This document shows positions 1-52,584 of a stretch of DNA of 52,584 nt, one piece after another. The notes beneath the pieces are model-generated. The model worked only from the letters and a program-made list of their open reading frames with translations. It ran no database searches and was not told where the DNA came from. Every line of letters starts with the position of its first letter. The first letter of the stretch is position 1. Made by a program: the position numbers and the translations under genes. Source of the stretch: Bacteroidota bacterium. GTDB taxonomy: Bacteria; Bacteroidota; Bacteroidia; Cytophagales; Cyclobacteriaceae. Location: assembly GCA_003242315.1 (NCBI GenBank), contig QGUY01000002.1, forward strand, positions 1 to 52,584, in the 5' to 3' direction.

Positions 1-1208
1 TCAAACGGACGGGGATTTTGAGTAACCCCGGTTACCAAGCGCTTAACCAAACCGGATGGTCCGGGTCTGTCGACTCTACAGGATGGCGAAAGGCTGTCAT
101 CTCACTCGACAATACACTTGCGCCATTGACGCCGGAACAACGTTCGCGGATGCGTTTCAGGATCGCGTTCTCCAGCCCGGTAGACTCAAGTTTCGCCGCC
201 ACCGAGGAAGGTTTCGCCTTCGACAACTTCAGGATAGGTCAGCGCAATCGCATTGTCCTGCTGGAAAGCTTCACGAACGCGGGTGGTCCGAACACCCCAG
301 ATGAACCCAACAAGACGGCCAACGCGGCAATCAACACCTTCGCTGAAGGTCTCGTTGGTGAACTCATAAAGGTTGAGTATCATCTCGGGCTTGGAGGTCC
401 CGGCGACGATCCGTTGTACAAGGACAATCCCGTCGACGCAAATGCGCGTGCCGCTTTTTACGGCATTACCTATACTCCTTATGCGCTCATCGATGGAAAA
501 TACGGGCAGAGCCTGACGCAGTCGTTTAACAGCCAGAGCTTAAAGCCGGCGGAAGCCGTGATTGATACTATCATCACCAGCGGTTCGACCGGCGGACCTT
601 ATAACGTTGATGTGACGTTTACCGCCAATACGGATTTACCTCCCGGTACAGCCCTGCATGTGGTCATTGTCGAGAAGGTAATTACGGCATCAGGCCCCAA
701 TGGAGAGACTGCGTTCAAGTACGTCATGAAGAAAATGCTGCCGACGGCGCGCGGTACCCTCTTCAACGATGGGGTTCCCGCGGGAGAAGCCCGCACGGTT
801 AGCGTGTCGTGCTATCCGCATGCATACGATCCTTCCAACCTTGCGGTAATTGCCTTCTTACAACACGAAGAGACGGGCGAAGTCTACCAGGCACGCCTGC
901 TTGATACGCCGCAATATATTCCAACCGGTGTTATAACGGGTATCGAGCCTACGCTTGCAGACCGCGTTCGCATTTATCCGGTGCCAGCTAACGACGCACT
1001 CCATGTGAACTTACCCACGGCCATGCGTGAACCTGTAACATGCAGGTTGTTCGACGCGTTTGGCAGAGAGATTGCCGTTGATTCATATCCTGTCGGTGAA
1101 AGGACCCTCACGTTTGACACAGCGCGCTTTGCTAATGGCATGTACGTGTTGCAATTTGAGACACCCGGCGAACCGACAAGCCGGAAGAAGATCATGATTG
1201 TCCATTAG
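1..1208 (+). CDS. T9SS-sorted Omp28-like secreted protein (5' end outside the window)
   Basis: The reading frame is already open at the first base, so the N-terminus lies outside the window; about 400 residues are visible. The first 60 residues resemble the end of a MAM/lectin-like domain (FAFDNFRIG). Next comes an Omp28/thioredoxin-like stretch beginning RIVLLESFTNAGGPN, where members of that fold often carry a CxxC that is absent here. The last 80 residues look like a type A T9SS C-terminal sorting domain (a VYPVPA-like start, an LFDAFGRE-type strand, NGMYVLQF, then a basic end). By family knowledge such proteins cross the outer membrane through the type IX system and are released or anchored at the surface. 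Substrate or partner unknown. The family is fairly sure, the function is not. Confidence 0.8.
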   Translation, partial: KRTGILSNPGYQALNQTGWSGSVDSTGWRKAVISLDNTLAPLTPEQRSRMRFRIAFSSPVDSSFAATEEGFAFDNFRIGQRNRIVLLESFTNAGGPNTPDEPNKTANAAINTFAEGLVGELIKVEYHLGLGGPGDDPLYKDNPVDANARAAFYGITYTPYALIDGKYGQSLTQSFNSQSLKPAEAVIDTIITSGSTGGPYNVDVTFTANTDLPPGTALHVVIVEKVITASGPNGETAFKYVMKKMLPTARGTLFNDGVPAGEARTVSVSCYPHAYDPSNLAVIAFLQHEETGEVYQARLLDTPQYIPTGVITGIEPTLADRVRIYPVPANDALHVNLPTAMREPVTCRLFDAFGREIAVDSYPVGERTLTFDTARFANGMYVLQFETPGEPTSRKKIMIVH

Positions 1209-1267
1209 ACATCGCTGCCTTCCCTCGGATGGTGATCTTGATAGCGATACATATCAGTGACCCTTTT

Positions 1268-1282
1268 GCGTACCTGGTACGC
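1268..1282. promoter_or_regulatory. Palindrome next to the terC promoter
   Basis: GCGTACCTGGTACGC is a perfect 7+1+7 inverted repeat ending three bases before the proposed -33 box of the next gene. Its position suits a regulator site. As RNA it could also form a short 5-bp hairpin ending the upstream gene, with only a weak T-rich tail. Purely sequence-based; no regulator is known. Confidence 0.35.
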
Positions 1283-1285
1283 TAT

Positions 1286-1315
1286 TTTGCGTTTTGGATT
1301 TCTTCAGTAATTTTG
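1286..1315 (+). promoter_or_regulatory. Bacteroidetes-type promoter of the TerC gene
   Basis: TTTG at 1286-1289, an 18-base spacer and TAATTTTG at 1308-1315 match the Bacteroidetes primary sigma consensus (TTTG / TAnnTTTG). Transcription would start near 1322, leaving a leader of about 45 bases before the ATG at 1369. Confidence 0.55.
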
Positions 1316-1368
1316 GCCACCCCAGCTACGCAGGCCTTTAATCCTGATCAGTCGGAGTTTATTGCAGT

Positions 1369-2115
1369 ATGGACATATTTCTCTTAGCAGAAACCTGGCT
1401 TGCGTTAGTGACGCTCACATTCTTCGAGGTTGTCCTGGGCATCGACAACATCATCTTTATTTCCATTGTCTCTAACCGGTTGCCTGAAAACGTCCGCGCG
1501 CGCACGCGTAACATGGGCCTCATTCTGGCCATGGTGGTACGCATCCTTCTGTTGCTGGGGATAAGCTGGGTGGTTAGCTTTCAGCAGCCTCTATTTAGTG
1601 TTTTTGACACGGCGTTTAGCGGTCGGGATCTTGTACTCGCTTTCGGTGGGTTGTTTCTGATTGCAAAGAGTACGCGGGAGATTCACCAGGAAATGGAAGG
1701 CGAACTTCATGAGGGACCAGCGGTAACGAAAAAGATCAACATGAATTCCGTCATCGCACAGATCATTTTGCTTGACATTATTTTTTCGTTTGACTCAATA
1801 CTCACTGCCGTTGGCCTCACCCAACACATCCCTATTATGGTGATTGCCATTGTCCTGTCCATCATCATCATGATCGCCTTTTCAGGGCGCATCAGCGATT
1901 TCATTCATAAGCATCCAACACTTGAAGTGCTCGCGCTTGGGTTTTTGATCCTCATCGGGTTCATGTTGTTCCTCGAAGGGCTTCACTATGAAATTCCGAA
2001 AGGGTATATTTACTTCGCCGTTGCATTCTCGCTAATGGTCGAGATGATCAACATGAGGATACGAAAAGCTAAGAGGAAAAAGCGCGCCGCATCAGATGCA
2101 ACAAACGACGAATAA
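1369..2115 (+). CDS. TerC family integral membrane protein
   Basis: The protein has 248 residues with about seven membrane segments. It carries the two acidic membrane motifs of the TerC family: EVVLGIDNIIF (residues 20-30, with E20 and D26) and DIIFSFDSILTAVG (136-149, with D136 and D142). The C-terminus is short, basic and cytoplasmic. TerC/Alx proteins are linked to manganese export and, historically, to tellurite resistance; recent work ties some to metal loading of secreted proteins. Which role applies here cannot be read from the sequence. It starts a plus-strand run: the next gene begins 20 bases before this stop, so the two are probably co-translated. Confidence 0.85.
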   Translation: MDIFLLAETWLALVTLTFFEVVLGIDNIIFISIVSNRLPENVRARTRNMGLILAMVVRILLLLGISWVVSFQQPLFSVFDTAFSGRDLVLAFGGLFLIAKSTREIHQEMEGELHEGPAVTKKINMNSVIAQIILLDIIFSFDSILTAVGLTQHIPIMVIAIVLSIIIMIAFSGRISDFIHKHPTLEVLALGFLILIGFMLFLEGLHYEIPKGYIYFAVAFSLMVEMINMRIRKAKRKKRAASDATNDE

Positions 2116-2641
2116 CGACTCCCTGCGATATCCTATCGGTCGCTTTGTGCCGAAGGAATCCTACACATTTGACGAACTTCAGACGCTTATCAGCAAGATC
2201 GAGGCGCTGCCTGCACGCCTGCGAACGGTTGTCAATGCATTGACGCCTAAGGAACTGAATACTCCCTATCGGGAGGGCGGGTGGACCCTTCGACAGGTCA
2301 TCCATCATTTGGCGGACAGCCACCTGAATGCGTATATACGATTGAAATGGTCCCTTACTGAATCCACCCCCACCATTAAAGCCTACGATGAAAAACTCTG
2401 GGCGGAAACACCTGAGACCAGGGAGGATCCTGAAGTCTCGTTGCGCATGATCGAGGCGCTTCACATCCGATGGGTGAAGCTGCTCAGGGCATTGCGTCCT
2501 GAAGATTTTGAAAAAGGCTACATTCATCCCGACACCGGGAAGTTTGTGAGCCTGGGCCGCCAGGTAGCATTATATGCCTGGCATGGTGACCACCACCTGG
2601 CCCACCTGAGGCTTGTCGCTCAACACGTTCCGGCACCTTGA
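2096..2641 (+). CDS. DinB/YfiT-type metal-dependent thiol transferase-like protein
   Basis: 181 residues, the usual length for the YfiT/BstA group of the DinB four-helix fold. The metal-site histidines are visible: WTLRQVIHHLADSH (63-76) and YAWHGDHHLAHL (160-171). Family members use a three-His metal site and some transfer bacillithiol or another thiol to electrophiles; the reaction here is inferred, not shown. The ATG lies inside the end of the terC gene (20-base overlap), and the stop overlaps the TTG start of the next gene by four bases, which suggests a tightly coupled operon. Confidence 0.8.
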   Translation: MQQTTNNDSLRYPIGRFVPKESYTFDELQTLISKIEALPARLRTVVNALTPKELNTPYREGGWTLRQVIHHLADSHLNAYIRLKWSLTESTPTIKAYDEKLWAETPETREDPEVSLRMIEALHIRWVKLLRALRPEDFEKGYIHPDTGKFVSLGRQVALYAWHGDHHLAHLRLVAQHVPAP

Positions 2642-3573
2642 GTTACAGCCGACCGTACATACTGTTTAATCGGCACCTTGAAACCATTTATCCTGCCCTG
2701 TTTCGGAGGGTCGATCCGGTGGTTGCTAGCCCGGAGCGAATAGACACGCCCGACGGCGACTTCCTGGACCTGTACTGGGCTAACCAGGGCGCTGAGAAAC
2801 TTGTAATCCTTTGCCATGGCCTTGAGGGCAACGCCCGGCGTCCATACATGCAGGGTATGGCGCGTGCGTTTTTCCTCCATGGTTTTGACGTGCTTACCTG
2901 GGACTACCGCGGATGTGGCGAAGAGATGAATCGCACACTCAGGTTCTATCACAGTGGCGCCACAGACGACCTCCATCTTGTGATAAAACATGCAGCAGCA
3001 AAGGGATATCATCAAATCAACCTCATTGGGTTTAGTCTTGGCGGCAATATTACGCTCAAGTATCTCGGCGAACGTCACCCTGACGCAGTTCAAATTCACA
3101 GGGCCGTAGTCTTCTCTGTGCCAATGGAACTCGCTTCCAGCTGCAGACAGATTTCACGTCCTGAAAATCTGATCTACTCGTACCGATTTTTAAAAAGTCT
3201 CAAGGACAAAGTGCTCAGGAAATCGCGCCTGATGAAAGGGTTGGATACGAAGTATCTGCCGGCAATTCGCACACTCGTTCAGTTTGACGACCGTTACACG
3301 GCACCTTTGCACGGATTCGAAAATGCATCCGATTATTACCACAAATGCAGTTCCATACATTTCCTTGATGCGATTGAAACGCCAACGCTGATTGTCAACG
3401 CCCGGAACGATCCATTTCTCAGTGCGGAATGCTTTCCCCGCCTGGACAAACATCGTTTTATCGCATTTGAAGCACCTGTGCAGGGAGGACATGCAGGCTT
3501 TACACAATTCTCCAAAAATGGGCTATATTGGTCCGAGGAAAGAGCGGTACGATTCATTGCCGACCTTGCATAA
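2638..3573 (+). CDS. YheT-type alpha/beta-hydrolase
   Basis: 311 residues in the alpha/beta-hydrolase fold. The nucleophile elbow GFSLGG places Ser133; D258 (NARNDPF) and H285 (GGHAGF) complete a plausible triad. The oxyanion strand LCHGLEG is at 58-64. The N-terminal pattern (NRHLETIYPALFRR) and the GH-GF end are typical of the YheT/EMB8 group, whose natural substrates are mostly unknown. The start is TTG, chosen because it sits in the four-base overlap with the previous stop and the N-terminus matches the family. It is a serine hydrolase by motif; the substrate is not inferable. Confidence 0.82.
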   Translation: MSYSRPYILFNRHLETIYPALFRRVDPVVASPERIDTPDGDFLDLYWANQGAEKLVILCHGLEGNARRPYMQGMARAFFLHGFDVLTWDYRGCGEEMNRTLRFYHSGATDDLHLVIKHAAAKGYHQINLIGFSLGGNITLKYLGERHPDAVQIHRAVVFSVPMELASSCRQISRPENLIYSYRFLKSLKDKVLRKSRLMKGLDTKYLPAIRTLVQFDDRYTAPLHGFENASDYYHKCSSIHFLDAIETPTLIVNARNDPFLSAECFPRLDKHRFIAFEAPVQGGHAGFTQFSKNGLYWSEERAVRFIADLA

Positions 3574-3599
3574 ATCATTAATCTGAACTTCCGGCAGCT

Positions 3600-4298
3600 A
3601 TGGTGGAACGGTATAGCATAACCTGCGATGCTGACAGCGTTCGTGCTCGCTTTTCAGTTGACGTTCCTGGCTTTTACAAGCCACACTACAATGCCGCACC
3701 AACGCAGCTTCTTCCCGTAATCACAAATACAAGTCCGCAGGGTGTTTCCCTTTTTTACTGGGGCATACCTCCTTCATGGGCCAAGAATAAGACGGTAAGT
3801 GAAAAGGTGATCAACATGAAATCAGAGGCGTTGAAGGAAAAGCCGTCACTTCGGAAGGAGGTCTTGAAACGCCGATGCCTTATTCCTGCGGATGGATTTT
3901 ATGCCTGGAAACGTTCGGGCAAGAAGACATTGATCCCCTATCGTATTGTTGCTGCCTCAGGAGCGCTGCTCTCTTTCGCCGGTGTCTGGGAAGACTATGA
4001 AGACAACGATGGTGGCGAACAAAGCACGTTCATTTTGCTGACGCGGCCATCGGATGATACGGTGCGATCAATCACCGAGCGAATGCCGGTTATTCTTTCC
4101 CGCGAAACGGAAAAAATCTGGCTGTCCTCAGATGCGGACGAAAGTATACTGCTCAGCGCAATGCACACGCCGTCAGGAGAGCCCCTCAGCGCTTACACGG
4201 TTTCACCGCGGATCAATACGGTCACGGAGGACGTGCCCTCGCTCATCGCCCCTGCTCCTCCTGCAGACCAATTCGGCAATCTTACACTGTTCGACTAG
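3600..4298 (+). CDS. SRAP (YedK/HMCES-like) protein lacking key catalytic residues
   Basis: The 232-residue protein has the SRAP fold pattern: YNAAPTQLLPV (30-40), INMKSEALKEKP (71-82), RRCLIPADGFYAW (91-103) and ERMPVIL (160-166). In YedK and HMCES the catalytic Cys2 links covalently to abasic sites in single-stranded DNA, helped by Asn75, Glu105 and His160 (E. coli numbering). Here the protein begins MVERY, so Cys2 is Val; the Glu of the FEW/YEW motif is A102; the His before the R-x-P motif is T159. Only the Asn (N72) remains. An in-frame stop at 3579 rules out a longer start that would restore the Cys. Fold assignment is firm; loss of crosslinking is inferred. Confidence 0.85.
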   Translation: MVERYSITCDADSVRARFSVDVPGFYKPHYNAAPTQLLPVITNTSPQGVSLFYWGIPPSWAKNKTVSEKVINMKSEALKEKPSLRKEVLKRRCLIPADGFYAWKRSGKKTLIPYRIVAASGALLSFAGVWEDYEDNDGGEQSTFILLTRPSDDTVRSITERMPVILSRETEKIWLSSDADESILLSAMHTPSGEPLSAYTVSPRINTVTEDVPSLIAPAPPADQFGNLTLFD

Positions 4299-4301
4299 CC
4301 A

Positions 4302-5291
4302 TCAGAAACCTTCATCACCCTGAACTTCCTCATCCGCTGGCTTGAGGTCAGTCGGGTCTTCGTCCTTCGGAACTTTTTGCTTGCGTTCTTTTCGTTCCCT
4401 GGGCTGATCCGATGCAGGACCGTCTGAGGTCTTGGCTTCCTTAGTGCGGTCTATCTTTTCGTTCTTAGCCTTCTTTTCTTTCTTCAGGAATGAGAAGACT
4501 CCTTTCTTCCTGGCCGGCTCCACTTCGGTTACAGTATCCTGAACAGGCTCGTTCTCGTTGTATTCGAAATCGAATTCTGAGCGTTCCTGTGGCGGCTCAA
4601 CGAGCAATGTATCTGCAGGCAATTCTTTGTCGCGCTTCTTATCCTTTTTCTTGAACAAGTTTCTGAAGAATCCTCCCTTCTTCTGCTTCTCCTCGCGTTT
4701 GGCATCTTCCTCATCCCATTTGCTTTGCATCTGGGCGAGCCGCACGTCGGGTAGCACCAGCACGTCGCGGAGATACCACATGTAGTTGTCCTGATCGATA
4801 TTAAAGCGAATGTCGTCTATTCTGTATGTGACGCTGTCTGGGTTATAGCGCAGCATCCTTACCTCCTTGTCGCGAGTAATGACATAGGTGCTGTCAGGGT
4901 CTGCCACTTCGAGTGTATCGGGCGCCTGAGGGACGTCTACGATGAACGTACTGTCGATAACCGACCGCGCGGCTTTATCAAGGTCAGCCAGGGAGACGTC
5001 GTCCTGTCCGATGGTGAGGGAGTCAGGCACGACCGGGAATACCGGCTTCATTTCGACCGTGGCGAGGCTGGCGAGTTTTTTCCGGTAAGGAACGCTTTCG
5101 GCTATGAGATACCGGTTTTTGCTGGCGGTAAGGATTTTCGGGGTAGAGTCTTCCTGAAAGTAGCTGAACTTCTTGCGAAGGGCGTCTTTGTCGTAAATGA
5201 ATGCGCTTTGAAACGCAGGGCACACCATTCGCTGGGTACATGCGGAAAACAGCACGCTAAGTGTGGCCAAAATAAAAAATGCCCTTATCAT
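4302..5291 (-). CDS. Unrecognised lipoprotein with a Lys-rich disordered tail
   Basis: 329 residues. The N-terminus is a lipoprotein signal with lipobox LFSAC (Cys18), so it should be membrane-anchored. The middle (about 25-200) is ordinary sequence with FQSAFIYDKDALRKKF near the start and two short mixed strands; no family was recognised. From about 200 the chain becomes very charged and holds two similar basic clusters, KKGGFFRNLFKKKDKK and KKGVFSFLKKEKKAK, then ends acidic. The gene converges on the SRAP gene with three bases between stops. Its own promoter is proposed at 5410-5441. Function unknown. Confidence 0.75.
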   Translation of the reverse strand: MIRAFFILATLSVLFSACTQRMVCPAFQSAFIYDKDALRKKFSYFQEDSTPKILTASKNRYLIAESVPYRKKLASLATVEMKPVFPVVPDSLTIGQDDVSLADLDKAARSVIDSTFIVDVPQAPDTLEVADPDSTYVITRDKEVRMLRYNPDSVTYRIDDIRFNIDQDNYMWYLRDVLVLPDVRLAQMQSKWDEEDAKREEKQKKGGFFRNLFKKKDKKRDKELPADTLLVEPPQERSEFDFEYNENEPVQDTVTEVEPARKKGVFSFLKKEKKAKNEKIDRTKEAKTSDGPASDQPRERKERKQKVPKDEDPTDLKPADEEVQGDEGF

Positions 5292-5409
5292 AAGGCTTCA
5301 GCGTTCCAAAAATAGGCCAGTCGGCTCTTGCGGCCACCGGCTAAACCCGTTCTAATGTGCAAATCCACACACGTCCCACAGCCCGTCCCGTACAATGGAT
5401 CTAAACCTT

Positions 5410-5441
5410 CAAAATTACGGATTCCGGCAGGGAAACCCAAA
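5410..5441 (-). promoter_or_regulatory. Bacteroidetes-type promoter of the Lys-rich lipoprotein gene
   Basis: Read on the minus strand, TTTG (5441-5438), a 20-base spacer and TAATTTTG (5417-5410) match the phylum consensus exactly. The start of transcription would be near 5404, giving a leader of about 110 bases. Confidence 0.55.
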
Positions 5442-5546
5442 AATTCACAGAATAATACAGCCATCTAACCTGCTGATAATCAATTTATACTACCATTAAA
5501 CGACGGGACCGTCATTTTAGTGGGCCGACCGCGGAAATAAGGCCGG

Positions 5547-5586
5547 AAATCGCAAATCACTAATCAAAATCACCAATCAAAAATCA
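5547..5586 (-). repeat. GATTnnn heptamer array, copy 1
   Basis: Read on the minus strand, the array starts about 13 bases after the stop of the small membrane gene and runs GATTTTT, GATTGGT, GATTTT, GATTAGT, GATTTGC, GATTTCC: six units with a period of seven and one unit of six. There is no opposing arm, unlike copies 2 and 3. Confidence 0.75.
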
Positions 5587-5599
5587 TCTCCCCTCCACT

Positions 5600-5818
5600 C
5601 TACCGTAGGAGCAACTTATATATCAGCCACATCACCCCCAGCAAGAACACCACAATGGAAATCTTATTGATGCCATGCATCATCCGGATGTTAAAGTTGG
5701 AGGGGCGGGCAGGGTCCTTTCGGCGGAAGAAGTAGCCCAGGACTTCATTGAGTTCGAAAAACTCCCGGAACTTGTTGCGCTTTTTCGGGTCGGAAGAGGA
5801 TTGGTTTTCAGGTGTCAT
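5600..5818 (-). CDS. Small single-pass membrane protein (DUF6728-like)
   Basis: 72 residues: a polar N-terminus, a conserved-looking block FREFFELNEVLGYFFRRKD (18-36), and one C-terminal membrane segment (about 52-70). It starts three bases after the ispG stop and is surely co-transcribed with it. It resembles small Bacteroidetes proteins of unknown function that I associate with DUF6728; the family name is from memory and not certain. No function can be assigned. Confidence 0.65.
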   Translation of the reverse strand: MTPENQSSSDPKKRNKFREFFELNEVLGYFFRRKDPARPSNFNIRMMHGINKISIVVFLLGVMWLIYKLLLR

Positions 5819-5821
5819 AAG

Positions 5822-7816
5822 CTAAGCATCCGGAAGGTGAACCGACTGGGGATCTATCCAGTTCCCGTCTTCACGTATAAGTTCAATAAGTTGGTCTACG
5901 GCCTGAGCAGCAGGGACATTGCGGCGCACAACATCCTTTCCTCTGTAAAGAGTAATTCGTCCTGGTCCGGAACCGACATATCCGTAGTCCGCATCTGCCA
6001 TTTCACCCGGACCATTCACAATACATCCCATAATTCCAATCTTGATACCCTTCAGGTGATCGGTGCGTTTGCGAATCATTGCGGTAGTCTCCTGCAAATC
6101 AAATAATGTTCTTCCGCACGACGGGCATGAAATGTACTCCGTCTTCGACATGCGGTTGCGCGTTGCCTGCAAGATGCCAAATGCGGTTCGGTTGCAGCGA
6201 TCGATCCATTCTGCAGGAACAATCCCCCCCTCAGGAGGATTAACACTCAGCATGATGCCGTCTCCAAAACCGTCGATATACAATCCTCCAGCGTCCGTAG
6301 CGGCGGCGATCATAAATGCATCCTCACCTGTAATGTCATACGAACGTCGTATGACAACGGGAACATCGATGGCTTCTTCAACAAGTTCAAAAAACATGCG
6401 CCGTATCGCCGCCATGGCGTGAGCATTTTGCGTGGACACCACCAGCACAGCTGTCGGGTCATTGCGCAACAGCACCTTTAGCGACTCGTTCAACGCACCG
6501 GCATCCAGCTGAACAAAGTTGAGCACCGGATCTTTCACCGATGTGTCAACATACTGTTCCCAGAAAAACAGGGGGTGCTTGTTCTGCCTGTCTTCAAGTG
6601 CCTGCCAGACGTCTGCATCCACGATTTCCCGCAGACCGTTGGGCAGCATAAACACAACCGGAGTACGGCCCGTGTAAATGAAGTCAGCGCCCTGATCACT
6701 CATGTGCCACTTGTCAGGCTCAGGCAGATAATAATGACCCACGGGTCGCAGGTCCTTATATGATTGGATTTGATAATGACTTAGATCTGCGATTACGCGC
6801 GGAACGTGATGTGGCCCTCCCAGGTTCACAGTTTCACGGGTCACACGACGATTGTATGTAAACGGGTCGACAGGAGACTCTCCGATGGGCTTTATCGGTT
6901 CATGATTTTCACGCCCGATATATCGATCCACCATGATCTTTCCTACCGGAGACTCTACTTCCGGTTCTTCGGTCAGCGAAACACGAACCGTATCACCCAG
7001 ACCATCTTCAAGCAAAGTGCCGATACCTACCGCCGACTTAATGCGACCATCTTCACCATCTCCGGCTTCGGTAACACCAACGTGCAGTGGATACGGTCTG
7101 AATCCTTCGGCATCGAGACGGTTCACAAGCAAACGGTAAGCCTGTACCATCACCAGCGGATTGCTTGCCTTCATTGAGAGGACGACGTCGTAGTAGTTCA
7201 GATCCTCGCAGATACGCAGAAATTCCAGCGCGGACTCCACCATGCCAAGCGGGGTGTCGCCGTAGCGACTCATTATGCGGTCCGACAGCGAGCCGTGGTT
7301 TGTGCCAATGCGCATAGCCGTGCCGTATTCTTTGCATATCCTGACGAGAGGCGTGAACTTCTCCCTTATGCGATCAAGTTCGGCATTGTATTCACTATCG
7401 GTATACTCGATTACTTCAAAGCGTTTCTTGTCCGCATAATTACCCGGATTGATGCGCACCTTTTCAACAATTCGTGCCGCGAGTTCAGCAGCGTTCGGTG
7501 TGAAGTGTATGTCAGCCACCAGCGGCGTGTTGTAGCCGCGGGCTCTGAGTTCTTTGCGGATAGCCTCGAGGTTGCGCGCCTCCTTGACACTCGGTGCGGT
7601 GAGTCTCACATACTCGCATCCCGACTCGATCATGCGGATGGCCTGCTCGACGGACCCTTTGGTGTCCATAGTGTCGACGGTAGTCATCGACTGCACCCGT
7701 ATCGGGTTGTCGCCCCCGAGCGGAACATCACCAATCTTCACCTCTATGGTCTTGCGCCTGCTGTATCGTACCAGATCGTTGCAATACTGCCGGACGGAAG
7801 CTACTTTCTGATTCAC
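5822..7816 (-). CDS. ispG: 4-hydroxy-3-methylbut-2-en-1-yl diphosphate synthase, long two-part form
   Basis: 664 residues. IspG (GcpE) reduces methylerythritol cyclodiphosphate to HMBPP in the MEP isoprenoid pathway. The N-terminal TIM-barrel part begins about residue 20 (RKTIEVKIGDVPLGG, IRVQSMTTVDT). The C-terminal reductase part holds the [4Fe-4S] ligands C564, C567 and C598 and the GPGE glutamate E605 (GCIVNGPGE). Ordinary bacterial IspG is about 370 residues; the extra middle domain of about 250 residues (roughly 290-540) is typical of the Bacteroidetes, Chlorobi and plant form. It heads a two-gene unit with the small membrane gene. A TAATTTTG box lies 17 bases upstream. Confidence 0.97.
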   Translation of the reverse strand: MNQKVASVRQYCNDLVRYSRRKTIEVKIGDVPLGGDNPIRVQSMTTVDTMDTKGSVEQAIRMIESGCEYVRLTAPSVKEARNLEAIRKELRARGYNTPLVADIHFTPNAAELAARIVEKVRINPGNYADKKRFEVIEYTDSEYNAELDRIREKFTPLVRICKEYGTAMRIGTNHGSLSDRIMSRYGDTPLGMVESALEFLRICEDLNYYDVVLSMKASNPLVMVQAYRLLVNRLDAEGFRPYPLHVGVTEAGDGEDGRIKSAVGIGTLLEDGLGDTVRVSLTEEPEVESPVGKIMVDRYIGRENHEPIKPIGESPVDPFTYNRRVTRETVNLGGPHHVPRVIADLSHYQIQSYKDLRPVGHYYLPEPDKWHMSDQGADFIYTGRTPVVFMLPNGLREIVDADVWQALEDRQNKHPLFFWEQYVDTSVKDPVLNFVQLDAGALNESLKVLLRNDPTAVLVVSTQNAHAMAAIRRMFFELVEEAIDVPVVIRRSYDITGEDAFMIAAATDAGGLYIDGFGDGIMLSVNPPEGGIVPAEWIDRCNRTAFGILQATRNRMSKTEYISCPSCGRTLFDLQETTAMIRKRTDHLKGIKIGIMGCIVNGPGEMADADYGYVGSGPGRITLYRGKDVVRRNVPAAQAVDQLIELIREDGNWIDPQSVHLPDA

Positions 7817-7832
7817 GGATTAGTATTTACGG

Positions 7833-7840
7833 CAAAATTA
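7833..7840 (-). promoter_or_regulatory. Possible -7 box of ispG
   Basis: TAATTTTG on the minus strand, 17 bases before the ispG ATG, matches the -7 half of the phylum promoter. No convincing TTTG is found 18-21 bases further upstream, so this is a weak call. Confidence 0.35.
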
Positions 7841-7915
7841 ACGTATTGGAGAGATACTGCGTAATATATTGATTGTCAATATTTTATATGGTCGGATTGG
7901 CGATAAGTGCTCTGC

Positions 7916-7990
7916 GATTTTTGATTTGAGGGCGCCAAATCGCAAATCAAAAATCAAAAATCAACAATCACTATTCACTAATCTCTAATC
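7916..7990. repeat. GATTnnn heptamer array, copy 2, with inverted arm
   Basis: On the minus strand the array begins inside the last codons of the SDR gene (GAT TAG) and runs GATTAGA, GATTAGT, GAATAGT, GATTGTT, GATTTTT, GATTTTT, GATTTGC, GATTTGG. After a short GC-rich centre an opposing arm follows: GATTTTTGATTTG at 7916-7928 is the exact reverse complement of 7943-7955. The element can form a hairpin between the SDR gene and ispG. Confidence 0.8.
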
Positions 7991-8695
7991 CCTCAGGTCT
8001 CCAAGCTGCGGCCGTATCACCAAATCCTCCACCACCGTCGAAGGCGAGAGGTTGTGAGCAGTGAATACGGCCTCGGCGACGTCACGGGCTGGAATAAACC
8101 GATCCTCGGGATGTCCGGATCCCATCCAGCTGTCCGTCCATGTCGCTCCGGGCATCACTGATGTCACTTTGATTCCGAAAGGTTTTAGTTCCTCACGAAG
8201 GCATCGTGAGAAGCCAAGCAGCGCAAATTTGGAGATGGCGTATGAACCGCCGTTGGGATACGCCGTAAAGCTTGCGATGGAACACATGTTGAAGATATGA
8301 CCGCTTCGCCGATGCTTCATGGTATCGACGATGCCGCGTGTCACGTGGTAAGCGCTGTAAAGGTTTGCGCCGATCATGGTTTCCAAATTGCCATCAGGTT
8401 CTGTGCTGAGGTCGCCGGGCACGAACAGTCCGGCATTGTTCACCAGCACGTCTATGGGCCGCTGGAATGACAACGCAAAGCGTGCGAACTCCTGAGCTTG
8501 GGTTTTATCCGACAAGTCAGCCGAATGAATGTGTACACTTACGCTGAATTCCTTTTCAAGGTCTGACTTCAGTGCTTCGAGGTCATGCATTTTTCTCGCG
8601 CATGCGACGATGTCGAATCCCGCCGACGCGAACTTTTGGGCGATGGCGCGCCCTATCCCCCGGCTGGCCCCGGTCACCGCTATGAGTTTGCTCAT
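7985..8695 (-). CDS. Short-chain dehydrogenase/reductase
   Basis: 236 residues with all classical SDR motifs: the nucleotide-binding TGASRGIG (8-15), NNAG (86-89), N111, and the catalytic S139, Y152 and K156 (YAISK). The motif TGASRGIG with ACARK at the end of strand 2 suggests NADP(H). It is a cytosolic oxidoreductase; many relatives are annotated as 3-oxoacyl-ACP reductase-like, but the substrate cannot be told. The final codons and stop (GAT TAG) coincide with the first unit of a heptamer array. Its start is divergent from mlaE with 66 bases between them. Confidence 0.88.
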   Translation of the reverse strand: MSKLIAVTGASRGIGRAIAQKFASAGFDIVACARKMHDLEALKSDLEKEFSVSVHIHSADLSDKTQAQEFARFALSFQRPIDVLVNNAGLFVPGDLSTEPDGNLETMIGANLYSAYHVTRGIVDTMKHRRSGHIFNMCSIASFTAYPNGGSYAISKFALLGFSRCLREELKPFGIKVTSVMPGATWTDSWMGSGHPEDRFIPARDVAEAVFTAHNLSPSTVVEDLVIRPQLGDLRD

Positions 8696-8761
8696 GAAAT
8701 GGTTTTATTCCATTTTTGGGTATCTTTAGCAAGATAGTAATTGACCCGGAATCACTGAATT

Positions 8762-9502
8762 ATGCTCATCAAATCCATCGGCCGCTACTTCATTTTTCTG
8801 GGTGCCCTCTTTACTAATCGCGAGAAGTTCAAAACGTACTATAAACTGGTCCTGGAAGAGTGCGTATTGATCGGGATCGGCTCAATTTTTCTTGTTGTGC
8901 TCGTCTCAACCTTTATGGGAGCCGTTACTACGGTTCAGACGGCATACAATATGGTGAGCCCGCTGATCCCAGACTACGTGATTGCTCAGGTGGTTCGTGA
9001 AATGACGGTGCTTGAACTGGCGCCTACGGTCATTGCCATCATTTACGCAGGTAAAGTCGGGTCGAGCATGGCCAGTGGACTGGGAACAATGCGGATTACG
9101 GAACAGATCGACGCATTGGAAGTGATGGGTATTAATTCAATTTCTTACCTCGTTCTGCCGAAAATCGTCGCCTCAATGTTGATGTACCCACTGCTTGTCA
9201 TTGTCGCAGGTGTGTGCTCGCTTGTTGGAGGCTACCTGGTCGGCACGCTTGGCGACTACATCACACCCACCGACTACGTGTATGGCATTCGGTTTGTGTT
9301 CCAGGAATTTTCGGTCTTCTTCGCGTTGATCAAATCCGTAGTTTTTGCATTCCTGGTATCTTCAATTTCTTCCTATAAAGGATTCTATACGCGTGGTGGC
9401 GCGTTGGAAGTAGGTGTTGCAAGTACGGAAGCCGTAACATCAAGTGTTATCGCCATCCTCATCGCTGACTATTTGCTGGCACAACTACTCGTAGGCGGAT
9501 AA
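8762..9502 (+). CDS. mlaE: MlaE-type ABC transporter permease
   Basis: 246 residues with five to six membrane segments and the MlaE family pattern: GAVTTVQTAYNM (53-64), AGKVGSSMASGLGTMRITEQIDALEVM across about 96-122, and SSYKGFYTRGGALEVG near the end. It should form the inner-membrane channel of a retrograde or anterograde phospholipid transporter. Its stop overlaps the ATG of mlaF by one base (TAATG). The usual third gene, an MCE-domain MlaD, is not next to this pair; the following gene converges on it. Confidence 0.9.
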   Translation: MLIKSIGRYFIFLGALFTNREKFKTYYKLVLEECVLIGIGSIFLVVLVSTFMGAVTTVQTAYNMVSPLIPDYVIAQVVREMTVLELAPTVIAIIYAGKVGSSMASGLGTMRITEQIDALEVMGINSISYLVLPKIVASMLMYPLLVIVAGVCSLVGGYLVGTLGDYITPTDYVYGIRFVFQEFSVFFALIKSVVFAFLVSSISSYKGFYTRGGALEVGVASTEAVTSSVIAILIADYLLAQLLVGG

Positions 9503-10251
9503 TGATCGAAATAAAGAACATATCGAAGTCATTTAACGGCAAGGAGGTGCTGAAAGACATTAGTGGTGTCTTTCACAAGGGTATCCCTAACCTTATTATC
9601 GGCGCCAGCGGTACGGGTAAGAGTGTGTTGCTGAAATGCATCGTAGGGCTCATCAAACCTGACCAAGGGAAAGTGTACTACGATGGAAGAAATTTTACAG
9701 ACGCCGACATAAACCTGAAGACAGAAATCCGCCGCGAAATCGGAATGCTGTTTCAGGGTGGCGCGCTGTTCGACTCAAAGAACGTGGAGGAAAACGTGCG
9801 CTTCCCCCTCGACATCCTGACGACAATGACCGCGTCAGAAAAACTGGACCGCGTCAACTTCGCCCTTCACCGGGTAGGCCTGGAGAATGTCAACAAGAAG
9901 ATGCCGTCCGAACTCAGCGGTGGGATGAAAAAGCGCGTCGGTATTGCACGCGCCATCGTGAACAACCCGCGATACCTTTTCTGCGATGAACCTAACTCAG
10001 GACTCGACCCTCAGACCGCCATCCGTATCGACGACCTCATCGGGGACCTCACCCAGGAATACAGCATGACGACGATCGTCGTTACCCATGACATGAACTC
10101 CGTGCTGGGTATCGGCGAAAACATTCTCTTCATCTACGAGGGCCGAAAACTCTGGGAAGGAAGCAATAAAGACATTATGCATTCCGGCGTAAAGGATTTC
10201 GACGATTTCGTTTTCGCCAACAAAGTGATGAGCAAAATCAGGGAAAAGTAA
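9502..10251 (+). CDS. mlaF: MlaF-type ABC transporter ATPase
   Basis: 249 residues. Walker A is GASGTGKS (34-41). The Q-loop (MLFQGGALFDS), signature LSGGMKKRVGIARAI and Walker B/D-loop (LFCDEPNSGLDP) follow in order, with the switch His in VVTHDM. The GGALFDS and MKKR variants are typical of the MlaF group, which powers lipid transport between the two membranes. It is translationally coupled to mlaE. The sensor kinase gene converges on it with nine bases between stops, and I see no clear terminator there. Confidence 0.92.
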   Translation: MIEIKNISKSFNGKEVLKDISGVFHKGIPNLIIGASGTGKSVLLKCIVGLIKPDQGKVYYDGRNFTDADINLKTEIRREIGMLFQGGALFDSKNVEENVRFPLDILTTMTASEKLDRVNFALHRVGLENVNKKMPSELSGGMKKRVGIARAIVNNPRYLFCDEPNSGLDPQTAIRIDDLIGDLTQEYSMTTIVVTHDMNSVLGIGENILFIYEGRKLWEGSNKDIMHSGVKDFDDFVFANKVMSKIREK

Positions 10252-10260
10252 TTCATAAGA

Positions 10261-13200
10261 TCAGGGCCGTATCGCCGGCAATTCAACAAAAAATGTCGTC
10301 CCTTCGCCGGGTTTACTCGTGAAATATATGGAGCCGTTCATTTGTTCAATACCCTGACGGGAGATGGCCATTCCCAATCCAGATCCGGATCGTTTGGTGC
10401 TGAAATGAGGCACAAACACCCTGTCGGCGACTTCCGGTTCGATGCCTTTGCCGTTGTCCTGGAAGCTGATGCGCCAGTTGTCGCCCACCCTTTCGAGCGA
10501 TATGTCTACCCGGATCGGTGTCCCAGGGCGCTCGGCCTGAAATGCGTTGAGAATGATGTTTGAAAAAATACGTCCCAGGAGCTGGGGGTCACCCAATACC
10601 TCCACCTCCCCCTGAGAATGCCTGAAAGTGATGGCGCCAGACTGACCGTGCAGGTCGACGATGCGCTTGAGAAGTCCCACAAGCTCCACGCGCTGAATAT
10701 CGGGCACCGGCATTTTTGCAAAGGTGCTGAAGGATGAGGCAATTTCGTTGAGTGTGTCTACTTGCGCCATCAGCGAATCCAATGCTTTGGGAATCTTATC
10801 GCGCACATCACCACCGTTTTTCAGCTGTCGCTCCAGTTGCTGCAGTGTAAGCTTCATCGGCGTAAGCGGATTCTTGATCTCGTGTGCCACCTGCTGCGCA
10901 ATTTCACGCCACGCCCGTTCGCGTTGCGATCGCTCCAGCTCCGCTTTACTTTCCTCCAGCTTGTACACCATGTTGTTGTATTCTCTAACCATCAGGCCAA
11001 TCTCGTCGCGCGCATCCCACGTCAGCGGCTGGTTTGTCTTGGTAAGGCTCGTACGACTCAGCGAACGCGTGATAAAATGCAAGGGAAATGTGAGCCATTC
11101 CGAAACAACATACGATAACACGAGCAGGACGATAAACATCACTGCAAATACATTGAGAATGTTGGCCAGCGCGCGAATTTGAATTTTTTCCAGCGATGCC
11201 TGCGACTGGAAGAAGGGAACGCCCAGTATGCCGATCAATGTACCGGTTACGGGCGATTTCAATGAGACATAAGACACGTTGTATTGGAGACTCCCCACGC
11301 GCTCCGTGATGATCATCTGGTTCTCACCCTGTCGTATACGTCGCACAGCCTCCTCGTCCGAGTAAGGAGACGCGAGTCCGTTCGTGAAGATCGCAGGCTG
11401 ACTGCTTGCCAAAAGATGACCCTCGGGATCATATACGTTAGCGTCAAGATTGAACATCCGCGCCAGGTCGGCGAGCTGGTTTTCAAAGTTCAAAGCGTCG
11501 CGTTCTTCCGGATCCGTGTACTGCGTCAGCATCACTTCGAGTTGTGTCCCAAAGGAACGCGACTTGCCCAGGTACTCAGAATTCAACTGCTCCTGACTTG
11601 CCTGGCTGGTCAATCGCAGCGTAGTAGCACTCACTACGAACAACGGAATAAAGAATGCCAGGTTAAGCATGAGCTGTATTCGGGCAGAGAAGAACAACGT
11701 GCTACCCCCTATCAACGTAATAAGTCCCTGTATCAATACGAACACCAGCAGTACAGAGAGGCCCAGCACGAGGAGGAACGAGAAGTTCGCGAGTATGAAC
11801 TGCGGTGGCGCTACAGGCGATGAAACGACAGCCACGCGATTGTTGCCATCTTCCACGGCCACATGAACATAGTCTCCCAACACGATCCCACGCAGGTGGA
11901 TATCAGGATCGCCCAGGTATTCGCGCCGGAACATGCGTTCATAGTTAAATGTGCCGGAACTGTACAGCAGGCCACGCCCATAAACCGCATAAGATATGTC
12001 GTGTACGCGGTAGTACTGCTGAAAACGGTTGTCGATAAGAAGCTCCGGATAAACGTTCTCCGGTATGATCTTCTTGAGCAGCAATTCAAGCACAACGTAC
12101 CCGGCAGGGACACCGGATCGCACGATTTCGGAAACTACAAGGTAACGCTGCGTGATGTCGGAAGCGGGGTTGCTGGCGTAGTAAACGCCCTCGCGCGGTG
12201 ATGTTCCGTCTGCATCGTAAGCACTGAGCAACTCCTGAAATGTAACCTGTGTTCGATTATTAATGGGGGTTCCACCGGGCCCGAAGAGGAGAATCTCGAC
12301 GTCATACTTGTTAAAGTAGCTGGGCAAGAACACCTGCCGCACCTTTTGACGAATGGCTTCCTTACCGAGAAAGGGGCTGGCTATCCGCGATTGGATAAAG
12401 GCGTCTGAAGCAATCTTTCGCGCAGCATCCTGAAGAAGGTATTCAGCAAAGTAATCGCGATCGATCAGGTAATTGCTGGCAAACCTGAACTGGTTTTCAA
12501 TTTTTTCCTTGCGCGTGAAGTCGTGGATTGTCACAGTGCTCGCAATGGCAAGTGTAACGATCACGATAAAAAGATACGTGAACGTCGCGTAGCTCACTCG
12601 TCGCAATCTCCTGTAAAATCCGGTCAGGTAAATCACAAGGAAGTATGCAACACCAATGACGAGTGTAGGACGGTATATCTGTCCTGACATCTCATTGATT
12701 ATCGTAAACAAGACCGCACCGGCGATGAGATAGATCGCCACAACGTAGCGCGACGACGCGGAAATCAGCAGACGCATGCAGACATGCGCCACCATAAACG
12801 CACATACCCACGACAAAATGAGTGCCACCTGTGCGGTCACACGCAGGGCATCGAAGCGCAACGACTGAGCGATATCAAGTACGATGCCTGAGTTGTTGTA
12901 AACCGTCTGGATGACAATACTTGGAAAGAGAATGCTAAAGAAAAAAAGCAGTGCTGCAACCAGTGCCAGCGCAGGTCGGAGCATCGGTTGTGATAGTAGA
13001 AAACGTATCGAACGAAAGCGCGCGTAGTTGCGGAAGAGATAGTAACAAACCGAAAACAGTGCAATAGTATTCAGAAGGAGGTCTCCGAGCGATCGGTTGA
13101 GGTCCGATGAGGCGAAGTACTGCGGGTCAAAAAGATCGAACCGGATGAACATACCGGGAAAGTCGGCCTGCGTCATCCCATAGCGTATCAGCCAGGTCCC

Positions 13201-13899
13201 CGCCAGCAGCATGACAAATGCGAGGTCGGGCCGTGTTCTTCCAACGAGTTCTGTACGTCGCCACAAGACAAAGAACAGGCCTCCTATACCGACAGCAATG
13301 ACAGCTATCGCCAACCCGCGGGTGTGTTCATTGGCTCCCGGTTCGTCGGGCAGTATGCTGATCCTGAAGTAGCAGTTGTCAGCAATGCACACAGGCGTGC
13401 CGATGGAAGCGCTGGGCTCGAGTATGCTGATATTGGCCCGGGGGAAAATGCGGCGGTTCCATTCAGGATTCAGGTAGTCATTGCGTATCGTGTATTGACG
13501 AGCAAGCGGAAGTTGTCCGACAAGATATGCACCATTGCTCAGCGTCCATCGGCGGATGATATAGTCAGCCCCGGAGACCTTGACGAGCCTTGTATCGGTC
13601 GTTTCCCGCATCAGTCGAAGCGGCGGAACGAGGACGTTATCCGACCACAGAAGAAGGCGTTCGCCGTGCACGAGATAAAAGTGGTGACGTTCTGAATCTA
13701 CCAGCGTGGAGTCGCCCGCCTCAAGGCCTGCCGTAATGCGCTGTGCGGCAGCGTCCAGCGCGTCCAGTTCATCCTCCAGGTGTGAGGCTATCTGGGAGGC
13801 AACGGCCTGCGGAGCTGCGGGTCGCAGTGCGTACAAACCGATCCCGATACCCGCAAGCAGGACGAGAATAGAAAGGATAAGCAGTATGCCTGGCCTCAC
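10261..13899 (-). CDS. Large NtrY-like membrane sensor histidine kinase
   Basis: 1212 residues, starting at GTG. Order: a first membrane helix (5-27) and a periplasmic part to about 190; a run of about seven to eight membrane helices (about 195-455); a second extracytoplasmic sensor (about 460-690); more helices near 700-735; a third sensor region with Cache-like features (about 740-925); a helix near 930; HAMP; then HisKA with AHEIKNPLTPMK (phospho-acceptor H1006) and HATPase_c with N box NIILNAF, DNGKGIEP and GSGLGMAI. The NPLTPMK pattern is that of NtrY-type kinases. No response regulator is adjacent. TACCTTTG at 13938-13931 could be its -7 box. The ligand is unknown. Confidence 0.9.
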   Translation of the reverse strand: MRPGILLILSILVLLAGIGIGLYALRPAAPQAVASQIASHLEDELDALDAAAQRITAGLEAGDSTLVDSERHHFYLVHGERLLLWSDNVLVPPLRLMRETTDTRLVKVSGADYIIRRWTLSNGAYLVGQLPLARQYTIRNDYLNPEWNRRIFPRANISILEPSASIGTPVCIADNCYFRISILPDEPGANEHTRGLAIAVIAVGIGGLFFVLWRRTELVGRTRPDLAFVMLLAGTWLIRYGMTQADFPGMFIRFDLFDPQYFASSDLNRSLGDLLLNTIALFSVCYYLFRNYARFRSIRFLLSQPMLRPALALVAALLFFFSILFPSIVIQTVYNNSGIVLDIAQSLRFDALRVTAQVALILSWVCAFMVAHVCMRLLISASSRYVVAIYLIAGAVLFTIINEMSGQIYRPTLVIGVAYFLVIYLTGFYRRLRRVSYATFTYLFIVIVTLAIASTVTIHDFTRKEKIENQFRFASNYLIDRDYFAEYLLQDAARKIASDAFIQSRIASPFLGKEAIRQKVRQVFLPSYFNKYDVEILLFGPGGTPINNRTQVTFQELLSAYDADGTSPREGVYYASNPASDITQRYLVVSEIVRSGVPAGYVVLELLLKKIIPENVYPELLIDNRFQQYYRVHDISYAVYGRGLLYSSGTFNYERMFRREYLGDPDIHLRGIVLGDYVHVAVEDGNNRVAVVSSPVAPPQFILANFSFLLVLGLSVLLVFVLIQGLITLIGGSTLFFSARIQLMLNLAFFIPLFVVSATTLRLTSQASQEQLNSEYLGKSRSFGTQLEVMLTQYTDPEERDALNFENQLADLARMFNLDANVYDPEGHLLASSQPAIFTNGLASPYSDEEAVRRIRQGENQMIITERVGSLQYNVSYVSLKSPVTGTLIGILGVPFFQSQASLEKIQIRALANILNVFAVMFIVLLVLSYVVSEWLTFPLHFITRSLSRTSLTKTNQPLTWDARDEIGLMVREYNNMVYKLEESKAELERSQRERAWREIAQQVAHEIKNPLTPMKLTLQQLERQLKNGGDVRDKIPKALDSLMAQVDTLNEIASSFSTFAKMPVPDIQRVELVGLLKRIVDLHGQSGAITFRHSQGEVEVLGDPQLLGRIFSNIILNAFQAERPGTPIRVDISLERVGDNWRISFQDNGKGIEPEVADRVFVPHFSTKRSGSGLGMAISRQGIEQMNGSIYFTSKPGEGTTFFVELPAIRP

Positions 13900-13953
13900 G
13901 ATGGCGTTGCTGTTGGATTTCCCCCGTTGTCAAAGGTAACAAATAGTGGGCTC

Positions 13954-14328
13954 TTACTTCGATGCATCAAATTTGATGCCGCCGAACAGGTGCAGGTAGA
14001 GGATTCGGGAAGCCCTGTAATTGAGCGGCGCTAGAAGTATAGTAAGGGCTACGATAGCTGAGATGTATACCCACTCCGGTGGATCGCCAAGCAGATACAG
14101 GAGTATGCCGATCGTGACGATCAGCGCGACCGCGAAAGCATAGCTTACGTACATGGCTCCCTGGTAAAACCCGGGTTCAGGCTGCAACATTACGTCGCAG
14201 TGCGGACAACGCTCATTCATTACGTTGAACTTCGATAACCGGGAAATGGGATATGTAAAAATATCGCCCTGACGGCACCGCGGGCACTTACCCCGCAAGA
14301 CTGCGCCGGATCGACTTGAGGCCGCCAT
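13954..14328 (-). CDS. DUF983 membrane protein
   Basis: 124 residues from the chosen ATG. An upstream ATG at 14388 would add 20 residues, but they lie inside the preceding gene and look unlike the family. The N-terminus has two CxxC pairs, CPRCRQGDIF and CPHCDVML, probably a zinc ribbon, followed by two membrane helices. DUF983 proteins are common beside cytochrome oxidase genes in Bacteroidetes and alphaproteobacteria; their role is not established. It overlaps the small CxMC gene by about 41 bases and is the last gene of the oxidase-linked cluster. Confidence 0.85.
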   Translation of the reverse strand: MAASSRSGAVLRGKCPRCRQGDIFTYPISRLSKFNVMNERCPHCDVMLQPEPGFYQGAMYVSYAFAVALIVTIGILLYLLGDPPEWVYISAIVALTILLAPLNYRASRILYLHLFGGIKFDASK

Positions 14329-14548
14329 GCTTACTTGATTTGTACCAAAAATATCCGATGATCGCAACGGCGAGGTAAGGCATAGCAAGAAGGTAGAGGA
14401 TGCCCGTATTAACGCCTGCGGCTATTCCAGGATTGCCGTTACTGAAATTGTTCTCGAGTTGGGTGCGGCACATCGCGCATTGACCCCAGACCGAGCCTGC
14501 GCCGGTCACGAGTAAGAGCAAGGCCGTCACCAAGAATCGTCTCATCAC
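14288..14548 (-). CDS. Small membrane protein with CxMC motif in the oxidase cluster
   Basis: 86 residues. A signal peptide (about 1-22, ending SVWGQ) is followed directly by CAMCRTQLENNFSNG and one C-terminal membrane helix (about 47-68), then a short basic tail. After processing, the CAMC motif would be at the very N-terminus on the periplasmic side. Similar small proteins occur near Bacteroidetes oxidase genes, but I know no function. A Cys-x-Met-Cys set could bind Cu(I), which would suit oxidase assembly; that is inference. It overlaps DUF983 and follows DUF420. Confidence 0.75.
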   Translation of the reverse strand: MMRRFLVTALLLLVTGAGSVWGQCAMCRTQLENNFSNGNPGIAAGVNTGILYLLAMPYLAVAIIGYFWYKSSKHGGLKSIRRSLAG

Positions 14549-14603
14549 ATTGTGTTAAACAAGCCTGACGCCCTTTCGATTCCAGCAATGCGAACTAAAT
14601 TTC

Positions 14604-15122
14604 TCACTTATAGAACGGGCTGATCATCAGGTATACGATGACCCCCGTTACGGCCACATAGAGCCATACAGGGAATGCAAATCTAGCCAAAGCCCGGTGC
14701 CTTTCAAAATCGCCTGACAGGGCTCGTGAGAATGCGAGGAGCACTAGCGGGACAACGCCAACCGACAGTATGATGTGGCTGATAAGGATGAAGTAGTACA
14801 CGCTACGTATCCAGCCTGTACCCCCATAGGGCGTGGATTCGCTAGTCATGTGATAGATGACATACATGACCAGGAAACACGCTGAGAGGGCTATGCAGGT
14901 TTTCATCAGCCGGCGGTGAAGGATGACGCGCTTCGACTTGATAGCGAGCCAGGCTGCCACCAAAAGTCCGGCGGTAATACCATTTATCGTTGCATATATC
15001 GGCGGAAGAAATGATGTATCGTACCCTTCGATCTTCACCCGGAAAAGAACGGCAACGGCGATGGGGATGAGTACCGAAAGGACAATGATCAGTTTGCGGT
15101 GTGGATCGTTAGTAGGTGCCAT
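14604..15122 (-). CDS. DUF420 (CtaM-like) oxidase assembly membrane protein
   Basis: 172 residues with four to five membrane helices and conserved histidines (LHRRLMK, YHMTSES, HIILSVG, RHRALARFAFPVWLYV) as in DUF420/CtaM. In Bacillus and Staphylococcus CtaM is needed for activity of an aa3-type heme-copper oxidase, and the gene usually lies beside Sco in Bacteroidetes. Its ATG shares one base with the TGA of the Sco-like gene (TGATG), so the two are translated together. Role in copper or heme delivery is inferred from the family. Confidence 0.88.
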   Translation of the reverse strand: MAPTNDPHRKLIIVLSVLIPIAVAVLFRVKIEGYDTSFLPPIYATINGITAGLLVAAWLAIKSKRVILHRRLMKTCIALSACFLVMYVIYHMTSESTPYGGTGWIRSVYYFILISHIILSVGVVPLVLLAFSRALSGDFERHRALARFAFPVWLYVAVTGVIVYLMISPFYK

Positions 15123-15607
15123 CAGTATTTGCGCAGCATGATTTTCAGTTCAACACTAAGCCGGTCGGCATCCTTGAGATCGGCAAGTTCATATCTGCCG
15201 CGTATTGCTCCGACACGATCTACAGCGACGGCAGAAAAATTTCCGTCCAGGAAATAAATACATTCGCGAAGTCGCTCATTGCCTGTACTCGGGAGGCGGA
15301 CGAAGGCTACCGGATCGTTTGCAAAGGTGTCTTCAACACGTCGGAAATTTCTTGCAGCTGATTCTGCGCCATCGGGAAAACTGATTACAACAAGCGCCGT
15401 CGATTCATCGAAAGGGAGCGTACTTCGCACTGAATCGGGTATACGATATGGAAGGGAATATTCGACACCGCAGTTGTTTTCAGGGACAGCGTCGGTAAAG
15501 AGGGGCTCAACGGCGAACTCGTTCTTGCCAAAGATTTTCAGGAACAGGAAGACTGCAATCGGAACGGCCAATGCCGCGATGAGGATGATCACCTTCCCTC
15601 CCTTCAT
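15122..15607 (-). CDS. Degenerate Sco1/SenC-like protein without the CxxxC motif
   Basis: 161 residues, with an N-terminal membrane anchor (5-24) and a KIFGKNEF start typical of Bacteroidetes Sco proteins at this locus. Sco proteins are about 200-230 residues and bind copper through CxxxC and a later His to build the CuA centre. Here the expected Cys strand reads TALVVISFPDGAESAARNF (70-88), with no Cys. Only C46 and C116 exist, and neither forms CxxxC. The C-terminal half keeps the thioredoxin-fold pattern (VAVDRVGAIRGRYELADL, 127-144). Assignment rests on this pattern and on the DUF420 neighbour. It starts seven bases after a strong terminator. Confidence 0.6.
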   Translation of the reverse strand: MKGGKVIILIAALAVPIAVFLFLKIFGKNEFAVEPLFTDAVPENNCGVEYSLPYRIPDSVRSTLPFDESTALVVISFPDGAESAARNFRRVEDTFANDPVAFVRLPSTGNERLRECIYFLDGNFSAVAVDRVGAIRGRYELADLKDADRLSVELKIMLRKY

Positions 15608-15613
15608 GGCAAT

Positions 15614-15647
15614 TAAAAAAAGAGGCTTAAGTTTTCACTCAAGCCTC
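15614..15647 (-). terminator. Intrinsic terminator after oxidase subunit IV
   Basis: On the minus strand the stem GAGGCUUGAGU / ACUUAAGCCUC forms 11 pairs including one G-U, closed by a GAAA tetraloop and followed by seven T. The G-U pair exists only in the minus-strand RNA, which agrees with the direction of the operon. It lies 20 bases past the subunit IV stop and directly before the Sco-like gene. Confidence 0.88.
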
Positions 15648-15667
15648 GACGTTTCGATAATTCCATC

Positions 15668-15991
15668 TTAGAATCTCAACTCCCCGATGGCCATTCCTTC
15701 GTAAACAAATGCCACAAGCATCCAAACCACGAATATCATCGGGATGAGAATCGACCAGAACAGCACCTTCACTTCATAGCGCAAGTGCATGAACTCGCCG
15801 ACAATGTATGCCGCTTTTACGATCGTAAGTCCAACGAAGATTGCCACCTTTAGCGGGCCGTGATTCATCGTGAAGGCAATGATAAACTCGACGGCCGTCA
15901 CTGCGGCGAGGTACCCCGCCACCGTCCAAAGCCTCCTGATCTTCTCCTTGTTCGGCGGGATCACTTGTACGTTATCTTCAGCGTGTTCCAT
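15668..15991 (-). CDS. Cytochrome c oxidase subunit IV
   Basis: 107 residues with three membrane helices and the prokaryotic COX4 pattern (VGLTIVKAAYIVGEFMHLR across about 54-72, then FWSILIPMIFVVWML). The subunit is an accessory of aa3/caa3 oxidases in the cytoplasmic membrane. It is the last gene before the terminator at 15614-15647 and is followed upstream by the first subunit III gene with 36 bases between. Confidence 0.88.
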   Translation of the reverse strand: MEHAEDNVQVIPPNKEKIRRLWTVAGYLAAVTAVEFIIAFTMNHGPLKVAIFVGLTIVKAAYIVGEFMHLRYEVKVLFWSILIPMIFVVWMLVAFVYEGMAIGELRF

Positions 15992-16027
15992 AGTCGCGTG
16001 ATTTCTTATGCTTAAATATCTTTCCGA

Positions 16028-16747
16028 TCATACCAGGTAAAAGAACGTAAATACGAACACCCAGACGAGGTCCACAAAGTGCCAGTACAAACCAACCTTT
16101 TCAACCATTTCATAGTGCCCGCGTCGCTGGTACACGCCCGTGACCGTGTTATAATACACCATAAAGTTCAGACACACACCGCTAAACACGTGGAAGCCGT
16201 GGAAGCCGGTTATGAAGAAGAAAAAGGCGGCAAAATCAGGTGGACCGTATTCATTATAGCTGAGCGATGCGCCAACGCCGGTCCCGTGAATGAAGTGGGT
16301 CCATTCCCATGCCTGGCAGCTAAGGAAGGTCAAGCCACCGAGGATCGTCCAGAGCATCCACTTTTCCACCGCAGCGCGGTCCATGCGGTGTCCCGCTTCA
16401 ACGGCAAGCACCATGGTGACGCTACTCATGATGAGAATGAACGTCATTATGCCGACAAACACGAGCGGCGCCTCCAGGCCGTGGAAGAACGGCACGGCCT
16501 CAAACACCTTTTCAGGTATCGGCCAATACTCCTGTGAGAAGACAAAGTCTTCGGGAGAGCCGGCATATGCCGGGTGAGACGAACGCACCAGTCCGTAAGT
16601 GATCAGCAGCGCGGAAAAGGTGAATGCGTCGGACAGCAGGAAAAACCACATCATCAGTTTGCCATAGCTGGCTCCCATCGGGGATACCCCGCCGTCCCAA
16701 ACTGATCTGCCGGGCGCCGGCACGTTCACACCAGTAGTACTTGCCAT
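16028..16747 (-). CDS. ctaE: Cytochrome c oxidase subunit III (first of two)
   Basis: 239 residues, about five membrane helices. Family motifs are present: SDAFTFSALLITYGLVR (38-54), WEWTHFIHG, FITGFHGFHVFSG and YWHFVDLVWVFVF at the end. Subunit III stabilises the oxidase core and may help proton uptake. A second, shorter subunit III gene lies upstream in the same operon, an arrangement usual in Bacteroidetes. The gene symbol is given to this copy because it is the one with the full C-terminal pattern; both could share the name. Confidence 0.92.
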   Translation of the reverse strand: MASTTGVNVPAPGRSVWDGGVSPMGASYGKLMMWFFLLSDAFTFSALLITYGLVRSSHPAYAGSPEDFVFSQEYWPIPEKVFEAVPFFHGLEAPLVFVGIMTFILIMSSVTMVLAVEAGHRMDRAAVEKWMLWTILGGLTFLSCQAWEWTHFIHGTGVGASLSYNEYGPPDFAAFFFFITGFHGFHVFSGVCLNFMVYYNTVTGVYQRRGHYEMVEKVGLYWHFVDLVWVFVFTFFYLV

Positions 16748-16808
16748 AGTTAGTTCTAACTCGTTAGTTAATTTTTATCATCCAGCGTTGCCCTGTCCGC
16801 CATTCCCG

Positions 16809-17402
16809 CTACCGGTTGAACAGCATAAACAGGAACAAATATAGCCAAAGCGCATCCAAAAAGTGCCAGTACGTGAGGCACATTTCCATCCTCGTAAGGT
16901 TTTTGGAATGTATTTCATAACGGAATGCGGCCGCCAGCACAATCAGCAGAAAAATGATCCCGCTCACAATGTGCAGTCCGTGCAAACCGGAAATCACGTA
17001 CACAAACGATCCCGAAACAGCGCTGGGCCGGTCGCCCACGAGGTAAACATTTGCCACCACCATCTGCTCCCATGCAAACCACTGGCCGACAAGAAATCCA
17101 ACACCCAGAATTGTCGTGATACCCACAGCCAGCTTCACTGTCGCCAGGTCATCGCGTTTCGCGGAAATGTACCCCCAATGCAGTGTCACACTGCTCAGGA
17201 GGATGATGCCGGTATTTACCCAAAACAGCGACGGCAAATCGAACACCATCCAATTCCCCTCCGCCTGACGGACAATGTAAGCACTCGTCAGCGCGGCAAA
17301 CACCATCATCACGCTGGCCATGAACAGCCAAAGCGCGAACTTCTTCGGATGCATCGAAAGCGGCTTCTTCGCTTCTTCCACAATCTTCATATCGATCTCC
17401 AT
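16809..17402 (-). CDS. Cytochrome c oxidase subunit III-like (second copy)
   Basis: 197 residues from the chosen ATG at 17402. A longer frame reaches 17465, but its extra 21 residues lie within ctaB and are Cys/Arg-rich, unlike the family. The protein has five helices with ISGLHGLHIVSGIIF and YWHFLDALWLYLFLF, matching subunit III. The N-terminus is cytoplasmic (MEIDMKIVEEAKKPLSMHP). It follows ctaB by 13 bases. In the complex it may form a heterodimer-like pair with the first subunit III; that is inference. Confidence 0.9.
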   Translation of the reverse strand: MEIDMKIVEEAKKPLSMHPKKFALWLFMASVMMVFAALTSAYIVRQAEGNWMVFDLPSLFWVNTGIILLSSVTLHWGYISAKRDDLATVKLAVGITTILGVGFLVGQWFAWEQMVVANVYLVGDRPSAVSGSFVYVISGLHGLHIVSGIIFLLIVLAAAFRYEIHSKNLTRMEMCLTYWHFLDALWLYLFLFMLFNR

Positions 17403-17415
17403 GAGAATCCTCTTT

Positions 17416-18309
17416 CTACACCTTATCCAACAAATAAGCAATCTGCACCACCGGCAGATAGACAAACGATCCGAACATGATCCGCAGCGCTGACTTGTGA
17501 TTTACATCTCTCATCAGTGAAAAGGTCTGCGCGAAAAACAAAACCCCGCATACTGTTGCCACAACCGCTGAGTATATGCCGGTGATACCAAACGTAGCCG
17601 GAAGCAAACCCAGCGGGATGAGGAACATTGTATAGATCATGATCTGAATCGCCGTATTCAGATCTTTTCTTCCGCCTGACGGGAGCAACTTGAACCCCGC
17701 TTTCTTGTAATCATCATCCGCAACCCAGGCGATAGCCCAGAAATGCGGAAACTGCCAGATGAATTGGATTCCGAAAATGATCCACGCTTCGTACGATATT
17801 GAACCCGTCGCCGCGGTCCATCCCAACAGCGGCGGCAGAGCACCCGGTATCGCTCCAACAAACACTGCGATCGGTCCTACGCGTTTCAATGGTGTGTAAA
17901 CGAAACTATACAACACCATCGACAGCAGCGACAGGCATACCGTGAGCAGGTTTGTGTACAGCATCAGCAACGTGATACCCGCGGTCAAACACAAACCTGC
18001 AAGGATCCACGCCTCCTGAACGCTTACGCGGCTTGTGGGAAGAGGCCTGCGCATGGTACGCCGCATCACTTTGTCGAGATCCCGTTCAAAGATTTGATTG
18101 AGGGTTATCGAAGCGCCGGATACCAAAAATCCTCCTGTGAACACGCACAAAAGTGCAAGCAAATTCACTTCACGCGAAGCGAGAACGAAACCAAAGGCGC
18201 ACGAGAACGCGACGAGCAGGGAAAGGCGTACTTTCAGCAGCTCGGAAAAAGCGCGTAGCCGGGCAGTTACCGGCAGCGTATTTCCCAATTGACCTGCTAT
18301 CATGCTCAT
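17416..18309 (-). CDS. ctaB: Heme O synthase (protoheme IX farnesyltransferase)
   Basis: 297 residues with eight to nine membrane helices. CtaB adds a farnesyl group to heme B, giving heme O. The prenyl-diphosphate site NQIFERDLDKVMRRTMRRPL is at about 77-96, and a second Asp-rich site, WVADDDYKKAG, lies after the middle helices. The start overlaps the ctaA stop by four bases (ATGA), so heme O and heme A synthases are translationally coupled. Confidence 0.95.
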   Translation of the reverse strand: MSMIAGQLGNTLPVTARLRAFSELLKVRLSLLVAFSCAFGFVLASREVNLLALLCVFTGGFLVSGASITLNQIFERDLDKVMRRTMRRPLPTSRVSVQEAWILAGLCLTAGITLLMLYTNLLTVCLSLLSMVLYSFVYTPLKRVGPIAVFVGAIPGALPPLLGWTAATGSISYEAWIIFGIQFIWQFPHFWAIAWVADDDYKKAGFKLLPSGGRKDLNTAIQIMIYTMFLIPLGLLPATFGITGIYSAVVATVCGVLFFAQTFSLMRDVNHKSALRIMFGSFVYLPVVQIAYLLDKV

Positions 18310-19334
18310 CGTTTCAGTATTCCTTCCTTAGTAAACTTATTCGTTTCCATCAGCAGCAGCACCAGCATTCCGAACATTACCGATGCCAGCACCAGGTGCA
18401 GCGGCTGCAAAGCTGCGGGCACACTCCAGTACGCCATACCAGCCCCGCTCAACACTGTAGCGAGGGCCAGCAAGCCCAGGGTTGCAGCGAAGGTGCGATT
18501 CGCTTGCGTCAACCATAGGCGCACAACCAAAGCGCCCATCAGGATCACCACCACCCATGAAAACGAGCGGTGAATGATGAAGTCTGCCCCCAGGTTAGCG
18601 ATCCATTCGCTTCGATCCAGCCGCACTGCCAGCTGATCGACGACCTCTCTCACCTTAGTGCCCATCAGTACCTGGATGATCAGCACGCTCAGACAAGCAA
18701 GTACCAATCCTTTCGCGATCGGCGCCGACAAGATCGAACCCATCTCGCGGCTCTTGCTCACCAGGTACACCAGCAACCCGATGATGACCAGCGCCAGGAA
18801 CATGTGCAGCGTGATGGTCCAGGGTGTCAGGTTCGACGATACTACCACGGAACCGATCCATCCCTGAAAGCCCACCAGCAGCAGCGTACTCACGGCTACG
18901 ACTGTCATGCGTGGTTGCGTGCTCCTGAACCGCCAGGAAGCGACGGCCACGGCAAAGATCAAAATGCCGATTGTCGCCCCGGTCAGCCGGTTGAAGTATT
19001 CAATCCACGTTTTCGTGGCGTTGAATTCGGTCTCTTCCCGAACAGCCTCGTCGGTGATGAGACGCTGCGCGGTTTCCTCGAAGCCCAGGGCAGAGAGGTA
19101 ACGCGCATACTTCAAATTCTTCTTGTGGCGGTATTCGGAATAGTACGACTTATAGTCATCAGGAAGCTCGGATACGTCCGTGGGCGGGACCCATCGCCCA
19201 AAACATTTGGGCCAATCGGGACACCCCATCCCGGAACCGGTAGTCCTCACAATTCCTCCTACCGCAATCAATACATATACGGCGATCAGTGTTGTCAGCG
19301 ACAATCTGTAGAATGATCGCCTGATTTTACTCAT
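18306..19334 (-). CDS. ctaA: Heme A synthase (COX15/CtaA)
   Basis: 342 residues, eight membrane helices. The N-terminal signature VGGIVRTTGSGMGCPDWPKCFG sits at about 24-45 (given here as VGGIVRTTGSGMG followed by CPDWPKCFG), followed by FNRLTGATIG and later HMFLALV and HRSFSWV, which carry the heme-ligand histidines. It hydroxylates heme O to heme A for the oxidase. It follows ctaD by 26 bases. Some CtaA proteins have a Cys pair in the first loop; here CPDWPKC provides one. Confidence 0.94.
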   Translation of the reverse strand: MSKIRRSFYRLSLTTLIAVYVLIAVGGIVRTTGSGMGCPDWPKCFGRWVPPTDVSELPDDYKSYYSEYRHKKNLKYARYLSALGFEETAQRLITDEAVREETEFNATKTWIEYFNRLTGATIGILIFAVAVASWRFRSTQPRMTVVAVSTLLLVGFQGWIGSVVVSSNLTPWTITLHMFLALVIIGLLVYLVSKSREMGSILSAPIAKGLVLACLSVLIIQVLMGTKVREVVDQLAVRLDRSEWIANLGADFIIHRSFSWVVVILMGALVVRLWLTQANRTFAATLGLLALATVLSGAGMAYWSVPAALQPLHLVLASVMFGMLVLLLMETNKFTKEGILKR

Positions 19335-19360
19335 ACCATTTGCTATGTCCCCATAGCGTT

Positions 19361-21250
19361 TCAGTGTGCGGGTCGATGACCCTCTTGCACGTGCCCGGAT
19401 GCCTGATCCGTCTCCAGCTTGATCAGCTCATTTTCATGCGGCAGGTTCGACTCAGGTGTTTCCGAGTAAGGTATGTGCTGCGGAATGTAGTCTTCCTTCG
19501 CTCCCGGCTTGCTGTAGTCGTACGGCCAGCGGTATACCGCAGGTATTTCGCCCGGCCAGTTTCCGTGCTGCGGGAATCGCGGCGTCGTCCATTCGAGGGT
19601 ATTGGACTTCCACGGGTTGGGAGGCGCAAGCCTGCCGCGGAAAATGCTGTAGACAAAATTGAACAGGAAAATGAACTGGGCGCTGAGCGTCAGAATCGCC
19701 GCGATACTTACAAGTTGATTGAGATCAGAGAATCCGCTAAATGCGTCGAAGTTCGTAAACGAGTAATACCTTCTGGGGAAACCGGCGATACCAATGTAGT
19801 GCATAGGGAAGAACACCAGGTAAACCCCTACGAAGGTTACCCAGAAGTGGATGTAACCAAGTCTCCGGTCCATCATCCGCCCGAACATTTTCGGGAACCA
19901 GTGATAAATACCCGCCAGCATTCCGAAGAACGACGCGCTTCCCATCACCAGGTGGAAGTGTGCCACAACAAAGTAAGTGTCGTGCAACTGGATATCGATC
20001 GCCGAGTTTCCAAGGAATATCCCGGTGATACCACCTGTAAGGAAGAACGACACCATACCGATGGAGAACAACATCGCCGGTGTGAACCTGATGTTACCCT
20101 GCCAAAGCGTGGTGACGTAGTTGAATATCTTAACAGCCGACGGAACTGCAATAATCAGCGTCAACAGCATGAAGATCGATCCCAGGAACGGGTTCATCCC
20201 CGTCACGAACATGTGGTGCGCCCAAACCACGAAGGACAGTATTGCGATGAACAGCATCGATCCCACCATCGCCTTATAGCCGAAGATGGGCTTGCGGCTG
20301 TTCGTAGCAATGATTTCCGAAGTAATCCCCAGGGCGGGAAGCAACACGATGTACACTTCAGGGTGACCGAGGAACCAGAACAAGTGCTGGAAGAGGATCG
20401 GGCTACCTCCTACGTTGGGTAGCGCTTCACCTCCTATGTAAATGTCTGACAGGTAGAAACTCGTACCGAAGCTGCGGTCGAATATCAGCAGCAACGCTGC
20501 CGCAAACAGCACGGGGAACGAGAGCAAACCTATGATAGCCGTGAAGAAGAACGCCCAGATTGTAAGCGGGAGCCTCGAGAAGGACATTCCACGGGTACGA
20601 AGGTTTATCACTGTTGTGATGTAGTTAATCCCACCCAGCAACGTGCTCACAATGAAGAGCGCCATGGCAATGAGCCAGAGCGTCATTCCGAGTCCAGACC
20701 CCTGTATCGCCTGAGGCAAAGCACTCAATGGCGGATAGATCGTCCACCCTCCGGCGGCAGGTCCGGTGCTGAGGAACAGCGACGAGAACATCACAACGCT
20801 GGAGGCGAAGAAGAACCAGTAAGAGAGCATGTTCATGAAGCCCGAGGCCATGTCACGCGCTCCGATCTGGAGGGGAATCAGGAAGTTGCTGAACGTACCA
20901 CTCAATCCCGCCGTCAACACGAAGAATACCATGATCGTACCGTGCATGGTGACGAGGGCGAGATAGAATTCGGGGTCAAGTTTGCCGTCTTCAGTGATCC
21001 AGCCTCCCAAAACCGGGCGAAGCCAGCTCACGTCCATATCAGGGAAGCCGAGTTGCAAGCGGAAGATCACCGACAGGATACCGCCAAGGAGGGCCCACAG
21101 CATACCTGTGATGAGGTACTGCTTTGCAATTACTTTATGGTCTTCGCTGAAGATGTATTTTGTCCAGAAATTGCCGGCGTGATGCTCGTCATGCCCATGT
21201 TCGTCGTGGGAATGAACGTGCTGCGCTGCGTGAATATCTGTAGTTGCCAT
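19361..21250 (-). CDS. ctaD: Cytochrome c oxidase subunit I (type A1)
   Basis: 629 residues, 12 or more helices. The low-spin heme ligand H103 (TMHGT), CuB ligands H296, H345 and H346, the crosslinked Tyr300 in GHPEVY, and H431/H433 (AHFHLV) are present. The Glu in GHPEV (E298) marks an A1-type enzyme with a D-pathway. This is the oxygen-reducing, proton-pumping core. The first 25 residues contain many His and Asp (HVHSHDEHGHDEHH), which is unusual for the enzyme core and may bind metal. It is flanked by ctaC (12 bases) and ctaA. Confidence 0.97.
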   Translation of the reverse strand: MATTDIHAAQHVHSHDEHGHDEHHAGNFWTKYIFSEDHKVIAKQYLITGMLWALLGGILSVIFRLQLGFPDMDVSWLRPVLGGWITEDGKLDPEFYLALVTMHGTIMVFFVLTAGLSGTFSNFLIPLQIGARDMASGFMNMLSYWFFFASSVVMFSSLFLSTGPAAGGWTIYPPLSALPQAIQGSGLGMTLWLIAMALFIVSTLLGGINYITTVINLRTRGMSFSRLPLTIWAFFFTAIIGLLSFPVLFAAALLLIFDRSFGTSFYLSDIYIGGEALPNVGGSPILFQHLFWFLGHPEVYIVLLPALGITSEIIATNSRKPIFGYKAMVGSMLFIAILSFVVWAHHMFVTGMNPFLGSIFMLLTLIIAVPSAVKIFNYVTTLWQGNIRFTPAMLFSIGMVSFFLTGGITGIFLGNSAIDIQLHDTYFVVAHFHLVMGSASFFGMLAGIYHWFPKMFGRMMDRRLGYIHFWVTFVGVYLVFFPMHYIGIAGFPRRYYSFTNFDAFSGFSDLNQLVSIAAILTLSAQFIFLFNFVYSIFRGRLAPPNPWKSNTLEWTTPRFPQHGNWPGEIPAVYRWPYDYSKPGAKEDYIPQHIPYSETPESNLPHENELIKLETDQASGHVQEGHRPAH

Positions 21251-21262
21251 GTCTTGAATTTC

Positions 21263-22363
21263 TTAATGTGAGCCCATTGTTGTCGTTGCCGCCGCGGGCA
21301 GTTCCATTACCGATTCCGCCGGTATTCCGGCCTTGATAATTGCGGTTTCGCGCAATTCCACCGGGACTTTGCTCAGATAGTCGGGGTTCAGCTTAAGCCA
21401 CGGTTGCTGCTTGGCCTTCCACGCCTCGTAATCTGCAACTTCCTCTACAACAACCGGAAGCCGCATGGAGAAGTGTCCTCTCCCGCAGATCTCAGCACAC
21501 GCCAGTTCATAGTTGAAATTGGGATCACCCAGTTCCTTCCTCATCTCTTCCGTTGTCTTGGTGGGGATGAATTTGAACTGTGTAGGCATGCCGGGCACTG
21601 CGTCCATCTTCACCCTAAAGTGAGGCAGATAAACACTGTGCAATACGTCTTTGGCGCGGATCATCAGAAGCACCTCCTTGCCTTTTGGCAAATGCAGTTC
21701 CAGCGCCTTGAAGTCGTCAAACGAGTTCTTGTCAGAAAGATCGAGACCAAACTCATTTATGCCGTCGATCTTTCGAAAATCGTACTTGCCGAGTTTGCCA
21801 TCGGTAACACCGGGATAGCGGACAGACCACGCGAACTGCTGGCCAATGATCTCGATCACTTCAGCTTGCTCGCTGGCCGGGGAAGTGATTCGGTTCCATG
21901 CGCGAAGCCCGGTAAAGATGAGAACCGCAAGTACGATGGCAGGTATGATCGTCCAGGCCAACTCAAGGTGGTGATTGTCAGGGTAGAATTTTGCCTTCCG
22001 GCCTTTCCTGTATTGAAACTTGTAGGTGAAGACAAACATCACAATGCTGATGATGGTGAAGGCCACCACCGTCACTCCCATCGTAATCCAGAAAAGCGTA
22101 TCCGTCCACGCGCCGTGCTCAGAAGCAACCGGCGGGCTGTAGCTGTCAAAGTGGGTGAAGGAATACCAGAAAAAGAGGCCGAGGCCGACCACCATAAACA
22201 CGAGGAACAAAAAGGCATTTACGCTGTTGCCCGAGGTAACCTCTTCCTCATCCTCATCCCTGCTGGTGTCCTTTGCCAGACTTACAAGGCTGGTCAGCCT
22301 GAATATCAGGTAAAGAATTCCCAGCAGCAGCAGGACACCCAGACCAATAATAAGAGTTATCAT
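21263..22363 (-). CDS. ctaC: Cytochrome c oxidase subunit II
   Basis: 366 residues. The N-terminal half has about four membrane helices (2-22, 50-70, 93-115, 137-155), more than the usual two. The C-terminal cupredoxin domain holds the CuA ligands H242, C289, C293, H297 and M300 (CAEICGRGHFSM). No CxxCH is fused, so this is an aa3 rather than a caa3 subunit. It accepts electrons from the Act complex or a soluble cytochrome c. Gaps of 12-15 bases on either side show it belongs to one long operon. Confidence 0.96.
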   Translation of the reverse strand: MITLIIGLGVLLLLGILYLIFRLTSLVSLAKDTSRDEDEEEVTSGNSVNAFLFLVFMVVGLGLFFWYSFTHFDSYSPPVASEHGAWTDTLFWITMGVTVVAFTIISIVMFVFTYKFQYRKGRKAKFYPDNHHLELAWTIIPAIVLAVLIFTGLRAWNRITSPASEQAEVIEIIGQQFAWSVRYPGVTDGKLGKYDFRKIDGINEFGLDLSDKNSFDDFKALELHLPKGKEVLLMIRAKDVLHSVYLPHFRVKMDAVPGMPTQFKFIPTKTTEEMRKELGDPNFNYELACAEICGRGHFSMRLPVVVEEVADYEAWKAKQQPWLKLNPDYLSKVPVELRETAIIKAGIPAESVMELPAAATTTMGSH

Positions 22364-22378
22364 GTCTATTCCCGGTTT

Positions 22379-23746
22379 TTAGATATGGTGATGCAGACTT
22401 TCTTCCAGCATGGGATGATTCCTTCCGATGAGCGGCATCCTGGCAAGCGTGTTGAACATAACCAGGAAAAAGGCAGCCAGGAAAATCAGTGTGGCGCCAA
22501 TTTCAAGGAATCCAACACCTCCCTGCTCCTGCATGACCGCCGGCGTCACCATGTTGTAAAAATCGAACCAGTGTCCGATCAGTACAATGGGACACACCAG
22601 TTTCAGCGTTGACAAGTGGCGTTTACTGTCCCTCGTCATGAACAACAGAAACGGAAGAACAAAGTTCAGAATCAGGTTTGCATAAAAGATCCAGGCGTAA
22701 GGGCTGGTGCGCATCCTTTCAATGAAGTACACCGTCTCCTCCGGAATGTTAGCATAGTAGATCAGCAGGAACTGACCAAACCAGATGTACGTCCAGAATA
22801 TGGAGAATGCGAACACGAATTTGCCGAGATCGTGCAAGTGATTGGCATTCACAATCTTCAGGTAGCCAGCACTCTTCAGGTTCGCGACGATCAGCGTAAT
22901 AAACGCCAGTCCCGTCACCCACCAGCTTGAAAAGACATACCATCCGAACATGGTGCTGAACCAGTGCGTATCAATGCTCATGATCCAGTCCCAGGCGGCT
23001 ACCGAAGAGCTGACCGCAAAGAACACCAGGAACCACGCCGACAGCGAACGGTTGCGGAACCAGTAAGAAGTCGAGGGATCAAGGTCTTCAGCGAGCATGT
23101 TCTTGCGAATCTGGATGAGGAACCAATACCAGAGGCCGAAGAACAGCACCATGCGCAGTATGTAAAAGAGCGGAAAGCTTCCCGCTGCCAGGGGCCAGAA
23201 GAAGTACGGGGCCTTTCCATTGATGATCTCATCGAATCCTGCGCCGTTTTCAACATAAAGGTCAGCGTGTGTCCAGTGGAACACATCGTGGCGCACGAGG
23301 AACCAGAGTATGAGCGTGAGGATGCCCGCGATGGGCAGCCACTGTGCCATTGCCAGTGGAACACGAAGAATACCCGCCGACCAGCCCGCCTGCGCGGCAT
23401 ATTGCACTGCCACAAAGAACAGCCCGATGATGGCCAGGCCAACAAAGTACATGTTGTTGGTCCACAGCGCCGCCCAGGTCCGCTTCAGCCATGCGCTGCT
23501 GCCGTGATGCTCACCGCCGTCTTCCGCGTGCGGAGCCGAGGCGTGATCCTGCAACGAGGCAACCATCTCCTTCGAAACGGAAAGCGCTGCGTGCCCTCCC
23601 GCATCCTCGTGGTGGCCTCCGCCTGTCATCGCGAGTACCAGTCCAAGAATAAAGAGGACGATCCCGGCACCCAGAAGGTAGTACACCTTCTTCTTGAGTT
23701 GCGGCGTGAATTGGTATCGTTCGTCTTCTACGGTTATGTGCGCCAT
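22379..23746 (-). CDS. actF: Alternative complex III subunit ActF
   Basis: 455 residues with about ten membrane helices, matching the ActF quinol:cytochrome c oxidoreductase subunit, a relative of NrfD/ActC. The loop after the first helix (about 40-85) is rich in His (GGGHHEDAGGHAAL, EDGGEHHGSS). In Rhodothermus and Flavobacterium structures ActF sits in the membrane next to ActC and may carry a proton path. The start is ATG, and the gene lies 37 bases after actE. Confidence 0.92.
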   Translation of the reverse strand: MAHITVEDERYQFTPQLKKKVYYLLGAGIVLFILGLVLAMTGGGHHEDAGGHAALSVSKEMVASLQDHASAPHAEDGGEHHGSSAWLKRTWAALWTNNMYFVGLAIIGLFFVAVQYAAQAGWSAGILRVPLAMAQWLPIAGILTLILWFLVRHDVFHWTHADLYVENGAGFDEIINGKAPYFFWPLAAGSFPLFYILRMVLFFGLWYWFLIQIRKNMLAEDLDPSTSYWFRNRSLSAWFLVFFAVSSSVAAWDWIMSIDTHWFSTMFGWYVFSSWWVTGLAFITLIVANLKSAGYLKIVNANHLHDLGKFVFAFSIFWTYIWFGQFLLIYYANIPEETVYFIERMRTSPYAWIFYANLILNFVLPFLLFMTRDSKRHLSTLKLVCPIVLIGHWFDFYNMVTPAVMQEQGGVGFLEIGATLIFLAAFFLVMFNTLARMPLIGRNHPMLEESLHHHI

Positions 23747-23783
23747 TTCTCTAGTTATTTCTTTCCCGGCTATTGCGCCGGCG

Positions 23784-24392
23784 TCATTTCAATGTCTTGA
23801 CAAACTTTGCAATCTTCCAGCGGTCTTCCGGACTCACCTGAGATCCGTGTGCCCACATGAGACCTTTGCCGTGCGTGATCACATGGAAGATGTGACCCTC
23901 CGAAATTCCCTTCAGGGCATCGCTCGTCAGGTTCGCCACACCAGCATACTTGTCAGCAACAGGGCCATCGCCTTTACCTTGCGGGCCGTGGCAGTGGTTG
24001 CAATACTTCATGTAAAGCGCTTTCCCCTGAGCAACAATTGCCGCGGTGGAATCCAGCGGGTTGACCAAACGATCAGCAAACTCAATGCTGTCCTTCGGAA
24101 TCCGGTAAGGCAGATGTCCGCGCTTCACTGTGTTTGGAGGTGGCACCCTCATGTTCATGGCGTGAGGGTTGAATGGGTTCGAATTGTAGAACTCCGCGTG
24201 GCCATCGGAATAGTCTATTGAGGTTAGCCACCAGCCGGCATCCTTATCGGTTATCTGCGTCAGCGGGTCGTATGGCACCGAGTGATACATGTTCGGCGCA
24301 TACTCCAGTCCGGGATTGTCGCCACCGGCCTTGCAGCCAGCCAACGCAATGGCCAACGATGCTCCGACGGTCAAACTTCTGATCACGCGCAT
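23784..24392 (-). CDS. actE: Alternative complex III monoheme cytochrome c ActE (lipoprotein)
   Basis: 202 residues from the chosen ATG (24392). A longer frame to 24446 would overlap actD and spoil the signal. The start MRVIRSLTVGASLAIALAGC is a lipoprotein signal with the acylated Cys at 20. One heme site CNHCH lies at 131-135, with a likely Met ligand at 179 (GLMWAH). ActE is the membrane-anchored cytochrome that passes electrons from the Act core towards the oxidase. It lies seven bases after actD. Confidence 0.93.
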   Translation of the reverse strand: MRVIRSLTVGASLAIALAGCKAGGDNPGLEYAPNMYHSVPYDPLTQITDKDAGWWLTSIDYSDGHAEFYNSNPFNPHAMNMRVPPPNTVKRGHLPYRIPKDSIEFADRLVNPLDSTAAIVAQGKALYMKYCNHCHGPQGKGDGPVADKYAGVANLTSDALKGISEGHIFHVITHGKGLMWAHGSQVSPEDRWKIAKFVKTLK

Positions 24393-24399
24393 AATTCTC

Positions 24400-24939
24400 T
24401 TAATCTTCAAAGTTCTTTTCATTGACCTCCTCAGCACCAGCCTCACGAAGCAGCCGTGCCAGGTCGTCCTTACTCTTCCCCCTGTTGACGGCCAGGTCGA
24501 TAGCGATCACGTGCTTGTCGTCTGTGCTGCGCACATCGAACTGGCGGGGCCATTTGTAGGGCTTCATGTCACTGACTATGAGAAACGTTGCCACCATCCC
24601 GAGGGCGGACAGCAATACGGTCAACTCGAATGTCACCGGAATAAAAGGCGGAAGCGAAGCGAAGTTCTTTCCACCGATAATCATCGGCCAGTCGTATCCG
24701 AGCATCCAAATCTGCATCACAAGTGCCAGCGTCGTTCCTGTTAATCCGAACAGGAAGGCCGCTATCGGCAAACGCGTTCTCCGGTATCCCAATGCTTCAT
24801 CAAGACCGTGTACCGGAAAGGGAGTGAAGACCTCGTGAATGCGGACGCCACTTCCACGCACTTTCTTCACTGCGTCCATCAGTACGTCTTCGTCGTTGAA
24901 GACTCCAAGAATAAAGTGTTTGTCTGCGTTCATGGTCAT
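24400..24939 (-). CDS. actD: Alternative complex III subunit ActD (DUF3341)
   Basis: 179 residues with two membrane helices (about 58-80 and 95-118). The N-terminal part, [22 protein letters not shown], and the [16 protein letters not shown] motif are the DUF3341 signature. The first ATG overlaps the actC stop by four bases (ATGA); a second in-frame ATG at 24933 is also possible. ActD is a small membrane subunit that packs beside ActC and ActF; it carries no cofactor. Confidence 0.93.
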
Positions 24940-26354
24940 TTGTCTGTCGTTACAGGAACCCCTTTCTCAGCGGTTTCCGCATGCGTCACCCGTTCGGAGT
25001 TAGCCTTGAGTATGCTCTTCACTTCAGCCATGTTGATCACCGGGAAGAACTTGGCGAACAGCAGGAATGCAGTGAAGAAGAATCCGATGGTGAGAATAAA
25101 TTCACCCACATCGTACAACGTAGGATGGAACATCGTCCAGCTCGAAGGCACGTAATCGCGGTGCAGTGACGTCACGATGATTACGAATCGCTCGAACCAC
25201 ATACCGATATTCACAATGATCGAGAGTATGAACGTAGCAGCGATGCTTGTCCGGATTTTCTTTATCCAGAAGAGCTGCGGCGAAATCACGTTACAAGTCA
25301 TCATCGACCAGTACGCCCAGGCGTATGGTCCCTGGATACGGTTGTAGAACGCATACCCTTCATAAGGAACCTGGGAATACCACGAGATGAACAACTCGGT
25401 GATATAGGCGATACCGACAATCGAACCTGTGATGATGATAATGATGTTCATCAGTTCGATGTGCCAGATGGTAATGTAGTCTTCAAGCTTGAACACTTTC
25501 CGTGTTACCAGCAACAGCGTGAGTACCATTGCGAACCCGCTGAAGATAGCACCGGAAACGAAGTACGGAGGGAAGATCGTTGTGTGCCAGCCCGGGATGA
25601 CCGACGTTGCGAAGTCGAACGACACGATCGTGTGAACCGAAAGCACCAGCGGTGTCGAAAGACCCGCCAGGATAAGCGCTACCGATTCATACCGCATCCA
25701 CGTTTTTGCGCCACCGCTCCATCCGAAGCTCAACGCATTGTAAATGGCTGCACGGGTCTTGGCACCTTGCCGAACCGCGCGGTCGCGGATCGTCGCGAAA
25801 TCGGGAATGAGCCCCATGTACCAGAACACCAGTGAAACGGTGAAGTACGTCGAGATCGCGAACACGTCCCACAACAGTGGAGAATTGAAGTTCACCCAAA
25901 GAGAACCAAACGCGTTCGGGAGGGGAAGCGCCCAGTAAAATCCAACCCAGAGGCGACCCATGTGCAACGCCGGGAACGACGCGGCACAGATCACGGCAAA
26001 GATTGTCATAGCTTCCGCCGCGCGGTTGATCGACATTCTCCACTTCTGGCGGAACAACAGGAGAATCGCGGAAATCAGCGTTCCTGCGTGACCGATACCG
26101 ACCCACCAGACGAAGTTTGTGATATCCCACGCCCAGCCGACTGTCTTGTTCAGACCCCACACGCCGACACCATGCCAAAGCAGCATGCACATGCAGTACA
26201 CACCAAACGCAAGCAAAGCAAGGGACACCGCCATCGCCGCATACCACAGTTTAGCGGGTTTGTTCTCCACATGTCTGCTGATATCATGCGAAACGTCTGC
26301 TATGGTCTTACCCCCGGTTACCAGCGGATCGCGTACTGATGAAGGCTGATGCAT
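24936..26354 (-). CDS. actC: Alternative complex III quinol-binding subunit ActC (NrfD-like)
   Basis: 472 residues, ten membrane helices, in the NrfD/PsrC family. ActC oxidises quinol near the periplasmic face and hands electrons to the iron-sulfur domain of ActB. Characteristic stretches include [19 protein letters not shown] (89-107) and [20 protein letters not shown] (given as [10 protein letters not shown] and SLHRDYVPS). It follows actB by 55 bases and overlaps actD by four. Confidence 0.95.
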
Positions 26355-26409
26355 ATCTTGCGCTATTCTTTAATTCTTTATGTGAGAAATTCTGTTCATG
26401 CCGCTCATG

Positions 26410-29400
26410 TCAGGCCGGGCTCACATCCTTGTTCCTGATCTTGGTGAGGTACCAAATATTCGGCTTCACACCAATTTCCTCGAGTACATTGTATGCCCTC
26501 GGGTTGTCGGCAATCTTGTCTATGCGATACGGCCGCTCAGGATCCGCAGGACGAATCTTCAGCAGCTTCGAAATCTGTGATTCCGGATCATTGATATCGC
26601 CAAAGACAATGGCGCCCGTCGAACATGCCACCTGGCAAGCCGTCTTGATGTCGCCATCCTTAACGCGTCTTCTTTCCTTCTTCGCTTCGAGTTTGCCAAG
26701 CTGAATGCGCTGTACACAGAAAGTGCACTTCTCCATGACACCGCGCGACCGAACCGTAACATCAGGATTCAGTACCATCTTGCCCAGCATGGTGTTCATG
26801 GCAGGGTTGACATCCTCGAACTGACGATTGTCATGATACTTGAACCAGTTGAACCGGCGTACTTTGTACGGGCAGTTGTTCGCGCAATACCGTGTACCGA
26901 TGCAACGGTTGTAGGTCATCTGGTTCAAACCTTCCGAGCTGTGTGTTGTAGCAGCAACGGGACATACCGTTTCGCAGGGAGCATTGTTGCAATGCTGACA
27001 GAGCATCGGCTGGAACACCACTTCCGGATTCTCTGCAGCGTCTTCAAGACCGCGCCAATCCTCTACATCCGCATCACTGCTGTAGTAGCGGTCGATGCGC
27101 AGCCAGTGCATCTCACGACGGTTGATAACTTCTTCGCGACCTACAAGGGAAATGTTGTTTTCAACGTTACATGCCACTACGCAAGCGCCACAACCGATAC
27201 ATGTGTTCAGGTCGATGGCCATCGCCCAGTGGTGGTCGCGATATTCGTGACCTTTCCACATGGAGAGTTCGCCCGGTTTCACTTTGTGGGTAGGCGACTT
27301 CCATGTCGATATCTGCGGATTGAAATCTGTCTTTACAAACTGCGGATCCTTGCTGAATGTCTCCAATGTGTACTCGCGGATAACCGACTTGCGCGCCATG
27401 TACGTATCGTGCGTCTGGGTCTGCGCAAGCTGGTAGCGTTCGTTGGTAAATTCGAGCTTAACATTGACCACGTTATAGCTGAGAGATCCATTCACCAGCG
27501 ACAGCAGCGGATACACATTCACGCCGCGGTTGTCCGCCACCTTGCCAGCCTTTGTCCGTCCGTATCCCAGCGGAATACCGATCGTACCAGGTGCCTGGCC
27601 AGGCTGTACGAGCACGGGCAACTTCACAACCTTGCCATTGGCGTTGATGGAAGCGTAGATCGTCTTGCTCTCCGGCGTTTCAAGTCCGTTAGCATCTTTC
27701 GGCGACACGGTCACGTAGTGATCCCACACCACCTTGGTGATTGGATCAGGAAGCTCCTGCAACAGCGGGTTGTTCGCTTGTGATCCATTTCCGACAGTGC
27801 CGTTCTCGTAGATCACGAGCTCCATCGGTGTCTCGGTGTAGTTCTGTCCTATCGAACGTGCCGCGGCTGCGACGTCGCCCGAGAAGGTGACTGTAGAAGG
27901 TTCAACAGGCAGTTCATAGACACCATCGTGAACACATTTGTCCCAAAACGCCTGGAATCCTCCCGCTTGTCCTTTATAGAACCATTCTCTCCAGTTCCTC
28001 TTTACGTACTCGAAGTAATCCGGTGATTCCACACCCGCCCAGGTGAGGAAGCTTTCCTGCGCAGCGCGAGAGCGGAATATCGGCGTGATGGCCGGCTGCC
28101 CTACGCTGAAGTGATTTCGCTTCGGTTCAGCATCATTCCACGCTTCGAGGTAGTGATGATCCGGCGCTTTGTATGTAGTGACTGTTGCCGTTTCATCTTC
28201 CTTGTAAGACGTCGATACTGAAAGTGCCACGCCTTTGAGTCCAGCCTGAAGCTGCTCTCCCATCGGGTGGTCGTATACCGGGTTACAGTTATAGAAGATG
28301 ACACCGGCAATGCGTCCGGAATGAAGTTCGTCAATGAATTTCACCATGGCCACATCGTCTCCCTGACGATAGTTGACCGGCAGGTGCGTCAGGATCGTCG
28401 TGCCATAGCTGCCCAGCATGCTATTGATGCCGTTCACTACAACCTGGATAGCCTTATCGTTGGACCCTGCTACGACGAGCGCGTTGCCACGTGCTGCCCA
28501 AAGATCGTCGGCCGCCTTTTGCAGGTGCGGTACGTCCACACCGCCGGGCAATGTGGGCTGACCAGCTTTGGCAGCGATAAGGTTGTACAGTTGAATAGCA
28601 ACAGCGCCTTCCTGCGATGGCTTGATCATCGTGCGATAATCAGCGTTCGCACCAGTGAGCGAAAGAATACTTTCGAACTGGTAGTGACGTGACATCGTCT
28701 TCTTGTCCTCCCCTACCGCGCGTGTGCGGGCGTATTGACGGGAGAATTCTATTGGCGACAGCCAGGTCGAGAGGAAGTCGGCGGCAATGCTGACGATCAC
28801 ATTCGCCTTGCTGAAATCGTACGAGGGAATAATTGCGGCCCCGATTGATTCTTCGTTGGCCTTGAGCATTCCATAGAAAGAATGCTGATCGTACATGACG
28901 TGCTGAGTCGTGGGATACGCCGCGCGGAATTGTTCGATGACGCGACGCGTGCTCGGGCTCAGCACAGAATGGCTTATAATACGAATTTGCCCGCCCGAAG
29001 CGTTGATCTCACGAAGTTTAGCAATCACTTCGCGGTCGAGGTCCTCCCAGGTAATGCGAGCGCTTCCCTTCTTGGGTCCCCTTAGCCGTGCGTTATCGTA
29101 CAGCGAGAGTACTGAAGCTTCTACTTGTGCGCTGGTACCGCCACCTGTTACTCCGGAGAACGTGTTGCCTTCAATCTTTATAGGGCGGCCTTCACGGGTC
29201 TTGACTACGATGCTGCAATAGTCGCCACCGTTGATGTATGTGGATGCGTAATAGTTTGCAATTCCGGGATCGACATCTTCCGGCTTTACCACATACGGAA
29301 TCGCGTGACGTACGGGGGCTTCACACGCGGCGAGAGCAGCGGCGCTCAGGCCGAAGCCCATCATCCGAAGAAAATCCCGCCTGGAATGGCCCGGATCTTC

Positions 29401-29502
29401 CTCCGGCGCGGGCGCGAATTCATTCTGCGCATGCTTCACAAAGGATGCATCGTTCCGCAGTTGTTCAAGACCCTTCCAGTAAACCTTTTTTGTCTCTTTC
29501 AT
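26410..29502 (-). CDS. actB: Alternative complex III fused subunit ActB (molybdopterin-fold plus iron-sulfur domain)
   Basis: 1030 residues. A twin-arginine signal RRDFLRMMGFGLSAAALAAC lies near 42-61, and the Cys may be acylated. The first 700 residues resemble molybdopterin oxidoreductases, but in this complex the domain is known to lack the cofactor. From about 766 onward come 15 cluster cysteines in four groups (CIGCGACVVAC, CQHCNNAPCETVC, CIGTRYCANNC, CTFC with CQVAC), enough for three [4Fe-4S] and one [3Fe-4S] cluster. They carry electrons from quinol to ActA. The fused form is normal for Bacteroidetes. Confidence 0.96.
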   Translation of the reverse strand: MKETKKVYWKGLEQLRNDASFVKHAQNEFAPAPEEDPGHSRRDFLRMMGFGLSAAALAACEAPVRHAIPYVVKPEDVDPGIANYYASTYINGGDYCSIVVKTREGRPIKIEGNTFSGVTGGGTSAQVEASVLSLYDNARLRGPKKGSARITWEDLDREVIAKLREINASGGQIRIISHSVLSPSTRRVIEQFRAAYPTTQHVMYDQHSFYGMLKANEESIGAAIIPSYDFSKANVIVSIAADFLSTWLSPIEFSRQYARTRAVGEDKKTMSRHYQFESILSLTGANADYRTMIKPSQEGAVAIQLYNLIAAKAGQPTLPGGVDVPHLQKAADDLWAARGNALVVAGSNDKAIQVVVNGINSMLGSYGTTILTHLPVNYRQGDDVAMVKFIDELHSGRIAGVIFYNCNPVYDHPMGEQLQAGLKGVALSVSTSYKEDETATVTTYKAPDHHYLEAWNDAEPKRNHFSVGQPAITPIFRSRAAQESFLTWAGVESPDYFEYVKRNWREWFYKGQAGGFQAFWDKCVHDGVYELPVEPSTVTFSGDVAAAARSIGQNYTETPMELVIYENGTVGNGSQANNPLLQELPDPITKVVWDHYVTVSPKDANGLETPESKTIYASINANGKVVKLPVLVQPGQAPGTIGIPLGYGRTKAGKVADNRGVNVYPLLSLVNGSLSYNVVNVKLEFTNERYQLAQTQTHDTYMARKSVIREYTLETFSKDPQFVKTDFNPQISTWKSPTHKVKPGELSMWKGHEYRDHHWAMAIDLNTCIGCGACVVACNVENNISLVGREEVINRREMHWLRIDRYYSSDADVEDWRGLEDAAENPEVVFQPMLCQHCNNAPCETVCPVAATTHSSEGLNQMTYNRCIGTRYCANNCPYKVRRFNWFKYHDNRQFEDVNPAMNTMLGKMVLNPDVTVRSRGVMEKCTFCVQRIQLGKLEAKKERRRVKDGDIKTACQVACSTGAIVFGDINDPESQISKLLKIRPADPERPYRIDKIADNPRAYNVLEEIGVKPNIWYLTKIRNKDVSPA

Positions 29503-29544
29503 ATGGTGACTATATATCCGCCCCGTGCCAGGCGTTCAAACTCA

Positions 29545-30786
29545 TTAATAATGGCATTTGCTGCATTCCAATCCACCGTTATCCATTACCGTCATGTTGG
29601 ACTTCGATTGTTTGCTGTGAAGTTCAACCAGACGATCATAGTAGGCATTGCCCTTGGTGTTGAGTTCTGTTTGTCGGTGACAATCGATGCACCAACCCAT
29701 GGTAAGGAGGGAATGCTGGCGAACGACATCCATAGTTTCAATCGGACCGTGGCAAGTCTGGCATTCAATGCCTCCAACATTCACGTGCTGCGCGTGGTTG
29801 AAATAGGCCAGGTCAGGGAGATTGTGAACGCGTACCCACTCTATCGGAGTGTTGGTCTCATATGCCTTAACAATCTTGGCGATCTCGGCCTCGCCTGTGA
29901 GGGTCCCCTGCTTGATCTGGTTGTGGCAGTTCATACAGATGTTGGCCGAAGGGATATTGGCATTCTTGCTCGTCATCACACCGGTATGACAGTAGTTACA
30001 ATCAATCTGATACTGACCAGCGTGAATCTTGTGTGAAAATGCGATGGGTTGAGCGGGTGCGTAGCCTTGCTGAATACCAACGGAATACAAGCCGTTGATG
30101 ACGGCCTTGAAGCCCAGAGCGGCTACAACAAATACCACGATGAAGATGAAGCCCCGACTTCTCAGGATAGTGCCCAGCGTGAAGGGCGCGTGCACCAACT
30201 CACGTTGTTCCGGGGTAAGGTCCTTCTGGTCCAAAAAGCGCTTTACCGCGGATATGAGGAATACCAATATAATAAGGAGCAACACCAGGATAATCACCAT
30301 CCCGATGAGGATGAGGTTCAGATAAGCCGCAGGAACACCCTCTCCTGCCGAAGAAACGGGCTGGCCTTCAGCAGGGGCCTCGGCTGTCGCAGGACCCTTT
30401 GCAGCTTCTGCCTGTACGTATGCGAGAATATTGAGAATGTCCTCGTCCGAGAAGGTCGAGAACGCTGTCATCATGGTAGGCTTGTACTGATCGAAAAGCG
30501 CAGTCGCGTATTCGTCGCCACTCGCGATGACGGCAGGAGGATTCTTTACAAAAGAAATGATCCAATCCACTGAAGGTGCTCGCTCGGTGACACCAGCAAG
30601 CGCGGGACCTATAAGTTTTTCGTGTACGCGGTGACACGACCGGCAATTATTATTGAACAGTGCTTCACCAGCAGAAATAGCGGCCGGTTCACTGGGGATT
30701 TCCTGACCATTTGATACGAAAGAAGCAACTAAAAAAAATAAAATGAGGGGAAGGGTTCTGGCCGGGAGAGATTGCTGGTCTGTCAT
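29545..30786 (-). CDS. actA: Alternative complex III multiheme cytochrome ActA with extra N-terminal heme domain
   Basis: 413 residues. A signal peptide (1-28) leads into a small cytochrome c domain with CRSCH (48-52) and likely Met ligand near 105. A hydrophilic Ala/Pro linker and a membrane helix (about 155-180) follow, and a second helix lies at about 212-232. The last part is the pentaheme ActA unit with CNYCH (263-267), CMNCH (284-288), CQTCH (342-346), CIDCH (366-370) and CSKCH (408-412). Six hemes are therefore expected, against five for the simple form. It opens the respiratory operon, 32 bases or so after the predicted transcription start. Confidence 0.94.
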   Translation of the reverse strand: MTDQQSLPARTLPLILFFLVASFVSNGQEIPSEPAAISAGEALFNNNCRSCHRVHEKLIGPALAGVTERAPSVDWIISFVKNPPAVIASGDEYATALFDQYKPTMMTAFSTFSDEDILNILAYVQAEAAKGPATAEAPAEGQPVSSAGEGVPAAYLNLILIGMVIILVLLLIILVFLISAVKRFLDQKDLTPEQRELVHAPFTLGTILRSRGFIFIVVFVVAALGFKAVINGLYSVGIQQGYAPAQPIAFSHKIHAGQYQIDCNYCHTGVMTSKNANIPSANICMNCHNQIKQGTLTGEAEIAKIVKAYETNTPIEWVRVHNLPDLAYFNHAQHVNVGGIECQTCHGPIETMDVVRQHSLLTMGWCIDCHRQTELNTKGNAYYDRLVELHSKQSKSNMTVMDNGGLECSKCHY

Positions 30787-30823
30787 GTGTGGCTGAGTGT
30801 CCGTTTTTGCGACATAGTGGCCA

Positions 30824-30854
30824 CAAATCTACTATCCGAAGCCATTTTTTCAAA
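30824..30854 (-). promoter_or_regulatory. Promoter of the act-cta respiratory operon
   Basis: On the minus strand TTTG (30854-30851), a 19-base spacer and TAGATTTG (30831-30824) match the Bacteroidetes consensus at every fixed base. Transcription would start near 30818, about 32 bases before the actA ATG. It is the only good promoter seen upstream of 13 closely spaced genes, so it probably drives all of them. Confidence 0.75.
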
Positions 30855-30969
30855 TTTATTTAACTGTACGTGAAACATTTTTATGACGCGATTTGCGCTT
30901 ATTTCTTACGTCATCTTTAAGCCGACTTATGCACACCTTTTCGCCCCAAAACCCAAAAACTGACCCGAG

Positions 30970-31749
30970 TCAATTTAGAAAGGATTTAAATTGCTGTCCT
31001 TTTTCAACAACACCAAGACCAAACAACGCGAAGTCGTAGCGAACAGGATCATCAGGATCAAACTGTTTCAGGCGGTTTGTCAACTCGAGGGCCGTTTGCC
31101 AATCGGTCTGTTTTCGTTTTATCAAGCCGAGTTTACGCGCCACCCGATCGACGTGCACATCGCAGGGACAAATGAGGTCCGCCGGTGAGATGCTCCGCCA
31201 CAGTCCGAAATCGACACCACGATCATCATGGCGCACCATCCAGCGGAGGTACATGTTAAGCCGCTTGCAGGTCGACTTCTTTGCAGGCGTAGAAATGTGC
31301 TTGCGTGTGCGCGACGGACACCCTTCCAGGGAAAAGAACATGCTGTGAAACCGCTCAAGACCGGCTTCTATCGTCTGGCCTTGAAATACTGTCTCAAGTG
31401 TATCATGCCGGCTGTAATACCAATGGAGAAATGAAACAAAATACAGGAGATCCGTGTCGTTGAACGTCCGATGTCGAAATCCTATAAGCCGCTGGAGATC
31501 TGATTCACTATGGTGCCTGATAAAAGCATAGGGCGCACGATCCATACGATCCATTAATTCCCTGCACTTTTTTATAATAGTGCCTCGTTGACCCCACGCC
31601 AAAACTGCGGCGAACAATCCGGCTATTTCTATATCCTGCTTCTGCGAAAATTCGTGAGGAATAGAGACGGGGTCGTTTTCGATGAACTGTGGACCATTAA
31701 ACCGGTCAGCCAGCTCATCGAGATAGGCCTTCAACGCCTTCGCCTTCAT
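30970..31749 (-). CDS. TIGR02757 (DUF2400) family protein
   Basis: 259 residues from the chosen ATG. The frame also has an ATG at 31770, but the promoter at 31775-31805 would start transcription almost on it, and the family usually begins near MKAKALKAYLDELADRFN. Conserved blocks include EFSQKQDIEIAGLFAAVLAWGQR (given as EFSQKQDIEI and GLFAAVLAWGQR), CPSRTRKHISTPAKKS and DRVARKLGLIKRKQTDW. The pattern has helix-hairpin-helix traits reminiscent of DNA glycosylases, which I only suggest. The function of the family is unproven. Confidence 0.85.
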   Translation of the reverse strand: MKAKALKAYLDELADRFNGPQFIENDPVSIPHEFSQKQDIEIAGLFAAVLAWGQRGTIIKKCRELMDRMDRAPYAFIRHHSESDLQRLIGFRHRTFNDTDLLYFVSFLHWYYSRHDTLETVFQGQTIEAGLERFHSMFFSLEGCPSRTRKHISTPAKKSTCKRLNMYLRWMVRHDDRGVDFGLWRSISPADLICPCDVHVDRVARKLGLIKRKQTDWQTALELTNRLKQFDPDDPVRYDFALFGLGVVEKGQQFKSFLN

Positions 31750-31774
31750 TTTTGTATTTTGCTTCGGCATGCGA

Positions 31775-31805
31775 CAAAGTAAGGAGGCGCAATCACACCA
31801 GCAAA
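31775..31805 (-). promoter_or_regulatory. Promoter of the TIGR02757 gene
   Basis: TTTG (31805-31802), 19 bases, then TTACTTTG (31782-31775) on the minus strand; one mismatch to TAnnTTTG. It lies in the divergent region shared with the beta-lactamase-fold gene and supports the shorter start of TIGR02757. Confidence 0.5.
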
Positions 31806-31818
31806 CCTAAGCACCACC

Positions 31819-33192
31819 ATGAAGCTCGCCCGAAGAATCCTCGTGATCACTCTGTGTGTCATCATTCTGTACGGCATCGGCTACGGCTGGCGTGCTGCAC
31901 CGATATTAACTGCTTACGGCGCCAAAATCATGTGCTCGTGCGCTTTTGTTGGCGGCCGCGACGCGCGCAGCATCCATGATTATGAACTCAAACGCTTCCC
32001 TGTATCGCTCGGTACCTATCGTCTGCACCTCGACGACTCTTCGGCTACAGGAAGCATCCTGGGACTTGCGCGCAACAAAGCCATCTACCGAAAAGGCCTG
32101 GGCTGTACACTGGTGAATGAAATTTCAGAAGACGAATTACGAAACCAGCGCATTCGCGTCGCCAAGAGTCCCCCAATCAACGCCGATACCATTCCCTGGC
32201 CGCTGGGTGACAAGATCCCCGAAACGCTACCCGAAGGGGTAGACATGAAACGACTGGAGCGGGCAGTCAGCGCAGCCTTCGCTTCCACGGGAACGAAAGA
32301 CCTGCGCAATACGCGTGCAATACTGGTCGTGTACCGCGGGCAGCTTATCGCCGAACGATATGCCGATGGATTCGATCGTCATTCCCGACACCTCGGGTGG
32401 TCAATGACCAAGAGCATCATGAATGCGCTGGTCGGCATTCTTGTCAAACAAGGAAAGCTTCAGTTGGAAGATCCTGCGCCCGTCCCATTCTGGCAGGAGG
32501 ACGACCGAAAAGCGATCACGCTTAACCACCTCATGCAAGCCTCCAGTGGTCTTCAGTGGGTAGAAGATTATGGCGGACCCAGCGATGCGACGTCAATGCT
32601 GTTTAGGAAAAAAGATGCGGGGTTGTTTGCTGCCCATCACCCGCTTGAGTTTACGCCAGGTACAGTTTTCGAGTACTCGAGCGGTACCACGAACATCATT
32701 GCGTGGATCATACGGCAAACAGTAGGTGACGAAGACTACTATCAATTTCCGGTGAGAGAACTCTTCAACCGCATTGGCGCGCACAGCATGATTCTGGAAG
32801 TTGACGCGGGCGGAACGTTTGTGGGCTCTTCGTTTTCGTATGCCACGGCACGCGATTGGGCAAGGTTTGGCTTATTGTATTTGAACGATGGGGTCGTTGC
32901 AGGAGAACGCATCTTGCCCGAGGGATGGGTGCGCTATTCGACGACTCCGGCTCCCGCTTCCGGAGGAGTGTACGGCGCGCAATTCTGGTTGAACGCCGGC
33001 CCTCCGGGTAATCCCCGCGCACGTACGATGCCAAACGTACCTGAGGATACGTACTCAGCAGATGGTTTTGCAGGACAGAATGTATTTATTATTCCGTCGC
33101 GGGACCTCGTTGTCGTAAAACTCAGTGAATCACGGGGTGATTACCTTGATGATAACCATTTCCTGGCAGACATCATTGCCGCGTTGCCGTAG
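31819..33192 (+). CDS. Serine hydrolase of the beta-lactamase fold, membrane-anchored
   Basis: 457 residues. A single N-terminal helix (about 5-25) anchors or exports the protein. The class C beta-lactamase/esterase motif SMTK gives catalytic S195 and K198, and the second motif is EYSSGTTN near 287-294 with the Tyr base. The rest (LVGILVKQGKLQLEDPAPVP, NHLMQASSGLQWVEDYGG) fits the Pfam beta-lactamase family that also contains D-aminopeptidases and esterases. True beta-lactam resistance is not implied. The stop is one base away from the stop of the converging BNR gene. Confidence 0.87.
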   Translation: MKLARRILVITLCVIILYGIGYGWRAAPILTAYGAKIMCSCAFVGGRDARSIHDYELKRFPVSLGTYRLHLDDSSATGSILGLARNKAIYRKGLGCTLVNEISEDELRNQRIRVAKSPPINADTIPWPLGDKIPETLPEGVDMKRLERAVSAAFASTGTKDLRNTRAILVVYRGQLIAERYADGFDRHSRHLGWSMTKSIMNALVGILVKQGKLQLEDPAPVPFWQEDDRKAITLNHLMQASSGLQWVEDYGGPSDATSMLFRKKDAGLFAAHHPLEFTPGTVFEYSSGTTNIIAWIIRQTVGDEDYYQFPVRELFNRIGAHSMILEVDAGGTFVGSSFSYATARDWARFGLLYLNDGVVAGERILPEGWVRYSTTPAPASGGVYGAQFWLNAGPPGNPRARTMPNVPEDTYSADGFAGQNVFIIPSRDLVVVKLSESRGDYLDDNHFLADIIAALP

Positions 33193-33193
33193 T

Positions 33194-34501
33194 CTACTTC
33201 GGAGATGCCGAGGCGTTGTTTGACGGCGCTGACAGTTCGCTATCACGCATAGTGGTGAAGACGATGCGCGTTGCCCCTTCATCGTGTCGTGTCCAGGCAG
33301 CGACGATGAGACCGTTATGCACGTCTATGCCTATCCGATCACCCGAAGGCACGGAAGGATCCGGAGTAAACGGCCGATCAGAAATTTTGACGTTGTTAAA
33401 TGTGGCTCCCTGGTCGCGTGACACCGCCAGGTATACATCTGTTTGATTGTCGTCGTAATTGCGTCGATCGTAGTATAAGATGTACAAGTTACCATTCGAG
33501 GCATCGCTGGCTGCTGCCGGCATGTACTGGTGTTTGCCTTTGGCATCGTCGTTAACACGAGCGGCCGGTGTCCAGTTGTCACCATAATTAACAGAGCGCG
33601 CAAACCAGATGTCGGTGTCGTCAGCGCCGTTGCGCTGGTCAGCCCAGAAAAGATTCAGCATGCCGGCATAGCGCCCGGAGGTTTGATTCATGAGCAGGAT
33701 AGGCAGTCCCGCTGTGCCCGCCACACCCGGAATGACGAGGTTGGTTCCGCCCGGCTGCTTTTCCACTTCAATGTCGTTTGAAAGCCACATTCGGCCTTTA
33801 TCAAAAGAGCGGTCGGCGTAGATTTTTTGTTCGTGCGACCAGGTGCTGACCCGGTAGCCCTCCCGGGAGATTACGACTCCAGCGGCTTTGGGCGTCGCGT
33901 TTCCGTCACGGCAATCGCCTTCACGGCTAAGGGCTATGGGTGTCGACCACTTCTTCCCCTCCTTTGATTCAGCGATCATGATCCTGCTGTGGTGGGATGC
34001 GTCATCGCTACCATAGGCATCGTGCTGTGTCCATACCATCAAAAATTCGGATTTCGAGTCCATGGTAATGGATGGATTTCGGATGTCTCCTGTGGCGGTC
34101 ATCACGCCCGCAAGGCTCCAGGTAGCTCCGAAGTCTTTAGAAGTCTGACAGGCAATTCGGTCGGTACGTCCCCCGGCCTCGCCGGACAGGTGAAAAAGGT
34201 ACAGGTCACCCTTCCGGTCCGACACCACGATGTTGCCGCCGTGGTTCGCAACCTCCGGGCTAAGCTTACAGGTTTCCCAGGTAGTTCCGCCGTCAGAAGA
34301 CCGATAGACATTTCGCGAGGCGGCGACGATGATGATTTTCGGATTTTTCCGGTTAATGACGACGCTGGGTTCGTACTCGGAAACGCCCTCCGGTGTGAGC
34401 ACAATATTATTATACTGCGCCGTGGCGGGTCCCGGGACCAGGACACAGGCGACGACGAGCATCAGTCCAGGTAACAAACAGCGCAACAGTTCAATTTTCA
34501 T
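33194..34501 (-). CDS. Secreted BNR-repeat (sialidase-like propeller) protein
   Basis: 435 residues from the ATG at 34501; the longer frame would use a GTG eight residues earlier and dilute the signal peptide (MKIELLRCLLPGLMLVVACV, cleavage near ATAQ). The mature part has several Asp-box/BNR turns: SSDGGTTW, SKDFGATW, SVNYGDNW and SRDQGATF, spaced as in a six-bladed propeller. Catalytic residues of true sialidases (Arg triad, Tyr/Glu pair) could not be confirmed, so it may only bind or have another activity. No polysaccharide gene is adjacent. Confidence 0.8.
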   Translation of the reverse strand: MKIELLRCLLPGLMLVVACVLVPGPATAQYNNIVLTPEGVSEYEPSVVINRKNPKIIIVAASRNVYRSSDGGTTWETCKLSPEVANHGGNIVVSDRKGDLYLFHLSGEAGGRTDRIACQTSKDFGATWSLAGVMTATGDIRNPSITMDSKSEFLMVWTQHDAYGSDDASHHSRIMIAESKEGKKWSTPIALSREGDCRDGNATPKAAGVVISREGYRVSTWSHEQKIYADRSFDKGRMWLSNDIEVEKQPGGTNLVIPGVAGTAGLPILLMNQTSGRYAGMLNLFWADQRNGADDTDIWFARSVNYGDNWTPAARVNDDAKGKHQYMPAAASDASNGNLYILYYDRRNYDDNQTDVYLAVSRDQGATFNNVKISDRPFTPDPSVPSGDRIGIDVHNGLIVAAWTRHDEGATRIVFTTMRDSELSAPSNNASASPK

Positions 34502-34901
34502 ACGGTAAACTGCGTTGACGATCACCTTCCCGACATTATTATATTTATATTATAGTGTGACGGCGACTGCGCCACCGGGAGCCAGTAACCTAATAATAGG
34601 GCAAAATAACCAGAATTTCGTGGAACTCGTCCCCATAGCGCCTTGTACGGCATGCCGGGGAATGAAAATTTGTTACATTTAGCCATTGAACCTGCCTACC
34701 CTGTATTGACGCCCCATCATGGGCTACCCGATTCGTTAGGTTTAATGTTTTGTGCGATGCAAAAAAAAGATCAAGACCCGAGTATGGTCACTCTATTCGT
34801 CAGGCACTGCCTGCTCTTTCGGTCGAAAGAAAAGCTGTTTCGATTCTTTGGAATTTTCGTTTGGGTGGATCTGTTCGTCCTCCTATATGCCCTTACACAG
34901 C

Positions 34902-34926
34902 TTGTTTCGTCATTTTGACGAAACAA
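34902..34926. repeat. Perfect 11-bp hairpin with 3-base loop
   Basis: TTGTTTCGTCA, loop TTT, TGACGAAACAA. No T-run follows on either strand, so it is not a standard terminator. It could be an RNA end, a processing site or a protein site. Confidence 0.65.
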
Positions 34927-35081
34927 TTGGCGCGATTACCCAATGTGTGGAATAAAGGGACAACCCCGCGCGGTTGCGGAAACGTAGCATAATTCCGTTT
35001 AACTTCCATTTTTGGCATTTTATCGACGCAATATGCCATTCGTCGACTATTCATGCCTATAACTCCGACCGGCGCATCCGT

Positions 35082-35100
35082 TTTGACGTACCGTGTCAAA
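35082..35100. promoter_or_regulatory. Inverted repeat before the coiled-coil lipoprotein
   Basis: TTTGAC, seven bases, GTCAAA, ending 19 bases before the ATG at 35120. The position suits an operator or a leader hairpin. The TTTTGACG string also occurs in the hairpin at 34902-34926. Confidence 0.35.
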
Positions 35101-35119
35101 CAATTAACTGAAACCAATC

Positions 35120-35869
35120 ATGGTAAAGAAATTCTTATTTGGGCTTTCCCTCGCCGTTTTGGCCTGGGGATGCGATAGCGGCGAGAAAGAACGTCTCCGT
35201 TCGCAGGTTGATTCCTTGCGTTTGGAGCTTGAGACGAGCCAGCAAATGGCGCAGTCGTTACAGGAAGTTGGCGCGCTGATCGACTCGATTGACGCGAGCC
35301 GTAACTTGCTGCGCACCGATGTTGTAGAAGGGACCAACTATACCAACTACGCGGAACGTCTGAAGAATATAAACGAGCACATCCGCCAAACTGAAAGCCG
35401 GATTGCCGAGTTGGAAGAATCCCTCAAGAACTCCAAGGGCGCTGCTTCCAACTATGCCGCAAGCATCAAGAGGCTTCGTGCGGACCTCGAAGCGAGGACG
35501 CAACAAGTGGCTGCACTTGAGCAGGAAGTTGAAAAGATGCGCGCTGAAAACGCAACGCTGGCTAAAACCGTCAACGAAAAAGATTCTGTTCTTGTCGTGA
35601 AGGACGACCTGATCCAGATGAAGGAACAGGATATCGCAGCACTGGAAACGCGCGTTGAAGAAATCAACACCGCTTCCCGTATGAGTCAGGCGGATCTCTA
35701 CTTCGCTCAGGCTCAGGCGCTGGAAACCGCGGCATCGCGCACCAAGTTCGCACCGCGCAAGAAGAAAGAAACTCAGCGTGAAGCACTCGAGTTGTACAAG
35801 TTGTCGCTCTCCCTGGGTAAAGAAGAAGCCCAGGCCCGCATCGACGAACTCGTGAAAGACCTTTCCTAA
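35120..35869 (+). CDS. Coiled-coil lipoprotein of unknown function
   Basis: 249 residues. Lipobox LAWGC puts the acylated Cys at 18. From about 22 to 200 the chain is mostly heptad coiled coil (for example LRSQVDSLRLELE, IAELEESLKN, RADLEARTQQVAALEQEVEK). The C-terminal 45 residues (ADLYFAQAQALETAASRT, REALELYKLSLSLGKEEA) look like a TPR-type helical hairpin. It is probably periplasmic and tethered to a membrane; a structural or scaffolding role is a guess. Codon use resembles that of highly expressed genes, and a strong terminator follows directly, so it is a single-gene unit. Confidence 0.82.
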   Translation: MVKKFLFGLSLAVLAWGCDSGEKERLRSQVDSLRLELETSQQMAQSLQEVGALIDSIDASRNLLRTDVVEGTNYTNYAERLKNINEHIRQTESRIAELEESLKNSKGAASNYAASIKRLRADLEARTQQVAALEQEVEKMRAENATLAKTVNEKDSVLVVKDDLIQMKEQDIAALETRVEEINTASRMSQADLYFAQAQALETAASRTKFAPRKKKETQREALELYKLSLSLGKEEAQARIDELVKDLS

Positions 35870-35892
35870 TAATATAAGTCTTACCTGTAGCA

Positions 35893-35926
35893 AAGCCAGG
35901 CCCCGTTCCAGGGGCTTGGTTTTTTT
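35893..35926 (+). terminator. Intrinsic terminator after the coiled-coil lipoprotein
   Basis: Stem CCAGGCCCC / GGGGCTTGG (nine pairs, one G-U in the plus-strand RNA), loop GTTCCA, then seven T. It begins 23 bases after the stop codon. Confidence 0.9.
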
Positions 35927-35984
35927 GTGCCCAACTGAAAATGCGTTACATTGATGAGGGAAAGTGTGGAGGGGGAAGGGGTCT

Positions 35985-36033
35985 GGTAAGTTGGTGACCG
36001 GTCGTCGGTAATCAGTAGTCGGCAAACCGGTAG
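35985..36033. repeat. Period-7 array, family 2 (CGGTnnT)
   Basis: Read in sevens from 35985: GGTAAGT, TGGTGAC, CGGTCGT, CGGTAAT, CAGTAGT, CGGCAAA, CCGGTAG. The units are degenerate but keep the seven-base spacing of a [CT][GA]GT core. It lies between the lipoprotein terminator and the WYL gene. Confidence 0.5.
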
Positions 36034-36062
36034 TAGATATACATCCCAGGTAATTGGGACAT

Positions 36063-36089
36063 GTTGAGATGCACGGCCGTGCGTCTACC
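36063..36089. repeat. REP-like GC palindrome
   Basis: GAGATGCACGGCCGTGCGTCT is nearly palindromic around the perfect core GCACGGCCGTGC (36071-36082). From memory it resembles the GACGCACGGCCGTGCGTC elements scattered between genes in many bacteria. This copy has one mismatch in the arms. Confidence 0.6.
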
Positions 36090-36205
36090 CAGTTACGCAA
36101 CTATTATAACGCTGCACCGATTGCCGATGACCTTTTCTCACCACATATTACTTACATTACTTTCACTCACTTTCCAACCAGTACATCACATATAGATCAC
36201 AACAA

Positions 36206-37108
36206 ATGCTTCCACAAGCAAAAATTCTTCGGGTATTTCAGTTGATTGCGTTGCTGAAGGGCGGTGGAAGGACGGTGGGACAGCTCGCCAGCCACCTGGA
36301 GACTACAGAGCGAACCATATATCGCTACTTCAAGCTGCTGGAGGAAATCGGGTTTATTATCGATCAGGATTTTAACGGCCGCTATTTTGTTCATCGCGAA
36401 GAAGGAGAAAACCCTGACGACCAGTTTACGCTGGAAGAGGTGAGTATATTGCGCCAGCTCATCCAGAGCGGTGCGGCCGGTCATCCCCTGCAGGAGGACC
36501 TCCTGCGCAAGCTCGCGTTCCACTCGGAGGCGCGCGACCTGCCGGAACAGTTCTTGAAACTGCGTGTGGCTAAGCTCTTCCGCAGGATCAACGAAGCCAT
36601 CGAAAACAAACGACAGGTGGTACTCAAGCATTACCACTCTGCCAACAGCCAGGAAATCACGGACCGGCTGGTGGAGCCATTCCGCTTTGGCGAAGGATTT
36701 CAATCCGTGCAGGCCCTCGACACCAAAGACAAGCAGTGCAAATATTTTAAGCTGGAACGTATCGGCGATGTCGTGGTACTCGACAAACCCTACAAATACG
36801 AGAAACTGCACGAGCGTACGAACACAGATGTATTTGGTATGAGCGGCCGTCGTGAAACATGGGTCACACTCAGACTCAGCCTTCGCGCCTACGTACTCAT
36901 GCGTGAAGAATTCCCGCTCACAATGCCATACCTTGAAAAAGATGAATCAAGCGAAACCCGCACATACATCTTCAATGGCCCCACACTTAATTTCAAAGGT
37001 GTCGGACGCTTCGTTATGGGACTTGCGGATGAGATCACCATCATCGGTCCCGCAGAATTCAAGGCGTACATTAAGGAAAAGCTGAAACAGCAGACACTCT
37101 TGAAATGA
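36206..37108 (+). CDS. WYL-domain transcriptional regulator
   Basis: 300 residues. The N-terminus is a DeoR-type winged helix (ILRVFQLIALLKGGGRTVGQ, then LETTERTIYRYFKLLEEIGF around 30-50), followed by a linker and a WYL domain (about 130-215: HYHSANSQEITDRLVEPFRF region, CKYFKLERIGDV). The W-Y-L tripeptide itself reads FQS here. A C-terminal WCX-like part ends the protein (about 220-300). WYL proteins bind nucleic acids or nucleotides and regulate DNA-damage or defence genes in some bacteria; no target or defence genes are adjacent here, only a tRNA methyltransferase gene. Confidence 0.85.
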   Translation: MLPQAKILRVFQLIALLKGGGRTVGQLASHLETTERTIYRYFKLLEEIGFIIDQDFNGRYFVHREEGENPDDQFTLEEVSILRQLIQSGAAGHPLQEDLLRKLAFHSEARDLPEQFLKLRVAKLFRRINEAIENKRQVVLKHYHSANSQEITDRLVEPFRFGEGFQSVQALDTKDKQCKYFKLERIGDVVVLDKPYKYEKLHERTNTDVFGMSGRRETWVTLRLSLRAYVLMREEFPLTMPYLEKDESSETRTYIFNGPTLNFKGVGRFVMGLADEITIIGPAEFKAYIKEKLKQQTLLK

Positions 37109-37113
37109 CAAGA

Positions 37114-37228
37114 TAACCACCTATGTGCCCTATCTGGATCCCCATGTATCCTATATAGTTCAGGAATATTCAATTATCTTTTTGAACCACTTGGAACACA
37201 TAGATCACACAGGGCAGATAGTAGGCAC
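37114..37228. repeat. Inverted period-7 arrays, family 3 (ACATAGn)
   Basis: The right arm, on the plus strand, reads in sevens: ACTTGGA, ACACATA, GATCACA, CAGGGCA, GATAGTA, GGCACAT. The left arm, read on the minus strand, gives ATATAGG, ATACATG, GGGATCC, AGATAGG, GCACATA. The two face each other across an AT-rich centre (37163-37182) and fill the space between the WYL and TrmN6 genes. The arms match only partly, so the hairpin is imperfect. Confidence 0.5.
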
Positions 37229-37933
37229 ATGAAGTACGTCATGCGATTCAAGCAATTCTCCATCCGACATGATCGCGTGGCGATGAAGGTCGGGATGGAC
37301 GGCGTGTTGCTTGGCGCATGGACTTCAGTAGATGATGTCAGTACAATACTCGATGTAGGCACTGGCTCGGGTGTTATTGCGCTCATGCTCGCCCAACGTA
37401 CGAACGCATCAGTCCACATCGACGCCGTCGAAGTCTCTGACGACGCCCTTCAGGCAGCGGAAAACTTCAACGCCTCCCCCTGGAAACACAGGCTGCGTAT
37501 TTATCACACTTCTGTACAGGCATTGGAGCCTGATAAACTCTATGATCTCCTGGTCACCAATCCCCCCTTTTACGTCGACGCGCTAAGACCACCGGACCCG
37601 GGGCGCGAAAGAGCGCGTCACGACCGGTTGTTGGGTCACGAAGACATTCTCGAAGCGGCCAACCGCCTCCTGAGCCAGCGGGGCCGGCTCAGCATCATCC
37701 TCCCCCTGGCCGAATCAAGACAATTCGAAACCCTCGCCGCACGCCATGGCTTCTATTGTTCAAAGGTGTGCGAGGTACAGTCAAAACCAGCCAAACCCCC
37801 TATCCGCCGCCTGATGGAGTTTGCAAGGACCCCCTACCCGCCCCAGCGCTCGTCTCTTTGCCTCCTGGACAACAACAGCCAACCTTCCACCGAATACCGT
37901 TCGCTTGTAGCCGATTTTTATCTTAATTTCTAA
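37229..37933 (+). CDS. trmN6: tRNA1(Val) (adenine(37)-N6)-methyltransferase
   Basis: 234 residues. SAM-binding motif I is LDVGTGSGVIALMLA (41-55), and the N6-adenine motif NPPFY lies at 111-115. The N-terminus RFKQFSIRHDRVAMKVGMDG is the YfiC/TrmN6 pattern. The enzyme methylates A37 of tRNA-Val in E. coli. The ATG at 37229 lies in the last unit of a period-7 repeat; an ATG four codons later (37241) may be the true start, since the family alignment begins there. Confidence 0.88.
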   Translation: MKYVMRFKQFSIRHDRVAMKVGMDGVLLGAWTSVDDVSTILDVGTGSGVIALMLAQRTNASVHIDAVEVSDDALQAAENFNASPWKHRLRIYHTSVQALEPDKLYDLLVTNPPFYVDALRPPDPGRERARHDRLLGHEDILEAANRLLSQRGRLSIILPLAESRQFETLAARHGFYCSKVCEVQSKPAKPPIRRLMEFARTPYPPQRSSLCLLDNNSQPSTEYRSLVADFYLNF

Positions 37934-37949
37934 GGCCATCAAGAAAACC

Positions 37950-37979
37950 TTGTTTAAACACGCATTTTCATTACTTTAG
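37950..37979 (+). promoter_or_regulatory. Promoter of the yceI gene
   Basis: TTG at 37950-37952, a 19-base spacer and TACTTTAG at 37972-37979 (one mismatch to TAnnTTTG). Transcription would start near 37986, about 20 bases before the ATG. Confidence 0.6.
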
Positions 37980-38005
37980 GGGGAGTAAAATCCAAACAAC
38001 CTCAT

Positions 38006-38578
38006 ATGAAAAAAATGAAATTCTTACTGATTGCGCTGCTCGCTTCGGGCACAGCCTTCGCTCAAACTACCTGGACTATCGACAAGGCTCACTCTAAGAT
38101 CGGTTTCAACGTCCTTCACATGGCGATATCAGAAGTAGAAGGTGAGTTCACTGATTTCGATGCCAAGGTTGTCAGCAAATCGGACGACTTCCACGATGCC
38201 GATGTTGAGTTTACAGCAAAGGTCGCTTCCATTGACACCGAAAACGAACGTCGTGACAATCACCTCAAGTCTGACGACTTCTTCAACGCCGAAAAATTCC
38301 CCGAAATCAAATTCAAGGGTAAGCTTGTAAAGGAAGGCAACGCTTACAAACTGAAGGGCGACTTCACCATGCGCGACGTCACCAAACCCGTAACATTTGA
38401 CGTTGTCTATGGTGGAACCATCGACACAGGTCGCGGCATGAAGGCTGGCTTCAAAGTAACCGGCACCATCAACCGCAAAGACTACAATCTGAAATGGGAC
38501 AACCGCCTTGCAGGTGGAGAACTCGTTGTGTCTGATGATGTCGACATCGTCTGCAAAATAGAAATGAACAAAGCCTAA
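38006..38578 (+). CDS. YceI family periplasmic lipid-binding protein
   Basis: 190 residues. The signal peptide (MKKMKFLLIALLASGTAFAQ) is followed by the lipocalin-like YceI barrel: WTIDKAHSKIGFNVLHM (22-38), the charged NERRDNHLKSDDFFNAEKFP motif near 78-97, and GRGMKAGFKVTGTINRKDY late in the chain. Members bind isoprenoid or polyprenyl-like molecules in the periplasm and are often acid- or stress-induced. A strong terminator lies 18 bases past the stop, and a MarR gene begins at once after it. Confidence 0.92.
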   Translation: MKKMKFLLIALLASGTAFAQTTWTIDKAHSKIGFNVLHMAISEVEGEFTDFDAKVVSKSDDFHDADVEFTAKVASIDTENERRDNHLKSDDFFNAEKFPEIKFKGKLVKEGNAYKLKGDFTMRDVTKPVTFDVVYGGTIDTGRGMKAGFKVTGTINRKDYNLKWDNRLAGGELVVSDDVDIVCKIEMNKA

Positions 38579-38596
38579 AGGCTAGGAAAATACTAA

Positions 38597-38624
38597 AGCC
38601 CCCGGAATATTCCGGGGGCTTTTA
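38597..38624 (+). terminator. Intrinsic terminator between yceI and marR
   Basis: AGCCCCCGGAA and TTCCGGGGGCT form 11 pairs with a tiny AT centre, followed by four T. The MarR ATG is seven bases beyond. Confidence 0.85.
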
Positions 38625-38630
38625 CGCTTC

Positions 38631-39089
38631 ATGAAGATCGAAGACGAAATCAAACAGAAAGCCTTCCACAGCGTCCACCATAAGGCGGTGGTGAACCTCA
38701 TCTATACTTCTAACTGGCTGCTCGGCGCCCAACAAAAATTTCTTTCCCTTTTCGGTATCACGACACAGCAGTTCAACATCCTCCGCATCCTGCGTGGCCA
38801 GCATCCCAATGGCGTTTCTGCTACTACGATCAAATCGCGCATGCTCGACAGGAACTCCGACGTCTCGCGACTGCTCAACCGGCTCGTCAAAAAGGAGTTG
38901 ATCGTCAAGAAATCATGTCCGTCGGACAAACGCGCGACCGACATCTTCATCACTGAGCGCGGACTCCAGGTCCTCGACGAAATCAACAAGGAACGCCACA
39001 GAATCGACAACGTGCTTTGCCTTACTGATGCTGAAGCAGAGCTGCTAAGTGATTTGCTGGATAAGGCACGAGGAGGAAAGGATTTTTGA
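38631..39089 (+). CDS. MarR family transcriptional regulator
   Basis: 152 residues with the MarR winged helix: FGITTQQFNILRILRG (41-56), then SATTIKSRMLDRNSDVSRLL (64-83, the recognition helix region) and the wing KKSCPSDKRATDIFITERG. C95 near the wing could be redox-sensitive, which is a guess. MarR genes are often paired with yceI in Bacteroidetes and may control it. The last two codons and stop (GAT TTT TGA) are the first unit of a heptamer array. Confidence 0.87.
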   Translation: MKIEDEIKQKAFHSVHHKAVVNLIYTSNWLLGAQQKFLSLFGITTQQFNILRILRGQHPNGVSATTIKSRMLDRNSDVSRLLNRLVKKELIVKKSCPSDKRATDIFITERGLQVLDEINKERHRIDNVLCLTDAEAELLSDLLDKARGGKDF

Positions 39090-39177
39090 TTTGTGATTTG
39101 TGATTTTCGATTTGAGGTGGACCCAGCGGTCAAGCACAAATCACAAATCAAAAATCAAAAATCACTAATCACAAATC
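39081..39177. repeat. GATTnnn heptamer array, copy 3, inverted pair shared by two gene ends
   Basis: The left arm on the plus strand: GATTTTT, GATTTGT, GATTTGT, GATTTTC, GATTTG (39081-39114). The right arm on the minus strand: GATTTGT, GATTAGT, GATTTTT, GATTTTT, GATTTGT, GATTTGT (39177-39136). Between them is a 21-base GC-richer centre. The arms contain the stop codons of the MarR gene (plus) and the M3 peptidase gene (minus), so both coding regions end inside the repeat. The pair can also form a long hairpin. Confidence 0.85.
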
Positions 39178-40890
39178 GTCCAGTTCCTCCCTCACAAAAT
39201 CCATCAACTCTCTTATGTACTCCCTGCTAAAATCAAAGCGTATCCCCGCGGCGGCGTATACCTCGGGAATACTTTTCATGTACCCCAGTGCAAGCGCCCT
39301 GCGATAGCCTGCAAGTCCCTCTTCCCTGTTGCGGCGGAAGTTGCGCCATACGGCGATCGCTCCGAGTTGCGCCATGCCGTATTCAATGTAATAGAAAGGC
39401 ACCTCGTAAAGGTGGAGTTGCTTTTGCCAGAGGTAGTCGCGTTCCTTTTCCAGTCCGCTCCAGTCGGTAACGCGGTCTGAAAATCTCCCGAAGATCTCAT
39501 TCCAGGCAGCACGGCGTTCCTCCAGCGAGTGCGTCGGATGCTCATATATCCAATGCTGAAACTGGTCGATCGTTGCCACCCAGGGAAGCGTTTCAATGAT
39601 GTCTTCAAGGTGCTCGCGACGGGCGCGTTTCAATTCAGCCTCATCTTCGAAGAAGACATCCCAATGATCCATTGACAACAGTTCCATCGACATCGAGGCA
39701 AGTTCAGCCACCTCTGAAGGGGTCGACTTGAAATCGTTCAGTTCAAGTTCTCGTGTAAGGAAATTGTGTATCGCATGTCCACCCTCGTGCATGATGGTAA
39801 CCATGTCACGCAACGTAGAGGTGGCATTCATGAAGATGAAGGGAACCCCAATTTCCGCGAGGGGATAATTGTACCCGCCTGGCGCCTTTCCCTTTCTGGA
39901 CTCAAGGTCGAGGTGACCCATTTGTCGCATGATGGCCAGGCAATCTCCTAAATAAGGATCGAGACGCCTGAACACTTCGATCGTCTTCTCGGTAAGTTCC
40001 TCGCCACTCCCAAAGGGTTTAAGTGGCGGACGAAGCTCGGGGTCGACGGCTTTGTCCCACGGACGCAGGCTATCGACTTTGAGCGACTCCTTTCTTGCTT
40101 TCGCGAAATCGTCAAGTATGGGCAGCGTTTCGGTCTCGATAGCCTTGTGAAAATCGAAGCAATCCTGCACCGTGTAATCAAAACGACCGAGCGCCTTGAA
40201 CATGTAATCGCGGAAGTTCTTAAACCCGGCGTTGATCGCAACCTGGTGACGCAACTCCACAAGGCGGGTAAAGGAGTCATTCAATGCGTCCTTATCGGCA
40301 AGTCGACGGGCCGCGATCTTCCGAAACACTTCTTCGCGCACCTTGCGGTCGGTCGACATCAGCAGGACACCGGCCTGCTGCAACGTCAACTCCTTGCCGT
40401 CCACCTCAACCGTCATCGCACCGGAGATCTGTCCGTACTTTTGCGTCTCCGTGTTGATTGCCGTAAACAACGGGACGTTTTCCTCCCGGAAGATTTCGAT
40501 CTCCTTCCTGAGGTTGCGAATCATGATATCATATCCCGGTAATTGGGCAACCTCCGACAGGAATGGAGATTCAGCCGCTTTGCGATTAAGTTTATCCGAC
40601 ACCGGGGCAATCTTCGGCTGAATGTTTTCGATGAAATCCTGGTAATGGGTTCGATACTCCTGGTTCTCAGTGTAACATGTCATACGGATGTATCGCCACG
40701 CCAGGTCCTCGGAGATTACGGATTCCAGCTCACTCCTGTCGCGAAACCATTTTTTCAGGTCCTCCGCTGAGGATAGTTCACGTTCGAGGAGGGCATCAAA
40801 ATATGGTTTCAGATCTTCCCAGACCGTTACCTTGAAATCTTCGGGGAGAAACTTGCGCTGAGGGCGCGTGATCTTCTCTGCTGTTTCCAT
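39169..40890 (-). CDS. M3 family oligoendopeptidase (PepF-like)
   Basis: 573 residues. The zinc motif HEGGH (H368, E369, H372) with a third ligand near E396 (VAELASMSMELL) defines gluzincin family M3. It is probably a cytosolic oligopeptidase, since there is no signal peptide. The final codons GAC GAT TTG TGA run into a heptamer array, so its last two residues come from the repeat. A TATTTTTG box at 40928-40921, about 30 bases before the ATG, could be the -7 element; no good -33 box was seen. Confidence 0.9.
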   Translation of the reverse strand: METAEKITRPQRKFLPEDFKVTVWEDLKPYFDALLERELSSAEDLKKWFRDRSELESVISEDLAWRYIRMTCYTENQEYRTHYQDFIENIQPKIAPVSDKLNRKAAESPFLSEVAQLPGYDIMIRNLRKEIEIFREENVPLFTAINTETQKYGQISGAMTVEVDGKELTLQQAGVLLMSTDRKVREEVFRKIAARRLADKDALNDSFTRLVELRHQVAINAGFKNFRDYMFKALGRFDYTVQDCFDFHKAIETETLPILDDFAKARKESLKVDSLRPWDKAVDPELRPPLKPFGSGEELTEKTIEVFRRLDPYLGDCLAIMRQMGHLDLESRKGKAPGGYNYPLAEIGVPFIFMNATSTLRDMVTIMHEGGHAIHNFLTRELELNDFKSTPSEVAELASMSMELLSMDHWDVFFEDEAELKRARREHLEDIIETLPWVATIDQFQHWIYEHPTHSLEERRAAWNEIFGRFSDRVTDWSGLEKERDYLWQKQLHLYEVPFYYIEYGMAQLGAIAVWRNFRRNREEGLAGYRRALALGYMKSIPEVYAAAGIRFDFSREYIRELMDFVREELDDL

Positions 40891-40963
40891 TGCGCTGCGT
40901 TTTCGGTTCTAGTCGCAGCTCAAAAATAACCCGAAAGACCAACGTTTCTGAAAAAAAGCCGAA

Positions 40964-41386
40964 TTATTGACCTTCAACGAAGGATTGTTTCACATGGTCG
41001 ACAAAGTCGTTCCACTCGGCGGGAGACGGCTGGCCGTACCGAAACAAATCTATAAGATGATCGGCAAGCTGCGGCCTGAAGTTAAAGGCACGGATGGTCC
41101 TGTCAAGCATCGATTTTTCACGCTCGTTTACGGAACCGTCGAGGTAAGCAAGCACCATCAGGTCGTGGAGCAACCCCATTCGGTTACCAAGTCCGTCAGG
41201 AACGAACATCGATGCATCCTCCTCCTTGCTGTCCAGCAGTGCGTCTACCCTCGATGCTTCGACAGCACGTGAGGTTGCGATCTTGCGGATCACACGACGG
41301 GCCTTGTCGTTCAACGGGCCATCCACACCGGCCATCCGGACCAGCGTTCGCATGTGGCCAAGTTCGTGATCAGGCAATGGTTTCAT
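40964..41386 (-). CDS. TerB-like helical protein
   Basis: 140 residues, all helical. The pattern LVRMAGVDGPLNDKARRVIRKIA (given as LVRMAGVDGPLND and RRVIRKIA) and the later VLAYLDGSVNEREKSMLDR match the TerB/DUF533 fold, in which paired acidic loops bind metal. No other ter genes are here apart from the distant TerC-type gene. The gene stands alone between the M3 peptidase and a divergent lipoprotein gene. The function is unknown; the fold assignment is moderate. Confidence 0.65.
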   Translation of the reverse strand: MKPLPDHELGHMRTLVRMAGVDGPLNDKARRVIRKIATSRAVEASRVDALLDSKEEDASMFVPDGLGNRMGLLHDLMVLAYLDGSVNEREKSMLDRTIRAFNFRPQLADHLIDLFRYGQPSPAEWNDFVDHVKQSFVEGQ

Positions 41387-41630
41387 ACCGCTGCAAAAAA
41401 TTCTTTCACGCCTTTATCCAACAAATTCCCTTCCATCAGTATCCCGGCTGCTATACCAGCCGATGAACCGACACAAAACCGCGATTTCCGGCAGATTTCG
41501 CCATACTTTGTCTCGGAATCCGTTCCGTTCATTTTTCAAAATGGGACGCAACGTCCAATTTTTCGTCCGGAATCGATGCCGTCTGCAATACGCTATTTGC
41601 TATCTTGATTGCCCCTAAAACCCTTTTTTC

Positions 41631-42674
41631 ATGAAACTTTCCCTTAAGCCTTCGATTGCTTTATTGTACTCCGCACTCGTACTGTGTGGATGTGGTCGCG
41701 GAAGCAGCGATGGAGAGGCTACTTCTGCAGCTGACTCCGCAGCGTCCCTCGGAACCATTGAACGCCTGGACCCGTCTCTTAATGCGATCATCGCCGAAGA
41801 CGCGGACATCCAGGTTATCGCAGAAGGTCATGCGTGGACGGAGGGGCCGCTGTGGGTACCCGCGCACAACATGTTGCTGTTTTCAGACATCCCCCCGAAC
41901 AAGGTCTTCAAGTGGACGGAAGCCGGAGGCGTGGAAGAGTATCTTCATCCTTCGGGCTATACATCCCCAGAGCCATCGGGGCGTGCCGAGCCAGGTTCGA
42001 ACGGACTCATCCTCGACAAAGATGGTCGCCTCGTGTTGTGTCAGCATGGCGATCGGCAAATTGCCGTAATGGATGCTCCTCTCGATCAACCTGCTCCAAA
42101 GTTTATTGCTTTGGTTTCTGGTTATGAAGGAAAGAAATTGAACAGCCCCAACGACGCGATCTTCGACCGTGCCGGCAACCTTTGGTTTACGGATCCGCCT
42201 TACGGGCTTCCCAAAATCGATGACCCTACGAAGGAACTTCCATTCCAGGGTGTCTTTCGCGCGACGCCCGGTGGCGAAGTCCGGTTGCTGACGGATTCCA
42301 TTACTCGGCCCAATGGCATTGCTTTAACACCGGATGAAAAAACGCTCGTCGTGGCTAATTCCGATCCAGAAAAGGCCGTGTGGTATCAATACGATGTCAC
42401 CGCTGATGGCACCATCTCAAATGGTCGCATTCTTTATAACGCAACTGAAGAGGCAAAAACGGCGCCTGGTCTTCCGGATGGTCTCAAATTCGACAGCCAG
42501 GGTAACTTGTTTGCGACAGGTCCGGGTGGCGTGTGGATCTTTAATCCGCAAGGAGAACTCATTGGAAAGATCAGGCTAAATGGCCCGGCTTCGAACTGTG
42601 CGTTCACACCGAACGACAAGGTTTTGTTTATCACGAATGATGACCGCGTACTTCGCGTGCGCCTGCGTGATTAA
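41631..42674 (+). CDS. SMP-30/gluconolactonase-like lipoprotein
   Basis: 347 residues. Lipobox LVLCGC gives an acylated Cys near 20. The rest is a six-bladed SMP-30 propeller: WTEGPLWVP (metal-ligand Glu), NSPNDAIFDRAGNLWFTDPP (176-195, ligand Asn) and RPNGIALTPDEKTLVVAN (ligand Asn/Asp region). Members hydrolyse sugar lactones with Ca or Zn. Here the enzyme would work in the periplasm or at the outer membrane. Substrate not inferable. A terminator follows 16 bases after the stop. Confidence 0.87.
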   Translation: MKLSLKPSIALLYSALVLCGCGRGSSDGEATSAADSAASLGTIERLDPSLNAIIAEDADIQVIAEGHAWTEGPLWVPAHNMLLFSDIPPNKVFKWTEAGGVEEYLHPSGYTSPEPSGRAEPGSNGLILDKDGRLVLCQHGDRQIAVMDAPLDQPAPKFIALVSGYEGKKLNSPNDAIFDRAGNLWFTDPPYGLPKIDDPTKELPFQGVFRATPGGEVRLLTDSITRPNGIALTPDEKTLVVANSDPEKAVWYQYDVTADGTISNGRILYNATEEAKTAPGLPDGLKFDSQGNLFATGPGGVWIFNPQGELIGKIRLNGPASNCAFTPNDKVLFITNDDRVLRVRLRD

Positions 42675-42690
42675 GAGTTCCATGGGAAGA

Positions 42691-42728
42691 AGGCCACACC
42701 GCTGCGGATGTGGTGTGGCTTTCTTTTT
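42691..42728 (+). terminator. Intrinsic terminator after the SMP-30-like gene
   Basis: GCCACACC and GGTGTGGC form an 8-bp stem with a 10-base loop, followed by TTTCTTTTT. The stem covers the upstream GTG of the next frame, which supports the later ATG (42749) as that gene's start. Confidence 0.8.
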
Positions 42729-42748
42729 GCGGGTATCGCGACCAATGC

Positions 42749-43750
42749 ATGTCAAACTTGAACGCGTCGCAGAAAAATATCCAGGTACAGAAATGGGTCG
42801 CGGCACTGTCCGTCTTCCTTTTGCTGGTCAAGCTTTACGCGTGGTATCGCACGGGTTCAGTAGCGATTCTGGGCGACGCGCTTGAAACGATCATCAATGT
42901 TGTAGCGGGATTCCTGGGTTTGTACTCTCTCACGCTGTCTGCAAAGCCACGCGATGAGGATCACCCATACGGCCACGGCAAGATCGAATACATCTCGGCA
43001 GGTATTGAAGGCACGCTGATATTCATTGCCGGAATCTCGATCATCTATGAATCAATTCGATCGCTGCTTGTCGATTCTGAGATCACCCGACTGGGCACGG
43101 GTCTGGCGCTCGTCTCTGTTAGCGCAGTTCTCAACTACATTGCCGGAACGGTGTGCATCAGGATTGGCAAGAAGAACAGGTCGCTTGCGCTGGTGGCAAG
43201 CGGCAAGCATCTTCACTCGGATGCGGTAACCACTGTCGGCATAGTTGTGGGTCTTTTTTTCGTTTACCTGACCGACTACCAATGGATCGACGGCGTAATA
43301 GCGATTCTGTTCAGTATATGGTTGCTGTACACAGGTGTTGTAATCGTTCGTCGTTCCATCGCGGGGATTATGGATGAACGCGACCTTACATTGCTGCAGG
43401 AAGTTGTCAAGACGGCGAATGCCAACCGCAGAGCTTCGTGGGTAGACCTGCACAACGTACGATTCATCAAGTATGGACGCGTACTGCACCTGGATGCACA
43501 CCTCACCGTGCCATGGTATCTCAATATCCGCGAGGCGCATGACGAAGTGGAAGCGTTTCACCGCCTGATGCGTGCCCGTTTCGACATGCCACTGGAGTTC
43601 TTTATCCACGTCGACGCCTGCATGGAGTTTTCGTGTCCGATATGTATCAAATCAGATTGTCCCGTCCGCAGACATCCGTTTGAAAAGCGTATAACGTGGA
43701 CGTTGGACAATATTACAGAAGACAGCAAGCACCGTGTGGAAAAAGGCTGA
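42749..43750 (+). CDS. Cation diffusion facilitator transporter
   Basis: 333 residues from the chosen ATG; an earlier GTG at 42710 lies in the terminator stem. There are six membrane helices. The transport site appears as GDALETIIN in helix 2 and HLHSDAVTT in helix 5 (HxxxD), with HPYGHGKIEY in the loop. CDF proteins export Zn, Fe, Mn or similar cations by proton exchange. The tail has a Cys-rich end CPICIKSDCPVRRHPF, seen in Bacteroidetes members, which may bind metal. It converges on the reductase gene with eight bases between stops. Confidence 0.9.
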   Translation: MSNLNASQKNIQVQKWVAALSVFLLLVKLYAWYRTGSVAILGDALETIINVVAGFLGLYSLTLSAKPRDEDHPYGHGKIEYISAGIEGTLIFIAGISIIYESIRSLLVDSEITRLGTGLALVSVSAVLNYIAGTVCIRIGKKNRSLALVASGKHLHSDAVTTVGIVVGLFFVYLTDYQWIDGVIAILFSIWLLYTGVVIVRRSIAGIMDERDLTLLQEVVKTANANRRASWVDLHNVRFIKYGRVLHLDAHLTVPWYLNIREAHDEVEAFHRLMRARFDMPLEFFIHVDACMEFSCPICIKSDCPVRRHPFEKRITWTLDNITEDSKHRVEKG

Positions 43751-43758
43751 ACCGAATA

Positions 43759-44883
43759 TTAACCAATTTCTATGATCACGTCATCCGTAAGAGGATGACC
43801 TACACAGGTTAGGACGTAACCTTCGGCGCGTTCTGATGCGGAGAGTCCTTCTTCTTCATCAAGGCGGACCTTTCCGGAGATCGCTTTTCCACGGCAGGCA
43901 GTACAAAGTCCGCTCTGACAAGAATACGGAAGATCGATGCCGGCGTCGAGCGCGGTCTCAAGGATAGCTTTGTGAGGGGGCACCATGATCTTGTATTCCT
44001 CGCCGTCGAACCTGATCGTCACTTCGCGCTCTACAAGTTCTTCCTCCTCACCTTCCTTCCTGGCGGGTTTGTCGATCGTACCCTGAACGAAACTTTCCTT
44101 TCGGATTTGTTCCTGAGGTATTGAGTACGCGCCCAGCAGGGATTCGACGTTCTTCATCATCCCTTCGGGACCGCACATGAGGTAAAGCGTGTTGCGCACG
44201 CCCCAATCAGGAATCCTGTCAAACAATTTCCTGAGCATGTCGGGATTGAGGAGCCCCGAATATCCTTGCCAGTTCATGGGCGCGGTGTCGAGGATATGGA
44301 TCACATGAAGGCGACCCTGATATTGCTTCTCCCAACGATCAAGCTCATCCTTAAAGATGACGCTATCGATGTCGCGGTTGCAGTAGATCAATGACACAAT
44401 ACTCTCGGGTTCCTGGGTGAGCACGCCCTTCGTGAGCGACATCAGCGGTGTAATCCCAGAACCACCCGCAAACATTACGACGTGGCGACGGTTTGTTGGT
44501 GCGTAGTCGAGCGTAAAATTCCCCACGGCTGCCATTACCTTCAGCTTATCACCCACCTTGAGATTATCGGCCAGCCAGTTCGACATCAAGCCGCCCTCAA
44601 CACGCTTGACAGTAACGGCAGGGAATTCATCGGTATAGGGCGAAGTGCAGAGGGAATAAGCCCTCCTGACTTCCTTACCCTGAATGGGTACGATGAGTGT
44701 AAGGAATTGTCCGGGTTTGTAGACAAGCGGTCCCGAAGGAGGCGTATCGAACACAATTGTGATCGTATCACGGGTTTCGTTGATAATTGACTTTACCGTG
44801 AGTTCCAGGTATTGCGGGCCGGTATGTGTTGCCTCCTTTGCAGGCTGCTGTGGTTTTGACTTTTTGAAGAAATTAAATGCCAT
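43759..44883 (-). CDS. PaaE-like ferredoxin-NAD(P)H reductase with C-terminal [2Fe-2S] domain
   Basis: 374 residues from the ATG at 44883 (20 further codons upstream look unlike protein). Order: FAD domain with RAYSLCTSP, NAD domain with FAGGSGITPLMSL and CGPEGMM, then a plant-type ferredoxin with CQSGLCTACRGK and a final Cys in YVLTCVGHP. This is the layout of PaaE, Hcr and vanillate reductases, which feed electrons to an oxygenase. No oxygenase gene lies nearby, so the partner is unknown. A TACTTTTG box at 44948-44941 is a likely -7 element. Confidence 0.88.
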   Translation of the reverse strand: MAFNFFKKSKPQQPAKEATHTGPQYLELTVKSIINETRDTITIVFDTPPSGPLVYKPGQFLTLIVPIQGKEVRRAYSLCTSPYTDEFPAVTVKRVEGGLMSNWLADNLKVGDKLKVMAAVGNFTLDYAPTNRRHVVMFAGGSGITPLMSLTKGVLTQEPESIVSLIYCNRDIDSVIFKDELDRWEKQYQGRLHVIHILDTAPMNWQGYSGLLNPDMLRKLFDRIPDWGVRNTLYLMCGPEGMMKNVESLLGAYSIPQEQIRKESFVQGTIDKPARKEGEEEELVEREVTIRFDGEEYKIMVPPHKAILETALDAGIDLPYSCQSGLCTACRGKAISGKVRLDEEEGLSASERAEGYVLTCVGHPLTDDVIIEIG

Positions 44884-44940
44884 GGCAGAACGTACCTTTA
44901 TAACACAGGGCACAAGCGTTGTGTTGCCCAAAAGGTCGCA

Positions 44941-44948
44941 CAAAAGTA
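44941..44948 (-). promoter_or_regulatory. -7 box of the reductase gene
   Basis: TACTTTTG on the minus strand fits TAnnTTTG, about 58 bases before the ATG. No clear TTTG at the right distance, so it is a half-match. Confidence 0.4.
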
Positions 44949-44960
44949 CAACCTTTCAAT

Positions 44961-44992
44961 TTTCCGGCCATACCGTAATTTCCTTAATTTAG
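44961..44992 (+). promoter_or_regulatory. Possible purB promoter
   Basis: TTTC (44961-44964), 20 bases, TAATTTAG (44985-44992); one mismatch in each box. Transcription would begin about 14 bases before the GTG start of purB. Confidence 0.4.
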
Positions 44993-45012
44993 CGCCGTAA
45001 ATTCCTCGAACT

Positions 45013-46350
45013 GTGCCGCTGACACCTCTTACTGCGATTTCGCCGATTGACGGTCGATACTTCCGGTCGGTCCAGACTTTGTCGCAATACTTTTCGGAAT
45101 ATGGACTGATCCGCTACCGGATTCAAATCGAGATCGAATATCTCATCGCACTTTCGGCAATCATTCCTGAGATGATGGATTTCCCCGTCCATAAGCTTAA
45201 TGACCTCAGACGTATTTACAAGGAATTTTCGGAGGCCGACGCTGAAGAAGTAAAGCAAATCGAGGCGGAAACCAATCACGACGTCAAGGCGGTGGAGTAT
45301 TTCATCAAAAAACGCTTTGACGATCCCTTGCTCGAGCCTTTTCGGGAATACATTCACTTCGGGCTTACCTCGCAGGACATCAATAATACGGCTATTCCCC
45401 TGCTCATCAGCGACTTCATGAGCCGTGAGTATCAGCCGCAGCTGACGAGCCTGATCAGCCGGATCAGTCAGATGTCGAAGCAGTGGCAGGACGTGCCCAT
45501 GCTTGCCTACACCCACGGGCAACCCGCCTCTCCTACCCGAATGGGCAAGGAGCTCATGGTCTTCGTGTCGCGTCTCGAAAAGCAAATGAAACTGCTGAAG
45601 ACTATTCCCTTTTCAGCAAAGTTCGGGGGTGCCACCGGCAACTTTAATGCGCATCACGTCGCGTATCCTGAAATCGACTGGAATAAGTTTGCGGACGAGT
45701 TTTGCAAGCATCTGGGATTGAGCCGCAGCATTCCGACAACACAAATCGAACACTACGACAACCTCGCCGCACTGTTCGACAACCTCAAACGGATCAACAC
45801 GATCTTCATCGACTTCAGCCGGGACATCTGGCAATATATCTCGATGAACTATTTCAGGATGAAGATTGCCGACAACGAGGTAGGTTCTTCTGCGATGCCC
45901 CACAAGGTGAATCCCATCGACTTCGAAAACGCAGAAGGGAACCTCGGATTCGCCAACGCTATCTTTGATTTCATGTCATCCAAGTTGCCGGTGTCAAGGC
46001 TGCAGCGTGACCTGACAGACTCAACCGTGCTGCGAAACATTGGCGTTCCTCTCGCGCATAGTATTATCGCATTCAAATCGCTTGAGCGCGGCATCCGCAA
46101 GCTTGAAATCAATGAAGAAAAAATCCGCGAAGACCTTGACGATAACTGGGCGGTTATCGCGGAAGCCATCCAAACCATCCTGAGAAAGGAAGGCTTCACT
46201 AATCCCTACGAAACGCTTAAGGCGTTGACGCGAACCAACGAAAAGATCACCCGCGAGACCATTCACAACTTCATCGATTCGCTGGATATCAAACCCGGAT
46301 TGAAGACGCGGTTAAAACAGATCACGCCTTTCAATTACACGGGAGTTTAA
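45013..46350 (+). CDS. purB: Adenylosuccinate lyase
   Basis: 445 residues. PurB cleaves SAICAR to AICAR and adenylosuccinate to AMP in purine synthesis. The family signature SSAMPHKVNP with the mobile-loop Ser lies at about 292-301, and the catalytic His region TSQDINNTA is near 118-126. The start is GTG at 45013: an in-frame stop lies at 44998, no ATG intervenes, and MPLTPLTAISPIDGRY matches the family N-terminus. It is divergent from the reductase and converges on tolC with five bases between stops. Confidence 0.96.
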   Translation: MPLTPLTAISPIDGRYFRSVQTLSQYFSEYGLIRYRIQIEIEYLIALSAIIPEMMDFPVHKLNDLRRIYKEFSEADAEEVKQIEAETNHDVKAVEYFIKKRFDDPLLEPFREYIHFGLTSQDINNTAIPLLISDFMSREYQPQLTSLISRISQMSKQWQDVPMLAYTHGQPASPTRMGKELMVFVSRLEKQMKLLKTIPFSAKFGGATGNFNAHHVAYPEIDWNKFADEFCKHLGLSRSIPTTQIEHYDNLAALFDNLKRINTIFIDFSRDIWQYISMNYFRMKIADNEVGSSAMPHKVNPIDFENAEGNLGFANAIFDFMSSKLPVSRLQRDLTDSTVLRNIGVPLAHSIIAFKSLERGIRKLEINEEKIREDLDDNWAVIAEAIQTILRKEGFTNPYETLKALTRTNEKITRETIHNFIDSLDIKPGLKTRLKQITPFNYTGV

Positions 46351-46355
46351 CCCCT

Positions 46356-47825
46356 TCAATCAAGTTCATCGGGAACGTATAGCGGCGTGCCCGTAGCGAA
46401 GTCATACAACGTTAATCGCCTGAGATCGTAATACGCCTGCCAGAACGATTGGAGCGCCAGGATATAGCTCCGTTTTGCATCGTCCTTTTCCGTCAGCGCA
46501 ATATTCAGATTGGTAATATCGATTCTCCCGATGAGGTATCGATTTTGTGCAACATTGTAACGCTCGGCAGCAACTTCGTCGGCCTTCTTCGTAATCTCAA
46601 TTTGCAGCCGCAACATTTCAAACTGGCGTACCTGGGTGAGAATTTCCTGTTCGAAGTTTACTTCATCCTGTGCAATGACGTAGTCTGTATATTCCTTGTT
46701 GGCAACGGCAGTACGTAACCTTGCTTTATTGCGTCCCCAATCCAGCACCGGCACGTTGAATCCAATGTTGAAGCGTTGCTGTCGTAACGGATCGTGATAG
46801 ACGTCGGAAAGCGCGGAACCGGAGTTGTTGAGACCATACGACGCTGTCAGCGTCGCATCGAAGCGGTCGCCCTTTGCACTTGCCACCTGGCTTTCGGCTT
46901 CCAGCCGTCGTCGCTCAAACGCGATGAAGTCGGCGCGATTGGTCCGTGCCCGATCCAAAGCCTCATCAAGGGATATATCGAATTGAGGAATTTCTTCGGG
47001 AAGCACCAGCTCAAACTGTTCCGCATCATTCAGCCCGACAAACGAGCGAAGCCTTAGTCGGTTCGTTTCCAAATCAAGTTTTGCTTGCGCAACATCCTGG
47101 CGTGAGCGCAGCAGTTGGAGCTCGACCTGCAGCAGTTTGTCCTGGGACGTCGTACCGATATTATATCGACCCTGTTCAATCTTGTAGATGGTGTCGTTGT
47201 TAGCGAGGTTGAACTCAGCGATCTGGAGGTTGATCTGTGATGTCATGACGGCAAAGAACCGTGAGACAGCTTCCCGTGAAATGAACTCCATTTCCTCCAC
47301 GTACTCACGGCGCGACTCTTCATAGCGTAACGGTTCGATCATTCTGTCCCAACGAAGGCGGTTGAAAGAAAATAGCGGTTGATCCAGTCGAATGTTCATG
47401 GGAACACCGCTCCAGTTCACGACGTCCCGTTCTATGTCGTCGACAACAAATACCGAGGTGTTCATGGAGATCACTCCTCCCGTCCACGGTATCGGCTGTT
47501 GGAGACCAAGCGTCAGCGCCGAGTTGGTTTGCTGGCGGGAGCGGAATTCAATTGATCCGTCGGGCTGCGTTACCGGCGTGAAGTCCTGACTGTAATTCGG
47601 GAAGTTACCGCTAAGGCGCAGCTGAGGGTTGTAATTGGACTTGTAGTAGCGATACGTCCAGTACAGGTTTTCCTTCCGCGTCTCCACCTGCTTGGATCGC
47701 GGCGATTGTGCCCGAGCGAGGGATACAACATCATCCAGGGTCAGCCGGCGCACCTGCGCGTGGCCATCGTGCCACGCGGATAAAAAAATTCCGGCGACAA
47801 CAAGAAAACAAGCCTTGCTATTCAT
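46356..47825 (-). CDS. TolC-type outer membrane efflux protein
   Basis: 489 residues from the ATG at 47825. The longer frame adds 19 residues that lie inside the permease gene and precede the signal peptide (MNSKACFLVVAGIFLSAWHDGHAQ). The protein has the long helix and strand pattern of OEP/TolC: TLDDVVSLARAQSPRSKQ, repeated coiled helices and RIDITNLNIALTEKDDAKRS (given as DITNLNIALTEKD). It should form the outer membrane channel of the efflux system encoded upstream. It overlaps the permease by eight bases. Confidence 0.9.
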   Translation of the reverse strand: MNSKACFLVVAGIFLSAWHDGHAQVRRLTLDDVVSLARAQSPRSKQVETRKENLYWTYRYYKSNYNPQLRLSGNFPNYSQDFTPVTQPDGSIEFRSRQQTNSALTLGLQQPIPWTGGVISMNTSVFVVDDIERDVVNWSGVPMNIRLDQPLFSFNRLRWDRMIEPLRYEESRREYVEEMEFISREAVSRFFAVMTSQINLQIAEFNLANNDTIYKIEQGRYNIGTTSQDKLLQVELQLLRSRQDVAQAKLDLETNRLRLRSFVGLNDAEQFELVLPEEIPQFDISLDEALDRARTNRADFIAFERRRLEAESQVASAKGDRFDATLTASYGLNNSGSALSDVYHDPLRQQRFNIGFNVPVLDWGRNKARLRTAVANKEYTDYVIAQDEVNFEQEILTQVRQFEMLRLQIEITKKADEVAAERYNVAQNRYLIGRIDITNLNIALTEKDDAKRSYILALQSFWQAYYDLRRLTLYDFATGTPLYVPDELD

Positions 47826-49179
47826 AGCGTAGTGAGGTAATGGGATCCTGGCTGGCGGCCTTTCGTGCTGGTGCGATTCCAAAAATGAGCCCCACAGTGG
47901 CCGCTACACCAAAGGATACAACTATTGACATAAAACTGATAACGGTAGGTATTTCTGCGACAGTAGAGATCAGGTAGGCCAGTCCGACGCCGAGAAAGAC
48001 TCCGATAAGACCTCCGGATACACTGATCATCATAGCTTCAAAAAGAAACTGTTGCGTGATATCAGACTTCTTGGCGCCAATGGAAAGTCGGAGCCCGATC
48101 TCCTTGATGCGTTCGAGTACAGAGGCCAGCATAATATTCATAATGCCGATGCCGCCGACAAGGAGCGAAATGCCGGCGATCGCACCCAGCACGTAATTGA
48201 AAATATCGTTGGTGCGTTGCTGCTGCTTTAGGAGTAACTCCGGAATTTCAATCTCATAATCAACAACGCCATAGTGTCGTCGCTCCAGCAAACGCGAAAG
48301 TATTTCTGCCGTTGTTTGAAGATACGGTGTCTCAGCCACCTGGATTACCAGTCGGTCAAGCTGGTGGTAGTTGGTCGGCGTTGTGGGCTCTTCCGTTTCA
48401 GGTTCCTGCACCACTACCTGCCCACGACTATACTGCCCGCGGCTGGTGGTGCTCGACAGCTGTGAACGCGTGACAAGGTCGCGGTTCTCGTACCGAATTA
48501 ACATCGTCTGCAGGGGAGTGTATACATCCATGTTGTAGTCGCGAATGCCGAGCTTGGCGATGCTGGCCTGAGAGACGAGGCGCTCACGCATGACACCAAC
48601 GATGGTAAGCCAATGGGGACCTACTTTAATAGCCTTACCCAACGGATCTTCCGTTGGAAAAAATTTGCTCTTGATGGAATTTCCAATGATGCAGACAGGT
48701 GAACCGTTTATGAGTTCATCCTCAAGAAACATTCGGCCTTCTGCCAGGGTGAAATCAAAAATCTCAAAGTAGACGGGATCAACGCCCACGAGTTTGGCCG
48801 AGCGTCGAACGCCGCCTTTGATGATGAATGTCTCCAGGAGAATCTCAGGGCTGATCTTGCTGATGACCGGAATGTTTGCGCGAATACTGTTCACATCACG
48901 CAGGGTTAGACCCGGTGAAAATTTTCTTTTCTCCTTCGATGCCGTTTCTTCGATCTTTTCCTCTCGCTGTTCAACAATGGGTTTGACAACGATATTGTTT
49001 ACCCCTACGAGACGAATTTGTTCCAGGATTTCCTGTTGCGCACCGTTCCCGATGGCAAGCATAGCAATAACAGCGGCTACGCCGAAGATGATACCCAACG
49101 CCGTCAGCAGCGACCGCATTTTGTTGGATAACACAGCGTCGACTGCGATATAGAGGTTTGCCAGCAACCGTTCCTTCAT
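47818..49179 (-). CDS. MacB-like ABC transporter permease (FtsX type, no ATPase domain)
   Basis: 453 residues. A first membrane helix (about 18-40: LLTALGIIFGVAAVIAML) is followed by a large periplasmic MacB_PCD domain (about 50-320), then three helices with the FtsX signature GGIGIMNIMLASVLERIKEIGLR (given as GGIGIMNIMLAS and ERIKEIGLR). The C-terminus ends LRYE, as in MacB. E. coli MacB carries its ATPase on the same chain; this one does not, and no ATPase gene is in the operon. A Glu/Thr/Pro-rich insert (VVVQEPETEEPTTPTN) lies near 270. Confidence 0.9.
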   Translation of the reverse strand: MKERLLANLYIAVDAVLSNKMRSLLTALGIIFGVAAVIAMLAIGNGAQQEILEQIRLVGVNNIVVKPIVEQREEKIEETASKEKRKFSPGLTLRDVNSIRANIPVISKISPEILLETFIIKGGVRRSAKLVGVDPVYFEIFDFTLAEGRMFLEDELINGSPVCIIGNSIKSKFFPTEDPLGKAIKVGPHWLTIVGVMRERLVSQASIAKLGIRDYNMDVYTPLQTMLIRYENRDLVTRSQLSSTTSRGQYSRGQVVVQEPETEEPTTPTNYHQLDRLVIQVAETPYLQTTAEILSRLLERRHYGVVDYEIEIPELLLKQQQRTNDIFNYVLGAIAGISLLVGGIGIMNIMLASVLERIKEIGLRLSIGAKKSDITQQFLFEAMMISVSGGLIGVFLGVGLAYLISTVAEIPTVISFMSIVVSFGVAATVGLIFGIAPARKAASQDPITSLRYE

Positions 49180-50594
49180 GGGTTCCTTGTCGAATCAGAC
49201 CTGGCTACACCGGCGCGTGCTCCATCCGGGCGGCGAAATCTGCCTCGTCTTTCGTCCGGAGCTGGCTGTCCTCCCCCATCGAGTAATCGGGGAACTTGTA
49301 TGTCGGGCGTTTCTTCAGCAGGCTTTCGCCTCTTTCCGTTCATTTCGGGAAGCAGGTCGATAGGTTCATCCTCCATACCGGACGGGACAGAGAGATAAAC
49401 GCGGTCACCTTCGGAAAGTCCTGCCAGTATCACTGCGTCATTAGCATTCGTTAAACCCACCATCACTTCTTTCTTGCGGGTGTCAAGCCCCTGACGCAGG
49501 TATACGTAAGTGATGGAGTCGAATTGGTTATGGAGACATTCAAGAGGGACAAACAGGGCGTCTTCAAGCATCGCCGTAACGATCTTGTTGGATGTGGTCA
49601 TTGCAGGTCGCAGGCTTGGATCCGTTCCGTTGATGGCAATATCCACCTGAAACACCTTGGCATCACTGTTGGGCCTTTGCTCGCCCACGTTGGCTACGCG
49701 CGTGACTACGCCTGTCAGTTTCTTTTCGGGGTAGGCGTCAAGACCGATTTCCACGGGTTGACCGACTTTCACCTTTCGAACATCAACTTCATTTACAAAT
49801 GTCTTCGACATCATCTGGCTGAGATCAGGCAACGTCGCGACAGTCGGATCCCAGGTGTTAATCTGTGAGCCTGCCTTAATGGGCTTGTTGTCCCAGCCTT
49901 TCGTGTAGATCACCATACCATCTTCCGGAGCGAGTATGGTGAAGGCGGATGCCAGGCGCTGGATGGCCTCAAACTCCCTTTGAGCTTTGCGCAGCTCGGT
50001 GGACTGTTCGCGCATGCGTTCGGCATTCTGGCGTTTCTTGATCTTATAGTTTTCGAGTGCCTGAGCGTACTCTCGTTCTGCTCGCGCGAGATTGATCTCT
50101 GCCTGCTTGATCGTGGCGGGCGGTTCGTACTGCGATTGCTCGAGGACGATTCGTTTTTCCTCTACGGCATATTTTAAGTTGATGAGTTCATCGCGTGCTT
50201 GTCGTAATTGAAGCGTCGTGTCGAGTTCCATTTGCACGAACTCCGCTTGCTCACGCTCAAGGGCCAGCTGTTTCTCGTCGAAACGATTCTGAAATTCCGA
50301 GCGGTCGAGGGATGCAACCCAGTCGCCCTTCTTAACGATTGTTCCCTCATCGACAATAGCCTGTATCGTCACGTTGAAGATTCTGAAGTCGCGAAGGGCT
50401 GCCGGCCCCTGTATCTTGACGGAGTTCTTGGCTTCGAGTTCACCCGTCGTCTCGATCTCTACTTTGAATGGTCCTTTCCTTACAATCGTGAGGATTTCGA
50501 CGCTGGCGTTCTTGGCTCCTCCCCTGACTAAAAAATACGCAGCCAACGCTGCAGCTGCGATCGCCAACAAAATGATAATGTTTCTCTTGCCCAT
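49176..50594 (-). CDS. HlyD/MacA-like periplasmic adaptor
   Basis: 472 residues. An N-terminal membrane anchor (5-20) is followed by a barrel-sandwich lipoyl part, a long coiled-coil hairpin (about 110-220; RQARDELINLKYAVEEKRI to EQSTELRKAQREFEAIQ) and the HlyD_D23 barrel (VEIGLDAYPEKKLTGVVTRV). The last 50 residues are Pro/Arg/Gly-rich and look disordered, unusual for the family. It overlaps the permease by four bases. A TACCTTTG box at 50717-50710 may be its -7 element. It should connect the permease to TolC. Confidence 0.9.
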   Translation of the reverse strand: MGKRNIIILLAIAAAALAAYFLVRGGAKNASVEILTIVRKGPFKVEIETTGELEAKNSVKIQGPAALRDFRIFNVTIQAIVDEGTIVKKGDWVASLDRSEFQNRFDEKQLALEREQAEFVQMELDTTLQLRQARDELINLKYAVEEKRIVLEQSQYEPPATIKQAEINLARAEREYAQALENYKIKKRQNAERMREQSTELRKAQREFEAIQRLASAFTILAPEDGMVIYTKGWDNKPIKAGSQINTWDPTVATLPDLSQMMSKTFVNEVDVRKVKVGQPVEIGLDAYPEKKLTGVVTRVANVGEQRPNSDAKVFQVDIAINGTDPSLRPAMTTSNKIVTAMLEDALFVPLECLHNQFDSITYVYLRQGLDTRKKEVMVGLTNANDAVILAGLSEGDRVYLSVPSGMEDEPIDLLPEMNGKRRKPAEETPDIQVPRLLDGGGQPAPDERRGRFRRPDGARAGVARSDSTRNP

Positions 50595-50760
50595 GACGCC
50601 TTAGTTTTGCACACACGCACACCCAACCTGATGTGGGTGTTCCTGGTCGGGTAATCAATGGAATGAAGGGGATTTGAGAAGACTACAAAGAAATTCCACT
50701 AACCCTCTGCAAAGGTAGGCAAATCCTGGGCCAACGTGAAGCCATTGGAATAAGCTTAAC

Positions 50761-50794
50761 CCCCGCGGTGTAAGCAAATACCACATCCGCGGGG
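50761..50794 (-). repeat. Hairpin element with CCCCGCGG ends
   Basis: CCCCGCGG (50761-50768) and CCGCGGGG (50787-50794) are perfect 8-bp arms. In minus-strand RNA the stem extends through UGUGG / UUACA by using two G-U pairs and a bulged A; in plus-strand RNA those pairs become A-C mismatches. This favours a minus-strand RNA element. It lies between the 377-residue gene and the efflux operon and has no T-run. Confidence 0.6.
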
Positions 50795-50848
50795 AAGCAG
50801 GACTTGTAATTGTCAAATCAGCGACCGGGGACTATTTGTCCGGATGGC

Positions 50849-50871
50849 GCCCCGATATCATTGATCGGGGC
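50849..50871 (-). other. Hairpin overlapping the stop of the 377-residue gene
   Basis: GCCCCGAT and ATCGGGGC (8 bp, perfect) flank a short loop that contains the TGA stop codon (50860-50858). No T-run follows. It may be a 3' end stabiliser or a weak terminator. Confidence 0.45.
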
Positions 50872-51991
50872 CGCGTTTAGAGACAATTTTTGAGAGGGCG
50901 GTTTGGCGATCGGTTTTTCCTTCGTTGTAGGCCTTAAGGTCCGATCCCAGAATGGAGAGTTCCAGTGTCGATGGTATCTTGCATTGATAGCACTGGGTCA
51001 ATGCCACGTTAAACACAAGTTGCTCCTGATCTCCGAGGCTTTTCAGTGTGCGTCCATACTCCAGGATATTTTCCTTAAGCTCTGATTCAAACTTTGGATA
51101 GAGTTCCTTCACCTTCGCATCCCGCTCTTGCTGGTTGACGTCTTTCAGGCCGACGGTGGGCATATCGTAGGTGCTGTTGAATGTACGGTTGGCGGAGAAC
51201 ACGCGCATGTAGTACACAACACCAAAATTTTTCATGCGCTCATAGGGAATTGTGCCGTCGACAAAAAACGTTTTCGAGAGGTCGGGACGGTACAGCCTGC
51301 TGAAGATAGTTGAGAGAAGTTCCAGATCCGGCTCCACTTCGCCGGTGACTTCAGCGGTAGTAACCTTAATGCGCTTGACGAACTCGTCGCGGTTGATGCG
51401 CGCATTGCGCAGTGCGTTGATGTCATCCGTGCTTGCCTCGACCGATAATAGCATCCGGCTCGGAGCGGATACAAGCGAACCTACCCATGCGCGGGGTTGG
51501 TCACCGCGATTTGTAATCACGACTTTTTCTCCGGAAGGCAGTTGGCTCAGGAGCGACCCATAGTCAGCCAGGAAGTCGCGCGCTGCTTCAATGATGCGTT
51601 CATTGGAAAGGTCGCGAAGGCTGTCGAGGTTGAGCTGCTGGCGATCCTTGAGCTTCCACTCGTCCCCTTCCCCTTGTGCGGCAGGTAGCTGCCGGCGAAC
51701 CACACCGCCGCTCACACTCTGAACGTCGTAGCTACGGGCGGGGAACACCAGCGCGATGGGAGTGGTATAGTCGGCGGGCAGCGTAAAGGTAACACCGACA
51801 CCTGCCTGGTATGATGCAGTGATGCTGAGAGGAAAGAACATCCGATTCCCTTCCATCTTTTGTTGAATAAGGGTGACCAGCACATTTTCTGCAACGCGGA
51901 GATCGCGATTCATCCTTTCCTGGTCGACCCCTTGCGCCAGGGACCCCTGTGCAACGAGGATCATGAAAGCGACAATGAGTTTACGTGACAT
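50858..51991 (-). CDS. Unrecognised secreted protein
   Basis: 377 residues. The signal peptide (MSRKLIVAFMILVAQGSLAQ) is clear, so the protein is periplasmic or secreted. The mature chain is mixed alpha/beta without repeats; visible landmarks are SITASYQAGVGVTFTLP (57-73), PSGEKVVITNRGD (157-169) and a late CYQCKIP pair (Cys near 341 and 344). I recognise no family. Its start lies 19 bases after the upstream gene stop, so the two form an operon. The stop codon sits in a hairpin loop. Confidence 0.75.
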   Translation of the reverse strand: MSRKLIVAFMILVAQGSLAQGVDQERMNRDLRVAENVLVTLIQQKMEGNRMFFPLSITASYQAGVGVTFTLPADYTTPIALVFPARSYDVQSVSGGVVRRQLPAAQGEGDEWKLKDRQQLNLDSLRDLSNERIIEAARDFLADYGSLLSQLPSGEKVVITNRGDQPRAWVGSLVSAPSRMLLSVEASTDDINALRNARINRDEFVKRIKVTTAEVTGEVEPDLELLSTIFSRLYRPDLSKTFFVDGTIPYERMKNFGVVYYMRVFSANRTFNSTYDMPTVGLKDVNQQERDAKVKELYPKFESELKENILEYGRTLKSLGDQEQLVFNVALTQCYQCKIPSTLELSILGSDLKAYNEGKTDRQTALSKIVSKRGPDQ

Positions 51992-52010
51992 GGAATTCGT
52001 GTCTTAAAAG

Positions 52011-52584
52011 TTAGTTCCTGATAACCGGTACTGATGCGTTGGAAATAAGGCTGGCAAGAATTTGTTCTGTTTCCTGCCGGTACATGTCAGTATTTTGTTG
52101 CAAGTCGTTCAACCGCGCCTGGAGGATCATCAGATCATCCTCGCGCTGTTGCTGAAGATATTTCGCAAAGTCGACCAACAACTGTTCGAGTTGCTGCTTC
52201 TGCTCTTCGGAGGTCATTTTGTAATGATCTTTGATCATGCGCAGGTTTTCGGCCTGCAAGGTCGATACGTAGGCGCTGATTTGTTTTTCGGACGCCGACG
52301 CAGCCTTCATTACGAGTTGGTCGATTCGCGACGAGCTTTCTTTGAGGGTTTCACGCATGGTATTTGCGAAAGCTTCCTGCGACTTTCTCCACTCCGACTG
52401 CAACGCGGCATTGTTGTCCGCCAGCCTGGCGTCGATAATGTCGTGCACGTCTGCTACGCCCAGGGATGGTGTGGCATCAGGTGCTGATGAACGAGGCTGC
52501 CCAAAGGTGAGCCTGATTTCGTTTTCCGACGCCGATATCTGCACGCCGGTCAGTTTGCCCGCGACCATCAGGATCACGAGTGAC
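52011..52584 (-). CDS. Membrane-anchored coiled-coil protein (5' end outside the window)
   Basis: The frame is open to the window edge, so the N-terminus is missing; about 190 residues are visible. The first residues, SLVILMVAGKLTGVQIS, look like the end of a membrane helix. The rest is hydrophilic, mostly helical and coiled coil (AENLRMIKDHYKMTSEEQKQ, QLLVDFAKYLQQQREDDLMI). This layout, with an upstream membrane helix and a downstream helical tail, resembles Bacteroidetes anti-sigma factors with an extracytoplasmic tail, but no zinc-finger part is visible, so that is only a suggestion. It is co-directional with the 377-residue gene. Confidence 0.65.
   Translation of the reverse strand, partial: SLVILMVAGKLTGVQISASENEIRLTFGQPRSSAPDATPSLGVADVHDIIDARLADNNAALQSEWRKSQEAFANTMRETLKESSSRIDQLVMKAASASEKQISAYVSTLQAENLRMIKDHYKMTSEEQKQQLEQLLVDFAKYLQQQREDDLMILQARLNDLQQNTDMYRQETEQILASLISNASVPVIRN

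Follow-up and report, generated by a model that had tools for sequence, protein, structure and literature searches.

Two facing arrays of seven-base GATTnnn units at positions 39081-39177 of the window, the 52,584-nucleotide stretch of Cytophagales DNA analysed here, contain the stop codons of a MarR-family regulator gene on the plus strand and of an M3-family peptidase gene converging on it from the minus strand. The arrays belong to a family spread through the genome, members of that family are placed preferentially at gene 3' ends, and the C-termini of several proteins are changed where an array meets them. We favor, with a probability of about 60%, the reading that the array belongs to a dispersed, lineage-specific repeat, copies of which are tolerated at gene ends because they carry stops. 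Two parts of this reading are inferences: the movement of elements as copies, and tolerance, as opposed to usefulness, as the reason for their placement.

The MarR-family gene (38631-39089, plus strand, 152 aa, Pfam MarR_2/MarR) ends GGA GGA AAG GAT TTT TGA. Its last residues, G-K-D-F, exceed the usual end of the protein, and the D, the F, and the stop are array sequence. The left arm (39081-39115, plus strand) consists of five GATT units with the variable triplets TTT, TGT, TGT, TTC, and TGA, and provides the MarR stop TGA at 39087-39089. A 20-bp centre without assigned strand (39116-39135) separates it from the facing right arm (39136-39177, minus strand; TGT, AGT, TTT, TTT, TGT, TGT), which supplies the M3 stop. 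The M3 gene (39169-40890, minus strand, 573 aa, Pfam Peptidase_M3) ends GAC GAT TTG TGA within this arm at its ancestral length, with its final two codons and stop now array sequence, and the two stops lie 79 bp apart. The earlier note had read the gene ends as GAT TTT TGA and GAT TTG TGA in the first units of the facing arrays, which the sequence confirms. It had also placed the TGA triplets at 39087, 39094, and 39101 in three different frames and taken all frames to be closed. Both points hold: stops occur in all six frames across the 97 bp, with first-stop offsets of 6, 13, and 20 on the plus strand and 6, 10, and 20 on the minus strand, and no frame stays open for more than 23 nt from either outer edge.

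GATTNNNGATTNNNGATT is matched 12 times in the window as a whole, where 100 shuffles gave 0.02 matches on average, and the window holds two further arrays of the GATTnnn type, near 5545-5585 and 7916-7990. The second element (7916-7990) pairs a short plus-strand arm (7916-7926) with a long minus-strand arm (7935-7990) whose outer unit, GATTAGA, provides the TAG stop of a short-chain dehydrogenase (7985-8695, minus strand, Pfam adh_short). This protein ends LGDLRD, and its last D codon and stop are array sequence. The third array (5545-5585, minus strand) is decayed to two three-unit runs that are out of register, and it sits in a gap of ∼590 bp (own gene calls), at least 236 bp from the nearest outer-side gene end.

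Comparison with relatives shows how these ends have changed. Judged by the nearest named relatives of its M3 peptidase, which are 77-78% identical, the bacterium belongs to the Cytophagales near Chryseolinea and Ohtaekwangia. A MarR gene converges on the M3 gene in 46 relatives, and the distance between the two stops is -4 to +5 bp in 29 of these. The MarR protein ends at residue 148 in 41 of the 46 syntenic orthologues, at 149 in four, and at 150 in one; here it ends at 152, having gained four residues and a stop made by the array. The M3 relatives with a readable stop (79 of 80) end at the same residue as here in 44 cases and are one residue longer in 22. Three further genes with array-internal stops, a dehydrogenase, an exonuclease, and an aminotransferase, were selected for that feature and compared with 29, 25, and 29 relative loci, respectively. 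The dehydrogenase of the window is two residues longer than 26 of its 29 relatives and one longer than the other three. The exonuclease (locus L169) ends VVIFDF, a gain of two residues over 10 of its 25 relatives, among them the two closest, which end VVVF; the others vary. The aminotransferase (L171) is one residue shorter than nine of its 29 relatives, including the five closest (L213-L217), and since the remaining relatives range from -2 to +19 residues, we consider it the weakest case of a replaced stop. Measured against the earlier note's refuting condition, that relatives without the array have the same last codons and stop, the outcome is mixed: C-termini changed in the MarR, dehydrogenase, and exonuclease proteins, whereas M3 has the length of 44 of the 79 relatives, though with last codons and a stop that are array sequence.

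The same junction carries other heptamers elsewhere. In relative L072, ∼14 copies of AATTGTT lie at the junction, and MarR ends VSN followed by a TAA inside the array; in relative L067, three further kinds of short heptamer run are present and the MarR end is native. Judged from these sequences, heptamer arrays of differing units have evidently reached the MarR/M3 junction more than once. In another relative (L139, 4192-4313), ∼15 copies of the 8-mer GTAGAGCA start at the stop of the M3 orthologue.

The source genome, a 4.34-Mb draft in 569 contigs with a completeness of 96.5%, contains 118 three-unit matches (58 + 60), compared to 1 + 3 for the pattern read backwards, and 65 four-unit places. 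Facing pattern matches number 39 and back-to-back matches 2, in a count to which one element can contribute several overlapping matches. Of 291 genomes of the order, only the source genome has the 20-base signature GATTAGTGATTTNTGATTTG, in seven copies. The arrays are head-to-tail 7-bp units beyond chance and are mainly intergenic or at coding ends, as expected of a bacterial heptanucleotide tandem repeat; one array, in L155, is the exception that lies inside a called gene.

The description of the arms draws on 30 further stretches of the genome and covers 272 units, which make up 54 arms in a total of 32 sequences; the element set of 38 entries was drawn from the first ∼100 of the 118 three-unit places, the 65 four-unit places, and one further place, and leaves out C303, C355, C450, and C455. 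By a distance rule, 28 of the 54 arms, about half, are without a facing partner. The commonest units are GATTTGT, GATTTTT, GATTAGT, and similar, and arms most often begin GATTAGT. Counting from the outer edge, AGT is the commonest triplet at places 1 (19/54) and 2 (24/54), TTT or AGT at place 3, and TTT or TGT at place 4, while the inner-edge unit is GATTTGG or GATTTGA in 24 of the 54 arms. No arrangement among 5000 permutations of the 54 arms placed A-type units outermost to the same extent, with or without the last (boundary) unit. Units thus vary within an array yet keep the same outer-to-inner order in unlinked arrays, and because of this shared polar order the copies look related rather than independently grown. 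Some centres point the same way: that of L158 resembles those of L176, L175, and L172 with z scores of 15.0, 10.1, and 8.9 over shuffles, where L176 and L172, whose arm is unpaired, were represented by the bases on its inner side. Most centres are unrelated in sequence: 24 of 703 pairs exceed z 3.5, and some of these are overlapping stretches of one locus. When one centre was searched in the genome, it returned, besides itself, one weak match (23 bp, 91%, E 0.02).

Placement was read against genes called with our own simple caller, plus tRNAs. With a gene 3' end as the outer neighbour, 21 of 29 arms start within 20 nt of it, tRNAs included, whereas with a gene start as the outer neighbour only 4 of 21 do; for inner edges, taken from the unpaired arms, the figure is 1 of 23. 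Without tRNAs the comparison is 19/28 to 4/21 (Fisher p 0.0012), for arms that are partly non-independent, since four belong to element L172 and paired arms share an element. When 28 elements were placed at random, each in its own gap and allowed to reach up to 18 nt into genes, 8.1 were expected near 3' ends, and the 16 observed were reached in one of 4000 simulations; there is no such excess at gene starts, with 3 elements against an expected 5.2. Twelve unpaired arms come within 20 nt of a 3' end, 11 of them in the sense direction and one (L156) antisense. The earlier note's suggestion of an expanding repeat that tolerates landing at gene ends agrees with this non-random placement and with the altered C-termini (MarR +4, dehydrogenase +2, exonuclease +2).

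The stop itself lies inside the arm for 12 of the 28 arms that face a protein-gene 3' end. In 7 of the 19 protein-gene cases within 20 nt it precedes the array, and tRNA-Arg and tRNA-His each have an arm 11 nt from their 3' end. Because arms also adjoin tRNAs and follow native stops, the shared factor is the gene 3' end and not the stop codon, and the supply of stops alone does not explain sense arms in those positions. Convergent gene pairs are not specially favored among the 28 elements with genes on both sides (8 convergent, 14 tandem, 6 divergent). A purine-rich outer flank was considered and set aside as slight (0.59 compared to 0.55 purine, p 0.04).

Heptamer arrays also occur in other genomes of the order, and GATTnnn is just one of several kinds. 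A four-unit GATTnnn match is found in 19 of 58 relatives, and since the reversed control pattern is equally or more frequent in several of them, other kinds of heptamer are about as common. Genome G052 has abundant reversed control patterns (141 + 141; 43 + 56 in a second count), and because they are so common there it has its own heptamer family built on another unit. Facing matches outnumber back-to-back matches by 33 to 0 in G050, 14 to 0 in G038, 8 to 0 in G017, 6 to 0 in G001, and 5 to 0 in both G039 and G056, whereas most relatives have zero to three matches of either kind, a chance-like number. In 10 of 21 relative loci, an array and a gene 3' end are no more than 25 nt apart, as judged with a cruder gene caller on 21 of the 30 loci L031-L060, with most second loci per genome and own-genome loci excluded. 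The preference for the sense direction is less strict in these relatives: 12 array rows are near a gene 3' end, 3 of them antisense, and gene starts have an array nearby in 5 of 28 rows. In 80 loci around M3 genes, period 7 accounts for 10 of 51 tandem arrays and period 14 for another 10, each of ∼two copies; periods 8 and 9 are seen once each.

Taken as a dispersed repeat, the element would be a non-coding repeat of seven-base units, with two facing arms round a short centre or with a single arm, whose copies would have reached many sites by a copying process. We invoke copying because of the shared polar unit order and the few related centres. The relatives compared include none from the same genus, and neither a target duplication nor a mobilizing enzyme came to light, Y1 transposase being the one enzyme family sought. 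Copies would survive mainly at gene 3' ends with GATT in the sense strand, because there the TGA or TAG of the first units terminates the protein no more than a few codons away from the original end, in whichever frame; the sense strand would offer a stop in each frame within ∼21 nt. At MarR/M3, a copy would have landed between or over stops that touch or nearly touch in most syntenic relatives, so that MarR would have lost its own stop; it now ends on an array TGA four residues later, and M3 ends at its old residue, also on an array TGA. Any effect of an RNA hairpin could then be a by-product. Growth in place is a rather unlikely alternative, in which replication slippage would have expanded a chance GATT-rich seed (TGATT) at a stop and gene ends would merely be places where this is not lethal. 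The near-perfect one-unit arrays of relatives (GATTAGT in G056, GATTTAA in G033, and AATTGTT in L072) fit such growth, as do the share of period 7 around M3 genes, tied with period 14, and the over-representation of heptamers in bacteria described in the accessible text of two reports (PMC4692102, PMC4679880). It does not readily account for differing units keeping one order in unlinked arrays, for the great excess of facing over back-to-back pairs, or for the related centres, and on these grounds we prefer copying of a dispersed repeat.

It strikes us as improbable that the arms are under selection to form an RNA hairpin, one that would terminate transcription in both directions or protect mRNA ends at the 3' ends of genes in the manner of REP/BIME. 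The arms do face each other, placement at 3' ends extends to tRNAs, and the MarR/M3 element has a predicted fold of -37 kcal/mol (z -4.7), although any inverted repeat would give the like; elements of the paired form may have a hairpin function. Against selection on a hairpin, no inverted partner (p < 0.05) was found within 130 nt, or up to the contig end, for 21 of 25 unpaired arms, two of these 21 being borderline and two cut by contig ends; the other three of the 28 unpaired arms had less than 60 nt of inward sequence. Arms of the same locus do not match one another significantly better than arms of different loci (mean 21.6 compared to 20.3, p 0.08, 12 pairs), which gives no sign of compensating change, and a simple scan of 38950-39300 with loops of 3-8 found no intrinsic-terminator pattern of a G+C-rich stem followed by a T run. 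Moreover, 29 of the 46 syntenic relatives have no room for such an element between the two genes. An extension of the inverted repeat past the arms, visible as GGAGGAA ... TTCCTCC at MarR/M3, was examined separately and is not general (p 0.27, 12 pairs). We find it hardly credible that the arrays are fail-safe cassettes selected to end translation in every frame. The closure of six frames within 23 nt and the 12 of 28 arms holding the stop would suit that role, but arrays also adjoin tRNA ends and follow native stops, and M3 keeps its ancestral stop position. The earlier note's other option, a dedicated all-frame stop and hairpin, loses ground to the same observations: the missing partners and terminator pattern, the two arms beside tRNAs, which need no stop codon, and the seven native stops that precede an array.

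Among known systems, the tandem heptanucleotides of Calothrix bear the name STRR. Their occurrence there is mentioned in the available portion of PMC4692102, which also describes what is, as far as that text goes, the closest known system, the GGGAATC and GGGGA(C/T)T heptamers of Xanthomonas and Nostoc, present at 186 and 183 places in two Xanthomonas genomes. The Xanthomonas repeats form convergent pairs (70 and 75 cases), are closer to the gene on their 5' side, and adjoin or overlap stop codons in the sense orientation, and they share with the arrays here a seven-base unit with a fixed and a variable part, convergent pairing, and sense-strand closeness to stop codons; paired repeats are few in Nostoc. 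The Xanthomonas and Nostoc heptamers are G-rich, however, and oligonucleotides of them form quadruplexes (PMC4692102), whereas the common GATTnnn units are without runs of three G, with the exception of L172 3596-3630, which has GATTTGGGATT. A polar unit order and a stop replacement shown by orthologues are seen here and were not found in the portion describing the GGGAATC repeats. The same source cites van Belkum et al. for the heptanucleotide GTGATTA of Helicobacter pylori; a tandem array of it reads identically to one of the GATTAGT units found at the outer edges here. The available text of PMC4679880 describes TAACTGA direct repeats from Beggiatoaceae, Cyanobacteria, and some Bacteroidetes, whose stops limit any overlap with a coding end to 18 nt. 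Like GATTnnn they are heptamer arrays with stops in forward frames, and some sets lie between stop codons (Microcystis); unlike GATTnnn they have a uniform unit, show one inverted case among 169 sets, and in the main genome lie mostly just upstream of start codons.

REP/BIME elements mobilized by RAYT transposases, as presented in the accessible parts of PMC2817692, resemble the present family in being dispersed short inverted repeats whose inter-arm segments lack homology, but they are not built of heptamers. We rejected this identity: Y1 transposase (PF01797) has no match in the source genome and matches in 5 of 14 control genomes, and a palindrome headed GTAG or GTGG was not encountered, as arms here most often begin GATTAGT. 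With respect to the terminal inverted repeats that copies of a MITE have in common, the arms here are shared and polar, yet 21 of the 25 unpaired arms tested are without a partner. No Rfam match reached the gathering score; the 13 listed for 501 bases, most of them to miRNA hairpins, were disregarded. We found no account of GATTnnn repeats in Cytophagales in the literature searched, which included few subscription papers. Absent from the text of the sources compared are the Cytophagales family itself, the shared polar order, and the orthologue comparison by which native stops are seen to be replaced, in two lineages at one junction.

These arrays provide an example, backed by relatives, of repeats that replace native stop codons and add residues to proteins, and a second lineage shows this at the same MarR/M3 junction with another heptamer. 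Should complete genomes bear out the fixed strand direction at gene 3' ends, strain comparison could test why bacteria prefer seven-base repeats and how these spread. More speculatively, and with a good deal less confidence than we attach to a tolerated dispersed repeat, a single polar process might underlie the heptamer arrays of distant phyla, those of Cytophagales described here and the published ones of Xanthomonas and Nostoc. It would begin at gene 3' ends, keep to one strand direction, and extend away from the gene, repeatedly capturing and rewriting stops. In the present genome its products would also have been copied between sites as facing-arm elements, by machinery other than a known transposase.

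Several other sequences were noted beside the arrays and in the window. An exact palindrome, TGTTTAAACA, lies at 37951-37960 in the gap before the gene preceding MarR; a match is within chance for the whole window (1.27 expected with one mismatch allowed). Similar motifs with a 14-bp period are found on the MarR side in L067, L070, L100, and L103, and the palindrome and these motifs are possibly an operator. An identical 45-bp stretch follows the arm on its inner side at the ends of contigs C153 and C333 (L159:54-98 and L171:3592-3636), perhaps marking the ends of a longer element that the assembly does not cross. The two contigs may be neighbours, but in none of 29 relative loci did the aminotransferase have a C153 gene next to it. 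Degenerate repeats of 8-9 bases (TTCAACAC, CCTATGTG, and similar) adjoin arms in L164 (3450-3536), L168 (3395-3430), and L162. Finally, several heptamer arms have next to them a copy of another dispersed repeat, which is GCTTCGACTTCGCTCAGC-like (L150 ∼3600-3673, L160 ∼3610, L166 ∼3440, L176 ∼1310, and L149 ∼340).
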